From Desulfobacteraceae bacterium (GTDB taxonomy: Bacteria > Desulfobacterota > Desulfobacteria > Desulfobacterales > Desulfobacteraceae): DNA of 64,000 bases. Positions 1 to 64,000 of the stretch are shown here, in pieces; position 1 is the stretch's first letter, and each line of letters starts with the position of its first letter. The stretch spans positions 17,768 through 81,767 of the forward strand of contig JADGFI010000025.1 in assembly GCA_016743945.1 (NCBI GenBank), written 5' to 3'. Made by a program: the position numbers and the translations under genes. The notes beneath the pieces were generated by a model. That model did not search any database, was not told the origin of the DNA, and was given only the letters and a program-made list of their open reading frames with translations.

Positions 1-17
1 GTGTATCAAAGAAATAC

Positions 18-713
18 ATGCAAGGGAGAATGGACACTAACATGTTATTGTTATCCTATCCGATTGAGAGTGATACCCCAACCTATGGCGATCGAAATAG
101 AATTGTGCTGTCGAAGACAAGCAATATAAATGCTGGTGACCCTGCAAACGATACGTACCTGTCAATGACCGTACATAGTGGCACACACATCGATTTACCT
201 CGGCATTTTTATGCCAACGGTCAAGTATGGAATGATTTTGATCTAACCTCCTGGCATTTTAATCACCCGGTATTAATTGACCTGAAACCAGAGTCACAGA
301 TTATTTCAGATCAACTGACTGCATTAATGGAGAACATTGAAAATAAAGAAGACGTCGATATTATTTTAGTTAAAACAGGCTTCTGTTATCAACGCAAGAA
401 TAGAGAACAAATTTTGAAAAATTACGGTTTCAGCCAGGAAGTAGCTGATTATATTCGATATCATTTCCCCAATGTCCGTGCTTTTGGATTTGATACGCTT
501 TCTGTATCAAGCTTTTCAAACCGTCCATTGGGACGAATAGCACATAGAGCATTTTTAAATCCAGATAAGCCAATATTATTGATTGAAGACATGGACTTAA
601 CAAAATGTTCTGAAAAATCAATCTTAAAAAAGATCATTATTGCACCATTATTCATTCAAGATTCCGATGCACTGCCTTGTACTATTTACGCATACGAGGT
701 GGACGACTTATGA
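18..713 (+). CDS. Cyclase-family (kynurenine formamidase-like) metal hydrolase
   Basis: The protein has the cyclase-family (PF04199) metal-binding signature HSGTHIDLPRHF near residue 55, the motif of bacterial arylformamidases and related amide/lactone hydrolases. Length (about 220-230 aa) fits the family. The start is uncertain: ATGs at 18, 30 and 42 are in frame, the frame is open to the window edge, and the family usually begins just before the LSYPIE-like strand, which favours the ATG at 42. It sits at the head of an AT-rich glycan-type cluster rather than in a tryptophan or polyketide pathway, so the substrate is unknown. Its stop overlaps a following ATG (ATGA). Confidence 0.8.
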   Translation: MQGRMDTNMLLLSYPIESDTPTYGDRNRIVLSKTSNINAGDPANDTYLSMTVHSGTHIDLPRHFYANGQVWNDFDLTSWHFNHPVLIDLKPESQIISDQLTALMENIENKEDVDIILVKTGFCYQRKNREQILKNYGFSQEVADYIRYHFPNVRAFGFDTLSVSSFSNRPLGRIAHRAFLNPDKPILLIEDMDLTKCSEKSILKKIIIAPLFIQDSDALPCTIYAYEVDDL

Positions 714-823
714 CTATTGCTATTTATAGTATTTCCCAAAGAGATATCCTGTCTTGTTTCGTGAAGAGTAAACAGTCTCAGAAAATGAGGTTCTCTCCCT
801 ATGATAAAAACTATTTTTTTTGA
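710..823 (+). CDS. Small overlapping ORF, 37 aa, doubtful
   Basis: An ATG overlaps the stop of the cyclase gene (ATGA), and the frame runs 37 codons into the first codons of the HAD gene, ending in its T-rich start region. It begins MTIAIYS and has no recognisable domain. It could be a translated leader, a truncated remnant of a gene once present between the two, or chance. The coupling-type overlap is the only positive evidence. Confidence 0.2.
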   Translation: MTIAIYSISQRDILSCFVKSKQSQKMRFSPYDKNYFF

Positions 824-1445
824 CTTTGACGGTGTCATTTGTGAATCTGTTTCAATTAAAACAGATGCGTTTTATGAAATGTATCTACCCTATGGCGCTG
901 ATATTGCCAAACTAATCAAGCTGCATCACCTGGCAAATGGGGGTATGTCACGCTTTGATAAATTTGTTCATTATCACAAGCATTTTCTCAATACTCACTT
1001 GTCTTCAGAGGATGTGAACAAATTGGCAAACTGTTTTTCAGAAATTGTGTTAGCGAAAATTATAAAAGCGCCCCTTGTAGGTGGGATAAAAACATTCCTT
1101 CAAAAACAGAGTAGTGAATTTCGATGCCATGTAATTTCTGCCACTCCAGATGAAGAAATTAAGCAAATTGTTAAACGAAAAGGTTTGCAACCGTTTTTTA
1201 AAAGTGTTCATGGTTCCCCAACAAGTAAAACAAACTGGGTAAAAATGATTATAACTGAAGCAGGACTAAAACTATCTGAATGTGTTTTTATTGGAGATGC
1301 AAACGCAGATTATGAAGCGGCAAAAAAAAACAATATTCAATTCATTTTGAGATGTACGGAGGATAACAAATTGCTATTCTCTGATTTAGATGTGATTAGT
1401 ATACCAGCGTTTTATAAATTTTATGATGTCTTGAGAGCTTTATAA
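801..1445 (+). CDS. HAD-superfamily phosphatase (phosphoglycolate phosphatase-like)
   Basis: HAD motif I (DFDGV) with both aspartates lies at residues 8-12. Motif II is VISATPDE near residue 112, and motif IV (GDANADYEAA) is near residue 163. Between motifs I and II is a helical cap, giving a C1-cap HAD phosphatase of normal length (214 aa). HAD enzymes dephosphorylate small phospho-metabolites through an aspartyl-phosphate. Between a cyclase-family hydrolase and two glycosyltransferases the substrate is plausibly a sugar phosphate, but that is inference. The ATG at 801 has a GAGG about ten bases upstream. Confidence 0.82.
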   Translation: MIKTIFFDFDGVICESVSIKTDAFYEMYLPYGADIAKLIKLHHLANGGMSRFDKFVHYHKHFLNTHLSSEDVNKLANCFSEIVLAKIIKAPLVGGIKTFLQKQSSEFRCHVISATPDEEIKQIVKRKGLQPFFKSVHGSPTSKTNWVKMIITEAGLKLSECVFIGDANADYEAAKKNNIQFILRCTEDNKLLFSDLDVISIPAFYKFYDVLRAL

Positions 1446-1453
1446 TATTAGTT

Positions 1454-2305
1454 ATGTTTTCTATTATTTTATGTACGGTTAATCGGCTTAAGACCGTTAA
1501 TAATTTTTTAAATTCCCTTGCACAACAAACATGCCAGGAATATGAATTAATTATTGTGGATCAAAATAATCATAATAAAATTTCTGAACTTGTGAAACAG
1601 TATAATTTTTCTTTTATTAAAATACTAAAAACGGATCGCGGGCTTTCAAAAGCCAGAAACCTTGGTATTTCTTACAGCTCAGGAGAATTATTAGCGTTTC
1701 CTGATGATGACTGTCAATACCCTCCTGATTTGCTGCATAATGTAAAACAATTGTTTGATACATTACCAGCTAATATTCTGATGGGTAAAACCATTGACAT
1801 ATCGACAGGCAAAATTGTAGCCGGGAAAAAAGATTATCACAACTTTACAATGAAACCTTTGTGTTTTGCAGGTAGCTCTACTACATTATTCATTAACCTT
1901 CTTGGTAAGAATAAAGAATCCATTAATTTTGATGAAGATTTTGGGATGGGCAGCACATTTTATGCTGAAGAAGAAAATGATCTTTTAATGCGATTATTGC
2001 ACAATGGTTGGACTGGTTTTTACCGCCCGGATAAAATTGTTGTATACCACCCACCCTCAGATGAAGATATCAGGAATTTATACAGAGCCCAAAAAAGAGG
2101 TTTAGCACTTGGCGCTTTGGTTGCTAAGCATATTTTTATGAGATATGGGTTTGTCTTATTTATGAGATATTTAGCCTATAGAAGTCTGGGGGGAATAATC
2201 GTAAGTCTCTTACATTTCGATGTAAAAAAAATGCGATTCCAAATGACAAAATGGTGTGGGATTTGGAAAGGATTTATGCTTTATAGCAAAAAAAGAATAT
2301 TTTAA
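1454..2305 (+). CDS. GT2-family glycosyltransferase
   Basis: The N-terminus (SIILCTVNR) and the acidic cluster FPDDDCQYP near residue 95 are the nucleotide-sugar and metal-binding elements of a GT-A fold, family 2 transferase. A second acidic stretch, AEEENDLLMR, sits where the catalytic base is expected. The C-terminal third is basic and hydrophobic and probably associates with the membrane. It starts 8 bases after the HAD gene with no clear Shine-Dalgarno, suggesting coupling. Probable role is adding a sugar during surface-glycan synthesis; donor and acceptor are unknown. Confidence 0.85.
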   Translation: MFSIILCTVNRLKTVNNFLNSLAQQTCQEYELIIVDQNNHNKISELVKQYNFSFIKILKTDRGLSKARNLGISYSSGELLAFPDDDCQYPPDLLHNVKQLFDTLPANILMGKTIDISTGKIVAGKKDYHNFTMKPLCFAGSSTTLFINLLGKNKESINFDEDFGMGSTFYAEEENDLLMRLLHNGWTGFYRPDKIVVYHPPSDEDIRNLYRAQKRGLALGALVAKHIFMRYGFVLFMRYLAYRSLGGIIVSLLHFDVKKMRFQMTKWCGIWKGFMLYSKKRIF

Positions 2306-2324
2306 TTTGCATTTGCAAATTAAA
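2301..2324 (+). repeat. AT-rich perfect palindrome at the GT2 gene end
   Basis: Ten-base arms (TTTAATTTGC and GCAAATTAAA) flank a 4-base loop and overlap the stop codon of the GT2 gene. No long T-run follows, so it could be a weak hairpin that separates the two glycosyltransferase messages, or a protein-binding site. Confidence 0.4.
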
Positions 2325-2356
2325 GAGAGTGCATGCAAGCAAAAAAAGGGCTGTAA

Positions 2357-3394
2357 GTGAAATTAATTTTTAATGGCCGGATCTTTAAACACTCTGTAAA
2401 AACGGGTGTTGAAGTTTATGCGGAGCAAATTTTAAAAAACTTATATAAACACATATCACTGACTTGTGTAGAACCAAACACAAAAAATAAATATGTACAG
2501 CACCTTTGGGAACATAGTTTATTACCATTGAAAGCAAAAAAATTTGATCTAATATTTTCTCCTTCGAGTTCACCGATATTTAAACCCAAAAAAGTTAAAT
2601 TAATAGCAACTATTCACGATATAGCATTTTTAAAGTACCCTGATACAGTTTCCAAGCCATTCTATTACTATTACCGCTTTCTTACCCCAAGAATCATAAA
2701 TGTGTCCGATGCTATTGTGACAGTTTCCCATTTCAGCAAATGTGAAATCGAAGCATATTATCCAAATGCAAGGGGCAAAACATATGTGATCCATAATGGC
2801 GTGGACCAGCGAAATACATATGATGTTAACGTAAAAAAAGAACCTTTCATGCTATTTGTGGGCAGCTTTAATAAACGGAAAAATTTAATCCGTCTGCTTA
2901 GAGCCTATCTGTTAATTGCTGATCATGTAGATTGCAAGTTAATGCTTATAGGAAATTTTTCTGATATCTTCATATTTTCCCAAAAAGAGCAACAATTGCT
3001 TCAAAAAGCCTTTGCCCATCCTGCCATCGAATTTCGGGAAGATGTTACGAACGACGAGTTGGTTGAATGTTACCAAAAAGCTCTGTTTTTTGTTTATCCC
3101 TCTCTTTATGAAGGGTTTGGCATACCCCCTGTCGAAGCAATGGCTTGTGGTACGCCGGTGTTAACCTCCAATGTGGCATCGCTACCTGAGGTGTGTGGCA
3201 ATGCAGCGTATTACGTCAATCCCCGTGATGTGGAATGCATTCGAAAAGGAATGTTAGAGATGATCCAAAATAAAACTTTACGACAAAATCTAATAATAAA
3301 AGGACTAAAGCAAAGCAAAAAATACAATTGGAAAAACTCCGCTAAACAACATCTGAAGCTGTTTCAAGAAATTATGCTTACCAAAAAATATTAA
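2357..3394 (+). CDS. GT4-family (GT-B) glycosyltransferase
   Basis: A GT-B enzyme of 345 aa. The C-terminal half has the family 4 signature [11 protein letters not shown], then a [15 protein letters not shown] block with the EX7E glutamates that bind the nucleotide-sugar donor. The N-terminal domain holds GVEVYAEQ-type acceptor-side sequence. It starts with GTG; AAAAGGG lies about six bases upstream, so the start is well placed. It closes the AT-rich glycan cluster, in the same direction as the GT2 gene. Likely a retaining mannosyl- or glucosyl-type transferase for a surface polysaccharide; the donor cannot be told. Confidence 0.88.
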
Positions 3395-3428
3395 CGACTG
3401 AGATGCCAGTGTTCATTATCAGGCCTAC

Positions 3429-4373
3429 TTATCCAGTGAAAATCACTGTGACCTGGGCTCTTCTTTCGAAGGATTTTTGTTGGGAGGGTCCTTTTGCGGC
3501 AAACCGATATTCGCCCGTGGTTTCAATTTTAAAAATGGAAGGCTTAAGGCCTTGCTTCACCAGTTCATGGATGATATTGGCAGCTCTTGTGGCCCCTAAT
3601 TCAAAATTGGAAGGGTATTGTTTAGTATTGATGGGGAGGGTATCTGCATAGCCGTTTACCAGAACCTTGACATCATAGGGCTTTAGAAAGGAAGCAAGCT
3701 TTTTAAAAAAGGATTGATACTCTTTGGAAACCTTTGCACTTCCAGAAGAGAAAAGGATGGGAAGAGTGGTTTCGATTCGAAGACAGGTATCATCCCCATT
3801 TACTGCCACCCAGTCCTCAAGGTCTGCTTTTTTAACGGCTGCTTCAATTTGAGATTTTTTAATGGTATTGGATTTGTCCATAATGGGTTTTGAAATCTCA
3901 GGGGAAATCTTTTGGATGGCTATTGACTCAGGTGCCTTCTTTTGAATGGCTGTTTGCATATTATCGGATTCTATTTTTTTTCTCGAATCAAGCTCTTTTA
4001 AATAATGGGAGGAGAGGGTTTCTAATCTAATCTTTTCTTTATGCAGTATTGTACTTTTTTCTTCTTTGGCTCTTACAGATTCCATCAAGTTGCGGGGTGG
4101 TTTTTCCCCGGCATCCTGAATTCGATTAATCTTAAGGATCAGCCAGTTTGTTTCTTTTTTTATCTCCACGATTTGAGCGTCCAGAACCATGGCCTTGATC
4201 TGGTAACTTTCAAGGACAGATTCCAATTCCATAGTGGTATAGGCATCAGTATTTAACAATTTTTTCTCATAATACCCTGCCCCGGCCGATTGAAGGATAA
4301 GAAAAAAGCCCATAAAAACTGACAAAGACACAATAAAAACCCAGGACCAAACATTGGACCGTAACCTTCCCAT
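3429..4373 (-). CDS. OmpA-domain protein with N-terminal membrane anchor and coiled coil
   Basis: The annotated start is the ATG at 4373, preceded by GGAGG at five bases, which is better than the longer ORF-track start at 4424. A single membrane segment (about residues 12-33) is followed by a long charged coiled coil (about 50-160). A C-terminal OmpA/MotB-type peptidoglycan-binding domain keeps the diaminopimelate-binding Asp (NGYADT) and the conserved Arg (ELGATRAANII). Despite the MotB-like C-terminus the membrane helix lacks the stator Asp, so it is not a motor protein. It is probably an inner-membrane-to-cell-wall tether. It lies downstream of an LPP20 lipoprotein on the same strand. Confidence 0.8.
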   Translation of the reverse strand: MGRLRSNVWSWVFIVSLSVFMGFFLILQSAGAGYYEKKLLNTDAYTTMELESVLESYQIKAMVLDAQIVEIKKETNWLILKINRIQDAGEKPPRNLMESVRAKEEKSTILHKEKIRLETLSSHYLKELDSRKKIESDNMQTAIQKKAPESIAIQKISPEISKPIMDKSNTIKKSQIEAAVKKADLEDWVAVNGDDTCLRIETTLPILFSSGSAKVSKEYQSFFKKLASFLKPYDVKVLVNGYADTLPINTKQYPSNFELGATRAANIIHELVKQGLKPSIFKIETTGEYRFAAKGPSQQKSFERRAQVTVIFTG

Positions 4374-4447
4374 AACAACCTCCAAAACAAAATTACAGGG
4401 TACTAACCCCATTTTAACCGCCATCTTAATTTACGTTAGCAACTCTT

Positions 4448-4969
4448 TTAAGAAGGTCCACTGTCTGTGATCGAAGTGTTTGAAGTTGCTACCGGTTTGA
4501 CATTTTGGCCGATACCTACAGGCCACCAGACCATTCCGTCTTTAGAAAAATTGATTCTCAGCCGCAGCCTGGCATTTGTAATGCCATATTCCCCCTGGGT
4601 AATTTCCATTATTTCGGTTCCCCTCAACCAGGACTGGGTATGAATCTGAATCACATCATGATTCACCGTTCCCCTGCCGGCCTTCATGAACGCATCCACA
4701 TAGACACCCCGGACTTTTTCCACAAGCTGGCGGTAACCGTCTGCCACGGCTGCCCGTTCGGCCATCAAAACAGCTTCCCCCTTGGTAAGGGCATTTTCCG
4801 GCTCAAGCCCTTTGCCGATGACATAAAAGGATACAACTTTGTGATTATCCGCACCGCCCCCGGGAGAACCAAGAACTCCGCCAGGTGAACTGACGGTTGA
4901 CTGGGTGGTCGCACACCCGAAGAAAAACAACCCCAAAAGAGCTACTGACAACAAAACAAGTTTTTTCAT
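4448..4969 (-). CDS. LPP20-family outer-membrane lipoprotein (FlgP-like)
   Basis: A lipoprotein signal peptide ends in a lipobox (FFGC at residues 16-19). The mature part has the LPP20 domain (PF02169), with the typical run KGEAVLMAERAAVADGYRQL and a following VRGVYVDAF segment. The domain occurs in Helicobacter Lpp20 and in the flagellar outer-membrane protein FlgP. A flagellar role is therefore possible, since motor genes are present elsewhere in the window, but no flagellar genes are adjacent. It is transcribed with the OmpA-domain gene, 74 bases upstream of that gene's start. Confidence 0.78.
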   Translation of the reverse strand: MKKLVLLSVALLGLFFFGCATTQSTVSSPGGVLGSPGGGADNHKVVSFYVIGKGLEPENALTKGEAVLMAERAAVADGYRQLVEKVRGVYVDAFMKAGRGTVNHDVIQIHTQSWLRGTEIMEITQGEYGITNARLRLRINFSKDGMVWWPVGIGQNVKPVATSNTSITDSGPS

Positions 4970-5149
4970 TTTTTCCTTCCTAATTTTTCTTAATTAACCG
5001 GGATACTAGAACCGGCACGCCCCTTTTAACATTGCTTCCAGACAAAGCTTCATGATAAAAGAAGAATCGTCAGGAACTATAGTTAACTTTAATTATGGGG
5101 TTAATAAAACACCATTACTAAACAACATAAAAAGAAATATACAAAATTC

Positions 5150-5695
5150 ATGCCTTTGTTTTTCAAAAACCAGATACTTTTTATACTCGTGTTGATGCTT
5201 GTATGTTTTACGCTTGGTATTCATGCACCTATAAAGGCATCAGAAGGGATTGATCGCTATTATGTGCGGTATGATATTAAGTCCGGCAAAAACAAAATAA
5301 CCGATGAACGATTAACCATGGTACCGGCAAATAATGATTTCAGGGCGGAAAAATTTTCACCTTCTTTGGTTTCAAATGTCATATCTGCCGATCCCGGGGA
5401 ATCCAAACAGGCCATTGACACCCTTGCAAAAGAAAATGCCCTGAAAAACGTCCTGGAACAAAAAGGGTTAAGGTCCGTTAAAGCCCAAAACCATGAAACC
5501 ATTATCAGTTATGAGGGAATGATAATCACACCGGTTTCCCTGACGGTTTTGCCCTATGATGATGCCCAGGGAGGGTATGGATATACCGCCCGGGTTCAAT
5601 TTGCCCCCATTGCATTTCCAGATCAATGGGAAAACCTTAAAATGAAACACAGGATAAAAGAATTTTTCCATGATTTTTTCCTGTTATTCAAATAA
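5150..5695 (+). CDS. Exported protein of unknown function
   Basis: A 181-aa protein with a clear signal peptide (hydrophobic core about residues 8-25, cleavage probably after KAS). The mature part has no domain I recognise. The ALKNVLEQKG and ITPVSLTVLPYDD stretches suggest an alpha/beta secreted domain similar in size to the neighbouring LPP20 lipoprotein. It is divergent from that gene, across a 180-base gap that probably holds both promoters. A periplasmic location is inferred from the signal only. Confidence 0.6.
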   Translation: MPLFFKNQILFILVLMLVCFTLGIHAPIKASEGIDRYYVRYDIKSGKNKITDERLTMVPANNDFRAEKFSPSLVSNVISADPGESKQAIDTLAKENALKNVLEQKGLRSVKAQNHETIISYEGMIITPVSLTVLPYDDAQGGYGYTARVQFAPIAFPDQWENLKMKHRIKEFFHDFFLLFK

Positions 5696-5754
5696 CGAAA
5701 GTGTTTTCTTTTTGACGGTTTCCGTCATAATTTTGATGAATAAGGAACAAAACA

Positions 5755-7191
5755 ATGAATAAAACTCAGGTAGAAAAACAAAAAAAAAAGTTGTTTAAAA
5801 AGACACAACTAACCTATGACCAGTTGGAAAAAAAAGAGCAGAACGCTGTTTTTACTTTTGGGGATGGGTACAAGGATTTTTTAAACACAGCCAAGACAGA
5901 AAGAGAGGCGGCACAAAAAATTGTAGCCCTGGCAAAGGACAACGGCTTTGTTGATATTGATGCCTTTTTGGCCAAAAAAAAGGCCAAATCGATCCCCCGA
6001 AAGGTATTCCGACTTTTCAAGGACAAAACCGTTGCCATGGCCGTATTGGGCCAGAAAAAAATATCTGCCGGAACCCGTATTATTGCCTCCCATATTGACT
6101 CCCCCCGGTTGGATTTAAAACAAAACCCGATTTATGAAGATTTAAGTATGGCACTAATGAAAACCCATTATTACGGGGGGATTCGAAAATATCACTGGCT
6201 GGCTATTCCCCTGGCACTCCATGGCAGCATTGTTAAAGCCAATGGAGAGAAAATGGATATCATTATTGGTGAAGCAGCGGATGATCCCGTGTTCACAGTA
6301 ACAGACCTTCTGCCCCACCTGGCAGGAAAACTCCAGGGAGATAAAAAGATATCAGACGTCTTTGTCGGAGAGAAGCTGAACCTTATTGCCGGCAGTCTCC
6401 CCCTTGGCAATGACAGTGTCAAAGAACGCTTTAAACTGGGAATCTTACAATTGCTCAATGATCAATACGGTATTGTTGAAGAGGATTTTATCAGTGCGGA
6501 AATAGAAGCGGTCCCGGCAGGAAGTGCACGGGACATTGGGTTTGACCGATCCATGATCGGCGCCTATGGCCAGGATGACCGAATCTGTGCCTTCACAAGT
6601 CTTTCAGCCTTGTTTGACACCCCCGCACCTGAACGAACAGCCATTGCCCTTTTCTTTGATAAGGAAGAGATCGGCAGTGAAGGCAGCGGTGGGGCAAAAT
6701 CCAGTTTTTTGGAAGATTTTGTCTCGGACCTACTGTTTTTAAACCAGGAACCAACGGACAGCAGGCATCTGAGAAAAACACTGATCAACTCCCAGTGCCT
6801 GTCTGCAGATGTAAATGCTGCCATGGATCCGGATTTTAAAGAGGTGCATGAAAAACACAATGCCCCCCGCTTAGGATTTGGCATCTGCCTGACAAAATTT
6901 ACCGGGGTTGGCGGAAAATCAGGATCAAATGACGCCAGTGCCGAATTTGTAGGCCTTATCAGAACCCTGTTCAATGAAAATAAAATTGCCTGGCAGACGG
7001 GGGAACTGGGAAAGATCGATGAGGGCGGCGGGGGTACTGTGGCAAAATTTCTGGCCCAGTTCGGCATGGATGTCCTTGATTGCGGGCCTGCCATTTTATC
7101 CATGCATTCTCCCTTTGAAGTGGCCGGTAAAGCCGATGTGTATATGACATACAAAGGGTATAGGGCATTCTACAACAGCCCGGACAAATAG
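5755..7191 (+). CDS. apeB: M18-family aminopeptidase (aspartyl aminopeptidase)
   Basis: A dinuclear zinc aminopeptidase of family M18, about 478 aa. Visible metal and catalytic motifs in order: ASHIDSPR (zinc His and catalytic Asp, near residue 112), GQDDR (bridging Asp, near 277), KEEIGSEG (catalytic and zinc Glu, near 305), ADVNAAMDP (Asp) and SMHSPFE (zinc His, near 454). The length and the spacing of motifs are normal. AAGGA lies about eight bases before the ATG. Acts in cytoplasmic peptide turnover. A 53-bp piece of this gene (6079-6131) recurs as a relic near 9.5 kb. Confidence 0.93.
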   Translation: MNKTQVEKQKKKLFKKTQLTYDQLEKKEQNAVFTFGDGYKDFLNTAKTEREAAQKIVALAKDNGFVDIDAFLAKKKAKSIPRKVFRLFKDKTVAMAVLGQKKISAGTRIIASHIDSPRLDLKQNPIYEDLSMALMKTHYYGGIRKYHWLAIPLALHGSIVKANGEKMDIIIGEAADDPVFTVTDLLPHLAGKLQGDKKISDVFVGEKLNLIAGSLPLGNDSVKERFKLGILQLLNDQYGIVEEDFISAEIEAVPAGSARDIGFDRSMIGAYGQDDRICAFTSLSALFDTPAPERTAIALFFDKEEIGSEGSGGAKSSFLEDFVSDLLFLNQEPTDSRHLRKTLINSQCLSADVNAAMDPDFKEVHEKHNAPRLGFGICLTKFTGVGGKSGSNDASAEFVGLIRTLFNENKIAWQTGELGKIDEGGGGTVAKFLAQFGMDVLDCGPAILSMHSPFEVAGKADVYMTYKGYRAFYNSPDK

Positions 7192-7197
7192 CTTTCC

Positions 7198-8403
7198 ATG
7201 AACCATAAGATTTTTAAATTTATTATTTTCCTGGGCATGATAGGGATTGTTTTTACCCTGCCGGCAATAGCCAAGGCAAGTGCCCTGAAAAAAAATGTGG
7301 GGGTTATACTGGCCGATAATCAGGGGGAAATTTTATATTCCCAAAACAAAGATTCCTCCTTCACCCCGGCTTCCATCTTAAAAATTTTTACCAGCCTTGC
7401 CGCTGTGGATTATTTTGGCATGGATCACCGGTTTAAAACCCTGTATGCCTATGACAGGGGTTCTAAAAATCTGTATATCAAAGGATTTGGAGATCCCCTG
7501 TTTATATCAGAAGTGATCCAGGATCTGTGTGAACAAATTTTAGCCAAGACAAAGGCTGGAACTATTAACAACATTATCCTGGACCACTCATTTTTTCATC
7601 CGGATATCCACATCCCGGGGACGGGGAACTCTTTGAATCCCTATGATGCCACAAGCGGCGCCCTGTGTGCAAATTTTAATACCCTGGCATTTAAATGGGA
7701 CCCCCTTCACAAAAAATATCTTAGTGCAGAACCCCAAACCCCTCTGCTCACGGATTTTATAGGGGATATTAAAAAATCGGGACAAAAACAGGGCAGAATC
7801 TTACTTTCACCAAAACAGCGCCGAGATTATCCAGGCCTGCTGATTAAATTCTTCCTTGCAAAAAAAGGGGTGCCTGTCAAAGGCATTGTTCACCAGGGTT
7901 GTTTTGATCCGGCAGATGGACAGACATTTGCTTATGAATCATCGTTTACACTCGAAGAAAACCTTCAAAAGCTTTTGAAATATTCAAATAATTTTATGGC
8001 AAACCAGCTAATACTGGCCATGGGAGCAGACAAAGAGGGCTCCCCTGCCACACTTGAAAAAGGAGTTAACGTTCTTGAAGCATTTAGCCGGAAAAAATTA
8101 GGGCTGACACAATTAACCCTTGCAGAAGGCTCAGGCATTTCAAGGAAAAACAGGGTTTCACCCCAGCAAATGCTCAAAATCCTAATGGTGTTTATGCCCT
8201 TTCATAGCCTTTTGGAAATCAAGGGAGAGGAATATTATAAAACCGGCACCCTGTCCGATGTCAGATGCCGGGCCGGCTTTATTCTGGGAAAAGACAAAAG
8301 ACTCTACCCTTTTGCAATCATGGTCAATGAAGAAAACAAGGGATATGATTCCATTCACCGGGACCTGCTCCATCGGGTCAACATGATCACAAAAGACCAC
8401 TGA
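7198..8403 (+). CDS. dacB: D-alanyl-D-alanine carboxypeptidase/endopeptidase, PBP4 type (S13)
   Basis: A low-molecular-weight penicillin-binding protein of the S13/PBP4 family. The signal peptide ends near residue 27. The three active-site motifs are present: SILK (nucleophile Ser59 and Lys62), SNN near residue 263 and KTG near 348. At 401 aa it is shorter than E. coli PBP4, so the inserted domains are probably reduced. It trims or cleaves peptidoglycan cross-links in the periplasm. It starts six bases after the M18 gene and is probably translated from the same message. Confidence 0.9.
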   Translation: MNHKIFKFIIFLGMIGIVFTLPAIAKASALKKNVGVILADNQGEILYSQNKDSSFTPASILKIFTSLAAVDYFGMDHRFKTLYAYDRGSKNLYIKGFGDPLFISEVIQDLCEQILAKTKAGTINNIILDHSFFHPDIHIPGTGNSLNPYDATSGALCANFNTLAFKWDPLHKKYLSAEPQTPLLTDFIGDIKKSGQKQGRILLSPKQRRDYPGLLIKFFLAKKGVPVKGIVHQGCFDPADGQTFAYESSFTLEENLQKLLKYSNNFMANQLILAMGADKEGSPATLEKGVNVLEAFSRKKLGLTQLTLAEGSGISRKNRVSPQQMLKILMVFMPFHSLLEIKGEEYYKTGTLSDVRCRAGFILGKDKRLYPFAIMVNEENKGYDSIHRDLLHRVNMITKDH

Positions 8404-8765
8404 CTTCTGTCTGCAGCAAAAGCTGAGAATTCCATGAATAGAATCGTACTTGATGCCGAAGAAAGCTGATATTGACACAATGGCATAATCGGCATCAGTG
8501 ATGTCCGGTTAGATTTTGCATCACGTGAGTTCCTTTGTTCTTTGGAATCATTGTCGCTGGTACGCCTATAATTATCTTGTCCGTTAAATAAACAAGAAAA
8601 TATGGCAAATTTGTATATAAACCGTGTATGTACAATGGGCGAGTTTTAAAACAAATGCATCAAGGTCTTAAATCTTCAAATAATGGTGTGTTAGAGGCTC
8701 TAAGAAAGTTTGATCATTTGAATAGAGTGTTTTGAAGATGAAAATAAAAAAAGATAGGGGATCTT
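8404..8765. other. Gene-free stretch before the toxin-antitoxin region
   Basis: About 360 bases with short frames only and many stops. I see no convincing gene, tRNA or terminator. It marks the left edge of the rearranged toxin-antitoxin region and may hold decayed sequence. Confidence 0.5.
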
Positions 8766-9011
8766 TTATTTGTAACTGTCTTTTCGATGTAAGATTCTAC
8801 CAATTTCAATTGTATTTTCCAATACATCAAATAAGATTCTGTAATCTCCAATTCTACGACGATATGCAGGTTCAAAATTTGTCAATTTTTTCAAATTCGA
8901 AATATCTGGAAAATTTTTAAGTTCCGCAATTTTTAAATGAATTTTTTCTCTATTTTGACGATCAATTTTTATTAGATCTTTAATGGCACTTTTGCGAATA
9001 TTAACTTTCAT
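8766..9011 (-). CDS. RelE/ParE-family toxin
   Basis: An 81-aa RelE/ParE-fold toxin. The N-terminus MKVNIRKSAIKDL, the central LTNFEPAYRRRIGDYRILFDV and the C-terminal IEIGRILHRKDSY fit the family, which cleaves mRNA on the ribosome or poisons gyrase. RIGDYRILF is the core strand and HRKDSY the C-terminal basic motif. The start at 9011 is preferred to the track start at 9026, since the family begins with this beta strand. It overlaps the antitoxin stop by 11 bases, as is usual for these pairs. Confidence 0.85.
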   Translation of the reverse strand: MKVNIRKSAIKDLIKIDRQNREKIHLKIAELKNFPDISNLKKLTNFEPAYRRRIGDYRILFDVLENTIEIGRILHRKDSYK

Positions 9012-9189
9012 TTTCCAGATACTCATTAAAGGGAATAGATTTCTCTTTTCTTGTGGCTTTTAATAATTTCAAATCATCTATATCTTCTTTTGAAATGATT
9101 TCTAAACCATCATTTTTTAAATGCTCTAAAAACCACATGACTTTATCAACTAATTGTTTATTGTTAATGTTTATTGTTATTGAATGCAT
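9001..9189 (-). CDS. Antitoxin of the RelE/ParE pair
   Basis: A 62-aa acidic protein directly upstream of and overlapping the toxin gene. The start at 9189 is set by AGGAG seven bases upstream; the longer track start lacks this. It reads MHSITININNKQL and ends with a KSIPFNEYLENE tail of the sort that wraps the toxin. The type of its N-terminal DNA-binding domain is not clear. Position and size make an antitoxin very likely. The pair probably represses its own promoter. Confidence 0.75.
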   Translation of the reverse strand: MHSITININNKQLVDKVMWFLEHLKNDGLEIISKEDIDDLKLLKATRKEKSIPFNEYLENES

Positions 9190-9284
9190 TATAAATCTCC
9201 TGTGTATGTGTCTCAAATTATAAACTTTTCGATATAATCATATCCCATATTTATTTTATTCACAATTGAAATTGTTCATAGATC

Positions 9285-9470
9285 TTAAATTTTCATCAAC
9301 TCATCCTCATCATTTTTTTCTGATAAAAACCTGTTTGCCTTCTTTTCTCTCAGAGCACCCTTTTTATCATTTTTTATTTTCCGGTTACCCCCATCTTCAT
9401 CACAAGTGTATGGCTTGCCGCATTCAGAACATTTTGGCGTTTCAGAAAAGAGAACGTTTTCTTTTTCCAC
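9285..9470 (-). pseudogene. Cysteine-containing fragment, probable gene remnant
   Basis: An open frame with a CSECGKPYTC stretch that looks like half of a zinc ribbon, then a Lys/Glu-rich tail. The only starts are weak (GTG at 9470), and the frame stays open upstream to a stop near 9530 without a good start. It lies among decayed genes, so I read it as a C-terminal fragment. I do not recognise the parent family. Confidence 0.3.
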
Positions 9471-9526
9471 TGGAAGATCTGGACAATCAGTAAGTCCATG
9501 CCCTACTGCCGGACTGCTGACCCCGA

Positions 9527-9578
9527 ATTATTGCATCCCATATTGTTTCCCCCGGTTGGATTTAAAACAAAACCCGAT
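9527..9578 (+). pseudogene. 52-bp relic of an M18 aminopeptidase gene
   Basis: This stretch matches 6079-6131 inside the M18 gene at about 49 of 53 positions, with a 31-base perfect run over CCCCGGTTGGATTT and onward. It has one deleted C, which shifts the frame. In the parent this encodes the zinc-binding ASHIDSPRLDLKQNP segment. No other part of the gene is visible here. It is the remains of a second, paralogous copy or a product of ectopic recombination. Confidence 0.75.
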
Positions 9579-9702
9579 ATGTCCAGCATGGCGGTTTTAA
9601 TTTTTTCCTGATTGGCAATGGCCCCAAGGGGCACCAGGGCTTGCAGCCAAATTTTTTTGTACCAGCCGAGCTTTCACCAACAGATCAAAGGTTTTCCAAT
9701 TG

Positions 9703-9915
9703 TTAGGGCTGGTGTGCCCCTGATTTAAGCGGGTATATTTTATCTGTTCTCCCAATCAAAGTAGGCTCAAGAGGAATACAAACAGGAGTAGATTTCCATT
9801 CTCTTGTATATTCAAAAGAAGCACTTTCACGCCCATGACGATCATGCAGCCATAACCGTCCGACAAAATGTGTTTTCCCTGCAAGATCAATATGTACAAA
9901 TATATTCTCAGGCAT
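9703..9915 (-). pseudogene. hipA: hipA N-terminal remnant
   Basis: The first about 45 residues match the HipA N-terminal domain: an opening beta strand, VGRLWLHDRHGRESASFEY, then PLEPTL. In intact HipA kinases (about 400 aa) the FGAIxD-type and kinase motifs follow. Here the frame ends after 70 codons and nothing HipA-like continues downstream. So the kinase domain is lost, and with it the toxin activity of phosphorylating glutamyl-tRNA synthetase. It follows a hipB-like gene on the same strand with an 8-base gap, the normal hipBA order. Confidence 0.75.
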
Positions 9916-9923
9916 ACTATCCC

Positions 9924-10166
9924 CTATAATTTGATATCCCGGGCGCGAAGCGGGATTCTTTTTTCATCAAGCATTCGGCCCATTGTATCCTTTTCTATGT
10001 CAGCCAGATTTGTCCAAGCCACACCTAATCCGATGGCAAAAATTACAGATGCATGATTTCCAATACCGACTCCGGAATCACCTTTTTGTATTTTTGACAG
10101 CGTCTCCCGGCTTATTCCAGCCCGATCAGCGACACAATCGAATGGATTTAAATTTGAACACCACAA
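9924..10166 (-). pseudogene. hipB: hipB-like XRE antitoxin remnant, N-terminus replaced
   Basis: The helix-turn-helix core ADRAGISRETLSKIQKGD and the following GVGIGNHASVIFAIGLG plus a C-terminal RMLDEKRIPLRARD are typical of HipB-type Xre antitoxins. Similarity stops abruptly just upstream of VADRAG (near 10133). Normal family members have 15-25 more residues with the first HTH helix. The track ORF only starts from a TTG without a ribosome site. Even so, a shortened product could be made. Confidence 0.7.
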
Positions 10167-10263
10167 TAACCGTGTTCAATTTGCTGCCATTCAGCAGATA
10201 CAGCGCTCCAGAAATGAGGTAAGGGAAAATAGGAAACTATTTGATCTGGAGGATTTTATTTGA
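10153..10263 (+). pseudogene. 3' remnant of an antitoxin gene
   Basis: A frame ending VRENRKLFDLEDFI stops with TGA that overlaps the ATG of the next toxin (TGATG), the standard layout of an antitoxin-toxin pair. No ATG, GTG or TTG exists in the frame back to the previous stop near 10054. The upstream half is antisense to the hipB remnant. The 5' half of the antitoxin has therefore been lost at the same junction that truncated hipB. Confidence 0.5.
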
Positions 10264-10574
10264 TGTGTCGGGTCAGACTGACCCCTACTGCTGCAAAAAT
10301 ATTCAACCGCCTGCACCCTGACATCAAAAAAACAGCTCAAATCAACACTCAAAGAGTATACGACACCCCGCACACGGAAAAAGTGCTACAGGATAAACTG
10401 ATCGACTTCAGGTCTTTAAAGATGAAACTCTACCGTGCAGTATATCAAATTGATGATCGGAACAAAACCATCATTATCTATACCAATGGACACTGCAGGG
10501 ATATCTATTGCTGCATGGACCTTTGGAACCATTCGGAAAAAAATTATTTCGGGGTTGTTCCGCCCTCAATATAG
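10263..10574 (+). CDS. RelE/ParE-family toxin-like protein
   Basis: A 103-aa RelE/ParE-like protein: RLTPTAAKIFNRLHPDIKK at the N-terminus, LYRAVYQIDDRNKTIII as the core strands and NGHCRDIY at the end of the fold. GGAGG lies about ten bases before the ATG at 10263; the track adds a TTG codon. The last about 15 residues after the fold run 31 bases into the 3' end of folE2 on the other strand. That tail is unusual and suggests its original 3' end was lost on insertion. With its antitoxin truncated it may be inactive or orphaned. Confidence 0.7.
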   Translation: MCRVRLTPTAAKIFNRLHPDIKKTAQINTQRVYDTPHTEKVLQDKLIDFRSLKMKLYRAVYQIDDRNKTIIIYTNGHCRDIYCCMDLWNHSEKNYFGVVPPSI

Positions 10575-11326
10575 GCATAGGCACTGTGGTTATGGATAGA
10601 TTCATAATTTTCCGCACTCACTGAAAACCAGGTAATGTTTTCATCCTCCATCAGGATTTTTGCCACATCCCTTGCAATATCTTCCACAAACTTGGGATTG
10701 TTGTAGGCCTTTTCCGTGACAAATTTTTCATCTTTTCTTTTGAGAACGGAAAAGATATCACAGGAGCCGGAACGTTCAACAATGTCCACAATATTTTCAA
10801 TCCAGATGAGTTTTTTAAACCGGGTGTTCACCAACACCTCGCCCCGCTGGTTGTGGGCACCGCCATCACTGATCTCCTTTGAGCAGGGACAAACCGAGGT
10901 GACAGGAACCGCCACTTTTAACACAATGTCGGTATTGTTATTGGCATCCAAGGAGCCGAATATGGAACAGGTATAGTCCATGAAGCCTCTGGCACCAACG
11001 CAGGGAGACACTTTTTCAATGAAATAGGGAAAGGTAATTTCAATGTGGGAGGATTCAGCTCCGAGATTTTTTTTCATGTCCCCAAGGATCGTTGTTAAAG
11101 ACTCGAGGGAAACCTGGGTTCTGGAGGAATGCAAAATTTCCACAAAACGGCTCATGTGAGTGCCCTTACACTGATGGGGCAGATCCACATACATACAAAT
11201 ATCAGCCACTGTGGACTGAATCCCCTTTGTTTTGTCCATGACCTTTACAGGGTATTTAAGCCCCTTGATACCCACTTTATCAATGGGAATTTTTCTAAAA
11301 TCGGGTTGATTTTGAGTGTCAATCAT
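10544..11326 (-). CDS. folE2: GTP cyclohydrolase FolE2 (type IB)
   Basis: A GCYH-IB enzyme converting GTP to 7,8-dihydroneopterin triphosphate for folate and queuosine-type pathways. The active-site cysteine region PVTSVCPCSKEISDGG and the DICMYVDLP and KGTHMSRF segments are typical. It has 260 aa, the normal length. Type IB enzymes can use metals other than zinc, which suits low-zinc or anaerobic cells. It overlaps the end of ttcA by 8 bases and is last in the greA-rpoZ-ttcA-folE2 run. Confidence 0.95.
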   Translation of the reverse strand: MIDTQNQPDFRKIPIDKVGIKGLKYPVKVMDKTKGIQSTVADICMYVDLPHQCKGTHMSRFVEILHSSRTQVSLESLTTILGDMKKNLGAESSHIEITFPYFIEKVSPCVGARGFMDYTCSIFGSLDANNNTDIVLKVAVPVTSVCPCSKEISDGGAHNQRGEVLVNTRFKKLIWIENIVDIVERSGSCDIFSVLKRKDEKFVTEKAYNNPKFVEDIARDVAKILMEDENITWFSVSAENYESIHNHSAYAYIEGGTTPK

Positions 11327-12053
11327 TTTGAATCTCTAAAAGATAGTCAGATGCAACATTACCCATTGCCCTGAATATATTGCCCTTTATATGATTATTT
11401 TGTTTATACAAATTTTCAAGCATCTGCCGGATTTCCCCTCTTTTTGTCCTGTTTGCACTGGGACAATTATTAATAAAACCCGGTAAACCAATTTTTTTTG
11501 CAAATGCAACGATATCTTTTTTTTCAACATATGCCAACGGCCTGATTATATCAAGGTTGCCGTTGAAAAAAGATTGCCTGGGTTTCATGGTGCCGATCTT
11601 TCCTGCATAGAACATATTGATAAAAAGGGTTTCAATAATATCATCTTTATTATGCCCCAGGGCAATTTTTTTACAGCCAAGTTCTTTTGCAATTTCAAAC
11701 AACCTGTTTCTTCTGAGCCGGGCACATAAAAAACAGGGATTTTCCCTGTTTTCCTTTGAATGTGCCCGAACACCAAAATCTGTGATTTCAACCCGCAGGG
11801 GATAAAAATTTTTCCCCACATAGTCTTCAAGTTCATTGACAAACGAGTCTTTAAACCCCGGGTCCACATGGACAGGAATAATATCAAATTTTACGGGAGC
11901 TCTTTTTTGCAAGGAAAACAAGACCTGTAAAAGCGTCTGACTGTCTTTGCCACCGGAAAGCCCGACAATAATTTTATCTTTATCTGCAATCATGTCCCAG
12001 TCAGAAATGGACTTTCCCACAGCATGGCGTACTCTTTTCTCAACGGGTTTCAA
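11319..12053 (-). CDS. ttcA: TtcA-family tRNA-thiolating ATPase
   Basis: A PP-loop ATPase with SGGKDS near residue 34. A CFLCARLRRNRL motif near residue 107 supplies the paired cysteines that hold an iron-sulfur cluster in TtcA. LGHNKDDIIET and the C-terminal CPSANRTKRG also fit. TtcA makes 2-thiocytidine at tRNA position 32. Close relatives act on other thiolated products, so the exact tRNA base is inferred. It begins with TTG six bases after the rpoZ stop, with GAAGCGG as a weak ribosome site. Confidence 0.85.
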   Translation of the reverse strand: MKPVEKRVRHAVGKSISDWDMIADKDKIIVGLSGGKDSQTLLQVLFSLQKRAPVKFDIIPVHVDPGFKDSFVNELEDYVGKNFYPLRVEITDFGVRAHSKENRENPCFLCARLRRNRLFEIAKELGCKKIALGHNKDDIIETLFINMFYAGKIGTMKPRQSFFNGNLDIIRPLAYVEKKDIVAFAKKIGLPGFINNCPSANRTKRGEIRQMLENLYKQNNHIKGNIFRAMGNVASDYLLEIQND

Positions 12054-12059
12054 CCGCTT

Positions 12060-12269
12060 CTATTGGTTTTCCGGTTCTTCTTTTCGTTTGGCGATAACCC
12101 TTCCTGCTGCAATCTCTCTTAAAACAGTGACAACATCTTCATTGTTTGAGGATTTCACCAGCAGTTCGGCACCCTCCCGGACCTGACGAATCCGTTTGGC
12201 AGCCAGATGAACGAGGGTAAATCTATTATCAACATTTTTTAAACAATCTTCTATGGTTACTCTTGCCAA
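12060..12269 (-). CDS. rpoZ: RNA polymerase omega subunit
   Basis: The 69-aa protein begins MARVTIEDCL and has RFTLVHLAAKRIRQV, the conserved omega core that clamps the beta-prime subunit. The start is TTG at 12269, since GGAGG lies eight bases before it; the track start at 12284 falls on the ribosome site itself. It lies between greA and ttcA on the same strand. It helps RNA polymerase assembly and, in many bacteria, ppGpp response. Confidence 0.93.
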   Translation of the reverse strand: MARVTIEDCLKNVDNRFTLVHLAAKRIRQVREGAELLVKSSNNEDVVTVLREIAAGRVIAKRKEEPENQ

Positions 12270-12290
12270 AATAATTTCCTCCAAATTTAT

Positions 12291-12758
12291 CTAAAGAATA
12301 TCGATTATCTCATATACTCTTTTTCCGCCCGGGGCTTGTAAAACAGCTTCATCCCCAGGAACTTTTCCAATTAACGCACTGCCAAGGGGAGAGGATACAG
12401 AGATCTTTCCGTTCCGTATATCCGCTTCATCAGCACCGACAATCATATATTCAACTTCTTCTTCAGAATCGAGATTCACAACCAAAACTCTTGTTGCAAA
12501 TCGGACCACATCCTTGCCGACAGTGGCCGGATCAATAACTTTTGCATTACCCAGCTTATAACCGATTTCTCCGATACGGCCTTCAATAAAAGACTGTCTC
12601 TCTTTGGCAGCATGGTATTCTGCATTTTCCGAAAGGTCACCGTGGGCCCTGGCCGTTTCAATGGCTTTTATGTTTTCAGGCCGCTCAACAGTTTTCAACC
12701 GTTCCAAATCTTTTTTTAAGGCCTCAAAGCCTTCTGTTGTTATGGGTATTTGCTCCAA
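12291..12758 (-). CDS. greA: Transcription elongation factor GreA
   Basis: A 155-aa Gre factor with the N-terminal coiled coil (ARAHGDLSENAEYHAAKE, which carries the acidic tip D and E used for transcript cleavage) and a C-terminal FKBP-like domain (SSPLGSALIGKVPGD). It rescues backtracked RNA polymerase. The only sensible start is TTG at 12758, with GGAG about a dozen bases upstream. It heads the greA-rpoZ-ttcA-folE2 run. Confidence 0.95.
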   Translation of the reverse strand: MEQIPITTEGFEALKKDLERLKTVERPENIKAIETARAHGDLSENAEYHAAKERQSFIEGRIGEIGYKLGNAKVIDPATVGKDVVRFATRVLVVNLDSEEEVEYMIVGADEADIRNGKISVSSPLGSALIGKVPGDEAVLQAPGGKRVYEIIDIL

Positions 12759-12850
12759 AATTACAATTCACTCCGTTTATAAAAATAATTGGGTTATAGA
12801 CAAGATTAGCGATCTGGATAAATCACCAGTCAGACAATACAATAGGCACA

Positions 12851-13594
12851 TTAGAATCCCTTATCTGCCTGGGTTTCTTTGTCATTTTTTGATGGAGAAT
12901 GAAACATAAGTGATAAGACAGGTCCGGAAACGACATAGGTTAAAAAGACAACAAACAATAAAATACAGGGTTCAGTGGCAATGGCCACAAAAATCAGGAT
13001 CAATCCCACCAATTTATTAAATGTCATGCTCTTAAAAAGTGAAACATTTTTAAAACTTTTGTAAGCAAATGTACTGACCATACAAAAGGAAAGGCCAAAC
13101 ATCATTACCAGCAGAGTCACCTTGAAGGGATCAGGATTTAGTTCCAAACGGGAAAAAAACAGGACAGCGGAAACAACCGTTGCCGCTGCCGCAGGAATCG
13201 GCAATCCTTCAAAATCAGGAGAAGAAAAGGTGCTGGTATTAAAACGGGCAAGCCGCAATGCCCCGCAGGTCATGAAAAGAAACCCGGCCAGCCAGCCAGC
13301 CCTTCCCATGGGTTCAAGGCCCCATAGTACCATCAGCAAGGCAGGCGCCATTCCAAAGGTCAAAAGGTCCGCCAGGGAATCATACTCAATCCCGAACTTG
13401 GAGGTTGTGTTGGTGGCACGGGCGATTTTGCCATCAAGAAGGTCAAAAACAGCACCGATCAAAATGGCAATGGCGGCATCTGTAAATCTTGATTGAACCG
13501 AGGACAAAACAGAATAATACCCACAAAAAAGATTCATGGTTGTAAACAAATTGGGAAGAATATAAATACTTTTTTTAAAATTTGTGTTTGTCAT
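12851..13594 (-). CDS. pssA: CDP-diacylglycerol-serine O-phosphatidyltransferase
   Basis: A membrane CDP-alcohol phosphatidyltransferase of 247 aa. The family motif DGxxAR...G...D...D is complete, starting at LLDGKIARAT and ending in YDSLADLL (about residues 50-72). There are six or so membrane segments. It condenses CDP-diacylglycerol with serine to give phosphatidylserine, the substrate of the neighbouring Psd. It starts 18 bases after the psd gene and the two form a phosphatidylethanolamine operon. Confidence 0.94.
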   Translation of the reverse strand: MTNTNFKKSIYILPNLFTTMNLFCGYYSVLSSVQSRFTDAAIAILIGAVFDLLDGKIARATNTTSKFGIEYDSLADLLTFGMAPALLMVLWGLEPMGRAGWLAGFLFMTCGALRLARFNTSTFSSPDFEGLPIPAAAATVVSAVLFFSRLELNPDPFKVTLLVMMFGLSFCMVSTFAYKSFKNVSLFKSMTFNKLVGLILIFVAIATEPCILLFVVFLTYVVSGPVLSLMFHSPSKNDKETQADKGF

Positions 13595-13612
13595 ATAAGT
13601 ATTGCCCTTCTA

Positions 13613-14275
13613 TCAATTCATAATCCCGATCACAGTGGTGCCAGCCTTTGTTTTATCGCCTATCTTGACACAAACTTCAAAATCCAGGGGCAGGTAAAGA
13701 TCAAGACGGGACCCAAATTGGATCATGCCGTATCGGTCCCCTTTCTTAATTTGCTCACCTACTTGAACGCAATTCACAATTCTTCTGGCGATCAACCCCG
13801 CAATCTGGACAACAACAAATTTTTTATCTGCCCCGGTCTTTACAACCAAGGCATTGCGTTCGTTGTGAATGGAGGCCTTATCAAAAGAGGCATTGATAAA
13901 TTTACCCGGGTTGTATTGAACCCGTTCAATAACACCGTCAAAGGGAATTCTGTTCACATGAACATTAAACACATTCATGAAAATACTCACCTTTTGGCAG
14001 GGTCCAGACATATACTCACAGGTTGAAAGTCGTTCAATAATAATCACACGACCATCGGCCGGAGACGCCAATTCATTTTCATCCTTGGGAATCTCCCGGT
14101 CAGGGTCCCTGAAAAACCAGCAGACAAACAGGGTCACGCCCAGAGAAATGAGACCTGCTACCGTCCACCCAAAATAAAAAAGCATCCCCGTTATGAGGAT
14201 GGTTAAAAAAACGAACTTCAGCCCCGGCATCGCAATGGGCAAAACTGCCCGGGCCGGCCATTTTGATCTGTTCAT
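13613..14275 (-). CDS. psd: Phosphatidylserine decarboxylase, short form
   Basis: A 220-aa pyruvoyl-dependent decarboxylase of the short (archaetidylserine-type) class. MNVFNVHVNRIPFDG holds the conserved His, and the self-cleavage site is the FGS near residue 188 (MIQFGSRLD), where Ser becomes the pyruvoyl group. Two N-terminal membrane helices (about 15-50) anchor it. It makes phosphatidylethanolamine from the PssA product. It is upstream of pssA on the same strand. Confidence 0.94.
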   Translation of the reverse strand: MNRSKWPARAVLPIAMPGLKFVFLTILITGMLFYFGWTVAGLISLGVTLFVCWFFRDPDREIPKDENELASPADGRVIIIERLSTCEYMSGPCQKVSIFMNVFNVHVNRIPFDGVIERVQYNPGKFINASFDKASIHNERNALVVKTGADKKFVVVQIAGLIARRIVNCVQVGEQIKKGDRYGMIQFGSRLDLYLPLDFEVCVKIGDKTKAGTTVIGIMN

Positions 14276-14332
14276 AGGCTTTCTTTCCCAAAACTATATT
14301 CAGAGTATAATATCAAATAACAGGCCATTGTG

Positions 14333-15058
14333 TCAATATGCTTGTTTGAACTCGTTATTTGGACTTTTTTTTGCCCTGGTGTCAAATTGGAGTTCCGCAT
14401 CTGATTTTCTAATGTAACTGGGCGTTAATTTATTTTCAGGGCAATTAAAAAAATGATCATTTAAAAGAGCAGATCTTGCCAGACAAACAGCACTCACATA
14501 ATCCATGGTTTCACAGGAAAACATAGCGTTTTGATGAGTCATACCCATTATCAGCTCTTTATAGGCCTTTGATCCGGATCCGACAAACAAAGCACGTTCC
14601 CCGGCCAACAGGACCGCCTGATCTGGAGAGCAGACAATTTCATCACTTTTGCCCACAAGGGTGCCGCTTTCAAAATGATACACGGCGCAATACACTTCAT
14701 TGCGCCTTGCATCCATCATCACACAAACAGGAACAGATGCAACACAGAACCGATAGGCAATGCCGTCAAGACTTGAAACACCGGCATCGGGCTTGGACAC
14801 GGCATAGGCCAATCCTTTTATGACAGATATCCCGATGCGAAGTCCTGTAAAACTGCCCGGCCCCTTTGCTGCAATAAACCCATCGATTTCCGACAGAACA
14901 CACCCGGCACGACATGCCAACAGATGTTCCACCATGGCCACAAGGCGCTTGGAATGGGTTTGCTTGTCTGCCCAGTATTCTTCGCATACCAAAGCGTTAT
15001 TCTCAAAAACAGCCAGACTGCACCCCTGCTCGGCAGTGCTTAGAGAAAGTATCCGCAA
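14333..15058 (-). CDS. tsaB: tRNA threonylcarbamoyladenosine factor TsaB
   Basis: TsaB belongs to the ASKHA fold and partners TsaD in making t6A at tRNA position 37. The motif AKGPGSFTGLRIG near residue 70 is characteristic. The correct start is TTG at 15058 (MRILSLSTAE), with GGAAG about seven bases upstream. The track ORF instead extends 28 codons into the repetitive 3' end of lon, giving a Lys/Arg-rich artefact. It begins two bases after the lon stop and is probably coupled to it. Confidence 0.9.
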   Translation of the reverse strand: MRILSLSTAEQGCSLAVFENNALVCEEYWADKQTHSKRLVAMVEHLLACRAGCVLSEIDGFIAAKGPGSFTGLRIGISVIKGLAYAVSKPDAGVSSLDGIAYRFCVASVPVCVMMDARRNEVYCAVYHFESGTLVGKSDEIVCSPDQAVLLAGERALFVGSGSKAYKELIMGMTHQNAMFSCETMDYVSAVCLARSALLNDHFFNCPENKLTPSYIRKSDAELQFDTRAKKSPNNEFKQAY

Positions 15059-15059
15059 G

Positions 15060-17498
15060 CTATACTTCCTTTTCCGGAGCCTTTTTCGGAGCCTTTTTGG
15101 AGGCTTTTTCCGGAGCTTTTTCCGGAGCCTTTTCCAGAGCAATGTCCAGCACTTCTTTCACATCCTTGACACAGGTAAACTTAAGCTTGTTTTTAATGGC
15201 TTTGGGAATATCATAGAGATCCTTGACATTCTTTGCCGGGATAATCACATGCTTGATCCCTGCCCTTAGCGCTCCAAGTGTTTTTTCCTTGAGCCCGCCA
15301 ATGGGCAGCACACGTCCCCTCAGGGAAATCTCTCCTGTCATGGCAACCTTATTGTTCACTTTTCGGTTGGTAAAAGCAGACACCAGAGCCGTTGCCATGG
15401 CAATTCCTGCCGAAGGCCCATCTTTCGGGATGGCGCCGGCCGGAACATGGATATGGATATCAAAGCTCTCAAAGGCATCCTTGTCAATCCCCAGTGCCTC
15501 CTGGTTGGCCTTGGTGTATGTCAGGGCGGCCCGGGCAGATTCCTGCATGACCTCACCGATTTGGCCGGTTACCGATAACTCGCCCTTCCCCGGAAACAAG
15601 GATATCTCAATATAAAGATGTTCTCCCCCAAATTCTGTCCAGGCAAGACCCGTTGCAAGCCCGACCTGGCTCTCTTCTTGATCCAGTTCCGACATATAAT
15701 GGGGCGGACCTAAATACTTGGTCAGGTTCTGTTTGGTCACCGCAAAACGGCCCTTTTTCCCCTCGGCAATCTGCCGGGCAATCTTCCGGCAGATGGTATC
15801 CAACCGCCTCTCCAATCCCCGCAAACCCGCTTCCAGGGTGTACTCGGAAACAATGCAGGCCAAGGCAGAGGAACTGATATGGATGGATCTTCGAATCAAA
15901 CCGTTATCCTTAAGTTTTCTGGGGATAAGATGTCGTGTGGCAATGGTTATTTTTTCCGGATGGGTATATCCGGAGATCCGGATCACCTCCATTCGGTCCA
16001 GCAATGCCGACGGAATGGTATCGGTCATATTGGCGGTTAAAATAAACAATACATTGGAAAGATCAAAGGGCATGTTCAGATAATGATCTGAAAATTCGAA
16101 ATTTTGTTCCGGATCCAAGGCTTCCAGGAGAGCAGAAGAAGGATCCCCCCGAAAGTCACTTCCCAGTTTATCGATTTCATCCAGCATAAATACCGGATTG
16201 TTGGTGCCGCATTGACGCAGCCCCTGGAGAATTCTGCCCGGCATGGCACCGATATAGGTCCTTCTATGTCCCCGAATTTCTGCTTCATCCCGGATTCCCC
16301 CAAGGGAGAGCCGATGAAATTTACGTTTCATGGCCTTGGCAATGGCTTGTCCCAGGGATGTTTTTCCCACACCCGGAGGGCCGACAAAACAAATAATCTG
16401 TCCTTTTTTCTTGGGATTCAACTTTCTGACACTCAAATATTCAAGGATTCTTTCCTTGGCTTTTGTCAGGCCATAGTGATTTTCATCCAGCATTCCCTCG
16501 GACTTTTTAATATCCAGAAAATCTTTTGTGGACCGGCTCCAGGGCAATTCAACAATAGTATCAAGGTAGGTCCTGACAACCGAGGCTTCAGAAGAATCAA
16601 AATGCATTTGCTCCAGCCGTTTTAACTGCTTAAAAGTTTCCTCTTCACACTCCTTGGGCAGCTTGCATTTTTTTATCTTGGTTTTAAATTCTTCAATTTC
16701 AGCAAGCTTATCATCGCTTTCTCCAAGTTCCCGGTGAATGGCCTTGACCTGTTCCCGAAGATAATAATCCCGCTGGCTTTTTGTAATTTCATCTTTCACA
16801 TCTGTCTGGATCTTCGCCTGGACAGTTGAAAGATCAAGCTCTCTTGCCAGTAAATCGTTAACCGTCTTAAGCCGATCCTCTGAGTCTGTTATTTCCAGCA
16901 GCATCTGGGCATCTTCCACCCTAAGGTTTAAATTGGAAGCCACCAGATCTGCCAGTTTTCCAGGAGACTCAATATGTGACAAAAGATCTCCCACATCCCC
17001 GGACAACTCCCCTTTGAGGGCCAGCAGTTTTTCACTACTTTCCTTGACATTTCGCATCAATGCTTCGATTTCAATGTCAATTTCTTTTGGGTCCGTATCC
17101 GTCAGGAGCTCTATATCCACCTTGAAATACCGTTTCTTTTTCACATATTCAAGAATTTTTGCCTTGGCAATTCCCTGAACCAACGCCTTGATTCGCCCAT
17201 CGGGCATTTTAATCATTTTTTGCACACGCCCAATGGTGCCCACATCATAGACATCCTCAGGCCCTGGTTTTTCAACCTCGGAATCTTTTTGTGCGGACAA
17301 AAAGATATAGCGGTCAAAGTCCACACATGCCTCAACCGCTTTTATTGATTTTTCACGTCCGACAAACAAGGGCAGTAGCATATCCGTAAACACAACTACA
17401 TCCCTTACCGGCATCATGGGAAGGGTTTTGGGAATATCATCGATATTACCCTCTTTTTCTATAATCTCAATGAGATCATCAATATCTGCTTCTGCCAT
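15060..17498 (-). CDS. lon: ATP-dependent protease Lon
   Basis: An 812-aa LonA-type protease. An N-terminal substrate-binding domain (PMMPVRDVVVF) is followed by AAA+ Walker A (GPPGVGKTSLG, near residue 371), Walker B (FMLDEIDKLG) and a C-terminal peptidase domain with the catalytic Ser (PKDGPSAGIAMA) and Lys (GGLKEKTLGA). It degrades damaged and regulatory proteins in the cytoplasm. AAGGAG precedes the ATG. The last about 24 residues are a repeat-rich EKAPEKAPEKA tail not found in standard Lon. Confidence 0.97.
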   Translation of the reverse strand: MAEADIDDLIEIIEKEGNIDDIPKTLPMMPVRDVVVFTDMLLPLFVGREKSIKAVEACVDFDRYIFLSAQKDSEVEKPGPEDVYDVGTIGRVQKMIKMPDGRIKALVQGIAKAKILEYVKKKRYFKVDIELLTDTDPKEIDIEIEALMRNVKESSEKLLALKGELSGDVGDLLSHIESPGKLADLVASNLNLRVEDAQMLLEITDSEDRLKTVNDLLARELDLSTVQAKIQTDVKDEITKSQRDYYLREQVKAIHRELGESDDKLAEIEEFKTKIKKCKLPKECEEETFKQLKRLEQMHFDSSEASVVRTYLDTIVELPWSRSTKDFLDIKKSEGMLDENHYGLTKAKERILEYLSVRKLNPKKKGQIICFVGPPGVGKTSLGQAIAKAMKRKFHRLSLGGIRDEAEIRGHRRTYIGAMPGRILQGLRQCGTNNPVFMLDEIDKLGSDFRGDPSSALLEALDPEQNFEFSDHYLNMPFDLSNVLFILTANMTDTIPSALLDRMEVIRISGYTHPEKITIATRHLIPRKLKDNGLIRRSIHISSSALACIVSEYTLEAGLRGLERRLDTICRKIARQIAEGKKGRFAVTKQNLTKYLGPPHYMSELDQEESQVGLATGLAWTEFGGEHLYIEISLFPGKGELSVTGQIGEVMQESARAALTYTKANQEALGIDKDAFESFDIHIHVPAGAIPKDGPSAGIAMATALVSAFTNRKVNNKVAMTGEISLRGRVLPIGGLKEKTLGALRAGIKHVIIPAKNVKDLYDIPKAIKNKLKFTCVKDVKEVLDIALEKAPEKAPEKASKKAPKKAPEKEV
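15063..15140 (-). repeat. Imperfect 12-bp tandem repeat encoding the Lon tail
   Basis: About six imperfect copies of a 12-bp unit (gcTTTTTCCGGA type on the plus strand) encode EKAP/KKAP tetrapeptides at the Lon C-terminus. The unit is a multiple of three, so changes in copy number would keep the frame. Confidence 0.75.
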
Positions 17499-17716
17499 TT
17501 ATACTCCTTATATTATCACAAATACACTGAATAGAACTTGTCCTAGGATCATCCATAGTTCCATTCAGCGATTAAAATTGCTTTCCGTCATTTATTTACA
17601 GCTGGTTCTACAATAAAACAGAATTTTCTTTTTACAATATCCTTGAAAAAATATTTTTAAAATCAGATACTCTTGAAGATTAAGATCAATCCGCCTAAAC
17701 AAGGAAATTTAAAATA

Positions 17717-18502
17717 ATGAGTGACACCCAGACACTGACCATCATATTATTTATATTTGGTGCCTGCATCGGCAGTTTTCTAAATGTATGCATTTTCAGA
17801 ATTCCTCAAAAAAAATCCATTGCTTTCCCAGGTTCATTTTGCCCCATCTGCAAAGAAAACATCCCTTTTTATTGCAATATCCCCGTTCTGAGCTATCTGT
17901 TTTTACACGGCCGCTGCAAACACTGCAAAAATCCGATATCCATCCGATATCCTCTTGTAGAGACGCTGACGGGGATTTTCCCTGTTTTCCTTTTTTTAAA
18001 ATTCGGCCTAACCCCTCCCCTGTTTTTCTGGTTTGGCTTTATTTGCGTGTTAATCGTCATCTCCTTAATTGATTTTGACCACCAGATTATTCCTGATATC
18101 ATTTCCCTGCCCGGCATCGTTATTTTTTCATCCTCTGCAGTGTTCATCCCGGAAATGTCATTTTCTTCTGTATTAATGGGTATTTTCACCGGTGGCGGCA
18201 TTCTATACGCCATTGCGCTTCTCTATTTCAAACTCAGAAAGACAGAAGGGATGGGAGGCGGGGATATCAAACTTCTGGCCATGATAGGGGCTGCCACCGG
18301 CATAGAAGGGGTGATGTTCACCATTTTCACAGCCTCACTTCTGGGAACTTTTGCCGGAATCTGTATCATACTCGCCACAAAAGAAAATCACCACCAGCTT
18401 AAAATTCCCTTTGGCCCCTATCTATCCGCCGGTGCAATTTTATATATATTTTTTGGAGAAAATCTAATTCAATGGTATTTACGCGCATTGGCCGGCTATT
18501 AA
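17717..18502 (+). CDS. pilD: Prepilin peptidase / N-methyltransferase (A24)
   Basis: A bifunctional prepilin leader peptidase. CPICKENIP and CKHCKNP (residues 35-75) form the two CxxC zinc pairs of the methyltransferase part. The catalytic aspartates lie in LIDFDHQIIPD and GMGGGDIKLL. Eight or so membrane helices span the rest; 261 aa is the normal length. It processes type IV pilins or type II pseudopilins. The two GspE/PilB-type ATPases elsewhere in the window may serve the same machines. Confidence 0.94.
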   Translation: MSDTQTLTIILFIFGACIGSFLNVCIFRIPQKKSIAFPGSFCPICKENIPFYCNIPVLSYLFLHGRCKHCKNPISIRYPLVETLTGIFPVFLFLKFGLTPPLFFWFGFICVLIVISLIDFDHQIIPDIISLPGIVIFSSSAVFIPEMSFSSVLMGIFTGGGILYAIALLYFKLRKTEGMGGGDIKLLAMIGAATGIEGVMFTIFTASLLGTFAGICIILATKENHHQLKIPFGPYLSAGAILYIFFGENLIQWYLRALAGY

Positions 18503-18507
18503 CATCA

Positions 18508-18972
18508 TCAGCCGTCGTAACAAACCTCGATAACCATCTTCCCTTTTGTTGTCCGAAAAGGAAGCACCAGGACCTGACCGCCATCCTTAATATGCTCAAT
18601 ATTTTCATCCGCACCCGCACAAACTTTTACAAACTTCACCTTTACTCGTTTATCCATTTCAGCGATTTTAGTGGTAACATGACCTGCAATCATATTGCTG
18701 ATTTCACCAACGGCATCGGTAATTTCTTCATTAATTTCAGTCATATCCTCACCAAACATGGCCGAAACAATACCCAAGATGCATTTTTCCGAAAAACTGA
18801 TAGCAGCAGACCCCTTCAGGTCGCCACTAATTTCTATAATTCCGGAAATATCCCCCTGGGGTCTGCTATCTTTTTTCAAAAAAGGGGGCTCCGGCTTTAC
18901 TTTAACAAATGCCGTGGTGTCAAGAATGTGCAAAGCACCCTCGACAAACGGATTTACAAGTGTTACATCCAT
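18508..18972 (-). CDS. CheX-like chemotaxis phosphatase domain protein
   Basis: A 154-aa single-domain CheX/CheC-type protein. ITDAVGEISNMIAGHV near residue 85 carries the Glu and Asn used to hydrolyse phospho-CheY. GSAAISFSEKC and the C-terminal beta strands fit the fold. AGGAG precedes the ATG. It is convergent with pilD, only five bases apart. No CheY or CheA lies nearby, so its partner response regulator is unknown. Confidence 0.8.
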   Translation of the reverse strand: MDVTLVNPFVEGALHILDTTAFVKVKPEPPFLKKDSRPQGDISGIIEISGDLKGSAAISFSEKCILGIVSAMFGEDMTEINEEITDAVGEISNMIAGHVTTKIAEMDKRVKVKFVKVCAGADENIEHIKDGGQVLVLPFRTTKGKMVIEVCYDG

Positions 18973-19051
18973 AATATTCTCCTATTTTAATCAATTTTAT
19001 GTTTTTTACTAAAAACTGGCAATGAATTTTTTTAAAAATATGAATAAATAC

Positions 19052-19080
19052 TTGACAGGCCCGCCCCAACGACCTAAAGT
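19052..19080 (+). promoter_or_regulatory. Sigma-70-type promoter of the HU gene
   Basis: TTGACA (19052-19057) and TAAAGT (19075-19080) are separated by exactly 17 bases, about 100 bases before the HU start. The leader between is AT-rich. Confidence 0.7.
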
Positions 19081-19180
19081 ACGCAAAAGCTGATTTAAAT
19101 TTATTTAACTTTAGGAAATGTTTTTGAAAAGCAAATTTTGTAGTTTGTAATTTCTAAAACCTAAAAAAAGGAGTGATACG

Positions 19181-19450
19181 ATGAACAAAGGCGATTTAAT
19201 CAACAAGGTTTCAGAAGTGCTGAATAGTAAAAAAGACGCTCAAGCTGCTGTTGATTGCACAATCAAAGCGATAACCGATGCTCTTTCCAGCAACGACTCT
19301 GTTACGTTAGTTGGCTTTGGAACATTTAAAACTGCAGAAAGAAAAGCAAGAAAAGGAAGAAACCCTCAGACTGGTAAAGAAATCGATATCCCCGCCAGAA
19401 ATGTTCCGAAATTTGTTCCCGGCAAAGCATTAAAAGACGCCGTAAAGTAA
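19181..19450 (+). CDS. hup: HU-family DNA-binding protein
   Basis: An 89-aa nucleoid protein of the HU/IHF family. The arm and signature region [19 protein letters not shown] and [14 protein letters not shown] are complete. It dimerises and bends DNA with low sequence preference; HU rather than IHF is favoured by the sequence between strands, but this is not certain. AAGGAG lies nine bases upstream of the ATG. A strong promoter and a terminator hairpin bracket it as a single-gene unit. Confidence 0.93.
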
Positions 19451-19470
19451 TCGAAGTCACTTGGTGATAT

Positions 19471-19509
19471 ATTCAGGCAGTATTTGAATCATTAGAATAC
19501 TGCCTGAAT
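19471..19509 (+). terminator. Terminator-like hairpin after HU
   Basis: Perfect 14-base arms (attcaggcagtatt and its complement) flank an 11-base loop, followed by cgacttttccc. The T-run is short, so termination strength is uncertain. Confidence 0.7.
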
Positions 19510-19521
19510 CGACTTTTCCCC

Positions 19522-20277
19522 ATGAGTTTAAAAACAGAAGGCATCTTTATGCCGTCGGTTGGTGTGGATTTGGTTTTCAATATGAATGCCTTAAATCCCA
19601 TATCACGATCATCCATCATCCACGACGTCGATTATCAAAAAAAGATCATCACCATTGCTCAGCCACTGGTACCGATTACCCGCACAACCGCCTACGATCA
19701 ATTACATCTCACAACGATTATTCCCAGTAAACAACACCGAATCAGGGTAGGAATTCAATGTCAGCCCACAGAATTTGTAAACCAATATCGCCTTGCCAAT
19801 CAAACGATCTCACAGGCCGTTATTCTCAAATATCAACTCCCGGTAAAAGAAACCAATATTCGCGCCGCATTTCGACTCCCTTTAAGTCAAAAATATACCA
19901 TTCGAGCAAAAATTAAATACAAGGGTGGGGACTATTATACCCCAAACGACTTTAGCATCAAAGATATCTCTTTTACAGGAATGGGGTTAATTATCCCCAA
20001 AAAAAGAACCGCCCCCCCCAACCCTTTGACAGGGTTAAAAAGAACAACTATTATTTCCCTGGGCATACTGCTGATGGATGGAGAAAAAGAAAAACCCGTT
20101 GGGGCATTTCCTCTGAAAGCTGAAGTTATAAGGGTCAATAGAAATTATTCAGATTCACACGTTCAGGTTGGCTTAAAAATATTAGACATGGACGAAAAAA
20201 ATGAAAACTTGCTAAACCGCTTCATCCATACGGCTCAAATTGATCAACTAAAAAAGTTCAGTGTCAGAAGAGACTAA
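19522..20277 (+). CDS. PilZ-domain protein, probable cyclic-di-GMP receptor
   Basis: A 251-aa protein with an N-terminal YcgR-N-like beta domain and a C-terminal PilZ domain. The RAAFRL stretch near residue 113 supplies an RxxxR motif, and KDISFTGMGL near 150 the D/NxSxxG motif, the two elements that bind cyclic-di-GMP. It is probably a flagellar-brake or surface-adhesion effector. Only 12 bases separate it from the HU hairpin. Its 3' end overlaps the end of the exonuclease I gene on the other strand by 30 bases. Confidence 0.8.
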   Translation: MSLKTEGIFMPSVGVDLVFNMNALNPISRSSIIHDVDYQKKIITIAQPLVPITRTTAYDQLHLTTIIPSKQHRIRVGIQCQPTEFVNQYRLANQTISQAVILKYQLPVKETNIRAAFRLPLSQKYTIRAKIKYKGGDYYTPNDFSIKDISFTGMGLIIPKKRTAPPNPLTGLKRTTIISLGILLMDGEKEKPVGAFPLKAEVIRVNRNYSDSHVQVGLKILDMDEKNENLLNRFIHTAQIDQLKKFSVRRD

Positions 20278-21687
20278 GCGTTCCAGATAGCATTTCAGCC
20301 AGGTAAGGATATCCTTCTGGAGAGGGGTCAACTCTTTTTCTTGTTCCTGAATTTCCCTTAAATCGCGCATCCCTTGAACCGCCCCATACTTCACATCGTT
20401 TCGAAACCCCTTTATCTGATCTTCAGGAAGTTTCGATGACAAGCGCCTCAAATGATCTGTATACGCCTTGTTTCGCACAGGGGAGGTAAGATCCTCAAAA
20501 TTTCTTAACAGAATCCGATTTGCCATATCCTTTACCCGGCCATTGGAAAAGCGCTCGCATTCAAGGGCCTTATTCTTAGCGCTGTGAAATCGGCTGATTT
20601 CCTTTTTCTCTAAAGAAGAAAAAAATCCGGACTGGTACAATGCCGCATCCAGATCAATTTCAGGGATCAAAGGATATTTATATTCTTGATGGTGGTGAAT
20701 GGTTTTGAAAAACCGGTCTGGATGAGACTGAATTTGTTTAATATTCTGAGCAAAGGTTTTGAGTGCCCCTGGGGTCATCTTTGCCTGAAATCTGTCCAGA
20801 CAAGGCAAAACAATCAATTGGTCCCCCGGCCGTTTCCGAATTACAAACAAATCAAATATTTGAGTTTCATTTATTTTAAATTTGTCTTCCAGATCCAGAC
20901 GGATCCAGAGGCTTTGATTCTTATAGGGTACAGAGTCCCCCACATGGATTACCGGGGCGATATAGTTATTTTTAGGTCCGAACGCGGAAGACACCATAAG
21001 GCAGACACGAAAGTCAGACGTTCCTACTCTGCACCCTTTTTCCATTGAATTGATTCTTAGGGTATCCCTGGTCTTGTTAAAAAAAGCCAGGGCATACTCC
21101 CAGACATCTCGCTGCCGGGAAAAAATCCTGACAAGTTCAATCACAGCCTCCACATCGTTCATGGCTTCATGGGCCCGACCCGATGTCACGAAACCATTTT
21201 TCTGACTGAGCAGCTCTAACTTCAGGCTGGGCCTACCATCCTCAATATATGGCCATTCTATCACATGGTCACAAAAAACCCGAAACAGTGTCGTCACCGG
21301 CAGCAAATCCATCCTGGAACATTGATTTGCATATTGGTGGGCATAGGGATCCAGTAAATTTCTATAAAAAAGAAACCGCAGGAATTCATCATCAAATCCC
21401 AGGGAATTATATCCAAGACTAATGGTTCCGGGTGTGTTAAAAAGCGCGTGAATCTTCAGAGCTGCCTGGTACTCTGTAATGCCGGATTCTAACTCTTTTT
21501 GTGTCAGACAATGGGTAATAAACGCATGGGGGGAAGGGATTATATCCTGGCGGAGCTTTATGGTGATCAATTCCCGGGAAATTTCCTTCAAAGCGGCATC
21601 TGTTCTGATGCCGGCAAAGGTCAGAATTTGATCAAAGGCTGGATTCAACCCAGAGGTTTCAACATCATAGAATAGGTAGGTTTTCAT
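20248..21687 (-). CDS. sbcB: Exodeoxyribonuclease I
   Basis: A DnaQ-fold 3'-5' single-strand DNA exonuclease of about 479 aa. FYDVETSGLNP holds the metal-binding Asp and Glu, NSLGFDDEFLR the ExoII Asp, and HEAMNDVEAVIELV the ExoIII His and Asp. The SH3-like and helical C-terminal regions are present. It works in mismatch repair and recombination. The start at 21687 is chosen because the track extension to 21753 runs through a terminator hairpin. It lies downstream of rpsI. Confidence 0.92.
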   Translation of the reverse strand: MKTYLFYDVETSGLNPAFDQILTFAGIRTDAALKEISRELITIKLRQDIIPSPHAFITHCLTQKELESGITEYQAALKIHALFNTPGTISLGYNSLGFDDEFLRFLFYRNLLDPYAHQYANQCSRMDLLPVTTLFRVFCDHVIEWPYIEDGRPSLKLELLSQKNGFVTSGRAHEAMNDVEAVIELVRIFSRQRDVWEYALAFFNKTRDTLRINSMEKGCRVGTSDFRVCLMVSSAFGPKNNYIAPVIHVGDSVPYKNQSLWIRLDLEDKFKINETQIFDLFVIRKRPGDQLIVLPCLDRFQAKMTPGALKTFAQNIKQIQSHPDRFFKTIHHHQEYKYPLIPEIDLDAALYQSGFFSSLEKKEISRFHSAKNKALECERFSNGRVKDMANRILLRNFEDLTSPVRNKAYTDHLRRLSSKLPEDQIKGFRNDVKYGAVQGMRDLREIQEQEKELTPLQKDILTWLKCYLERLVSSDTELF

Positions 21688-21703
21688 TTTTTCTTTCAAA
21701 CCC

Positions 21704-21739
21704 AAAAAAGGGAGAAGCAAAAATCTTGCTTCCCCCCTC
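21704..21739 (-). terminator. Intrinsic terminator of rplM-rpsI
   Basis: On the minus strand a GGGAAGCAA / TTGCTTCTCCC hairpin is followed at once by TTTTTT. It sits between rpsI and sbcB. Confidence 0.8.
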
Positions 21740-21768
21740 CCGGTATTTTGCAAACCGTATAAAAAAGA

Positions 21769-22164
21769 CTATCTTTTTGAAAACTGGAAGCTTGCTCTTG
21801 CGCCTTTTTTACCATATTTTTTTCGTTCTTTCTTCCTTGCATCCCGTGTCAGGAAACCGGCACTTTTCAGAATGGCTCTCAACTCAGGATCGACAAGAAC
21901 AAGGGCTTTTGACACGCCATGGCGAATTGCGCCCGCCTGACCGGTCTGCCCACCACCCATTACGGTGACTTTAATATCAAAGGCATCGCTATTGGCTGTC
22001 AGTACAAGGGGTGAAACAAGTGCTTTCCGATTAACACCGATATCGAAATACTCATCCATCTCTCTATTATTGACAACAACCTTACCTGTACCAGGCACCA
22101 GCCATACTTTGGCCACAGAGTCTTTTCGTTTGCCTGTCGCGTAAAATACGTTTCCACTTTCCAT
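21769..22164 (-). CDS. rpsI: 30S ribosomal protein S9
   Basis: A 131-aa uS9 protein. It has the [13 protein letters not shown]-terminus and ends in the conserved positively charged tail FQFSKR that reaches the P-site tRNA anticodon. [16 protein letters not shown] is the central family motif. It follows rplM by 24 bases, the usual bacterial pairing. Confidence 0.98.
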
Positions 22165-22188
22165 TGATATTATCGCGTCCTTTATATC

Positions 22189-22623
22189 TTAAAGTTCAAT
22201 TGCTACAGGCTTTTGGGCAGCATGGGGATGCTGATCTCCTGCATAAACAAATAATTTTTTACAAAGTTTTCTTCCAAGCCTGTTCTTAGGGAGCATTCCC
22301 CGAACTGCTTTTTTAAGTACGTCTTCCGGCTTTTTTTCAAACAATTCCTTTGCAGTCGTCGCTTTTATACTACCGATGTATCCTGAGTGACGATAGTATG
22401 TCTTTTGATCCAGTTTATTACCGGTCAAATGGATCTTATCCGCGTTAATCACCACAATCCAGTCACCCATATCCACATGGGGAGTATAAAGGGGATTATG
22501 CTTTCCACGAATCCTGTAAGCCACCTGGGAAGCTAACCTTCCAAGGATCAGATCCTTTGCATCGATTACGCACCAATTCTCTTTGTTGTCGGATCTTTTT
22601 GCACTGTATGTATACTTTTTCAA
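22189..22623 (-). CDS. rplM: 50S ribosomal protein L13
   Basis: A 144-aa uL13 protein. [16 protein letters not shown] and the [20 protein letters not shown] motif are typical. The start is TTG at 22623, with GGAGTGA upstream at a fair distance. It is the first gene of the rplM-rpsI operon, behind a consensus-like promoter. Confidence 0.98.
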
Positions 22624-22658
22624 TTTATCTCACTCCTGTTCATAAACACAATCCGCAA

Positions 22659-22687
22659 TATCTACATAAATTTTGCGCCCCTGTCAA
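22659..22687 (-). promoter_or_regulatory. Promoter of rplM-rpsI
   Basis: On the minus strand TTGACA (22687-22682) is followed after 17 bases by TAGATA (22664-22659), about 35 bases before the rplM start. It lies just beyond the bactofilin stop, so rplM-rpsI is separate from that block. Confidence 0.6.
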
Positions 22688-22694
22688 GCAAATT

Positions 22695-23102
22695 TTACAA
22701 TTCTATTTGCTTTTCCTTTTTAAACCCGGCCATAAAAGAGGCACTCTCTTTTCCAGGGGCAAGACGACTGGAAGTTTTGCAGGAAACCTCGGCATTTAAA
22801 ACACCCCCATTTTCAACGATTAGATCCTGGCATTCTACTTTCCCGGCACAAATCCCGGTCGCCAGTATAATCAATTCCTTGGAAGCCGCGACATCGCCTT
22901 TAAAGTTGCCACCAATGGTCAGACTGGATACCTTTGTTGAACTGGAGTTAACAACCCCATCCTCTGCAATAATGACAATATCACCGTCAATGGTTCCGGT
23001 CACCTGCCCTTTAATAATCAACTTTCCAGTGCTGGATATGGACCCGTCTATTTTAAGCTCTTTATCAATGATTGATAAGTTTTTTCTGTCTTTTTTCCCC
23101 AC
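22695..23102 (-). CDS. Bactofilin (CcmA-like polymer-forming cytoskeletal protein)
   Basis: A bactofilin-domain (DUF583) protein of about 136 aa: short beta repeats with hydrophobic periodicity, as in IDGSISSTGKLIIKGQVTG and SLTIGGNFKGDV, form the right-handed beta-helix that polymerises without nucleotide. GTG at 23102 is the likely start, with GAGGAG seven bases upstream; the track start at 23168 would overlap the upstream peptidase gene. Bactofilins position cell-wall enzymes. Being next to a Csd4-like and a Csd6-like peptidase strongly suggests a role in cell shape, as for CcmA in Helicobacter. Confidence 0.9.
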   Translation of the reverse strand: MGKKDRKNLSIIDKELKIDGSISSTGKLIIKGQVTGTIDGDIVIIAEDGVVNSSSTKVSSLTIGGNFKGDVAASKELIILATGICAGKVECQDLIVENGGVLNAEVSCKTSSRLAPGKESASFMAGFKKEKQIEL

Positions 23103-23121
23103 TGTATGTCTCCTCGCATCC

Positions 23122-24624
23122 TTATGATTTAATGTCGATATAAATCCTGCCAACTTCATTTCCCGCAAGTGTAGTTACCACATAATAGTGCCTGCCTTTT
23201 TTTTTCAGAGAAAACCTCGGAATAAGGACGCCGGCACCGGTATCAATAACATATCCCCTGTCTTCACCTGTATTTATGCTATTATTACCGACAAACCCTT
23301 TAAAATTGACCACATATTCAGAAGGGTCTATATCACCGGTAATAATATCCTCGATAATCAATTTGTCACCCAATTGAATATTCACATGACTGTAATTTTC
23401 TGCAATAAGCGTGCTACCATTAATCTTTAGTTTATAACGGATAGTGGCCGCCTCGTTTGATGCACGCCCCAAACGCTTGCTGTTGGTATCAATAGTATCA
23501 TGAAAATCTAAAAAGACACTGCCACAGGCATAGAAATCTTTTTTTGCTTCTATCCGAGTGGGTTCATTAATGATCAATTTTTTTTCCATATCATTATAAT
23601 CGTTCCCTGCCCCCAGAACATCCACACTCAATCCCCGCTCATAGTTCGCCACAATGTCATGAACTTGGATGGTATCCCCCCGGTTGATTTTCAGGCGATG
23701 CATTTTCCCTACTACAACAGGGATGGCGTCATTGACGGAAATGATCATATATTCCATCTGGGGTTTTTGTAAATCTATGCCAGGCGTCTGGGGCAAAATA
23801 CCCAAAATGTCCATAAAACCGTTAATAGCATAAATGTGTTGCCGCACCTTTAGTTCCAGGGGGAGCGCCTTAGCGGATTCAATACCAAATGCCGGTATTT
23901 TGCAAACGTTCATTGCGTAATAGGTAGCAGATCTGCGTTGTTCCTTGTGGGAGGTATCCGGATGATTGGTCCGATGATTGTTAAAATGAAAATGAATTGC
24001 CTCATCCTCGATATTCTCGTTAATTTTATCAATAACCTGTTGCGCCATAGCCTTAAGATCCACGGATGCAAGGTTTTCACCTGGATAGAGAATCGCATCA
24101 TCGGCAATCACAGATTGACCATATTTTTTTGGGTTTCTGTCCAAGGTTTTCCAGGTCGATGAATAGAAACCGGATCCCTCGTGAAGATTGATAAAACAAT
24201 CACTTTCACAAATGAGTTTTTTTAGGACATCCACTACCTTGGCTTCATAATTCAAAGTCGTGTCATCCATGAATTTACGATTCATGTCCTGATTAATCTG
24301 TCTTTCTTGTTTCAAAATAGAAGGAAAATTTGCCCTGGGCACGACAATGAGATTTCCCTTTTCAAGGGAAAAATCAGCATAAAAATCAGCCGCTAGAAAA
24401 CCGCCTGGCTCATCCCCTTGAATTCCTCCGATAATCAATAGGGTTTTCCCCGGTTTTGATCCGAATATCCGGTATACATTCAGCTCATTTTTCTCGCCTT
24501 GAAAAAAAACAGTGTGGGTTCTCTGGCCAGCCATGGCTACAGACCCGATCAGCATAACGCCCAAAAAACCCGAAAAAAGTATAATTCCAAGCTTTAATAT
24601 AGATTTCTTAAAATCAGACTTCAT
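23122..24624 (-). CDS. M99-family (Csd4/Pgp1-like) peptidoglycan carboxypeptidase
   Basis: A 500-aa exported zinc carboxypeptidase. The signal segment is about residues 12-32. The zinc site shows GGIQGDEPGG (Gln69 and Glu72) and NLHEGSGFY (His148). A glutamine in place of the usual first His is the known oddity of Helicobacter Csd4, which trims tripeptides to dipeptides and sets helical cell shape. The C-terminal half has beta domains like those of Csd4. It overlaps the upstream coiled-coil gene by 4 bases and precedes the bactofilin gene by 19 bases, so all are one operon. Confidence 0.85.
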   Translation of the reverse strand: MKSDFKKSILKLGIILFSGFLGVMLIGSVAMAGQRTHTVFFQGEKNELNVYRIFGSKPGKTLLIIGGIQGDEPGGFLAADFYADFSLEKGNLIVVPRANFPSILKQERQINQDMNRKFMDDTTLNYEAKVVDVLKKLICESDCFINLHEGSGFYSSTWKTLDRNPKKYGQSVIADDAILYPGENLASVDLKAMAQQVIDKINENIEDEAIHFHFNNHRTNHPDTSHKEQRRSATYYAMNVCKIPAFGIESAKALPLELKVRQHIYAINGFMDILGILPQTPGIDLQKPQMEYMIISVNDAIPVVVGKMHRLKINRGDTIQVHDIVANYERGLSVDVLGAGNDYNDMEKKLIINEPTRIEAKKDFYACGSVFLDFHDTIDTNSKRLGRASNEAATIRYKLKINGSTLIAENYSHVNIQLGDKLIIEDIITGDIDPSEYVVNFKGFVGNNSINTGEDRGYVIDTGAGVLIPRFSLKKKGRHYYVVTTLAGNEVGRIYIDIKS

Positions 24625-25568
24625 AAACTCGGTTCTTCCTCGGTTATATCAATGAGACTCTCAAACATCAGATCCCCATTTTCATTAAAAATATAGATGG
24701 CTGCTTTTTTGAAAAAATCCGGCCCTGCCTGATTTTCGATCCTAAATTTTACAGGTTTAAAATGTGCAATGGAAAAGTATTGTCCCTTTTTGTATTGAAC
24801 CGGTACCCCTTTGTCCAATTTTGCACTAGGGACAACCAGCCAACCTTTCTGTGATTCGTTATCCGGCTTGAGTATGGTAAATATACGCCCGGAAACGCCA
24901 CCGGGCTTATCGGATATATTCCGGATATCAAACCGCACAAGAAGATCCCCATCTGCACCATCCCGGGTAACAACAAATTTTTCAATAGCAACTATCTGCT
25001 TAACAGGCGTTTTTAATTCCAGTGCCGTCTGACCTGGTCCCTTGGCTTTCTTTTCAGCAGCCGTACCTATTTTAACTGCCGGAACCAATTTTTTAGGGGG
25101 AACTTCCACCGTGGTTTTAGGAACAGTCCCCACACTTTTTAAATCCGATTTTTTCTTGATGCCGGCTTTTTTTTCTTTTTCAGTTGCCCCTGGTGCTATA
25201 GTTGATGGTGCTGACAGCGTTGACCGGGTGCCTATCCCTGGTTCTTTTCCTGAAATAACCAGCCTCGCCATAAGCACTTCTCGTTCATTGATTAATCGAT
25301 CCACCTTTTTTACAAGTCCGGCCACTTCACGTTTAAGCCGGTTATTTTCAACGGCCTCATGGGTATAAGAATAATAGAGCCCACTGGCTGCTAAAAAACA
25401 GACAAGACTTGCCACCCCGAAAACATAGGCCAACACCTTAAGGTGCCCGGCCGATTTCATTTCCCCGAAATCATCAACCATCAGAATTCTTTTTTTTCTA
25501 CTTTTTTTATATGGAGATGGTTTTAACTGGGTTATTTCTCTTTCCAGCTCTCTCGAGATATCTTCCAT
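24621..25568 (-). CDS. Single-pass coiled-coil membrane protein of the cell-shape block, unknown family
   Basis: A 315-aa protein I do not recognise. It has a basic cytoplasmic N-terminus (KKSRKKR near residue 25), one membrane helix (about 43-65), a short coiled coil (about 72-105), a Lys/Pro/Thr-rich linker (about 110-195) and a C-terminal beta-rich domain from about 198. The layout suits a bridge between a cytoplasmic filament and periplasmic enzymes, somewhat like Helicobacter Csd5 or Csd7, but no similarity is visible by eye. AGGTGG precedes the ATG. It overlaps the Csd6-like gene by 37 bases and the Csd4-like gene by 4. Confidence 0.75.
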   Translation of the reverse strand: MEDISRELEREITQLKPSPYKKSRKKRILMVDDFGEMKSAGHLKVLAYVFGVASLVCFLAASGLYYSYTHEAVENNRLKREVAGLVKKVDRLINEREVLMARLVISGKEPGIGTRSTLSAPSTIAPGATEKEKKAGIKKKSDLKSVGTVPKTTVEVPPKKLVPAVKIGTAAEKKAKGPGQTALELKTPVKQIVAIEKFVVTRDGADGDLLVRFDIRNISDKPGGVSGRIFTILKPDNESQKGWLVVPSAKLDKGVPVQYKKGQYFSIAHFKPVKFRIENQAGPDFFKKAAIYIFNENGDLMFESLIDITEEEPSL

Positions 25569-26857
25569 AATCCACCTTTCCTCACAAGTTTAAGATGTTT
25601 TGTTCCCTGGGTTGAAAAACTGCTGGATTCATAATTCTGGAAAAAATAAACATCACAGCGATCTTTCTTTTCAATTATTTTAAAATCCTCGCCTGTCACA
25701 GTGATATAATTATATTTTTTAGCCAGTTGTCTTTTCCGGTTAACCCAGGCTTTTTTTCCAAGTCCATCCGAAGAAAAATTTGCGGCATAAATCCCGGCAT
25801 AGGCATCCATATCTTTTGAAGACCATGCTGTCAGCCAGCGTTGAAGTGTTTCCATGACCGATGCTTGTCCAGGGTTATAGTTTACCAGCTTTTGAGCGGC
25901 AGCAATCAAAGGAAAATCAGCGGTTTTATAAGCATGTGACTTTTTTTGAAGTGTATCACCTATTATTTTATAGGTTTGACCCGATTCCTCAACAAAAAAC
26001 TTTCGTTTCCCAATTAGAATTTTTTCCTTATCCTTTTCGTTGCCATGGGAAAGTATCAAATCAAACAAGACCACTATAGTTAAATTATGGGCGTATATAC
26101 CGACATTGGCCGTTTGAATCTTTAGCAACACCTTGTCTCCCATGGATTTCTTCCTTAATCCAAGCCAGGTTTCCCACCAGGAAATATTGGGTACATATTC
26201 ATCGGAATAAAAATCAAGATATTGGTGATAACTGCCGGCTTCAATGGACTGGGACCAATTATCCAAAAAGCTACGGACTCTTTTTTCCAAATCTGCCTGT
26301 AGGTTGGAATCCGTTTTTACAATTTTTTCAACAATAATCAAGGGGGTAGAATCCAGCCGAATATAATCGGCCAGAGAAAGAATATTATCATTTTCAAGGG
26401 CAATACATCCATTGGAATCCATGGGTTTTAAGGCTTTATCTGTACCATGAATCCAGATGGCAGATCCATTTTTACCCAACCGTTGATCATAAAAATTCGG
26501 ATAATCAGAAGGAAAGGCTTTTTTCCCGTATATGGGCGTAAGATAGCGATCTTCATATTCATCTGTTAAAAAATAAATCCCTTCAGGTGTTTTTTTATCG
26601 CCTGCTTTATTCTTGTCCCCAAAAATTTCACCGGTTGAACAAGCAGCAGAAAATGCAAGACTCAGACCTTTTTTTTCCTGGGAATAAACATAAATCGTCT
26701 GGCTTTGTTTTTCCACCAGAATGGCGTTTTCATTTTCCGGCAAAAGGATAATGGAATTTGGCAAATCACTACCGACAGCCTGACTCTGGGACAATACCAG
26801 AACGGCAACGAGCAAATAAACAGCAAAAGGAACTTTAAACATCATTATTATTTTCAC
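25532..26857 (-). CDS. Csd6/Pgp2-like YkuD-fold peptidase with two NTF2-like domains
   Basis: A 441-aa exported protein. After a signal peptide (to about residue 29) comes a YkuD (L,D-transpeptidase) domain with [19 protein letters not shown], which holds the catalytic His and Cys. The Arg that normally follows the Cys in transpeptidases (CIR) is Ala here. Two NTF2-like domains follow (about 195-290 and 325-441). YkuD plus NTF2 is the build of Helicobacter Csd6 and Campylobacter Pgp2, which act as L,D-carboxypeptidases; those have one NTF2 domain. It starts with GTG overlapping the ruvB stop. Confidence 0.83.
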
Positions 26858-27951
26858 TTATTGTTTTTTTGCCCATTTGATATTCCTGGGCCCAAGGTTA
26901 TTTTAAGGTGGTGATACGCTTTTTCAGATGCTCGTCTACCGCTTGAGGTGCGAAGTGCAAGCCCTATCTTTAATAAAAAGGGTTCCACAACATCCACCAG
27001 GGTATCGGTTTCTTCCTGGAGGGTGGCCGAAATGGCCTCGATCCCCACAGGGCCTCCATTATAAAAATCTATAATAGTTTTCAAATAACTTCTGTCAAGA
27101 CGGGTAAGTCCCAGATTATCAATACCCTCAAGAGCAAGAGCAGCCCCTACGCTCGTTTGTGTCACCTCTCCACTGGATCTTACCTGGGAAAAATCCCTGA
27201 CACGTTTGAGCAAGCGATTGGCAACCCGGGGGGTCCCCCTGGATCGCTTGGCAAGTTCTTGTGCGCCACGGTCTGAAATAGGGGTACCTAAAATCTTTGC
27301 CGACCGTTTGATGATAACCACCAATTCCTCAACTGAATAAAAATCAAGGGTTCGAAATATACCAAACCGGTCCCGCAAAGGCGCTGACAGCAATCCCACC
27401 CTTGTGGTGGCACCCACCAGAACAAATTGTTTGAGCCGGTAACGATGACTTCTGGCATGAATCCCCTTGTCAAAAATAAAATCCACGGCAAAATCTTCCA
27501 TGGCCGGATACAAAAATTCTTCAACTATCTTTGGAATCCTGTGAATTTCATCAATAAAAAGGATATCTCCCTCGCCCATGTTGGTCAGGATACCCACCAG
27601 ATCCCCCCCCTTTTCCAAGGTTGGCCCCGAGGTAATGGTCAGCTCTTTTCCCATTTCATTGGCAATTATATGGGAAACAGTAGTTTTTCCAAGGCCCGGC
27701 GGTCCATGCAGCAAAATATGATCCAGTGGCTCGTCGCGCATTTTAGCCGCTTGAATGGCTATTTTCAGGGTTTCAACTGCAGCTTGTTGCCCCACATACT
27801 CGTCAAAGCTCGTGGGACGAAGGGATACAATATCGGCTACCTGATCTTCTCGGGTTTGCTCCGAGGTCACCAATCCCTTTTTATCCGATTGGTTGTCTGA
27901 TTTATTATCTGATTTATTATCCGAGGAAAAAGAAAGGATATCATTGCTCAT
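26854..27951 (-). CDS. ruvB: Holliday junction branch-migration helicase RuvB
   Basis: A AAA+ motor of 365 aa. Walker A is [11 protein letters not shown], Walker B is LFIDEIHRI, followed by the sensor and the C-terminal winged helix ([19 protein letters not shown]). A 20-residue Asp/Asn/Lys/Ser repeat-rich N-terminus ([14 protein letters not shown]) precedes the usual start of the fold. It drives branch migration with RuvA. It lies three bases after ruvA and overlaps the next gene by 4 bases. Confidence 0.97.
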
Positions 27952-27954
27952 ATC

Positions 27955-28581
27955 TTACCGCGCCTCTTGATAGATTTCGTCAAACAAACTTTCTGCTGTT
28001 TCAATGGCCGGATTACGATCAAAGGCCTCTTTTATCAACCGCTTGGCAGAAGCTGTAGAATGCCCAAGCTGATCCACCAGAACATCTTCAACCTGCCGGG
28101 AAATTTCTTTGAGACTCGAATCTAAAGGATCTGGGTTGTTTTGGGATGGGGCTGCCTGATCGATGAAGCTTGTCACTTTTCCATGGAGCGTGGCAATAAT
28201 CTTTTCCGCAGTTCTCTTCCCAATGCCCGATAATTGAGAGAGAAAAGAGACGTCTTTTTCCTCAATGGCCCGGGCGACCTCCCCTACAGGTCGGGTCAGG
28301 GCCTTCACCGCCTTCATGGGACCAACGGCAGCAACAGAAATAAACAATTGAAAAAACGCCTTGTCCTCGGGGGTTCCAAAACCAATCAATACGGGTTTGG
28401 GTTGGCGTTCGGTCACATGGTAATAGATATACAAAGAAACAACCCCATCCCCGGAGGAGCCTGACTTCACCTGGTCAAGGGTGATAGGGTTCAATAAGAT
28501 TTCATACCCGACGGACCCGGCCAATAATAAAATACCGTCTGATTCATGTTGGATGATACGCCCTTCAAGATATCCTATCAT
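27955..28581 (-). CDS. ruvA: Holliday junction DNA-binding protein RuvA
   Basis: A 208-aa RuvA: N-terminal OB fold starting MIGYLEGRI, two helix-hairpin-helix motifs (LSGIGKRTAEKII) and a C-terminal domain that contacts RuvB. Tetramers hold the four-way junction for RuvB and RuvC. It overlaps ruvC by 4 bases (ATGA). Confidence 0.97.
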   Translation of the reverse strand: MIGYLEGRIIQHESDGILLLAGSVGYEILLNPITLDQVKSGSSGDGVVSLYIYYHVTERQPKPVLIGFGTPEDKAFFQLFISVAAVGPMKAVKALTRPVGEVARAIEEKDVSFLSQLSGIGKRTAEKIIATLHGKVTSFIDQAAPSQNNPDPLDSSLKEISRQVEDVLVDQLGHSTASAKRLIKEAFDRNPAIETAESLFDEIYQEAR

Positions 28582-29072
28582 AATAGTTTTCCATACCTAT
28601 AATACCCTGCCAATGCAAGCCCCAATGCATCTGAAGCATGAAATGGACGAATGGGTTCCCCATGTTTCAACAGGTTTCGGACAGATTTTTCCACCTGGTG
28701 TTTATCTGCACTCCCGCTTCCGGTCATTATCTTTTTTACCTCACGTACCGATATCTCTTCCACACGGATTCCGGCCCTGAAGGCCGCCACCAACAAAACA
28801 CCGGATACTTTACCGAGCATAATACCCGATCCAGGGTATTTTTCAAGGGAGTAAATATCCTCAATCACCACTAGGTCGGGTTTTTGCTCTTTAAGAAAAT
28901 CTGCTATTTTTGAATAAATAAGATTAAGTCTTGCTGGAGTAGATGCCTTTGAATCGGTTGCAATACTGCCAAAAGAATAACCATTGATATCTCGATTATC
29001 TCCTTGTACAACCCCAATACCGGTGCCGGCCAACCCCGGGTCAATACCCACAATTTTAATCACAGCACCCAT
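28578..29072 (-). CDS. ruvC: Holliday junction resolvase RuvC
   Basis: An RNase H-fold endonuclease of about 164 aa. The four acidic residues appear in GIDPGLAGTG, VVIEDIY, and the C-terminal HASDALGLA pair. ATG at 29072 is preferred, with AGGA about six bases before it, over the track TTG at 29096. It resolves junctions brought by RuvAB. The ruvC-ruvA-ruvB order is standard, but linkage to tol-pal upstream is notable. Confidence 0.95.
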   Translation of the reverse strand: MGAVIKIVGIDPGLAGTGIGVVQGDNRDINGYSFGSIATDSKASTPARLNLIYSKIADFLKEQKPDLVVIEDIYSLEKYPGSGIMLGKVSGVLLVAAFRAGIRVEEISVREVKKIMTGSGSADKHQVEKSVRNLLKHGEPIRPFHASDALGLALAGYYRYGKLL

Positions 29073-29092
29073 GCATCCTAAGCACCCGGAAA

Positions 29093-29980
29093 TCAATTCA
29101 GGCTTTTCAATTTTTTCTGAGCATACTTGGCTTCATTGGAATCAGGATGCCGCTTTATGAGTTCCTTTAAAATCAGCCTTGCATTTGCAGTTTCACCCAG
29201 TTCCGCAAAGGCATATCCCTGTTTTAATCTGGCAGCTGCCGTCTTGTTTGAGTCTGGATAATTTTCAAGTACTCGCTGATATTCCAGTATCGCTTTTTCA
29301 TACCATTTTTCAGCATAATAACTGTCCGCAATCCAAAATCTGGCATTATCCGCATTTTTTGAGTCGGGATATTTATTAATGAAATTTTCAAACTGAATCC
29401 TTGCGTTTTCCTTATCTCCCTCATCAAACATTTTTTTTGCAAGGACATAGGAATCCTGTTCAGAGCCGACTTCAGGCGGGACCAATGACTGCTTATTTGC
29501 ATCAACCGGCTTGGCCTCCCCGGGTTCGAACCCCATGTATTTTTCAAGACTGATGACCCGTTCGTAATTGCGGGAAATAGCATTGTCCAGACGTTCCAAT
29601 CTTTTTTCCAACGCCTCCTGCTGGACCTGACGTTTGGTTCCGAAATTATGATTTATCTCTTCAATCAAGCCTTCCATCCGTTGGAATTGACTTTTTATCT
29701 GTTCAATTTCATCTTTGATTTCAGCGTAATGTTCCCGGCTAATCTTTGTGGAAGTGTCCAATTTTAACTCAAGACTTTCCAGATCTTCCTGCTGGGAATT
29801 TTTATGGGCTCTCGCCTGCTGGGCAGACATCTGCCGATTATTATCCATCTCTACGGCAGCGAGTCTGTTTTCCAACAATTGGTATTGATCCGGTGTTACG
29901 CATCCTGAAACAAGGAATCCTGAAACAAGAACCCCTAAAATAAAGATCAGTCCAACCCTACACAAAAAAAACTTTTTCAT
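29093..29980 (-). CDS. cpoB: Tol-Pal coordinator CpoB (YbgF-like)
   Basis: A 295-aa periplasmic protein with a signal peptide and lipobox-like VSGC, an N-terminal coiled coil (about 30-130) and three to four C-terminal TPR repeats (DSYYAEKWYEKAILEYQRV and similar). It links outer-membrane constriction by Tol-Pal to septal wall synthesis. ATG at 29980 has GGAG seven bases before it; the track start adds two codons. It is last of the tol-pal genes and next to ruvC. Confidence 0.9.
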   Translation of the reverse strand: MKKFFLCRVGLIFILGVLVSGFLVSGCVTPDQYQLLENRLAAVEMDNNRQMSAQQARAHKNSQQEDLESLELKLDTSTKISREHYAEIKDEIEQIKSQFQRMEGLIEEINHNFGTKRQVQQEALEKRLERLDNAISRNYERVISLEKYMGFEPGEAKPVDANKQSLVPPEVGSEQDSYVLAKKMFDEGDKENARIQFENFINKYPDSKNADNARFWIADSYYAEKWYEKAILEYQRVLENYPDSNKTAAARLKQGYAFAELGETANARLILKELIKRHPDSNEAKYAQKKLKSLN

Positions 29981-30012
29981 TACCAAACTCCAACCCGATC
30001 TATACGAATAAA

Positions 30013-30052
30013 TGTCCGGGCACTCGACCTATGGTTCGTTTATGCCCGGACA
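30013..30052 (-). terminator. Hairpin between pal and cpoB
   Basis: Perfect 10-base arms (TGTCCGGGCA and TGCCCGGACA) enclose a 20-base loop, followed on the minus strand by TTTATT. It may attenuate read-through from tol-pal into cpoB-ruvCAB, or stabilise the pal 3' end. Confidence 0.55.
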
Positions 30053-30069
30053 AAATCACCTTGTGTCAA

Positions 30070-30648
30070 CTATCTTATAACAAACTGTGCTCGTCTGTTC
30101 TTTCTATATGCCTCTTCGGTAGCGCCTGAATCAAGGGGTTTTTCTTCTCCAAAGCTGACAGTCGTCAATCGAGACCCTGAAATACCCAAATTCACGAGAT
30201 AATTTTTCACCGCAATTGCCCGACGCTCACCCAGGGCAATATTATAGTCGGTGGTTCCCCGATCATCACAATGACCTTCAATAACAGCCGCAACACCAGA
30301 ATTGGTACCCAGCCATTCTGCTTTTTCTTTTATTAGCAGTTTTGCCATGGAACTTAATTGGGCACTGTCAAAATCAAAGTGAATATTCTGATTGGAAAAA
30401 CGATTTTTGGCAGCCAGTATTTTAGCTTCTTTTAAAGCCTCTTCCTTGGCCACCTGATCCTGCAGTTCCTGAGCTTTGATACGTTCTTGCTCAGCAAGTG
30501 CATTCGCTTTTGCTTGTGCTTCCACCGTTGCCTGGTCTTGGATGGTAGTCCCATCGGACACAACCGTTTTCTTTGCACATGAAACAGTCATAAAAAGCCC
30601 TGCCACAAGCAGGGCTACCATAAGATTAATCCACAATTTTCTGTTCAT
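30070..30648 (-). CDS. pal: Peptidoglycan-associated lipoprotein Pal
   Basis: A 192-aa lipoprotein (lipobox TVSC). A charged helical spacer (about 35-80) leads to an OmpA domain with FDFDSAQL, the peptidoglycan-binding EGHCDDRGTTDYN and LGERRA motifs. AAGGAG sits five bases before the ATG at 30648, so the extra GTG codon in the track is not used. It anchors the outer membrane to the wall as part of Tol-Pal. Confidence 0.96.
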   Translation of the reverse strand: MNRKLWINLMVALLVAGLFMTVSCAKKTVVSDGTTIQDQATVEAQAKANALAEQERIKAQELQDQVAKEEALKEAKILAAKNRFSNQNIHFDFDSAQLSSMAKLLIKEKAEWLGTNSGVAAVIEGHCDDRGTTDYNIALGERRAIAVKNYLVNLGISGSRLTTVSFGEEKPLDSGATEEAYRKNRRAQFVIR

Positions 30649-30684
30649 CACATCTCCTTTGTCAATAAATTTAAATAACTTTCA

Positions 30685-32070
30685 TCAATTTTCAAAACTG
30701 GTTGATTTGGACCAACCGGGCTGGCTTTGTTTCCCTGTCAAGGTTAAAAGACGGCGTTGGTCCGTTCCTGCAGAGGTCATCACAAAAAGCCTTGACACTC
30801 CACCCTCCCGGTTGGATGTAAAGACAATCAAACTGCCGTCTGGAGACCAGGAAGGGTCTTCATTGTCCTTTTGATCCATTGTCAACTGAACCGGCATTCC
30901 AGAGGCAGACGTAAGATTAATAACAAATATATTAATCTTATTCTTCTCAATGCCCACATAGGCTATTTTCTTACCGTCCGGCGACCATGCCGGTGACGTA
31001 TTATAGCGACCCTTAAATGTAACCCGCTTCACATCACCGGTATCCAAGTCCTTTATATAAATCTGGGGGGTCCCCCCCCTGTTGGAAGTAAACGCAAGCT
31101 TCATCCCATCCGGTGAAAAAGTTGGAGAAACATTTACTCCTCGACTCTGGGTTATCCTTTTAGTAATTTCTCCCTTTTTGGTCAACAAATAAATTTCTTG
31201 ATTACCAGAAAAACTTAATGCCCCAGCAAGATTCAATTGCCCCGGCATCCAATCCGGAGAAATATTGGAACCTTTATAATTAACAATGGCACCCCGGTTT
31301 TCTTTGAGATTTTTAATATAGATATCGGGTTTGCCCTTGGCATAGGACACATAGGCCAGCCAACGCCCGTCAAAGGACCAGTTGGGAGAAAGGCAGATGC
31401 TTTTATGATGGGTAATCTGTTTGGGGTTGTGACCGTCAAATTCACAGACAAAAATTTCCTTATGCCCCTTTACCGTTGAGACAAAGGAAATTTTACTATT
31501 AAAGACCCCCCAGTTGCCGGTCAGTTTATGGGAAACCTCGCTACAGAACAGATGGATCATCCGTCTTATCTGGGAACTGCCCCCGGTATAAATTTTGCCC
31601 ACAAGAAGCTTTGAGTTAAAGGCATCAAACAGCCGAAGCTTCAGGGTTACCTGGTTTCCTCTTTCCTCTATCCCGCCGGTGATCAAAAGGTCTGCCCCGA
31701 TTGCCGTCCAGTCCTTGAAATTGATCTGCCCTAGTTGTATCCCCGTCTGGGCCGGATTGGAAAGAAATGCCGCCGGATTCAACACCTTGAGATATCCTGT
31801 AAAATCAAGGGCATCCTTTAAAATTTGTTCTGCATTTTTCCCGTGATTAACCTCGGCATCGTGACCGTTAAACGCCTTGAACCGGGTTATGGCAATGGGG
31901 GTCTTGTTGAGAAACGGATTGCTGATATTGATATAATCTACCTCTTTGGCCTGCAAAGGGGCCAGGCAAAAAAAGAAAACCAGCACTGCCACACCAGCCA
32001 AAAATATCTGACATCGCAATTGTTGACGGCCCTTTTCCCCATATATTTTATTCAAACGAATCTCATTCAT
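30685..32070 (-). CDS. tolB: Tol-Pal translocation protein TolB
   Basis: A periplasmic beta-propeller protein of 461 aa. A signal peptide ends near residue 41. An N-terminal domain (PIAITRFKAF) is followed by WD40-like TolB repeats, each carrying SPDGxxxAFxS-type motifs such as FSPDGMKLAFTSNRGG. It binds Pal and TolA. It begins one base beyond the tolA stop. Confidence 0.96.
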   Translation of the reverse strand: MNEIRLNKIYGEKGRQQLRCQIFLAGVAVLVFFFCLAPLQAKEVDYINISNPFLNKTPIAITRFKAFNGHDAEVNHGKNAEQILKDALDFTGYLKVLNPAAFLSNPAQTGIQLGQINFKDWTAIGADLLITGGIEERGNQVTLKLRLFDAFNSKLLVGKIYTGGSSQIRRMIHLFCSEVSHKLTGNWGVFNSKISFVSTVKGHKEIFVCEFDGHNPKQITHHKSICLSPNWSFDGRWLAYVSYAKGKPDIYIKNLKENRGAIVNYKGSNISPDWMPGQLNLAGALSFSGNQEIYLLTKKGEITKRITQSRGVNVSPTFSPDGMKLAFTSNRGGTPQIYIKDLDTGDVKRVTFKGRYNTSPAWSPDGKKIAYVGIEKNKINIFVINLTSASGMPVQLTMDQKDNEDPSWSPDGSLIVFTSNREGGVSRLFVMTSAGTDQRRLLTLTGKQSQPGWSKSTSFEN

Positions 32071-32071
32071 T

Positions 32072-33022
32072 TTATTTTAACCCCTTTGGTGTAAAGCCAA
32101 CCACAAGATCAAAAGAGGTCATCCCCGGAGGCAACTTTGGCAGCGGGTTGGCTCTTTTGATCGCCTTTTTAGCGGATTCATCCAGATAACGATTACCGGA
32201 TTTTGTTTCATAGGCAATGTCCCGTATCTCACCACTTTTTAAAATCTTAATCATCACCCGCACTTCCAGGTTCTGATCCATGCGGGCCAGCATATCATTG
32301 AACACCCAATTTTGCTCTATGGCAGATTGTAAGGCCAATTTATACAAATCCAGGGGGGAATACCCCTGTTTTCCCGCTCCCGTACCCGCCCCTGACCCGC
32401 CAGGCCCAATGGTATTATCCGGATTGTCCTTGTCAGCCGTGGTATCAACGGCAGCCTGCAGTCTGTTCAATGCCTCAAAAATCTGTTTTTCATTCTGTTT
32501 TTCTATGGTTTTTGCCAGTTTTTCCCTGGCTTTTCTCAAGGCCTCTTCCGGATCAACTTTGGGCTTGGACTTGGCCTTGGGTGGCTTTTTTTTGGGAGGC
32601 GTTTCTTTTTTCTCCAGGGCCGCCATCCGTTTTTTTAAATTTTTAGGTTTTGCCTTCAGGCTGATATCCGGCTTTAAGGTGGCAACAGGTTTTGGGATTA
32701 TTTTGGCGGGCATTTTCTTTTTGGCTGACTCCAAAGGGACCTTAACAGCCCCGGCAGGGGTATCAACAGAGTCCGGCAGGAAATCGGAATCGGGCACGAC
32801 CTGGCCGCCAGCAGGCCCGGGAACAAAGGAAACCAAATCCACCCGAATCACCCGGGGGAGCGGTTTTGCCATATCAAATTTATTGAGCAGTAACATCCCG
32901 GCAAAAAACAATCCATGGACAAAAATAGAGAGGAGACAAACAACCACAAGCGTTTTTGTGCCCTGATCGGCACGGGCAGAAAAAAAAGTATTTTTATTTC
33001 TCAGGTGAGATCTATTCAGCAT
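32072..33022 (-). CDS. tolA: TolA/TonB-type energy-transducing protein
   Basis: A 316-aa protein: one membrane helix near residues 25-47, a Lys/Pro/Ala-rich periplasmic region (about 75-190), a Gly-rich hinge, and a C-terminal TonB/TolA domain (about 225-316) containing VRVMIKILKSGEIRDI and a final DLVVGFTPKG. Position between tolR and tolB makes it TolA, though the C-terminal domain looks TonB-like. Confidence 0.9.
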   Translation of the reverse strand: MLNRSHLRNKNTFFSARADQGTKTLVVVCLLSIFVHGLFFAGMLLLNKFDMAKPLPRVIRVDLVSFVPGPAGGQVVPDSDFLPDSVDTPAGAVKVPLESAKKKMPAKIIPKPVATLKPDISLKAKPKNLKKRMAALEKKETPPKKKPPKAKSKPKVDPEEALRKAREKLAKTIEKQNEKQIFEALNRLQAAVDTTADKDNPDNTIGPGGSGAGTGAGKQGYSPLDLYKLALQSAIEQNWVFNDMLARMDQNLEVRVMIKILKSGEIRDIAYETKSGNRYLDESAKKAIKRANPLPKLPPGMTSFDLVVGFTPKGLK

Positions 33023-33031
33023 GCCGACAGC

Positions 33032-33448
33032 TCAGGAGGCCTCGTCATCTTCGGGAAGGGTGATCATGCCGAGACTGTCAATTCCCGCCTTTTTTATTTT
33101 CGAAATCACGTTGACAACGACACCATAGGGCACTTGTTTATCCGCTTTAAGATAAACACTTTTTTTATCAAAATTTTCCAAAACAGCATCCAATTTCTGG
33201 GTTAAAAATGCCACACTGACTTCCAGGTCATTAATATATACCTTTAAATCGTTGTCTATGGAGATGATCAAATGCTCTTCATTTGACGGCAGGGCCTTGG
33301 AAGTTGCAGTTGGCAAATTCACATCCACCCCCTGGACCATAAGCGGGGTGGTCACCATAAAAATGATTAACAACACCAGCATGACGTCCACAAAGGGTGT
33401 CACATTAATCTCAGACATCAACTGATCATTACCGGATCCCAGCTGCAT
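33032..33448 (-). CDS. tolR: TolR (ExbD-family) protein
   Basis: A 138-aa ExbD/TolR protein. The membrane helix contains the proton-bearing Asp in INVTPFVDVMLVLLIIFMV. The periplasmic domain includes VYLKADKQVPYGVVV. It works with TolQ to harvest proton force. Its start overlaps the tolQ stop by one base (TAATG). Confidence 0.96.
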   Translation of the reverse strand: MQLGSGNDQLMSEINVTPFVDVMLVLLIIFMVTTPLMVQGVDVNLPTATSKALPSNEEHLIISIDNDLKVYINDLEVSVAFLTQKLDAVLENFDKKSVYLKADKQVPYGVVVNVISKIKKAGIDSLGMITLPEDDEAS

Positions 33449-34152
33449 TATGCCTCCATCTGTTTTTGAATATCTTTTTCAAAAATATTTAAAAGATCGG
33501 AAGAAAAACTTTGAAGTTCTGAATCCATCACCCGGATGCGGTCTGTAAAATAATTATAGGCAATGACCGCCGGAATTGCCACGGCTAGCCCTGCCGCCGT
33601 TGCAATCAGGGCCTCTGAAATCCCCGGTGCAACAACCGCGAGACTTGCAGAACCGCTCAACCCGATCCCATGAAAGGTATTCATAATTCCCCACACCGTG
33701 CCGAAAAGCCCGATAAAAGGAGCGGTATTTCCAGCGGTGGCCAGAAAAGGGACCAGCTGGGTCAAGCGCCGAATTTCCACGCCAATGGCGCGTCCCAGGG
33801 TTCGTTTCACACTGCCCATTGTCTGTAGATAGGAAGTTTCAGGCCTCAGGGTGGTTTTGCCCTCTTTTTTATCAGACCGGGCCATTTCCATATAGGCGGT
33901 GATAAAAACTCTAGCCAGGGGGCTGGACCTTAATGCCTTGGCTTTTGTAAAGGCATCGGCCAGGGTCCGGCACTGCCAGAAAATATCTGTAAAATCGGCT
34001 GATTCCCTGTAGGCTGTTCTGATATACCGAAATTTTATGAACATGATTGCCCAGGATATAATGGAAAAAAACAAAAGTATGAGCATGACAAATTTCACAA
34101 CAGGCCCTGCATCATTCAACATGTAAAGCAACCCAATAGATTCCGACGTCAT
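33448..34152 (-). CDS. tolQ: TolQ (ExbB/MotA-family) proton channel subunit
   Basis: A 234-aa protein with three membrane helices. The family motifs FIGLFGTVWGIMNTFHGIG and ATAAGLAVAIPAVIAYN, which line the channel with TolR, are present. It is the first gene of tolQRAB-pal-cpoB. Upstream lies the groL terminator, so its promoter is in 34153-34260. Confidence 0.96.
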   Translation of the reverse strand: MTSESIGLLYMLNDAGPVVKFVMLILLFFSIISWAIMFIKFRYIRTAYRESADFTDIFWQCRTLADAFTKAKALRSSPLARVFITAYMEMARSDKKEGKTTLRPETSYLQTMGSVKRTLGRAIGVEIRRLTQLVPFLATAGNTAPFIGLFGTVWGIMNTFHGIGLSGSASLAVVAPGISEALIATAAGLAVAIPAVIAYNYFTDRIRVMDSELQSFSSDLLNIFEKDIQKQMEA

Positions 34153-34267
34153 AAAGCCCTCTCTTAAAAATTCATACCGATCACAGGCAGTAACATAGCA
34201 AATAAATTTTAATAAATCTATGGGTATGCGCCGCCAATTTCAAGCAGGCCAAAAATCATAACAAAAA

Positions 34268-34301
34268 AGCCCCTTTACGCATTGGTAAAGGGGCTTTTTT
34301 T
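34268..34301 (-). terminator. Bidirectional terminator between groL and tolQ
   Basis: AGCCCCTTTAC and its complement flank a six-base loop. A and T runs on both sides make it work in either direction; in the groL direction (minus strand) the stem is followed by GCTTTTTTG-like sequence. Confidence 0.85.
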
Positions 34302-34338
34302 ATTTTGGCTAAAAAAAACGGGTAATGTGGAATCTAAC

Positions 34339-35997
<1,659 letters not shown>

Positions 35998-36039
35998 TTA
36001 ATATCTCCATCTATTTCTTTAAATTATTCAACCAATTAT

Positions 36040-36107
36040 TCGGCAAATCAGTCGAGTAATTTAATCATTCGACTGATTTAATGATTCGACTAATTAAATT
36101 ATTCGAC
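36040..36107 (-). repeat. 17-bp tandem repeat at the groS stop
   Basis: Three near-identical 17-bp units (GTCGAATAATTTAATTA type, minus strand; 36091-36107, 36074-36090, 36057-36073) and a decayed fourth lie between groS and groL. The first unit contains the last two sense codons and the stop of groS. The repeat fills most of the groS-groL spacer. Confidence 0.8.
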
Positions 36108-36386
36108 CACACCCAGAACATCATCCTGGCGCATGATCACATAATCAATGCCATCAATTTTAACTTCGGTTCCGCCGTATTTGCTGAAAAGAACACGGTC
36201 CCCGACTTTTACATCCATGGCCAAAAGCTTTCCATCTTCGCCCATACGTCCATTTCCGGTTGCGATCACTTTTCCTTCAGCTGGTTTTTCCTTTGCTGTG
36301 TCCGGGATAAAAAGACCCCCTTTGGTTTTTTCATCCTCTGCAACGCGTTCAACCAGAATTCTGTCACTTAATGGTCTTAAACTCAT
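36099..36386 (-). CDS. groS: Co-chaperonin GroES
   Basis: A 95-aa co-chaperonin. The N-terminus [14 protein letters not shown], a mobile loop with GGLFIPD, and [18 protein letters not shown] are typical. AAGGAG lies nine bases before the ATG. It caps the GroEL cavity. It follows fmdB by 68 bases and may share its promoter. Confidence 0.98.
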
Positions 36387-36454
36387 GATACATTTCTCCT
36401 TAGTTTACGTATTTATTGTTTGCGCTTTAAATTTTAGTGGTTAAATACCAACTT

Positions 36455-36754
36455 CTATTTAGCAGAATCGCTGGATTTCTCAGAAGTTGTTTTAGCTGGC
36501 TCGATTGGCTTGGTTGGATTGCCTGCCTTGGCTATCTTAGCTGGCGACTTTTCCTTGGTTTCAGTCCCGGCCTTTTTTCCGCCATAGTCAGTTACATACC
36601 ACCCAGATCCTTTTAAATGAAAAGTACTCTGGGAAATAATTTTTTTTAAATGACCCTGGCAGTGAGAGCAACTCTCAAGGGGGGGTTCTGAAATTTTTTG
36701 GAATGCTTCTTCCACTTGGCCACATTCGGTGCATTGATACTCATAAACTGGCAT
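36455..36754 (-). CDS. FmdB-type zinc ribbon protein
   Basis: A 99-aa protein starting MPVYEYQCTECG. Two CxxC pairs (CTEC and CSHC, residues 8-37) form the FmdB/CxxC_CxxC_SSSS zinc ribbon. The C-terminal half is a Lys/Pro/Thr-rich low-complexity tail. Proteins of this class are often next to groESL; function is not established, with a regulatory role proposed from fmdB. Confidence 0.85.
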   Translation of the reverse strand: MPVYEYQCTECGQVEEAFQKISEPPLESCSHCQGHLKKIISQSTFHLKGSGWYVTDYGGKKAGTETKEKSPAKIAKAGNPTKPIEPAKTTSEKSSDSAK

Positions 36755-36803
36755 TTTCTAAACGTCTCCACTTTTCTTTGTTGCTGCTTGAAAAATCAAA
36801 GAT

Positions 36804-36831
36804 AAAATAATTAGTCTTTCCTCCTTGTCAA
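36804..36831 (-). promoter_or_regulatory. Putative promoter for fmdB (and groESL)
   Basis: On the minus strand TTGACA (36831-36826) and TATTTT (36809-36804) are 16 bases apart, about 50 bases before the fmdB ATG. Whether groESL also has its own promoter in the 68-base gap is not clear. Confidence 0.5.
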
Positions 36832-36850
36832 GACAGGTCCTCCAAAATTT

Positions 36851-37396
36851 TTACCTTGTTTCTCCCCCTCCCTGACCGCCACGCCATTCTCCATAAAAAA
36901 GAAATACTTTTGAAAGACCAAGAATGGAGACCCCCTGCAAAATTGAATAGGTTAAATCATGGACTCGTCTTTCTTCAGCCAGGGTAAGATTGGCTTCTCC
37001 GACATTTTCATAACGATGCTCAAACCGTAAAAACCTTGCAACATGCACCAGTTCATGGGTGAGAATATATAAAAGGAACGGATCCAGCAATAAAGCCTTA
37101 TCCTTTTCCACCACGGACAGGATAGCCGGATCCTGGAGACAGACCTTATACAGACTAAAAGAAGAGGATCCCAGGGAAACTTCTTTTTTACGGCCCTCAT
37201 ATTTTACAACCTGGGCAAAGGGCCCGCGAACCTGTTCATGAACAACCAGGTCCTTGGCTGTTTTAATATCATATCTATTTTTCAACCAATGCCCTGCAGA
37301 GAGCTTAAAAAAATCATTCACCAGTTCTTCAGCCATGAGAACTGCCCGATCTACCCGTTCCAGTTCTTGGTCATTAAAATATCGATATTCCTGCAT
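36851..37396 (-). CDS. HExxH-motif protein of unknown function
   Basis: A 181-aa cytoplasmic protein with THELVHVARFLRFEHRYE near residue 113, a gluzincin-like zinc motif, followed by an EERRVHDLTYSI helix that could supply the third ligand. No signal peptide or membrane segment. I do not recognise the family; a zinc peptidase or peptidase-derived regulator is possible. It is transcribed toward fmdB-groESL, with a gap of about 95 bases. Confidence 0.6.
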   Translation of the reverse strand: MQEYRYFNDQELERVDRAVLMAEELVNDFFKLSAGHWLKNRYDIKTAKDLVVHEQVRGPFAQVVKYEGRKKEVSLGSSSFSLYKVCLQDPAILSVVEKDKALLLDPFLLYILTHELVHVARFLRFEHRYENVGEANLTLAEERRVHDLTYSILQGVSILGLSKVFLFYGEWRGGQGGGETR

Positions 37397-37506
37397 GGGG
37401 CTACCTGCTAAATAAAGGATTGGACATTTACTGAAATACTATGATATGGTAGCTATTTAGCCAATATGAACAGCATAATAAAATGATCTTAAAGGAGGTG
37501 ATTTTT

Positions 37507-37602
37507 TTGGGTAGTGTTATTAAAAAGAGACGGAAAAAAATGCGCAAGCATAAGCACAGAAAACTCCTTGCTAAAACCAGACACCAGAGAAAGAAAAAAT
37601 AG
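37507..37602 (+). CDS. AURKAIP1/COX24-domain mini-protein (31 aa)
   Basis: Too short for the ORF track. A perfect AAAGGAGGTGA is followed after a few bases by TTG, opening a 31-aa frame: MGSVIKKRRKKMRKHKHRKL, then LAKTRHQRKKK. This matches the very basic bacterial proteins of the AURKAIP1/COX24 family (PF08213), which resemble a small-subunit ribosomal protein of mitochondria. Probably a ribosome-associated peptide. A 13-bp hairpin follows 28 bases later. Confidence 0.88.
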   Translation: MGSVIKKRRKKMRKHKHRKLLAKTRHQRKKK

Positions 37603-37629
37603 CCGAAAGACTACGTACAATTTTGGGAG

Positions 37630-37663
37630 GAGTATTGAGTTGCAAGCACCCAACTCAATACTC
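37630..37663 (+). terminator. Hairpin after the AURKAIP1-like gene
   Basis: GAGTATTGAGTTG and its exact complement flank an eight-base loop. It lacks a strong T-run (AATCCCATTT follows), but it lies between two convergent genes and may terminate either. Confidence 0.65.
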
Positions 37664-37704
37664 AATCCCATTTAAACTTCTACCAAGGGCATATTTGCCC
37701 CCCC

Positions 37705-38655
37705 CTAATTACCAACGCCCTTCATATACTTCATCAAATCCGAATTTGTTGAAAGAATCAACGAGCTATCCTTGGCGAGACTCTTTTTGTAGACTTCCAT
37801 TGTTTTCTGGAAAGCATAAAAATCCGGATCTACCCCGTAGGCAGCTGCATATATCTGGGTGGCCTTGGCATCGGCATGACCCTTGGTTTCCTGGGCAGTT
37901 CGATAGGCCTCTGATTTTATTTTCTGGAGTTCTTTTTCCTTTTCACCCCTTATATTACTGGCCTCTCCCTTTCCTTCTGCACGGAATTTTTCAGCAATTT
38001 GATTTCTTTCCGCAATCATCCGGTCATAGACAGAACGCCGAACACTGTCAATATAATTGACCCGTTTAATTTTCATATCCACAAGCTCTATACCAAATTC
38101 CTCAAGTTTCTTTCGGGACTGGGCCACAATCCGACGGGTGATTTCGTCCCGACCCAGATCAACCTGATACCGGACACGCCGATTTTTATTTTCATCATCA
38201 TTGGCAACATCAAAGGTATCCATGGCACGATCTGTATTACGTACCGTTTCAACCAGGGGATATGAGGTGATCAAATTCCGCATGGCAGGATCGATAATAT
38301 CGTCCAGGCGCTTCAGGGCGGAAAATTCATCTTTTACTGTCTGAAAATAGAGGATAGGATCAGAAATTTTCCACCGGGCAAAGGTATCCACCCAGATATA
38401 GGTCTTATCCTTTGTGGGCACCTGGCCTGGATCGCCGTCCCATTCCAACAAATTTTTAGGAAAGTAGTTGGCAGTTTGAATAAAGGGCGTCTTGAATTGT
38501 AGCCCCGGTTCCTTGACAGGCTCCCCCACAATCCTGCCAAACTGGGTAATCACCACCTGCTCGGTCTCATCCACCACGTAGGCCGAACTAAAGACCAGCA
38601 CGAGGACAGCCGCAACTATCGTCACAATCATTATTTTTATCGCGTTGCTATTCAT
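37705..38655 (-). CDS. hflC: FtsH-protease modulator HflC
   Basis: A 316-aa SPFH/Band 7 protein: one N-terminal membrane helix (about 8-26), then the band 7 domain (VVITQFGRIVGEPVKEPGL) and a helical C-terminal part (about 195-280). With HflK it forms a membrane cage around FtsH. It starts two bases after the hflK stop. Confidence 0.94.
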   Translation of the reverse strand: MNSNAIKIMIVTIVAAVLVLVFSSAYVVDETEQVVITQFGRIVGEPVKEPGLQFKTPFIQTANYFPKNLLEWDGDPGQVPTKDKTYIWVDTFARWKISDPILYFQTVKDEFSALKRLDDIIDPAMRNLITSYPLVETVRNTDRAMDTFDVANDDENKNRRVRYQVDLGRDEITRRIVAQSRKKLEEFGIELVDMKIKRVNYIDSVRRSVYDRMIAERNQIAEKFRAEGKGEASNIRGEKEKELQKIKSEAYRTAQETKGHADAKATQIYAAAYGVDPDFYAFQKTMEVYKKSLAKDSSLILSTNSDLMKYMKGVGN

Positions 38656-38657
38656 CG

Positions 38658-39749
38658 TTATTCACCCTTCCGAAGGAGATTATCCGGAGACATAAGATTT
38701 GATCCTTTGGTCCCCATATTTAAAAACGGCAATAAGTTTTTCTGTTCAGAATCAATTATATACTTTGAGCCAAGCTGTGGGATGACTTCCAGCATTGCCT
38801 CAAGATACATCCGTTTTTTGGTCACTTCCTTTGCCTGGGCATAGGCATCATAAACCGCTTTAAACTTGGTTGCATCCCCCTGGGCACGGTTAACACGGTC
38901 AATGGCATACCCTTCTGCATCCAGAATCAACCGTTTGGCCTCACCCCTTGCAAGGGGAACCGCCTTGTTATATTCTTCTCTGGCCTTGTATATGGTCTGC
39001 TCTTTTTCCTGAATGGCCTGGTTTACCTCATTGAATGAAGCCTGGACCGGTTCGGGTACATTGGTCTTTTTCATCTCAATGTTGACAATGCTGATACCCG
39101 CCTCATAATTGTCCATTTCCTTTTGGAGCATCTCTTTGGCAGCCAGTGCGATTTCCTCACGACTGGAGATCACTTCATTGATGCTCCTGTCCCCCACAAC
39201 GGTTCTCATGGTTGACTCTGACATACTTCGAAGCAAGGATTTGACATTCTTGACGTTAAACAGATAGGCCCTGGGATCTGATCGTCTGTACTGGACAATC
39301 CAGGGAATCACGGCAACATTCAAATCCCCTGTCAGCATCAAAGAAGATTCCTGCCTCGGCGTTGCAGCCGATGTCCGGTATTTGTCACTGCTCCCATAGG
39401 TGTTGAACCCAAATTCTTCTGTTTCCGGTGTTTTAACGTTCACCTTGGTCACCCGCTCGATACCCGAGGGCAACTTAAAGTTCAACCCGGGCTGGGCAAG
39501 CCTGCTGTATTTACCAAATCGCTGGATCACCCCTACCTCATTTCGATCCACCGTAAAAAAGGTAGAGGATCCAAAATATAGGGCGATAAGGATAAGACCC
39601 ACCAAAAGAACACCAGGGAATTGAAACCCTTTAAATTTATTTAGGAGTTCATCCATCTGGGGAGGCCTGGGCATACCCGGACCGCTGCCCCCCTGTTTTT
39701 TCTCATACTTTTGCTGGTTATCCCGCAGCTTTTCCCAATCCCAATTCAT
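38658..39749 (-). CDS. hflK: FtsH-protease modulator HflK
   Basis: A 363-aa SPFH protein with a Gly/Pro/Gln-rich cytoplasmic N-terminus, a membrane helix (about 45-65), then GVIQRFGKYSRLAQPGLNFKLP and the Band 7 domain. It pairs with HflC in the next gene. The upstream region (39750-40013) is shared with the divergent dciA-like gene and probably holds both promoters. Confidence 0.94.
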   Translation of the reverse strand: MNWDWEKLRDNQQKYEKKQGGSGPGMPRPPQMDELLNKFKGFQFPGVLLVGLILIALYFGSSTFFTVDRNEVGVIQRFGKYSRLAQPGLNFKLPSGIERVTKVNVKTPETEEFGFNTYGSSDKYRTSAATPRQESSLMLTGDLNVAVIPWIVQYRRSDPRAYLFNVKNVKSLLRSMSESTMRTVVGDRSINEVISSREEIALAAKEMLQKEMDNYEAGISIVNIEMKKTNVPEPVQASFNEVNQAIQEKEQTIYKAREEYNKAVPLARGEAKRLILDAEGYAIDRVNRAQGDATKFKAVYDAYAQAKEVTKKRMYLEAMLEVIPQLGSKYIIDSEQKNLLPFLNMGTKGSNLMSPDNLLRKGE

Positions 39750-40013
39750 AGATAAATCCTGTGTAAATGATTATTAATAAACTTTCTCATAATTCTCCCA
39801 GTATATTGAACTATTTTGAAAAAAAATATAACCGTATTTATAATTATCAACCCTAAAAGGCAATATTTATTTGATCATAGCAATGGTCGCCCTTTCATTT
39901 AGCAGTACAATATCAAATAATATTTTGGGTATATTCCATGAATAGAATGTGGTATTGAAAACAAAATATTGGAAGAAAAAAATCAACTCAACAGATACCC
40001 TAAGATAAACCAA

Positions 40014-40331
40014 ATGACCAAAAGAAAAGACAGCAAACTCATTCATATCAGCGACATCTTAAGCTCGGCCTTAGGGAGATACAGACCTGCAAGAGATACG
40101 GATATGACCCGAATATGGGATATATGGGATACTGCCGTGGGCAGGCCCATTGCCATGAATGCCAAGCCAGATGCCTTTAAGGATGGCCACCTTACGGTCA
40201 ATGTCTCAAGTTCCGCCTGGATTCACCAACTCAAATTTCTTGAACGAGAAATGATTACAACTATAAACAAGCAAATGGACAAGGATCTTGTCAAGCAAAT
40301 TCGGTTTAAAATTGGTAGAATCCACAGTTGA
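40014..40331 (+). CDS. DciA-like (DUF721) protein
   Basis: About 105 aa with the DUF721/DciA fold: ISDILSSALG at the N-terminus, VGRPIAMNAKP and HLTVNVSSSAWIHQLKFLE. DciA loads the replicative helicase in bacteria without DnaC; short versions are of less certain role. I prefer the ATG at 40014 over the track TTG at 39969 because the family starts here; neither has a strong ribosome site. It overlaps the next gene. Confidence 0.72.
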   Translation: MTKRKDSKLIHISDILSSALGRYRPARDTDMTRIWDIWDTAVGRPIAMNAKPDAFKDGHLTVNVSSSAWIHQLKFLEREMITTINKQMDKDLVKQIRFKIGRIHS

Positions 40332-41049
40332 TACTTTTTTTGAAAACCAGATAAGAATTTACCAGCCAAGAAACGGGTACCGGTATTCCATGGATCCTGT
40401 TATCCTTGCCGCCCAGGTGATGCCTTCACCCGGATGCAAGATCATTGATATTGGATGCGGATGCGGTATTATCCCTTTAATTATCGGGTTTCGATACAAA
40501 AACGTCCACATCATCGGCATTGAGATTCAATCCCAGCTGGCCGAACTTGCCACAAAAAACATCACGGGAAACCAGATGTCGGACCGAATCCAAATTTTAA
40601 ACAAAGATATTCGAACCACCACCTCTTTTGACATCCATTTTTTCGATTCCCCAGGGGTTGCCGATATTATTGTTTCCAATCCCCCCTATAAGAAAAAGGA
40701 TACCGGCCGATTAAACCCGAATATCCAAAAAGCCATGGCCCGGCACGAAATAAAACTTGAACTGTCACAGTTTTTTTCAAGCGCCCGCAGGCTTTTGAAA
40801 CCCCGGGGGCAAATCCTTTTTATATTTCCGGCGGATCGGCTGCAAGATCTTGTCCCAGATCTTTCGTCCCATGGATTTCAACTGGACTGGATTCAATTTA
40901 TCCACACTAAAAAAAACAAACCCGCCAAACTAATACTTGTCTCGGGCATCAAAGACGGCCATGGGGCCTGCATTGTCCGCCCGCCTTTGTACATATATGA
41001 CAACCAAAATAATCCGACAAATGAATATGAAGCCATGTTTAAACCTTGA
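40288..41049 (+). CDS. TrmN6-like tRNA(Val) adenine-N6 methyltransferase
   Basis: A class I SAM methyltransferase, 253 aa. IDIGCGCGIIPLI is the SAM-binding motif (about residue 54) and VSNPPYKKK the NPPY catalytic motif of N6-adenine methylases. IYQPRNGYRYSMDPVILA matches the N-terminus of the YfiC/TrmN6 family. The start is unsure: TTG at 40288 overlaps dciA by 44 bases, and TTG at 40312 is also possible. The stop overlaps the -35 box of the tRNA-Ser promoter. Confidence 0.82.
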   Translation: MSSKFGLKLVESTVDTFFENQIRIYQPRNGYRYSMDPVILAAQVMPSPGCKIIDIGCGCGIIPLIIGFRYKNVHIIGIEIQSQLAELATKNITGNQMSDRIQILNKDIRTTTSFDIHFFDSPGVADIIVSNPPYKKKDTGRLNPNIQKAMARHEIKLELSQFFSSARRLLKPRGQILFIFPADRLQDLVPDLSSHGFQLDWIQFIHTKKNKPAKLILVSGIKDGHGACIVRPPLYIYDNQNNPTNEYEAMFKP

Positions 41050-41074
41050 CACAAGGTCAAAAAGAGTCTATTTT
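41046..41074 (+). promoter_or_regulatory. Promoter of tRNA-Ser
   Basis: TTGACA (41046-41051), a 17-base spacer and TATTTT (41069-41074), 20 bases before the mature 5' end. The -35 box contains the stop codon of the upstream methyltransferase gene. Confidence 0.75.
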
Positions 41075-41094
41075 GCCTTGAATTAATTGACTAC

Positions 41095-41186
<92 letters not shown>

Positions 41187-41197
41187 AAAAATATATA

Positions 41198-41225
41198 AGC
41201 TACCGTAATTACGGTGGCTTTTTTT
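41198..41225 (+). terminator. Terminator downstream of tRNA-Ser
   Basis: AGCTACCGT and ACGGTGGCT pair around AATT (one G-T pair) and are followed by TTTTTTT. Confidence 0.85.
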
Positions 41226-41521
41226 GTTTTAAAAGTCTGAAATTTTCAATCCATCACCACTTACACACTTGTGAACCTGAAGGATCTAATGGCAACCTGA
41301 CCTTATTTTTATTAGAGAGGTCAAACTATTTTAAATAGGATAACGATGCTAAAATCATTAAATCAATAATTTGGATAAAAAGTTTCACACCTTTCCATTT
41401 TTTTTTCATATTTTATGAAATTAATGTGATATTTTCTTCATATTTTATGAGATTAATGTTATACTTTTTCTTTTATTGTAATACTGCAAACCCATTTACA
41501 GGGTATCTATAAGGATTTGAA
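41226..41521 (+). promoter_or_regulatory. AT-rich leader of the PEP-CTERM gene with a 32-bp direct repeat
   Basis: No gene is visible here. Two near-identical blocks begin TTCATATTTTATGA at 41405 and 41437 (period 32), ending about 55 bases before the start codon. Paired sites at this distance suggest binding of a regulator on the promoter. Confidence 0.5.
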
Positions 41522-42127
41522 ATGAAAAAATTTTTATTAGTTAGTTTATTTTTAGTTTTTACTTCGAGTGCATACGCTACGACAATGAGCTATGATTTTA
41601 GCAACCCCGCAACCCCATTTCGTTTGTTAAGTAATACTTTCGATTTAGGCTCAGGGCTTGAAGTCACAGCAACAGCATCTTGGGTAAAACATGACCCATA
41701 TGGTACTGGTAGTGGTTGGGTAACTAGAAATGCCAATGGTCTAGGCGTTGACAATGACTCTTGGTACTCTGATAATCATCAAATTGATGGCAATGGTTGG
41801 GAAGACACTCTCTGGCTAACTTTTAATGACACAGTATCACTAACAGATGCAATGTTTCGTAATGCTGACGGTAATGATGACTTCGATTTTATAATAGGAA
41901 ATTCATGGGTATTTCAAGACCATGATGCAAAACCGGGCAGGAAATGGACAAGTTTAGGGGCAAACCGTACAGGCACTGTTTTTGGTTTTCGAGCCAATCA
42001 GCCCAACGATAATTTTAGACTTGAAAAGCTAAAATTTGATTATACCCCTGTACCAGAACCTGCAACAATGCTTCTCTTTGGCCTTGGTTTACTAGGACTT
42101 GCTGGAGTGAGTAGAAGAAAAAAATAG
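41522..42127 (+). CDS. PEP-CTERM sorting-signal protein
   Basis: A 201-aa secreted protein. A signal peptide (to about residue 19) precedes a Gly/Asn/Asp-rich beta domain. The C-terminus is a textbook PEP-CTERM signal: VPEPATMLLFGLGLLGLAG followed by a basic RRKK tail. An exosortase (EpsH/XrtA family) elsewhere in the genome should cut this tail, typically linked with extracellular-polysaccharide production. It is the only gene in the segment bounded by the tRNA-Ser repeats. Confidence 0.9.
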   Translation: MKKFLLVSLFLVFTSSAYATTMSYDFSNPATPFRLLSNTFDLGSGLEVTATASWVKHDPYGTGSGWVTRNANGLGVDNDSWYSDNHQIDGNGWEDTLWLTFNDTVSLTDAMFRNADGNDDFDFIIGNSWVFQDHDAKPGRKWTSLGANRTGTVFGFRANQPNDNFRLEKLKFDYTPVPEPATMLLFGLGLLGLAGVSRRKK

Positions 42128-42538
42128 CACCTCTTTTGACATAAATCAACGTTTTAAGGCAGAGTCTATTCGATAGGCTCTGCTTTTTTTATTCCAATAT
42201 ATACATCACATTTTTTACAAATCCAGGGGAAATAACTTCCTTGGGGTGGACAAAACCCGGTCTCGCTCTAATATCAAAAAGCTTGTGGCTAAAAACACAG
42301 TTAATTTGGGGATGTTGTCAAGGCATTGGTTAAAACATGTAACAAGAACTTTGGGATTGGGCTTGATTTTTATGGGTGAACCAGTGTAGAAGAGAGGGTG
42401 CCAGGGCATGAAGTGAAGGTATGTCTAATGGATTTACCATACACAAGACCCATACACTTTAGAATAAACGGTTTGTGATTGGATTTAAAAATTTAAAGTA
42501 ATTACAGAGAGTTGAGTGAGGGTTACGTTTCGATAAGA
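42128..42538. other. Non-coding stretch between the PEP-CTERM gene and the right repeat
   Basis: After the terminator there is no convincing gene. A plus-strand frame around 42240-42390 (KTRSRSNIKKLVAKN and on) is open for about 48 codons without a good start, and the 64-aa minus-strand track ORF is antisense to it. Either could be decayed coding sequence. Confidence 0.4.
42158..42189 (+). terminator. Terminator of the PEP-CTERM gene
   Basis: GCAGAGTCTAT and ATAGGCTCTGC pair around TCG and are followed by a run of seven T. Confidence 0.88.
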
Positions 42539-42561
42539 TCGAATCCCCCCCCTCTCCGCCA
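42539..42561 (+). repeat. att-like direct repeat, right copy
   Basis: Repeats the tRNA-Ser 3' end (including the encoded CCA) with one extra C in the C-run. No other tRNA arm precedes it, so it is not a second tRNA gene. Confidence 0.65.
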
Positions 42562-42582
42562 CACAGCAATTAGCGGACATCC

Positions 42583-44304
42583 ATGTCATATCAAGTATTA
42601 GCATTAAAATATCGGCCCCAAACATTTGATGAAGTTGTTGGTCAGCCCCATGTAACCCGCACCCTTGAAAATGCCATCACGGCGGATCGTGTTGCCCACG
42701 CCATTTTATTTACCGGCCCCAGGGGTACCGGCAAGACCACCATTGCCAGAATTTTGGCAAAAGCCATGAACTGTCGCACCGGCCCTACCCCAACCCCTTG
42801 CAACACCTGTAAAATTTGCAAGGACATTGTTGAAGGACATTGTTCCGATGTGTTTGAAATTGACGGTGCATCCAATAACAGTGTGGACCAGATCAGGGAT
42901 CTTCGGGAAAATGTCACCTACATGCCCGCCACCGCTGCCTACAAGATATATATTATTGATGAAGTGCACATGCTGTCCACGGCAGCCTTTAACGCATTAT
43001 TGAAAACCCTGGAAGAACCTCCGGATCATGTGATGTTCATCTTTGCCACCACGGAAGTGCACAAGATACCGGCCACCATTTTATCCCGGTGCCAGCGCCA
43101 CGACCTTGGCAGAATTCTTCTGGAAGAAATTTCCGATCACCTTGGAATGCTGTGTGCCAGGGAAGGGTTTGCCATCGAAAAAGAGAGCCTGGACCTGATA
43201 TCCCTGGAAGCCGACGGATCCATCAGGGACTCTTTAAGCCTTCTTGACAGAATAATGTCTGCTTGTCCGGAAAAAGAGATTGATCATCAGAAGGTGATTG
43301 ACAACCTTGGGGTAATGGACAGACGAGTAATGCACGATATTTCATCGGCTGTGTTTCAAAAGGATGGGGCAAAACTGATCCATATTGTTGAAATGGTAAA
43401 TGATTCCGGCCTTGACTTGAAAAAATTCTTTTCAGACATCATTCTTCATTTTCGAAATTTAAATGTCATCAAACTTTGCGGCCAGGACAACTCAGCAATT
43501 AATCTCACAGATATTGAAAAAGAGACCCTATCCCAGGCGGTAACGCAATTGCACCCTAACTATCTGGGGATGCTGCTGCAATTGCTCTTAAATGAAGAAT
43601 CCCTGGTTAAATTTTCTTCCCATACAAAAACAGCCGTGGAGATGGTGCTGCTCAAACTGATCCAGATAAACCCCGGGGCACAACTGGACCAGATAATAGG
43701 CAAACTGGATCTTCTGGCCAGACAGATAGCGTCTAAACTGACAAGACAGAGAGCGACAGGCCCCGCCGGATACACCCAGCCAACTATCATGTCGGATACC
43801 CTTGCCCCCATGCCCTTGGATCAGCCTTCTCGAAAAGAAGCGTCCCCCAAAGAAATTGCAGCCAAAGAAATTACACCCAGGAAACCTTCCATGCCAATGG
43901 CGACAAACGCCACTGCCTTACAAACCCAAGAAAGCCAGGCTCCCTATGCCCCAGAACTCCCAAAAACCTGGCCCAATTTTTTAACAAAAATTGAAAAAAA
44001 ACTCCCCTTTATATTTGCCCTGCTCGCAAAAGCCAGGGTGGATGAATCAAGTCCCGGGAGTGTCCAGGTAAAATTATATAATTGTTCTGCCTTTGACACC
44101 GCAAGACTCAAGAAAAAACGAGAAGAACTACAGACCCTTTGTAAAAATTTTTTGGAAAAAAATCTCGACATCGCCATTATGTCTGAAACCCAATCCCCTG
44201 GCAAACCCGATAAGCAAAAGGCCAGCATGAAGGTGGCAGCACGCAATCACCCGCTGGTCCTTGATGCCCAGCGCATCTTTGATGGCGAGATCATCAACTA
44301 TTAA
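42583..44304 (+). CDS. dnaX: DNA polymerase III gamma/tau subunit
   Basis: A 573-aa clamp-loader ATPase. Walker A GPRGTGKTTIARILA near residue 46, a zinc module of four Cys (NCRTGPTPTPCNTCKIC), Walker B IYIIDEVHML and the SRC motif LSRCQRH. The C-terminal part (about 400-573) is a Pro/Ala/Lys-rich linker and a tau-like tail. It starts 21 bases after the right tRNA repeat and leads dnaX-ybaB-recR. Confidence 0.97.
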   Translation: MSYQVLALKYRPQTFDEVVGQPHVTRTLENAITADRVAHAILFTGPRGTGKTTIARILAKAMNCRTGPTPTPCNTCKICKDIVEGHCSDVFEIDGASNNSVDQIRDLRENVTYMPATAAYKIYIIDEVHMLSTAAFNALLKTLEEPPDHVMFIFATTEVHKIPATILSRCQRHDLGRILLEEISDHLGMLCAREGFAIEKESLDLISLEADGSIRDSLSLLDRIMSACPEKEIDHQKVIDNLGVMDRRVMHDISSAVFQKDGAKLIHIVEMVNDSGLDLKKFFSDIILHFRNLNVIKLCGQDNSAINLTDIEKETLSQAVTQLHPNYLGMLLQLLLNEESLVKFSSHTKTAVEMVLLKLIQINPGAQLDQIIGKLDLLARQIASKLTRQRATGPAGYTQPTIMSDTLAPMPLDQPSRKEASPKEIAAKEITPRKPSMPMATNATALQTQESQAPYAPELPKTWPNFLTKIEKKLPFIFALLAKARVDESSPGSVQVKLYNCSAFDTARLKKKREELQTLCKNFLEKNLDIAIMSETQSPGKPDKQKASMKVAARNHPLVLDAQRIFDGEIINY

Positions 44305-44347
44305 CAAATAGATAAAACATTCTATAATAAAACAGGAGAGTATACAG

Positions 44348-44656
44348 ATGCAAAATATGAGTTCAATGATGAAACAAGCCCAGAAACTTCAGAAAAAAAT
44401 GCTGAAAACCCAGGAAGAACTGGCAAAAAAAACAGTTGAAGCTTCTGCCGGTGGCGGTATGGTAAAAGTAATCGCCAACGGGGGACAAAAAATCGAATCC
44501 ATTGTACTTGAAAAAGAAGTGGTGGACCCCGAAGATATTGAAATGCTTCAGGACCTTGTCATGGCTGCTGTCAATGATGCCCTGAAAAAATCCCAGGATA
44601 TGGTTTCCGCTGAAATGGGCAAGCTCACCGGCGGACTCAACATCCCCGGCATGTAG
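44348..44656 (+). CDS. ybaB: YbaB/EbfC nucleoid-associated protein
   Basis: A 102-aa protein: Met/Gln/Lys-rich helix at the N-terminus, then [16 protein letters not shown] and a C-terminal helix. The fold forms DNA-binding dimers. AGGAG lies near the ATG. It lies between dnaX and recR, the conserved order across bacteria. Confidence 0.96.
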
Positions 44657-44659
44657 ACC

Positions 44660-45259
44660 GTGAATCATTACCCAGAAGCGATTATAAAGCTGATCAATTC
44701 CCTGTCCACCCTTCCGGGTATTGGAAAAAAAACAGCAGAACGGCTTGCACTTCATATCCTCCATGCCCCGGATCATGAGGCGGCAGCACTTGCAGGGGAT
44801 ATTCTTGAACTCAAAAGCAGTGTCAGGCTTTGTTCCTTGTGTTTTGCCTTAAGCGACCAGCCACAATGCCGCATCTGCACAGATCCGACACGGGACCCTT
44901 CCTTGATTTGTGTGGTTGAAAATCCAAAAGATATGGCCGCCATTGAAAAGGCCCATGTCTTTTCCGGGACCTATCATATCCTGGGGGGTGCCCTGTCTCC
45001 CATTGACGGAATTGGCCCCGATGATATCCGGCTGGCTGAATTATTCAACCGGGCCGACCCTAAACGAGTGACGGAAATTATTCTTGCAACAAAAACCGAT
45101 GTTGAAGGAGAAGCAACCGCTGCCTACATTCTGGACCGGCTTAAATCAAGAGACATCACCATCACCCGTATTGCATCCGGGGTTCCCATGGGGGGAGATC
45201 TGCAATATGTCGATCCCTTAACACTGCAAAAGGCAATGGAAAAACGATATGGATTCTAA
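44660..45259 (+). CDS. recR: Recombination mediator RecR
   Basis: A 199-aa protein. A helix-hairpin-helix (LPGIGKKTAERLA), a C4 zinc finger (CSLCFALSDQPQCRIC), a Toprim domain starting at LICVVENPKD and the C-terminal Walker-B-like part. It starts with GTG three bases after ybaB. It loads RecA with RecO/RecF. Confidence 0.97.
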   Translation: MNHYPEAIIKLINSLSTLPGIGKKTAERLALHILHAPDHEAAALAGDILELKSSVRLCSLCFALSDQPQCRICTDPTRDPSLICVVENPKDMAAIEKAHVFSGTYHILGGALSPIDGIGPDDIRLAELFNRADPKRVTEIILATKTDVEGEATAAYILDRLKSRDITITRIASGVPMGGDLQYVDPLTLQKAMEKRYGF

Positions 45260-45671
45260 CGACAAGACCGCCGGGGATATATTTGAATGCCAGCTCTGCG
45301 GGGACTGCTGCAACGGCTTTGGCGGTACCTATGTGACAGACCAGGACATTCTCAAAATCGCCGCTTTTATCAATGCTGACCCCACTACCTTTGTTGAAAC
45401 CTATTGCGATTATTCCGGATCAAGACCCGTTTTAACCCTTGGCGCCAACGGAGCCTGTGTGTTTTTTGATACTAAAAAACAATGCACGATTCACCCGGTT
45501 AAACCTTATATGTGCCGTGCCTGGCCCTTTATTAAAACCATCATAAAAAACCCTGAAAACTGGAATGCAATGGCAAGTGCATGCCCTGGAATAAAAAAAG
45601 ATATCCCCCATGACACCCTCCAACGAATTGTTACCCTGGAATCCCAACAACTGGATCAATCTTTGTCATAA
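45249..45671 (+). CDS. YkgJ-family cysteine-cluster protein
   Basis: A 140-aa protein with a CQLCGDCCNGFGG start and later CTIH and MCRAWPF motifs, the eight-cysteine cluster of the YkgJ family (PF03692), thought to bind zinc or an iron-sulfur cluster. Its function is unknown. It overlaps recR by 11 bases. Confidence 0.85.
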   Translation: MDSNDKTAGDIFECQLCGDCCNGFGGTYVTDQDILKIAAFINADPTTFVETYCDYSGSRPVLTLGANGACVFFDTKKQCTIHPVKPYMCRAWPFIKTIIKNPENWNAMASACPGIKKDIPHDTLQRIVTLESQQLDQSLS

Positions 45672-45861
45672 TCTGCCATATCGATATTTTTCCTAGAGGC
45701 TTAGCGGGAAACTTGTATACCCTTTGGAAAGAATTAAAGCCTGACCATTCTTCAATTGACTTCTGCCGGATACTATTGCTAACTATAAGGACAGACCGTA
45801 GGCTTAAATATACAAAATCTGTGAATGGCACCCCAAAAAAGGAGATTCAAACACCAGGAAC

Positions 45862-47742
45862 ATGAAACCAGAAGAGAACACACCAGAAGAGAACAAACCA
45901 GGTGAAATTGTCTCCCTATTGTTGAAAAAGGGATTGCTGACAGAACAAAATGCTGCCTATGCCATGCGGGTAAAGTCAAAACTGTCATCGGACAAAACCC
46001 TGATCGACACCTTAAAAGACCTTAAATATATCAACGGGGACCAGATAAAAGAGGTTTTGCGCACCAATCACCTTTCTCTGAGAATCGGTGACCTCCTGGT
46101 TGAACTGGGATATATGAGCCGGGCAAAACTTCTGACCGCACTCAACATTCAAGAAACACAGCAGGGCAAACGGCTGGGAAAAGTCATTGTTGAAAACCAG
46201 TTTATGACAGAGAGCGCTTTCATGGATGCCCTCTCCGTTCAACTTGGGTTTCCTTTCATTGATCTGTCCATTGAGGATGTGAGCCCCAAGGTGATTGAAA
46301 ATATCCCCATCAAGTGGTGCATGGCCAACAACTTCCTTCCCATAAAGCAGGTGAAGGGAAAAACCCTGATTGCCTTTGCAGACCCTTTTAGCAAAACCGA
46401 TATCCAGGGTGCCAAAAAACTATTTGGCAACAATATGATCATTGGTATTGCCGCACCAAACATGATCGAAAAAAAGCTGGAAAGACTATGTTCCGGCAAC
46501 CTCAGACCCAAAACCATAGTGGATGAAAATACAGCCATTGGTATTGTGGAAACCATTCTTGGAAATGCCATTGACCAGGGGGCAAGTGATATCCATATTG
46601 AACCCTTTGAAGAACGGCTCCAGGTAAGGTATCGCATAGACGGGATTCTGGTTCCCTTTAAAATGTTTCCCATTAATGCTGCCACCATGGTGGCGGCCCG
46701 TATCAAAATATTATGTAAAGCCAATATCGCTGAAAGAAGACGACACCAGGACGGCAGAATGACCTATGAACACAAGGGCAATTCCCTGGATTTAAGGGTC
46801 TCTATTTTTATTACAGTGTTTGGTGAAAAAATTGTATTGCGGATTTTAAACCGAATAAATCAAATTCTGGAACTCGATCACATGGGCATGCAGCCCAAGA
46901 TGCTGGCTCGATTTAGAAAAGATGTTTTAAATGCCCCAAGCGGAGTAATGATTATCACAGGGCCCACAGGATCAGGTAAAACAACCACCCTATATTCTTG
47001 CGTGTCTGAAATCGCAAGTCCCCAGATCAGCATCATTACCGCAGAAGACCCGGTGGAATATGTAGTAGAAGGAATCTCCCAGTGCTCCATTGATCCCAAA
47101 ATTAACCTGACCTTTGAAGAAACCCTGCGACATATTGTCCGCCAGGACCCGGACGTCATCGTTATCGGAGAAATCAGGGACAATTATTCAGCCAACGTGG
47201 CGGTCCATGCCGCCCTTACAGGCCACAAGGTCATGACCTCCTTTCATACAGAAGACAGCATCAGCGGGTTGATACGGCTGATGAACATGGATATTGAGGC
47301 CTTTTTGATATCCTCCACAGTGGTCTGTATTCTGGCCCAAAGACTGTTAAGAAAGGTCTGCCCCCATTGCCCGGAAGTCTATACCCCCTCTTCCTCGGAC
47401 TTGAAACTTCTGGGATATGGCCCCGATGATATGAAAAAATATACCCTGTTAAAGGGAAGAGGATGCCCGGTATGCAACCACACCGGATACAAGGGCAGGG
47501 TTGCGGTATATGAGTTGCTGGTTTTTAATGAATTTATTAAGGAAGCTATTTTAGAGTGCAGGTCCAGCTATGAACTCAGAAAAATCGGCCTGGAAACAGC
47601 AGGCCTTGTAACATTGATGGAAGATGCCGTTTCCAAAGTTTCCCAGGGGATCACCACCCTGGAAGAAACCTTTCGGTGTATCCCCCAACTTCTGCCCCCC
47701 CGCCCCATCCATGAGATCAATAGATTGTTAGGAGTATCTTAA
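45862..47742 (+). CDS. GspE/PilB-family ATPase with two MshEN domains
   Basis: A 626-aa secretion/pilus ATPase. Two MshEN-like repeats lie at about 70-160, the second reading RLGKVIVENQFMTESAFMDA, a pattern that in MshE binds cyclic-di-GMP. Then Walker A (GPTGSGKTTTL), the Asp box, Walker B (VIVIGEIRD) and a C-terminal CxxC pair zinc module (CPHCPE and CPVCNHTGYKG). It powers type IV pilus or type II secretion assembly. It is followed after two bases by the HDOD gene. Confidence 0.88.
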   Translation: MKPEENTPEENKPGEIVSLLLKKGLLTEQNAAYAMRVKSKLSSDKTLIDTLKDLKYINGDQIKEVLRTNHLSLRIGDLLVELGYMSRAKLLTALNIQETQQGKRLGKVIVENQFMTESAFMDALSVQLGFPFIDLSIEDVSPKVIENIPIKWCMANNFLPIKQVKGKTLIAFADPFSKTDIQGAKKLFGNNMIIGIAAPNMIEKKLERLCSGNLRPKTIVDENTAIGIVETILGNAIDQGASDIHIEPFEERLQVRYRIDGILVPFKMFPINAATMVAARIKILCKANIAERRRHQDGRMTYEHKGNSLDLRVSIFITVFGEKIVLRILNRINQILELDHMGMQPKMLARFRKDVLNAPSGVMIITGPTGSGKTTTLYSCVSEIASPQISIITAEDPVEYVVEGISQCSIDPKINLTFEETLRHIVRQDPDVIVIGEIRDNYSANVAVHAALTGHKVMTSFHTEDSISGLIRLMNMDIEAFLISSTVVCILAQRLLRKVCPHCPEVYTPSSSDLKLLGYGPDDMKKYTLLKGRGCPVCNHTGYKGRVAVYELLVFNEFIKEAILECRSSYELRKIGLETAGLVTLMEDAVSKVSQGITTLEETFRCIPQLLPPRPIHEINRLLGVS

Positions 47743-47744
47743 AC

Positions 47745-48590
47745 ATGCCGGAACAAGCCAGCATTATAGACATCATAAAACAACAGATCAAAAAAGAAGA
47801 ATCCCTGCCTGTCCTCAGCCCAAAAGCCATGACAATACAACAAGAGGCCATAAAGAAAGAACCGGATTTTGAAGTATTGTCCCGATTAATCCGCAATGAT
47901 CCCACCTTGACCGGCCAGGTGCTCAAAACAGCAAACTCCCCTTTTTACAGGGGGTTGGGCAATGTGGACACCCTCAAGGATGCAGTGGTGCGATTGGGGC
48001 AGGATGAAATGGTAAATATCATCATGAAAGAGCTGCACCAGCAAAATTTCAGGTCAACCCATCCAGTGATAAGGCCATACCAGATCCGTTTGTGGAACCA
48101 CTCTGTCGCCTGTGCCATTGGATCTTCATGGACGGTCAAATACCTGTCCATGGACGAATTACTCCCCAAGGCATTCATCGCAGGTCTTTTGCATGACATG
48201 GGCAAATTATATCTTTTAACGGCCATTGAGAAAATTTTTCAGTCCAAAACAGCCACATTTAAACCCCCGCCCCAGCTCATTGACAAGATACTGGATAACC
48301 TCCACTCGGCAATGGGGTATAACCTTCTCACCAAATGGCATCTGCCGGAAGCATACAGGATCATTGCACGGGATCACCATACCGATGAATATGACCCCTC
48401 GGATATGCTGCTGCTGATTGTCAGACTTGTGAACAGGGTGTGCCTAAAGATAGAACACAATACCCCTGAAAACGATCTTGCGAGAATTATCAGCTCAAAG
48501 GAGGCGGATATCCTGGGGATGCCAGAAATTGGTGTGGCTGAGCTTGAAATTGCCTTGGAAGATGCCCGGACCAACAGGGTAAGCACCTAA
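47745..48590 (+). CDS. HDOD-domain protein
   Basis: A 281-aa protein: LPVLSPKAMTIQQEAIK and VLKTANSPFYRGLG are typical of the HDOD fold, a metal-dependent phosphohydrolase relative without the HD pair in many members. Here LLHDMGKLYLL does keep an HD-like pair. HDOD proteins are signalling adaptors in motility and secretion. It is coupled to the MshEN ATPase. Its stop shares bases with the motB stop on the other strand. Confidence 0.85.
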   Translation: MPEQASIIDIIKQQIKKEESLPVLSPKAMTIQQEAIKKEPDFEVLSRLIRNDPTLTGQVLKTANSPFYRGLGNVDTLKDAVVRLGQDEMVNIIMKELHQQNFRSTHPVIRPYQIRLWNHSVACAIGSSWTVKYLSMDELLPKAFIAGLLHDMGKLYLLTAIEKIFQSKTATFKPPPQLIDKILDNLHSAMGYNLLTKWHLPEAYRIIARDHHTDEYDPSDMLLLIVRLVNRVCLKIEHNTPENDLARIISSKEADILGMPEIGVAELEIALEDARTNRVST

Positions 48591-49396
48591 CGCCCCATAT
48601 CGGCAAACTGCCGGGCAATGCTGTCCCGTTCATATACAATTTCAACCCGCCGATTCCTTGCCCGGCCCCGGGCCGTATCATTGGTTGCGACGGGGTGGTA
48701 GTGGGCATACCCTTCAGCTGAGATATATTGGGGAGAAACCCCGTTTTCCACCAATAATCTCACCACGGTTGATGCCCTGGCACTGGAGAGCTCCCAATTG
48801 GACGGATAAAAAGCGGATGAAATGGGCTCGCTGTCTGTATGCCCTTTTATCTTCACCTGGTAGGCAAGTTTGGACAGGACAGATGCCACCTTTTGGAGGA
48901 TATCCAGCCCTTTACCCGACAGCTTTGTCCCCCCTTGAGCAAAAAGAAGCAGATCCGACATGGTAATGACAACCCCGTCTTCTGACTTGGTGACACTTAC
49001 CTCCCCGCCAAGTTTATTGAACAATACCAATTCCCTGACCTCGGAGACAATTTCTTCCATTTCCTTTTCAATCATTCCGCCCAGCTCATCTATCTGCTGG
49101 TTTTCCGAGGGTTCTTCCGAAGGGACCGCATGCATTGTCAGCCCTTCCCTTGTGCCCGACTCCGGCACAGCCTGTGACCCCAGTGCACTTCGCAGGGATT
49201 GTACCAATTCCTTGTAAGTCTCCTGCTGGGTGGTACTCATGGCAAAGAGCAAAACAAAAAAACACATTAAAAGGGTGACAAGATCCGCAAAGGTGGCCAT
49301 CCATGCCGGGGCACCTACAATATCAGGCTTTCCCTCCTCGGGCGGAGGGGACAACGTCATCTCCGCTTCTGCTTCTGCTCCGGTTTCGTCAGCCAT
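48587..49396 (-). CDS. motB: Flagellar motor stator protein MotB
   Basis: A 269-aa stator subunit. The single membrane helix contains the proton-carrying Asp in PAWMATFADLVTLLMCFFVLL (about residues 31-51). A linker and plug region follow, and a C-terminal OmpA domain with KGHTDSEPI and NWELSSARA binds peptidoglycan. It pairs with MotA upstream. It overlaps the HDOD stop by four bases (CTAA, tail to tail). Confidence 0.95.
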   Translation of the reverse strand: MADETGAEAEAEMTLSPPPEEGKPDIVGAPAWMATFADLVTLLMCFFVLLFAMSTTQQETYKELVQSLRSALGSQAVPESGTREGLTMHAVPSEEPSENQQIDELGGMIEKEMEEIVSEVRELVLFNKLGGEVSVTKSEDGVVITMSDLLLFAQGGTKLSGKGLDILQKVASVLSKLAYQVKIKGHTDSEPISSAFYPSNWELSSARASTVVRLLVENGVSPQYISAEGYAHYHPVATNDTARGRARNRRVEIVYERDSIARQFADMGR

Positions 49397-49416
49397 GGTT
49401 TAATCTCTTTTTTCTA

Positions 49417-49516
49417 AAAAATTTATATGAAACTCCGGCCAAAGCATTGCAATTATAAGAGTTTCATTCTTTGTTGTGGCCAGACGCAAATACCATGCTC
49501 CGGCCATGCCGGTTAT
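49417..49516 (-). repeat. Intergenic repeat, copy A (between motA and motB)
   Basis: About 100 bases resemble 51276-51380 at about three quarters of positions, with common blocks such as TATATGAAACT, TTGTTGTGGCC and CGGTTATT. An internal ATGAAACTC/GAGTTTCAT inverted pair is present. No open reading frame is preserved. Confidence 0.65.
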
Positions 49517-50274
49517 TTTTTTTCTTCTTTTTTACCGCTTGCCATATACACCTTGAGCTTATCTTCCATCAGCTTGGGATGTTCCCCTTCTCTGATGGAA
49601 AGAATCCCCTCAAAAATAATATTCATATTGGTGATTTCTTCTTCATTTCTTCCCATGAGTTTATCGCTCATGGGAATAAAAAACAGGTTGGCAAGAACTG
49701 CCCCGTAGAAGGTGGTAATCATGGCCACTGCCATCTTGGGACCGATGGAGGAAGGGTCGTCCAGGTTGGCAAGCATCTGGATAAGGCCGATCAAGGTTCC
49801 GACCATCCCGAAAGCAGGTGCATAGGTCCCCATGCTGGAAAAGATATCCGCTCCTGTGTCCAGGCCTTTTTTTGTCAAAGACATTTTTTTTTGCATGATG
49901 GCGGCGATATCCCCTGTTTTAACCCCGTCCACCGTCATTTGAAGTGCCTGGGCAAGGTAAGGGTCCGGGGTACTTTGGATATCCCCTTCTATGGACAGCA
50001 AACCCCCTTTCCTGGCCTTATTGGATATTTCAACCAAGTTGGCAATGATGTCTTCGGGTTTTTCAATCTTAAACATAAAAATCTTTATGCCGGTTTTAAA
50101 CATACTTAAAAAATCAGACAAAGGATAGCCAACCATGGTGGCGGCAACGGTTCCCCCCATAACAATGAGAATGGACGGAATATTGACAAACATCATGATA
50201 CTACCGCCCAAAAGTATGGTCCCCAGCACAAACCCCATTCCTGAGACAACACCAATAATCGAAGCAATGTCCAT
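49513..50274 (-). CDS. motA: Flagellar motor stator protein MotA
   Basis: A 253-aa proton channel subunit of the MotA/PomA family. Four membrane helices (first near 5-25, second near 30-50, third near 145-165, fourth near 180-200), with PYGxxG-type loop AFGMVGTLIGLIQMLANL and a basic/acidic cytoplasmic loop that meets FliG. It is upstream of motB, separated by a repeat-bearing gap of about 115 bases. Confidence 0.94.
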   Translation of the reverse strand: MDIASIIGVVSGMGFVLGTILLGGSIMMFVNIPSILIVMGGTVAATMVGYPLSDFLSMFKTGIKIFMFKIEKPEDIIANLVEISNKARKGGLLSIEGDIQSTPDPYLAQALQMTVDGVKTGDIAAIMQKKMSLTKKGLDTGADIFSSMGTYAPAFGMVGTLIGLIQMLANLDDPSSIGPKMAVAMITTFYGAVLANLFFIPMSDKLMGRNEEEITNMNIIFEGILSIREGEHPKLMEDKLKVYMASGKKEEKK

Positions 50275-50277
50275 TTT

Positions 50278-51246
50278 TTAAGCCTTTATGTAAACAGTTT
50301 CATCAACAGGGTATTCCCTGTGATATTGTATAATCTTATCAATTGTTTCCCGGGTCAGCTCTGTATCCACAGAAAAAAGTTTGGTTCCGGTGGTTGTAAA
50401 CAAAGCAGTCCCAAGCTTCATACCGGGTTCAAGCTGCTCAACCCCGACGCCTCTGACCCGATATGCGTCGGATCCCATGTGAAGCACGGCATATTTTTCA
50501 AGCCACCCCACAATAACAGGATCAAGCCTCGAACCCGATACCCTCTCCAGGGCAGCCAACAACGCTTCCAGGCTATTAACCTCTGGTGTATCTTTCAACC
50601 GATCAAAGGCATCGGCCCCGGCAAGAATCCGCGACGCCAAGGGGATACGTCTTTTTTTCAATCCGTCGGGAAAACCGGTCCCATCGGAATTCTCATTTAA
50701 GAACCGAATCATCCGGGCACAGTCTTCAAATCCCTGACATTCCTTTAAAAGATCGGCCCCTTTTACAGGATATTGAATCCAAATATTATTTTCATAATCT
50801 GTGAGGTCTTTTTCCTCCTTTTCCAATGCCAAACCCGGCATGAAAAGAAGGCCGACCTCATGCAACATAGCAGCTTTTCGAAGATCCTCCAACTTTTTTT
50901 CATCAAAATTAAATTGTTTTGCAATAAAGCCTGCAATATGGGCGACCCTGTCCCCATGTCCCCTGTTTTCGTCTATCCTCGTTCTGATCAGGGTTGACAA
51001 AAGCCGTTCAAACCCGGTTATATTCTGACCAAGGGATTCTCGCATGAGCTGTAAAGATTTTTTCATCTGACTGCGCTCACGGGTCATGAGATGGATCTGT
51101 TTTAATGCATTGTTCAGGCTGTTTTTTTCCTGGATCAGCTCTCGTTTAACACTTTGCAATTCCTGCTTGAACTTGTCCAGGTATTGAAAGGCTTTTTCCA
51201 GGGTTTGTTCCCGATCATTAAGCAATGATATGAGATCTTTGTCCAT
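50278..51246 (-). CDS. Degenerate HD-GYP domain protein
   Basis: About 322 aa. A coiled coil (residues 10-75) leads to an HD-GYP-like domain (about 90-255). Normal markers are altered: MLHEVGLLF has HE in place of HD; the second block reads FLNENSDGTGFPDGL, in place of HHExxDGxGYP; GADAFDRL keeps its Asp. Loss of the metal-binding His/Asp residues suggests it binds rather than cleaves cyclic-di-GMP, which is inference. The ATG at 51246 is chosen because the track TTG start (51285) lies in the repeat. It ends four bases before motA. Confidence 0.75.
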   Translation of the reverse strand: MDKDLISLLNDREQTLEKAFQYLDKFKQELQSVKRELIQEKNSLNNALKQIHLMTRERSQMKKSLQLMRESLGQNITGFERLLSTLIRTRIDENRGHGDRVAHIAGFIAKQFNFDEKKLEDLRKAAMLHEVGLLFMPGLALEKEEKDLTDYENNIWIQYPVKGADLLKECQGFEDCARMIRFLNENSDGTGFPDGLKKRRIPLASRILAGADAFDRLKDTPEVNSLEALLAALERVSGSRLDPVIVGWLEKYAVLHMGSDAYRVRGVGVEQLEPGMKLGTALFTTTGTKLFSVDTELTRETIDKIIQYHREYPVDETVYIKA

Positions 51247-51275
51247 GGTCTTCTTGGGGTCTCCTTGGGTAATTT

Positions 51276-51380
51276 TCCCAAACAATTTTATATGAAACTT
51301 TGGTCAAGACATTGTAATCATAAGCGTTTGAATTTTTCGTTGTGGCCCAGGGCAAACACCACGCCCCGGCCTCGGTTATT
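51276..51380 (-). repeat. Intergenic repeat, copy B
   Basis: Second copy of the element at 49417-49516, with clear blocks in common (TATATGAAACT, CGTTGTGGCC, CGGTTATT). It lies between the HD phosphohydrolase gene and the degenerate HD-GYP gene, so the two copies flank motA and the HD-GYP gene. Confidence 0.65.
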
Positions 51381-51927
51381 CAGAATAATCATTTGTCCAC
51401 CACTCATCCCATTGGGTTTCCATAATGCTTTGGGCTATCTGCCGGCCAGTTTGGGTTTTTATACGCCCAATGACCAGGGGCAACCAACGTTCAGGGGAGT
51501 TGGCCCCTGTGTCCTCAAGTTTTTTCAATTCAAGAACAAAAGAAAGTTGATCCGCATCCTTTGCAAGCTTTGCCTCCCTGGTTTCACCCAGGTTAAACTC
51601 CTCAATAAGAGATTTGATATCCTTACCAAAAGCAAGGGGCTTTATCAAATGGGAAATGGCTTTGGCTTCATCCACCTGGGTATATTTTTTCTGGACATAG
51701 TTAAGATCACCAGTCCTGGCTTCGGGGATATCATGCAGCAGCGCCATTGCCATAAGCTTTGCCCCATCAATACCCCTATCCATTTTTGACATGACAAAAC
51801 AGATAAAGGTCGTGGTAAAACTATGTTCTGCAATGCTTTCACGACCCGATCCCAAAAAGGCATAGCCTGACCGAACAATATCCTTTAACATTCTCATTTC
51901 AAAAAGCAGATTGGCAATGGGTTTCAT
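51376..51927 (-). CDS. HD-domain phosphohydrolase (HDDC2/YfbR-like)
   Basis: A 183-aa HD-domain protein. IAEHSFTTTF (His), LLHDIPEARTGD (His-Asp pair) and AKDADQLSFV (Asp) are the metal-binding residues of 5'-deoxynucleotidase-like HD proteins. It probably cleaves nucleoside monophosphates. It is upstream of the degenerate HD-GYP gene, with copy B of the repeat between. Confidence 0.86.
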   Translation of the reverse strand: MKPIANLLFEMRMLKDIVRSGYAFLGSGRESIAEHSFTTTFICFVMSKMDRGIDGAKLMAMALLHDIPEARTGDLNYVQKKYTQVDEAKAISHLIKPLAFGKDIKSLIEEFNLGETREAKLAKDADQLSFVLELKKLEDTGANSPERWLPLVIGRIKTQTGRQIAQSIMETQWDEWWTNDYSE

Positions 51928-52040
51928 CTTTTGTATCCAATTTTAAGGTATAAGAGTAACAATTCTTGACTTTTTATAGAACAACCGTTTAAATAAAGTC
52001 AAGATATTCAAAGGGACCAATGCAGATCAAGGGAGGCACC

Positions 52041-53081
52041 ATGTATAAAATAAAATGGATCGCAACGATCACGGGCATCACACTATTTCTAATCCTCGGC
52101 TTTTTTCCCATGGCATGGGCCCAGAAATCCAGTGGATTAGAACCTGCCGAAGGTTCAGGTTTTTACTATACCATACAAAAAGGGGATACCCTCTGGGATC
52201 TGTCCCAACGCTTCTATAATTCCCAGTGGGACTGGCCCGGGCTCTGGGAGATGAACAAGGAAATAAAAAATCCCCACTGGATAACCCCTGGAAAAAAAAT
52301 TAAAGTTTTCTTAAAATCTCAGATGCCGCCCAAACCATCCGTGGCACCCCTGCCTGAACCCATAAAAACTGAACAACCGGAAATAACCCCCTCCTTTACC
52401 TACTTGGAAATGAGCCATATCGGATTTATCAAGAAACATGTTGAAAACTCCATTGGAACCATTATCCGGGAAAAAGACGGAAATCTGATGATGTCAGCCA
52501 ATGATATTATTTATATCAATCCCTCGGGAATCGGAAGTCTTCTGCCCGGAGAAATGTATCAAATTTTTGATACCGAAAAAATAAAAGAGACCCTCAATGG
52601 CCAGAAGTTTGCAGGCATCAAACACCTGATTAAGGCAGAAATCAAAATTCTTGAACACAATGGTAACTATGCAACAGCCATCATCATCAATTCATACAGG
52701 GATGCCAGTGTGGGGGATCGAATCATGAATTATTATGAACGGGATACGGTATTATCGGTCCAGGAAAACCCGGACCCCATTGATGCCAGTCTCGTTTGTT
52801 CGGAAGAGAATACGGTCATGATCAATAATTATCAGATTGCCTTTATCAGCAAGGGCAGACAAGATAATGTTACGCCTGGCCAAATTTACAGGATTCTTCA
52901 AGAGAACAAATCTGCCTTTGACGGGTCCAATTCGAACTGGACCCGAAAAGCCAAAAACATCCCCCCCCTGGATCCTTTAAATTCAGGCAAATTAATCGTG
53001 CTCCACGCAGAAGATATTGCCGCCACGGTCATGATTCTATCGTCCAAGCGGGACCTTTACCCGGGGGATATGGTCAACTGA
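52041..53081 (+). CDS. LysM-domain exported protein
   Basis: About 346 aa. A signal peptide (to about residue 28) is followed by a LysM domain at about 40-95 (YTIQKGDTLWDLSQRFY, then PHWITPGKKIKVF). The rest (100-346) is a beta-rich region without a family I know. LysM binds the glycan backbone, so the protein is probably a periplasmic wall-associated factor. AGGGAGG lies four bases before the ATG at 52041, so the track start at 52020 is too early. It overlaps the downstream GspE-like gene tail to tail by 25 bases. Confidence 0.83.
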   Translation: MYKIKWIATITGITLFLILGFFPMAWAQKSSGLEPAEGSGFYYTIQKGDTLWDLSQRFYNSQWDWPGLWEMNKEIKNPHWITPGKKIKVFLKSQMPPKPSVAPLPEPIKTEQPEITPSFTYLEMSHIGFIKKHVENSIGTIIREKDGNLMMSANDIIYINPSGIGSLLPGEMYQIFDTEKIKETLNGQKFAGIKHLIKAEIKILEHNGNYATAIIINSYRDASVGDRIMNYYERDTVLSVQENPDPIDASLVCSEENTVMINNYQIAFISKGRQDNVTPGQIYRILQENKSAFDGSNSNWTRKAKNIPPLDPLNSGKLIVLHAEDIAATVMILSSKRDLYPGDMVN

Positions 53082-54895
53082 TCCCAGGTAACCCGCAAAA
53101 TCTCCTGGTAGGTGGTCTGGCCTTCCAACATTTTTTGAATCCCATTCTGACGCAGCAGGGTCAATCCTTCTTCTACAGCCTTGGCCCTTAACACTTCCAG
53201 ACTGGCATCATTCGCGGTCAACCGCTTGAGGGCCTCGGAATAGGGAAGGACTTCATAAATACCGGTCCGTCCTCGATAACCGGTATTTCGACATTTCACA
53301 CATCCTGTCCCATGGGTCAGCAAAATCGGACCTTTTTGGGGAACCATAATCCCTAACTCAGCCAATTCCCGGGCATCCATTTCAAAGGTCTGGGCACAAT
53401 CAGGACAGATTTTTCTGACCAGGCGCTGGGCCACAATGCCGTTCAGGGAAGAATGAATAAGATAGGGCGGAATGCCAAGGTCCAGCAGCCTAAAAACCGT
53501 TGAAACCGCATCATTGGTATGGAGAGTGGACAGAACCAGGTGACCGGTCAAGGCGGCCTGGACCGCGGCCTGGGCAGTTTCAAGATCCCGGATCTCCCCC
53601 ACCATGATGATATCCGGATCCTGGCGGAGGATATTTCGCAAAACCGAGCCGAAGGTGACGTTAATGACAGGCTGAACCGATATCTGATTAAACTCTTCAT
53701 GGACCATTTCAATGGGATCTTCGACGGTGGTGATATTCACCTCGGGAGAAGAGAGCATGCGCAGACTCGAATAGAGGGTGGTTGATTTTCCGGAACCTGT
53801 GGGGCCTGTCACAAGGACAATACCAAAGGGCATACCGATCAAGCGTTTATACCGCTCAAAATCATCCTTTAAAAAACCCAGCATCTCAAGGTCCTGGAAC
53901 AAGATGTCCGGATCCATTATCCTCATGACCACTTTTTCCCCAAAAGCCACAGGAATGGTGGAAACCCTTATTTCGACCTCGGTATCCTTTTTCCCCATTT
54001 TAATCCGGCCATCCTGGGGCCTTCTTTTCTCGGCCATATCCAGCCCGGAAAGGGTTTTAATCCGGCTGACCACCGCATTATGAAGTTTTTTCGGTAGCTT
54101 GTATACCGTATTGAGGGCACCATCAATTCGCATTCTCACCAGACAAATGTCGCGTTTGGGTTCAATATGGATATCACTGGCTCTTTGATCAAAGGAATAG
54201 GTGAACAAATGATTGACGGCATTGATAATATGATGATCCGTGGCGGGCATATCATCCAAAGCGGTCAGGCTGACAAATTGTTCAAGATTCCCCAGGTCAA
54301 CCCCTTTTTGGGAAAACAGATCTTCTGCCGCTGATATGGAATAATGGAATCCAAAAAACTCATTGATCAATCGTTTCACATCCGACTTGGAGCTGACAAT
54401 GGGTTTAACTTTCAATTTTGAGACCATTTCCACGTCCTTGATGGCCTCATAATTAAAGGGATCGGGGGTTGCCACCACCAGCTTGCCCGCTTCCACTTTT
54501 AAAGGCAACAAGAGATGCCTGAGGGCAAAGGATTTTGAAATGGTGCCCGTAACCAAATTCAATTCGAGTTTCAAGGGATCTATTTTGATATATTCCAGGC
54601 GAAAGGCCGCCGCCATTGCCTTATAGATCAAATCTTCATCAATAATTTTCCCCGGCTGATCCAACCGCTCAATCTTTAAATACAAGACGACATCGATAAA
54701 GGATATCTGGAAAATTGCTCTCTTTTTTGCTGCACCTGTCAGGGATTTATCCTTTCCCTGCCCCCACAAAAGTTCCTTGACCTTTCGTTCCTTGAGCAAC
54801 AATCCCTTTGCCTGTTGTGTTGAAATTAATTTTGCGGCGATAAGAACTTTGCAAATATTTGTGGCGGAAAATCTTTGATTTTTCTGATCCTGCAT
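53057..54895 (-). CDS. GspE/PulE-family secretion ATPase
   Basis: A 612-aa ATPase. A divergent N-terminal GspE-N/MshEN region precedes Walker A (GPTGSGKSTTL), Walker B (IMVGEIRDLETAQAA) and the zinc module (CPDCAQTF and CVKCRNTGYRGRTG). It probably drives a type II secretion or type IV pilus system. It is the second such ATPase in the window; the N-terminal parts differ from that at 45862, so they probably serve different machines or steps. Confidence 0.88.
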   Translation of the reverse strand: MQDQKNQRFSATNICKVLIAAKLISTQQAKGLLLKERKVKELLWGQGKDKSLTGAAKKRAIFQISFIDVVLYLKIERLDQPGKIIDEDLIYKAMAAAFRLEYIKIDPLKLELNLVTGTISKSFALRHLLLPLKVEAGKLVVATPDPFNYEAIKDVEMVSKLKVKPIVSSKSDVKRLINEFFGFHYSISAAEDLFSQKGVDLGNLEQFVSLTALDDMPATDHHIINAVNHLFTYSFDQRASDIHIEPKRDICLVRMRIDGALNTVYKLPKKLHNAVVSRIKTLSGLDMAEKRRPQDGRIKMGKKDTEVEIRVSTIPVAFGEKVVMRIMDPDILFQDLEMLGFLKDDFERYKRLIGMPFGIVLVTGPTGSGKSTTLYSSLRMLSSPEVNITTVEDPIEMVHEEFNQISVQPVINVTFGSVLRNILRQDPDIIMVGEIRDLETAQAAVQAALTGHLVLSTLHTNDAVSTVFRLLDLGIPPYLIHSSLNGIVAQRLVRKICPDCAQTFEMDARELAELGIMVPQKGPILLTHGTGCVKCRNTGYRGRTGIYEVLPYSEALKRLTANDASLEVLRAKAVEEGLTLLRQNGIQKMLEGQTTYQEILRVTWDQLTISPG

Positions 54896-54917
54896 ATTGG
54901 TTTCACCTCATTAATAA

Positions 54918-56045
54918 TCAAGATCCCGTCAAAAGTCCGGCAATCCCGGCGCCACGAGTGGTAACGCCTTTGTTTATGTGAGTATTCTTCCCATTTTTAA
55001 ACCCTTCTTTAAAGGCGCCAGATGAGGTTTTATGTCTTCCATATCTCCCTGATTTTAATCTCGGGAAAAGTCTGGATTCTTCTCGCCTGTTTTCTGCGTG
55101 ATTTTGTGCCATCAATGCCTTGGTCACTTTTACCGGCAGGGAAAGATCGCCGTTTATTTTTATCTTGGAATCGGCAAACATCAATTCATGGTTGTCCTTG
55201 ATCCCGGCAGAAAAACCCATGTCAAAGGAAATCTTTTCGTTTCTTTTGGCATCATGTTTCCTTTTAAAATCCTGCCAAAGTGCCTGACCGGTATCAAGCA
55301 AAAAATAATAAACATATTCTGCAACAATTAAAGCCTCTTTTCTACCGATCAAAACAATGCTTTTGTAAACCGTATCATCTTGAGCGTGATACGTCCTGGA
55401 TGTCAGGCAATTCACATAATAATAGTCTCTCAAAACAGCCAAAAGGGCTTTTTGGATACTTTCAATGCGTTTTTTTTTGTGGCAGATTGTAAGATATTTG
55501 ATATTTGGATCATCCTCTCCCGCCTTGATTCTCTGAAGATTATACTTGTTAAGCAAATAATTGGCTTTCCTGGAGGCGGCTTGTGCCTCCGCTTGGTTGT
55601 TGGATTGCCCAAGTGCCATCAGTTTTTCTACTTTCTTTAGCATTTTTTGGGCAGCGGCCGGCAGTTCCCCTTTAAATTCCTGCAATCGTTGGTTATAATC
55701 CTTTCCGATAGTCACAAAAGCCCTATGAACCCCTAATTTTTTACAGGCCAGCTTAAAATATTTCCCATGGATGTCTGCGCTGTCATAAAACATGGAAACG
55801 TATTGATGCGCCATTTCATGTTTTAGAACCTCTAAAACAATATCCCATATTTCCGTTTTGATAAGATGGCGTGATATGGAAATTGTTTTTGTTGTAGCAT
55901 TCCAGCAACCAAGCCTTGATTCACCAGAAGAAATGTTAATTGTCGGGGTGGCAAGCGCTACTGAGTATCTCCAGGCGAGCGTTTCGTGTTCCTGGGAAAG
56001 TTGTGCTGCCCATCTGGTTTCAATGTCTATTGGCTGATTTTCCAT
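54918..56045 (-). CDS. SprT-like / DUF2786 fusion protein
   Basis: A 375-aa protein. An N-terminal SprT-like metal-protease block shows LKHEMAHQYV (HExxH form) near residue 78, then HGKYFKLACKKLG. A DUF2786 block follows (KLMALGQSNNQAEAQAASRKANYLL, about residues 140-170), then a C-terminal part rich in Arg and Gly. SprT-like proteases cleave DNA-protein cross-links in other organisms; whether this one does is not known. The C-terminus ends GVTTRGAGIAGLL. Confidence 0.72.
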   Translation of the reverse strand: MENQPIDIETRWAAQLSQEHETLAWRYSVALATPTINISSGESRLGCWNATTKTISISRHLIKTEIWDIVLEVLKHEMAHQYVSMFYDSADIHGKYFKLACKKLGVHRAFVTIGKDYNQRLQEFKGELPAAAQKMLKKVEKLMALGQSNNQAEAQAASRKANYLLNKYNLQRIKAGEDDPNIKYLTICHKKKRIESIQKALLAVLRDYYYVNCLTSRTYHAQDDTVYKSIVLIGRKEALIVAEYVYYFLLDTGQALWQDFKRKHDAKRNEKISFDMGFSAGIKDNHELMFADSKIKINGDLSLPVKVTKALMAQNHAENRREESRLFPRLKSGRYGRHKTSSGAFKEGFKNGKNTHINKGVTTRGAGIAGLLTGS

Positions 56046-56067
56046 GGTCTAAATTTAAGCGCCTCTT

Positions 56068-56781
56068 TTATTCTTTTTGATGAATCAGTTGATATACCAC
56101 TTTGACATTACTTTTGATCAAAATTTTTCCAAGGGCAAATCCTCCGGCATTTTGAGATCCTGATCCGTAGCCGGCGTCACTTGCCATAAGCATATTAAAT
56201 CTTCGGGGTTCGGCAAATGAAGGGTTGTCTTCAATCACCAATGGGACTCCTAAATCCACATTCAAGGTTTTTGCCATGATGTGCGCTTTTTTTTGGGCAA
56301 CCAACAAAGCATCAATCCTTGCTTTATCCTGGACCTCAATGCGTTTTGAATAGCCATATCCAATATTCTGGATACTCGTGTCTTTGATTTTTGACAGTCC
56401 TGTCCATAGGTGCTGATATTTAGTAAAATCGGTTAATTTAAAGGTGACCTGGGACGAAGCAAAATATCCATCTTGTATTCTGCGCCCGTTTTGATGCACC
56501 CAATTCTCTCCAAATTGCATCATGGACGTTTGAGTATCATCTTTTGCAACACCGGTTTTACCAATGGAGGAAAGAACCGACAAAACAATATTGCTGTGTT
56601 GTTTTGCAAGGCCTTTAATATCGGGACCTCTATTGGTAACCTTGAGGGACCAAATCATTTCATCTGGTGTGACTTCCAGTGTTGCTGTTCCGTACGCGGT
56701 TACATGGGGCCCAATGTCTTGTGCCCATGCCGGCATACTCAAAATCAGGACAGCGGTGATCGTCCAAAATATTTTTTTCAT
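56068..56781 (-). CDS. SIMPL-domain (DUF541) periplasmic protein
   Basis: A 237-aa exported protein; a signal peptide ends near residue 21. HVTAYGTATLEVTPDEMIW is the typical SIMPL start, and KTLNVDLGVPLVIED lies in the conserved C-terminal half. Family members are linked to stress tolerance (for example YggE), with poorly known chemistry. It follows the 132-aa gene on the same strand by 11 bases. Confidence 0.87.
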   Translation of the reverse strand: MKKIFWTITAVLILSMPAWAQDIGPHVTAYGTATLEVTPDEMIWSLKVTNRGPDIKGLAKQHSNIVLSVLSSIGKTGVAKDDTQTSMMQFGENWVHQNGRRIQDGYFASSQVTFKLTDFTKYQHLWTGLSKIKDTSIQNIGYGYSKRIEVQDKARIDALLVAQKKAHIMAKTLNVDLGVPLVIEDNPSFAEPRRFNMLMASDAGYGSGSQNAGGFALGKILIKSNVKVVYQLIHQKE

Positions 56782-56792
56782 TGTTTTCCCTT

Positions 56793-57191
56793 TTATTCTT
56801 TCTCACTGTTATTTTCCAATAGTTGGATTGGCTTTCCAAATGTTTTCCCGTATTGATTCAACTCTTCCCTGGTGACCCATTTTCCTTTTGTTTCCTTGCC
56901 AATCGAAGATCTTTGCCCCTCTTCTTTTACAAAGCATTCTCCCAGGACATATTGACACCCGTCATCGGTTTCAAAGGCTTTCCAATCATTACCGAAGGTC
57001 AAAATATTAGAAACCGTCTTTTTGTTATAGGAACCATCATCCCCACAAACAAAAACAGTTTGACAAGCCACAACATCTTCCGGCTGAACGTGTCGAAAGA
57101 AAAAATCGTAGCGGTTTTTGACCATTTTTTGCCCGATAAATATCCCGATCAAGCCACTTAAAAGGATAAGAACACTTATTATTACAGGCAT
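56793..57191 (-). CDS. Small membrane-anchored protein of unknown function
   Basis: A 132-aa protein: one N-terminal membrane helix (about 3-20), then a soluble domain with two Cys (VACQTVFVCGDDG) and a third and fourth in CQYVLGECFV. I do not recognise it. It is coupled to the SIMPL gene downstream. Confidence 0.55.
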   Translation of the reverse strand: MPVIISVLILLSGLIGIFIGQKMVKNRYDFFFRHVQPEDVVACQTVFVCGDDGSYNKKTVSNILTFGNDWKAFETDDGCQYVLGECFVKEEGQRSSIGKETKGKWVTREELNQYGKTFGKPIQLLENNSEKE

Positions 57192-57432
57192 TGTTGCCTC
57201 CTATTTTTTTTAAAAAATTTCAAAATCATCAATTTTTAATTTTGCTTTAAGATATCCCGGACATTCAATTTTTATCGGCATTGTCCAAAAATTCCAGGCC
57301 AAGGCCTTGTGTCATCAATAGGGGACAATAACAACCCTATTGGAGATTTACAAGTTCCGAGCTCAGTATTTTAAGAAGATCAACCGCATCGCAGATTCCG
57401 ATCATACAATATAGTAAGCGGCCTTTTTAATT

Positions 57433-58245
57433 TCACTTTAGATCCGAAGGCCCGGGAAAAAGATGGGCAGTCTTTCCAGTGGCATAATAAGCTATCAAAC
57501 CGGCCCACTCCTTTAACGCCTCATTGAGTTTAACCAAGTTGCCGGAAAAATTCCACTGGATCTGGAAAAGATTCCCAGGACGAGTCTCATGATCAACTGG
57601 ATAGGGGATGACCGCCCAGTTGATCTTGGAAAAAATACCGATGGACCTGGGCATGTGGGCGGCGCTGGTGATTAAAACCCAATTTTCACCGGGTTTGGGT
57701 TCAATTAACCGGCGAGTAAAAACAGCATTTTCATAGGTATTTCTTGATTGAGATTCAAATATAATTTTGGACGTATCAAGGCCCTGCTCTTTAAACAGCA
57801 TTTGAGCCACCTGAGCACCCTTGTATACCTGAAAAGAGATATCACCACTGCCAGAGGTAAAGACATGTCGCGCATGGGGATATTTTTTGGCCAGCCGGAG
57901 AAACTCAAAAAACCGTTCTGAGGATTTATTTAACTCGACCTGCTGCCAGAGAAAAGATTGGTGAACTCTTTCTGCACCACCCAGAAGAATTATGCCGTCA
58001 ATATTCTCCGGCAGATGGCCGGGGGAAGGAAATCGTTTTTCCAAAGGAGAAAGCAATACATCCCCGACAGGAAAAACAGCAATGATCAGAATTAAAACTA
58101 CCAGCAGCGTCATCAAACGGGTTGCTTTTTTGTAAGCCCGGGCCCACAGCGACAACAGCGTTACACAAGATAACAGCACCAAAACACTGTCAGGGGAGCA
58201 TAATTTCCAGCCCAATTTAGATATCCAGAAAAAAACCGTATCCAT
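57433..58245 (-). CDS. YdcF/ElyC-like (DUF218) membrane protein
   Basis: A 270-aa protein with two N-terminal membrane helices (about 18-55) and a DUF218 domain: GIILLGGAERV, TSGSGDI and SRNTYENAVFTRR then LITSAAHMPRSI. The family includes ElyC and SanA, linked with envelope and undecaprenyl-phosphate metabolism. It is adjacent to the oxidoreductase gene. Confidence 0.86.
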   Translation of the reverse strand: MDTVFFWISKLGWKLCSPDSVLVLLSCVTLLSLWARAYKKATRLMTLLVVLILIIAVFPVGDVLLSPLEKRFPSPGHLPENIDGIILLGGAERVHQSFLWQQVELNKSSERFFEFLRLAKKYPHARHVFTSGSGDISFQVYKGAQVAQMLFKEQGLDTSKIIFESQSRNTYENAVFTRRLIEPKPGENWVLITSAAHMPRSIGIFSKINWAVIPYPVDHETRPGNLFQIQWNFSGNLVKLNEALKEWAGLIAYYATGKTAHLFPGPSDLK

Positions 58246-58337
58246 CTATTTCACTAACCTGTATGATTTACGGCAACAATCGTTTGACATCAGGGAAGAA
58301 AATAAAACGATATTATTACCCCTGCCATATGGGAATG

Positions 58338-59474
58338 TCATGGACCAGGTGGAATCAAAACGAAATTGCCAACATGTTTTTTCTCGAGAAACTCGCGTTG
58401 CGCATCCGCTATACGTTCCAGCGGAAAGATCTTGGCTACAAGCGGCCGAAATTCGTTGCCCTCGATGTAAGAAATAAGATTTGAAAAAATGGGTTCGTCC
58501 CATGCAGTGCAGCCAATCAAGGTCAAATCCTTCAGATAGAAGGTGCGCATGTCGAGTGTCACCAATGGACCTCCGATCGCCCCGGAAGACACGTATCTTC
58601 CACCTGTCTTCAGTGCCTTCAGCAACCCTCCAAAAACTGGCCCCGCAACGTTGTCAATAACGACATCCACAGAGTTCTCGCCAAGAGTGCCAACAATATC
58701 CTTATCACGATCGATAACACGATCCGCACCCAGGGCAAGAACCTGTTCCATCTTCGCTTTAGCCGCAATCGCCGTCACAGTGGCGCCCCGTCGTTTTGCC
58801 AGTTGCAAGACAGCTGAGCCGACACCACCCGAAGCTCCTGTGACCAAAACATGCTCCCCACGACACACCTTGCCGCGATGAAGCATGTTTTCAGCGGTTC
58901 CGTAGGCACAAGGGATAGTTCCAAGCTCGGCATCGCTCCAGTCGCAGTCCACGGCGAAGGTCTCTTTTGCGGGAACTTTGACAAACTGAGCGAAGGCGCC
59001 GTCGAAATCAGATCCCATCCAGATATTATCCATGGACCCAAAGCCTGACCGGCGCATGCATGCTCGCACGAGTACGCGTGAACCGATGGTGTTTTTATCC
59101 CCGCCAGGGGCAACGGCAACAATACGGCCGCAGCAATCTGTGCCCTGGATGAAGGGGAAAGGTGTTGTCTCGTTCCATCCCCCGTCGGCCTTTTTAGTTG
59201 CTTGCTGTGCCTCGGCAGTTGCCGCATCCTCAGTACCTGTTGTAATCGAGGAAGAGTACCAGCCAATGCGTGTATTTATTTCAGTGTTGTTGACCCCGGC
59301 GGCGAGGACTTGCAGTAAAACCTCACCCGGCTCAAGTGTCGGAAGGTTTACCACACGACACTCAAGTTTGTCGTATCCGCCATTGCCAGAGGTGACAACA
59401 GCTTTCATGACTTTACTGAAATCTTTTGGATCAAATCGGTCTTGTTTTGGATCCATATCCCACTTCATTTTCAT
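58338..59474 (-). CDS. MDR-family zinc-independent oxidoreductase (quinone reductase-like)
   Basis: A 378-aa medium-chain dehydrogenase/reductase. VLVTGASGGVGSAVLQLA (about residue 200) is the NADP-binding motif. The N-terminal GroES-like domain has QGTDCCGRIVAV and GVNNTEINTR, but no full structural zinc cluster. The C-terminal FLEKKHVGNFVL is typical. It probably reduces enones or quinones. Its codons look richer in G+C than nearby genes, suggesting transfer. AAAGGA precedes the ATG. Confidence 0.83.
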   Translation of the reverse strand: MKMKWDMDPKQDRFDPKDFSKVMKAVVTSGNGGYDKLECRVVNLPTLEPGEVLLQVLAAGVNNTEINTRIGWYSSSITTGTEDAATAEAQQATKKADGGWNETTPFPFIQGTDCCGRIVAVAPGGDKNTIGSRVLVRACMRRSGFGSMDNIWMGSDFDGAFAQFVKVPAKETFAVDCDWSDAELGTIPCAYGTAENMLHRGKVCRGEHVLVTGASGGVGSAVLQLAKRRGATVTAIAAKAKMEQVLALGADRVIDRDKDIVGTLGENSVDVVIDNVAGPVFGGLLKALKTGGRYVSSGAIGGPLVTLDMRTFYLKDLTLIGCTAWDEPIFSNLISYIEGNEFRPLVAKIFPLERIADAQREFLEKKHVGNFVLIPPGP

Positions 59475-59568
59475 ACCAAATTTTTCCTTTCATTTCTAAG
59501 AAGCGCTCGAGTCATTGTGGTCAGTCACACATAGTGAGGACGACAAGCTGTTTTCTGAGTGCCCCGGG

Positions 59569-59598
59569 AAGGGGGGAAAACTTCTGCCTCCCCCCCTT
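59569..59598 (-). terminator. Hairpin downstream of the osmolyte ABC operon
   Basis: On the minus strand AAGGGGGG pairs with CCCCCCTT about 14 bases later. The T-run is absent, so it may be a weak terminator after the substrate-binding protein gene. Confidence 0.4.
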
Positions 59599-59618
59599 AA
59601 AAGATCTGCGGGATAATT

Positions 59619-60530
59619 TTATTTGATCAAATTTTTACTCGTAAGCCAATCCATGGCCACATCGTGAACCGGTTTATGGTCTACATCCACGGCCATGTTT
59701 AGCTGCTGCATTTCTTGAGTGGTCAGGTTATCCGCAAGCGGTTTTAATATGGTTTTGATCTCCGGATATTTATCAAGAATTTCCTTTCTGACAACTGGTA
59801 CGGGATTGTACACGGGAAAAAAAGACTTGTTGTCTTCAAGGTTCATAAATCCGAAGGCCGCAATTCTGCCATCGGTGGCAAAACCCATTGCTGAATTAAC
59901 CAGCCCTTCTTTCAATGCCTGATAGGTAAGGCCCACAGACATTTTTTTGACCTGTTTGGGAGGAAGTCTGAAATTATACATTTTCATGATGCCTTTGAAT
60001 CCGTCAGGGCGTTCCCAGAATTCCGAATCCAGAGCAAATATCAATTCATCCGGATTTTTAGTGACGTAGACTCCCAGATCGGAGATACTCTTGATTCCAA
60101 GTTTTGCAGCTTCTGCCTTACGCATCATCAGGGTATAGGTATTGTTGAACTGGACAGGATCGAGCCAGACAAGACCCTTCTCGGCATCGGCTGTTTTGAC
60201 CCAGTTGTAAACCTTTTCAGGAACGGTCATTGTTTTTGTATCTTTCTGCTTATAATACAGAGTATATGCCGTGCCCGTATACTCGTAATAGAGGTCGAAC
60301 TGAGCATTCTCCAGTGATTTTCTGGCGATCACCGACCCAACCCCTGTCTTCACAGTAACATCGAATCCTGCTTGTTCGAGAAGGATGCTGGCAAGTTCCG
60401 GAAGAAGGAGCTGCTCTGTATAATTTTTACCACCCACTATCAGGCTTTTATCCTTGGCAAGAACGCTGCCTGGTAAAAGTAACGACAAAATAAGTATTGC
60501 CGGAAAAACAAGTTTAAATATCTTTTTCAT
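59619..60530 (-). CDS. opuCC: OpuC-type substrate-binding protein (glycine betaine/choline-like)
   Basis: A 303-aa periplasmic protein: a signal peptide ends near ALAKD; GGKNYTEQLLLPELASIL and DLYYEYTGTAYTLYY are family motifs (OsmF/OpuCC type). The start at 60530 suits AAAGGATG upstream better than the track start at 60539. Substrate is probably a compatible solute such as betaine or choline. It is the last gene of the ABC operon. Confidence 0.86.
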   Translation of the reverse strand: MKKIFKLVFPAILILSLLLPGSVLAKDKSLIVGGKNYTEQLLLPELASILLEQAGFDVTVKTGVGSVIARKSLENAQFDLYYEYTGTAYTLYYKQKDTKTMTVPEKVYNWVKTADAEKGLVWLDPVQFNNTYTLMMRKAEAAKLGIKSISDLGVYVTKNPDELIFALDSEFWERPDGFKGIMKMYNFRLPPKQVKKMSVGLTYQALKEGLVNSAMGFATDGRIAAFGFMNLEDNKSFFPVYNPVPVVRKEILDKYPEIKTILKPLADNLTTQEMQQLNMAVDVDHKPVHDVAMDWLTSKNLIK

Positions 60531-60675
60531 GTCATACATCCTTTTAGGCTCTTGACTGAATGCCAGAGAGCCCTAGTGTTTGAGGAAGTGAACAAAAACA
60601 GGTTGCATTTTCTTGCTCAAGTCCCGGGTTAAACGTTCTTTTTTGTGCAAAAAATCAAAAATAGCCACCCCTTTC

Positions 60676-61407
60676 CTAGTCGGAAAGACGCAGCCCCCTT
60701 GAAATTAGGGATAGCCCGAGTAGTTCAGACAAAAAATCTGCAAAAAGTGCCAATAGGGTTACCGGAATAGCACCGGCCAGCAGTTTGTCCGTCTGCATAA
60801 GACTTATTCCTGTGAATATCAGGTCTCCCAGCCCTCCTGCCCCGATGACATAGGCCAGGGCTGCGGTACCGATATTGATTATCAGGGCTACCCTGAATCC
60901 CGTGAGAATCACCTTCATGGCATTGGGTATCTCCACCTCCATGAGAATCCTCATGGGAGGCATTCCCATGCCTTTCCCGGCATCGATTAGTTCCGGGGGT
61001 ACCGCGGTGATCCCGGCAAGCGTATTTCTCGCGATGGGAAGTATGGAATAGATGGTAAGCGCAAATACCGCCGGCTTCATGCCAATACCCAAAAAACTCA
61101 TGGCAAGCGCCAGAACGGCAAGGGAGGGGATGGTTTGTCCCAGTCCGATAATATACATGCAGACCCCGGCGTATCTGCGAAACCGATGCCGGGTAAGCAC
61201 AATACCCGCTGTTACTCCTAGGATCGTGGCAAAGAGCATACTTAGGGTCACCATGTACAGATGCTGGAGAAACAATTCCATGATAACGGGATATTCGTAG
61301 GGATCAGAGAGTAATTCTATAAGACCGGTTCGTTCAAAGGTCACACCCGCAATCAGTATGATAAACGCAATGATAATTCTGTATAATTTTACAAATAGTC
61401 TATTCAT
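60676..61407 (-). CDS. opuCD: Osmolyte ABC permease (OpuCD-like)
   Basis: A 243-aa membrane protein with the binding-protein-dependent permease signature (about residues 140-160) in AGKGMGMPPMRILMEVEIP. The start at 61407 overlaps the upstream permease stop by 4 bases (ATGA). The track ORF extends 96 codons into the upstream gene and is wrong. It forms a heterodimer channel with the partner permease. Confidence 0.88.
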   Translation of the reverse strand: MNRLFVKLYRIIIAFIILIAGVTFERTGLIELLSDPYEYPVIMELFLQHLYMVTLSMLFATILGVTAGIVLTRHRFRRYAGVCMYIIGLGQTIPSLAVLALAMSFLGIGMKPAVFALTIYSILPIARNTLAGITAVPPELIDAGKGMGMPPMRILMEVEIPNAMKVILTGFRVALIINIGTAALAYVIGAGGLGDLIFTGISLMQTDKLLAGAIPVTLLALFADFLSELLGLSLISRGLRLSD

Positions 61408-62072
61408 CGAGAAAGCTTCCTTTGTACCCTGATGCCTTCCGGCGTCGCAAGTCTTTCCAGCAGAGCCATCCCACCATCTACGATTATGGCCAGAAGAGAG
61501 ACAAGTATGGCCCCGCTCAGTATCATCTCCGGATATACACGGGCGATACCCTGCTGGATATACACCCCCAACCCTCCTGCTCCGATGTAGGTGGCAATAG
61601 CTGCAACGCCAATATTCATGACGGCAGCCGTCCTCAATCCCGCAATAATTACGGGTATGGCCAGGGGAATTTCCAGCTCTCGCAAAAGCTTCCATTTATT
61701 CATACCCATACCGCGTCCTGCGTCCACCAGAGCAGGAGGAACATTCTTTATGGCCGTATAGGTATTCCGGATGATAGGAAGCTGACTGTAAAGAACCAGG
61801 GCTATAACAGCAGGAACTTTTCCCAGGCCCATATTAAATATCGCAAGGAGGGGGAGCATCAATCCAAACAGGGCAAGGGAAGGGATGGTCATAAGTATGT
61901 TGGCACCGTTCAAAACCCTGGAAGAGAACTGCTCGTACTTGGTAATGACGATACCCAGGACCACACCGATTGGTGTGGCTATAAGGAGCGCTATCCCCAC
62001 AATCCATACATGCTCCCAGGAAAGATACATAACCTCGTTAAAGTTATCTACTATGAATCGCAATGTACTCAT
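61404..62072 (-). CDS. opuCB: Osmolyte ABC permease (OpuCB-like)
   Basis: A 222-aa membrane protein with the permease signature AGRGMGMNKWKLLRELEIP. About five or six helices. It overlaps both neighbours by 4 bases (ATGA at each side), so the operon is tightly coupled. Confidence 0.88.
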   Translation of the reverse strand: MSTLRFIVDNFNEVMYLSWEHVWIVGIALLIATPIGVVLGIVITKYEQFSSRVLNGANILMTIPSLALFGLMLPLLAIFNMGLGKVPAVIALVLYSQLPIIRNTYTAIKNVPPALVDAGRGMGMNKWKLLRELEIPLAIPVIIAGLRTAAVMNIGVAAIATYIGAGGLGVYIQQGIARVYPEMILSGAILVSLLAIIVDGGMALLERLATPEGIRVQRKLSR

Positions 62073-63232
62073 GCAGATACCTCGGTTTCAACATTTTCTG
62101 TTTCATCAATTTCTGTTTCATCTGCGTAACTTGCTTTTACCGCTTTTTGTATGTCGTTGTAGGTTACCGTCCCGGCAAAATTTTTCTCTCCGTCCACAAC
62201 GCAGAAGGTTGGGGTATTATACATAAGCATGGAGGAAAGGACATCCCGGAGTGGGGTTTTTTCACTCAGGAAAATGGGATATGATTCCACCACGTCCCGC
62301 ACCGGCCCGTCTTCATACTTGAGCGTTTTCTGGGTAACAAAGCCTATCGGTTTGTTTTGTTCGAGTACGATGCCGTAGCTAGATTCCTTTACGCCCAGAG
62401 AATGTAATGCGTCCGGGGAACGGTCAGCTCCCTGGAGGATGTTCTTGGGTTTTCGGTTGATAATATCACTTACCCGCATGAGCCCGAGAACTTTGAGTGC
62501 CCTGTCGGCACCAACGAAGTCTGAGACAAATTTGTTTTTGGGCTGGGTCAGAATCATCTCGGGTGTGTCGTATTGTACCAAACGTCCCTTTTCGAAGATG
62601 GCAATGCGGTCGCCCATTTTTATCGCTTCGTGTATATCATGAGAAACAAAGGCCACGGTCTTGTTCAGCTTTGCCTGAAGCTTGAGGAACTCATTTTGAA
62701 TCTCTTCTCTGTTGATGGGGTCTATGGCGCCGAAGGGCTCATCCATGAGAAGTATCTTGGGGTCTGCGGCAAGTCCCCGAGCAACCCCCACTCGCTGTTG
62801 CTGCCCCCCGGAAAGCTCTGCTGGGTATCGGTCTCTGTACAGTTCAGGATCCAGGTTGGTCATTTGAAGCAGCTCATCAATGCGCTTACTGATACGTTCT
62901 TCGTCCCACCGCAGAAGCTTGGGCACAACGGCAATGTTTTGGGCTATGGTTTTGTTTGGGAAGAGCCCGATGGCCTGAATGACATATCCCAATTGCTGCC
63001 TGAGATGGACGACATCCATGTCCATGATATTCTGATCTTCTATGGTTATGATCCCCCGGGTGAGTGTTTCCAGTCTGTTGGTAAGACGCAGGGTGGTCGT
63101 TTTGCCGCATCCCGAGGGACCGAGAAACACCACCACTTCACCCTTGGGAATAGTGAAGCTTACATTATCAAGGGCGGTAACGGTATTGATTCCCTTACCA
63201 AATATTTTTGTTACAGATTCATACGTTATCAT
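62069..63232 (-). CDS. opuCA: Osmolyte ABC transporter ATP-binding protein (OpuCA-like)
   Basis: A 387-aa ATPase: Walker A GPSGCGKTTT, signature LSGGQQQRVGVARG, Walker B ILLMDEPFGAIDP, H-loop FVSHD. Two C-terminal CBS domains (about 250-370) likely sense ionic strength. AAAGG is seven bases upstream of the ATG. The first codons overlap the 3' end of a ProV-like remnant. Confidence 0.93.
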   Translation of the reverse strand: MITYESVTKIFGKGINTVTALDNVSFTIPKGEVVVFLGPSGCGKTTTLRLTNRLETLTRGIITIEDQNIMDMDVVHLRQQLGYVIQAIGLFPNKTIAQNIAVVPKLLRWDEERISKRIDELLQMTNLDPELYRDRYPAELSGGQQQRVGVARGLAADPKILLMDEPFGAIDPINREEIQNEFLKLQAKLNKTVAFVSHDIHEAIKMGDRIAIFEKGRLVQYDTPEMILTQPKNKFVSDFVGADRALKVLGLMRVSDIINRKPKNILQGADRSPDALHSLGVKESSYGIVLEQNKPIGFVTQKTLKYEDGPVRDVVESYPIFLSEKTPLRDVLSSMLMYNTPTFCVVDGEKNFAGTVTYNDIQKAVKASYADETEIDETENVETEVSA

Positions 63233-63395
63233 TGTAGACCTTTATTATAAAACTCGTACCATTCACATCAACGTTCATCCCGGTTTTTTCAAGGACAACA
63301 TTATTGTCATGGCCGTACTGGAGCAGTGAAATTGCTTTTTTTTGAGAATCAGGCCCAAAAACCTTATATAAATTTTGAATTTCTATTTTATCCAT
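63219..63395 (-). pseudogene. proV: N-terminal remnant of a ProV-type betaine ABC ATPase
   Basis: A 58-codon frame, too short for the ORF track, starting MDKIEIQNLYKVFG and ending around LEKTGMNVDVNGTSFII. This matches the N-terminal extension of ProV/OpuAA ATPases (IKNLYKIFG, ILEKTG, GVxDASF), which is absent from OpuC ATPases. It breaks just before the Walker A region and stops inside opuCA. Residual function is unlikely, though it could act as a leader. Confidence 0.85.
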
Positions 63396-63470
63396 TCATT
63401 TCTCTTTAGTGTGCCGGAAAAAAACCGACAGACCCCGGATAAGATCTCCTATTGAAGTTAAAAGAGAAAT

Positions 63471-63492
63471 ATATTGTACACAATGTATTTTG
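63471..63492 (-). promoter_or_regulatory. Operator-like site 1
   Basis: Minus strand reads CAAAATACATTGTGTACAAT. ATTGT-AC-ACAAT is a near palindrome. It matches site 2 at 16 of 18 positions in opposite orientation. The shape suits a GntR-family or similar dimeric repressor. Confidence 0.55.
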
Positions 63493-63607
63493 TCAAACGC
63501 AATACATAGTAGCAAAAGCTCGAATAACACATAAAATACTTTTATCTCAATAAGTTAAATAAAAATCATTAAAAATAGATATTATCTATATACTTATTTT
63601 ATACTGT

Positions 63608-63625
63608 AAAATACATTGTATACAC
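63608..63625 (+). promoter_or_regulatory. Operator-like site 2
   Basis: AAAATACATTGTATACAC, matching site 1 (reverse strand) at 16 of 18 positions, about 130 bases away. Two copies may allow looping or cooperative repression of the operon. Confidence 0.55.
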
Positions 63626-63636
63626 CCTTTTGGATT

Positions 63637-63715
63637 AATCTTAGGATCGCAGATAAAGAGAGGCCAAAAGGCAAGCAATTTCGTTCAGCTTATAAAATTT
63701 GCGATCCTTAAGATT
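63637..63715. repeat. Long imperfect inverted repeat
   Basis: Left arm AATCTTAGGATCGCA (63637-63651) pairs with right arm TGCGATCCTTAAGATT (63700-63715) with one bulged base, around a 48-base loop. No T-run follows, so it is more likely a regulatory or structural element than a terminator. Confidence 0.6.
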
Positions 63716-63892
63716 GCGCAACTTTTGAAAATAGATTAAGATCAGTTTAAATATACCTTAACGATAAATTTAAAAGCTGGAAAAAAAATTTACTGGGTGG
63801 GTTAGGCGAACAACGGAACAGGGATCTGTTAATCTCTTTTAAAAAAATCATACAGGCAATTAATATTCATTCCAGGAGTATACACATCCCAT

Positions 63893-63927
63893 AAAAAAAA
63901 GGCTCTTAACGAATATCGCTAAGAGCC
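63893..63927 (-). terminator. Terminator of tRNA-Arg
   Basis: On the minus strand GGCTCTTA pairs with TAAGAGCC (11-base loop) and is followed by eight T. It lies about ten bases after the tRNA 3' end. Confidence 0.88.
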
Positions 63928-63937
63928 CTTTAGAATG

Positions 63938-64000
<63 letters not shown>

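Follow-up and report, generated by a model that had tools for sequence, protein, structure and literature searches.

A candidate transmembrane adaptor between a bactofilin and two peptidoglycan carboxypeptidases in a conserved operon of Desulfobacterota

Within a 64,000-nucleotide stretch of DNA from a Desulfobacteraceae bacterium of the sulfate-reducer type (the window), we describe an ancient operon that probably, though by no means certainly, encodes one envelope-spanning wall-editing module, in which an unnamed single-pass coiled-coil protein (labeled cc here) would act as the adaptor between a bactofilin and two enzymes, YkuD and M99. Gene order, gene fusions and joint losses all indicate that cc belongs with the bactofilin and the enzymes. 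Its predicted layout, together with the analogy to known systems, suggests that cc most likely links scaffold and enzymes.

Results

Re-reading of the open reading frames and family searches confirmed four genes, ykuD, cc, m99 and bactofilin, all on the minus strand and preceded by tol-pal-ruvCAB in the same direction. The original prediction of four overlapping or near-abutting genes was borne out: ruvB and ykuD overlap by 4 nt, ykuD and cc by 37 nt, and cc and m99 by 4 nt, while 19 nt separate m99 from the bactofilin gene. The block has the following features:

25532 to 26857, minus strand: YkuD-NTF2 enzyme, 441 aa, secreted (Pfam YkuD E 2e-19, Cds6_C E 1.2e-17)
26333 to 26728, minus strand: YkuD catalytic domain, residues 44-175, with H137, C151 and A153
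25928 to 26305, minus strand: likely first NTF2-like domain, about residues 185-310 (Cds6_C E 0.02 on the isolated region)
25550 to 25858, minus strand: second NTF2-like domain, residues 334-436 (Cds6_C E 1.2e-17)
25532 to 25568, minus strand: overlap of the ykuD end with the cc start, 37 nt
24621 to 25568, minus strand: cc, 315 aa, single-pass coiled coil with a C-terminal Ig/FN3-like domain, no Pfam/NCBIfam family
25449 to 25490, minus strand: predicted cytoplasmic beta-hairpin of cc, residues 27-40, just before the TM helix (AF2 pLDDT about 75-80)
25251 to 25448, minus strand: predicted TM helix and coiled coil of cc, helix 41-106 (AF2 pLDDT mostly 86-97)
24645 to 24995, minus strand: predicted periplasmic Ig/FN3-like beta-sandwich of cc, residues 192-308 (AF2 pLDDT about 88-97)
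23122 to 24624, minus strand: M99 metallocarboxypeptidase, 500 aa, with signal peptide (Pfam Peptidase_M99 E 1.6e-38)
22695 to 23102, minus strand: bactofilin, 135 aa from GTG (Pfam Bactofilin PF04519 polymerisation core, E about 1e-18)

Throughout Desulfobacterales the block keeps its order in the ruvB-rplM interval, and the 37-nt ykuD/cc overlap is retained in almost every locus of this order with full-length ykuD. The arrangement ykuD-cc-m99(-bactofilin) recurs in other Desulfobacterota families without the tol-pal-ruv or rplM context. The four genes are thus a conserved unit, as had been proposed, and the block is not an accident of the ruvCAB neighborhood. Clustering of envelope housekeeping genes (tolB, pal, ybgF, ruvCAB, rplM) could in principle explain a shared operon with no common function, and the block does follow tol-pal-ruvCAB in one direction; however, the recurrence of the order away from these genes, the YkuD-cc fusions and the joint losses all speak against such an account, which is already disfavored and to which we give very little credence. 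In other families an extra gene lies between ruvB and ykuD; judging from its start it is presumably a SAM hydroxide adenosyltransferase, and we regard it as a passenger.

Outside the window's taxonomic order, at least one partner adjoins cc in 27 of 33 separate cc loci. Both ykuD and m99 are adjacent in 17, of which 7 also carry the bactofilin gene; ykuD-cc-m99 without an adjacent bactofilin is the commonest arrangement (10/33). Bactofilin is the only neighbor at six loci and ykuD at four, and six have no partner nearby. The cc gene mostly lies between the two enzyme genes. When 21 cc-carrying genomes, most of which have no bactofilin gene next to cc, were screened for a bactofilin at any position, 20 encoded one; the single exception is a genome that is 78% complete. 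At three loci the Ig-like domain of cc is fused to the C-terminal end of a YkuD-NTF2 enzyme (i-E 1e-25 at L099, 2e-22 at L104 and 2e-17 at L115).

The states seen at one site comprise the full block, a short ykuD with cc and bactofilin, cc with bactofilin, the short ykuD alone, and an empty ruvB-rplM interval. Within the window's family, a bactofilin is present in 23/23 genomes with cc versus 3/12 without it (p 3e-6), and the module's M99 in 0/12 genomes lacking the second NTF2 domain of YkuD versus 21/27 that have it (p 5e-6), although the genomes behind both comparisons are not independent and represent about six separate events.

One explanation of these arrangements is that cc is primarily a membrane-anchored cofactor that stabilizes or activates YkuD and M99, its bactofilin association being secondary; Csd7, which supports Csd1 in H. 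pylori, offers a parallel. The prevalence of ykuD-cc-m99 without adjacent bactofilin, the fusion of the Ig-like domain to YkuD itself and the ykuD/cc coding overlap are all consistent with this role. Yet cc and bactofilin persist together after the enzymes have been lost (L041, L042 and L120, as well as the cc-bactofilin pairs at L103, L106, L107, L110, L119 and L129), and cc never outlives the bactofilin in the window's family. We therefore consider a role confined mainly to the enzymes rather unlikely, and favor an adaptor that serves both sides. Points that weigh against this adaptor are the many loci outside the order where the enzyme genes flank cc but no bactofilin gene does, the six cc loci with no partner nearby, and two relatives, L171 and L173, in which the bactofilin gene adjoins ykuD with no detectable cc.

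Searches of Pfam and NCBIfam returned no family for cc, in agreement with the original choice of cc as the best candidate for an undescribed component. Its family is present in 39 of 58 relatives and widespread in the phylum; a single-sequence scan of genome contigs gave one close relative, and whole-genome searching performed far better. A plasmid search found no cc relative on plasmids. In the AF2 model, a flexible linker joins the coiled coil to the periplasmic Ig/FN3-like domain, which is conserved in sequence and whose Foldseek matches are FN3/Ig-like domains. The model agrees with the earlier suggestion that the layout of cc suits it to joining the cytoplasmic bactofilin with the periplasmic enzymes. 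Gly35 of the hairpin is near-invariant across the cc family, and by analogy with the LmdC hairpin we propose it as the putative bactofilin contact. Two candidate kinships were rejected. DUF6776, a gammaproteobacterial coiled-coil family that occurs near bactofilins, gave one weak match among 32 cc members (E 0.017) and one match, below its cut-off, in 99 genomes of the phylum, showing no relation to cc. An hhalign comparison also ruled out that the Ig-like domain duplicates the one at the C-terminus of M99 (probability 0.8%).

The YkuD enzyme is predicted to be an LD-carboxypeptidase of the Csd6/Pgp2/Bd1075 group. It had been described as Csd6/Pgp2-like; the YkuD-NTF2 class stands, but the top PDB match is 7o21 (E 4.6e-41), identified as Bdellovibrio Bd1075 in PMC8938487, and Csd6 and Pgp2 are much weaker. 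The active-site residues H137 and C151 occur in 47/47 aligned YkuD sequences, and position 153 is A, V, S or T across them and R in none. The replacement of the post-Cys Arg by Ala (A153) was read correctly, but it is not unusual: Ala is normal for the Bd1075-type group, and the Bd1075 report gives Ala or Val, not Arg, as the rule for the second position after Cys in LD-carboxypeptidases (PMC8938487). Two NTF2 domains had been called, of which the second is certain and aligns with 7o21; the first is likely, given its E-value of 0.02 and a modeled helix-helix-helix-strand order that matches its counterpart. The model behind this comparison was built from two sequences and is of low confidence (pLDDT 39), and was therefore used for helix/strand order only. 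Both Bd1075 (7O21) and the window enzyme have an NTF2 domain with a C-terminal Trp (W303 and W438, respectively). In contrast, Bd1075 has one NTF2 domain and the window enzyme a second that tracks the presence of M99, and the available part of the Bd1075 account gives no bactofilin/M99 operon (PMC8938487).

The M99 peptidase matches Csd4 (PDB 4q6m) with E 6.3e-31. Q69, E72 and H148, correctly identified at the outset, and the catalytic Glu249 are invariant in the 39 aligned sequences with letters there; their Csd4 counterparts are Gln46/Glu49/His128/Glu222. Assignment to the Csd4-type subgroup proper did not hold. The window M99 belongs to a diverged subtype and stands apart from the Csd4-type M99s also found in the phylum: PF17033 scores about 1e-38 in the former versus 1e-60 to 1e-94 in the latter, which adjoin cc in 0/7 cases. 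An M99_C match at the C-terminus of the window M99 is weak (E 0.11).

Family searches also upheld the bactofilin (E about 1e-18), but its start is most likely GTG 23102 and not TTG 23168: starting at the TTG would add N-terminal residues that close relatives lack and whose codons run into m99. When N-termini were compared, the window bactofilin, which begins (V)GKKDRKNLSIID, had no membrane-targeting peptide of the MFxK/MFSKKKK type (consensus from PMC12448750), and the same applies to the MFSK-type peptide in Desulfobacterales bactofilins adjoining cc. A 2025 membrane-binding study describes the commonest N-terminal motif of Thermodesulfobacteriota bactofilins as fundamentally different and unexplained (PMC12448750). 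As an argument for a cc anchor the missing peptide is only suggestive, because its correlation with cc breaks outside the window's taxonomic order, where cc-adjoining bactofilins at L102, L103 and L106 have MTS-like starts; some bactofilins elsewhere lack an MTS though no cc is adjacent.

Discussion

Bactofilin partners of comparable design have been described. In Caulobacter, the cytoplasmic tail of the membrane protein PbpC binds the bactofilin BacA and can replace its targeting peptide; PbpC, however, is a wall synthase with a short N-terminal peptide, and Caulobacter BacA has a targeting peptide of its own (PMC12448750). In Hyphomonas neptunium and Rhodospirillum rubrum, a hairpin of LmdC binds the bactofilin BacA (PMC10945521). 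The BacA-LmdC system resembles the window in its overlapping genes and in pairing a bactofilin with a bitopic partner, and the bactofilin recruits a wall enzyme, as we propose for the window module (PMC10945521). LmdC and the modeled cc are alike in layout, with a cytoplasmic beta-hairpin, TM helix, coiled coil and periplasmic domain, whereas LmdC has its own M23 peptidase and cc a non-enzymatic Ig/FN3-like domain plus two separately encoded enzymes. The hairpin link is one of layout only, since the hairpin alone has no detectable sequence homology to LmdC-like hairpins: hhalign gave a probability of 4% for hairpin plus TM against 63% for TM plus coil only, and the cc profile matches to M23 proteins arise mostly from the TM helix and coiled coil.

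The helical-shape proteins of H. pylori are Csd4, Csd6, CcmA, Csd5 and Csd7. As in the window, this set combines an M99 carboxypeptidase, a YkuD-NTF2 LD-carboxypeptidase, a bactofilin and non-enzymatic single-pass proteins bridging to CcmA; the window differs in having one operon, an Ig-like instead of an SH3 domain in the single-pass protein, and a diverged M99 subtype. Csd5 binds peptidoglycan outside and CcmA inside, and CcmA depends on it to reach the envelope (PMC9507126). On this precedent, cc could be a peptidoglycan-binding or curvature-reading bactofilin anchor, with the enzymes in the same pathway but not in contact with it, which would suit the conserved beta-domain at its C-terminus and the existence of cc-bactofilin pairs without enzymes. 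However, the model and Foldseek matches indicate an Ig/FN3-like sandwich, not an SH3 domain, this domain is directly fused to YkuD enzymes at three loci, and cc sits mostly between the two enzyme genes, all of which makes a Csd5-like anchor distinctly improbable in our estimation.

For the adaptor that we favor, we propose that the hairpin of the cytoplasmic tail of cc binds the bactofilin polymer and would thereby tether it to the membrane, given that the bactofilin itself lacks a membrane-targeting peptide. The TM helix and coiled coil would cross the inner membrane, and the Ig-like domain on its flexible linker could hold or position both carboxypeptidases, YkuD and M99, in the periplasm. 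The second NTF2 domain of YkuD may take part in pairing the two enzymes. Trimming of peptidoglycan stem peptides would thus be limited to bactofilin sites, and such localized trimming would govern the mechanics of the wall there and, through it, the form of the cell. Gene order, conservation, fusions and joint losses are observed and the fold is predicted; what we infer from them are the binding contacts, the specificity of the enzymes and the effect on shape.

The operon bears on two questions: by what route bactofilins without a targeting peptide get to the membrane, and in what way a cytoplasmic scaffold steers wall trimming outside; the Bd1075 study found no mechanism by which such an enzyme is confined to one cell side (PMC8938487). 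We tentatively suggest, with somewhat less assurance than for the module itself, that cc may be the founder of an unrecognized, phylum-wide group of non-enzymatic bactofilin adaptors, which would replace the missing membrane-targeting peptide of Thermodesulfobacteriota bactofilins and load the YkuD/M99 pair across the membrane. The operon offers a candidate adaptor, with a domain expected for each side of the membrane, and makes both questions testable.

The four genes and their recurrence as a unit

All four genes of the original prediction were found as described, in a minus-strand block that begins with a 4-nt overlap with ruvB and ends 71 nt short of rplM:

25532-26857, minus strand, ykuD, YkuD-NTF2 enzyme
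24621-25568, minus strand, cc, single-pass coiled-coil protein of 315 aa with a periplasmic Ig/FN3-like domain
23122-24624, minus strand, m99, M99 peptidase
22695-23102, minus strand, bac, bactofilin

Only one coordinate was changed: bactofilin translation most likely begins at GTG 23102, since a longer reading runs into m99 and close relatives start at the same Gly-Lys-Lys.

A survey of the block across Desulfobacterota, proposed with that prediction, showed that it recurs as a unit. Most Desulfobacterales loci whose flanks are complete show the order ruvCAB-ykuD-cc-m99-bac-rplM, and wherever ykuD is full-length its last 37 nt nearly always overlap the start of cc. Elsewhere in the phylum the block is free of the ruv and rplM context, and at least one partner adjoins cc in 27 of 33 separate loci outside the order: ykuD and m99 in 17 (seven also with bactofilin), bactofilin only in six and ykuD only in four. 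The phylum search for cc gave matches in 72 of 297 genomes, the weakest being coiled coil only. At three loci (L099, L104, L115) the Ig-like domain of cc forms the C-terminal part of a YkuD-NTF2 enzyme, and this fusion is a direct sign that domain and enzyme act together in the periplasm.

Some loci depart from this arrangement. Six cc genes (L108, L109, L111, L112, L124, L126) have no ykuD, m99 or bactofilin nearby; at L124 and L126, cc lies upstream of what we take, from the gene starts, to be a tsaD-like gene and one resembling a 16S rRNA dimethyltransferase. Cc-like genes stand on either side of a bactofilin gene at L129:5429-8067. In other Desulfobacterales families, loci L047-L049, L053-L055, L061, L062 and L064 carry an extra gene between ruvB and the block, presumably SAM hydroxide adenosyltransferase-like (TDFG...YVGxMKG start).

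Natural deletions at the ruvB-rplM site

Within Desulfobacteraceae, the ruvB-rplM site holds the full block, short ykuD (lacking the second NTF2 domain) with cc and bac, cc and bac, short ykuD alone, or nothing. Bactofilin occurred in 23 of 23 genomes with cc versus 3 of 12 without it (p 3e-6), and the module's M99 in 21 of the 27 genomes whose YkuD keeps the second NTF2 domain versus none of the 12 lacking it (p 5e-6), p-values that overstate the case because the genomes are related, with about six separate losses counted by genus. The bactofilins of the three cc-less genomes are of other or divergent types. In one genome (G022) the second NTF2 domain survives as a remnant with stop codons. 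Seven loci (L164-L170, in G018, G033, G024, G032, G023, G006 and G029) retain at this site a YkuD with the first NTF2 only, having lost cc, m99 and bactofilin; this is possibly a stand-alone form with a different job.

The two enzymes

The YkuD enzyme has active-site residues His137 and Cys151 and, as predicted, an alanine: Ala153 stands where most LD-transpeptidases have an Arg after the Cys. Among solved structures its best match is 7o21, identified as Bd1075, the Bdellovibrio curvature enzyme (PMC8938487). In that paper a C-terminal Trp, W303, is called special to Bdellovibrio homologues; it corresponds to W438 of the window's enzyme, which 38 of the 48 aligned rows retain. The same paper describes the NTF2 domain as the part that positions Bd1075 within the cell (PMC8938487), from which we infer that the second NTF2 domain may help pair the YkuD enzyme with M99 or with the scaffold.

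The M99 peptidase had been assigned a Csd4-type zinc set. Q69, E72 and H148 do match Csd4 and, with E249, correspond to its metal site and base (Gln46, Glu49, His128, Glu222), but judged by its PF17033 score (near 1e-38, against 1e-60 to 1e-94 for a second M99 type of the same phylum), the enzyme belongs to a diverged subtype. By our own count, 23 of 32 module-type genes lie next to cc or to a YkuD that carries the Ig-like domain as a fusion; for the second type the count is none of seven, a zero that rests on gene neighbourhood for five and, for genomes G165 and G194, on the phylum search listing no cc. The second, Csd4-like type (L179, L180, L181, L147, L149, L150, L156) is unlinked to cc, and it coexists with the module in five genomes (G003, G005, G030, G042, G048).

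The coiled-coil protein and its proposed link to bactofilin

Cc belongs to no Pfam or NCBIfam family, 31 of its relatives gave nothing beyond scattered coiled-coil matches against either, and a profile search of PDB sequences returned coiled-coil and transmembrane noise only; among open-licence papers we found no account of cc or of this operon. In a structure model built from 32 sequences, residues 5-13 form a cytoplasmic helix and 29-39 a beta-hairpin; a single helix (41-106) crosses the membrane and runs on as a coiled coil, and a disordered linker leads to a beta-sandwich (192-308, pLDDT about 88-97). Foldseek placed the sandwich near FN3/Ig-like domains of sugar hydrolases, with a low overall score because the match covers only a third of the chain. 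From a Lys/Arg-rich stretch before the transmembrane helix, the probable orientation is N-in and C-out. The best-conserved parts are the Ig-like domain and residues 1-13, and hairpin Gly35 is near-invariant. The overlap with the ykuD coding sequence accounts for part of the constraint on residues 1-13, though two loci (L041, L042) retain them where ykuD is absent.

This layout is that of LmdC, an M23 peptidase of Hyphomonas and Rhodospirillum whose cytoplasmic region binds bactofilin, and whose accumulation with bactofilin on the inner curve is lost when a beta-hairpin in that region is mutated (PMC10945521). Cc has an Ig-like domain where LmdC has its peptidase, and the resemblance is a likeness of plan rather than membership, since the hairpins are not demonstrably homologous. 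The window's genome also encodes an M23 peptidase of LmdC-like build (short cytoplasmic stretch, transmembrane helix, coiled coil, M23) far from bactofilin (G000:C277:20607-21527; L158, L194). Within the family, genes of this kind disappear along with bactofilin (both present in 25 genomes, both absent from eight, discordant in one each way), a hint that the window's bactofilin is a real scaffold.

A less likely account, in which cc is primarily a partner of the YkuD and M99 enzymes, draws on the modules without an adjacent bactofilin, although nearly all of their genomes have a bactofilin elsewhere. The bactofilins adjoining cc in Desulfobacterales are without the MFSK-type peptide, and a different N-terminus is common in Thermodesulfobacteriota bactofilins, which may have another way of binding the membrane or another interaction partner (PMC12448750). 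On these grounds and its LmdC-like layout, we propose that cc would serve as membrane anchor and adaptor for bactofilin.
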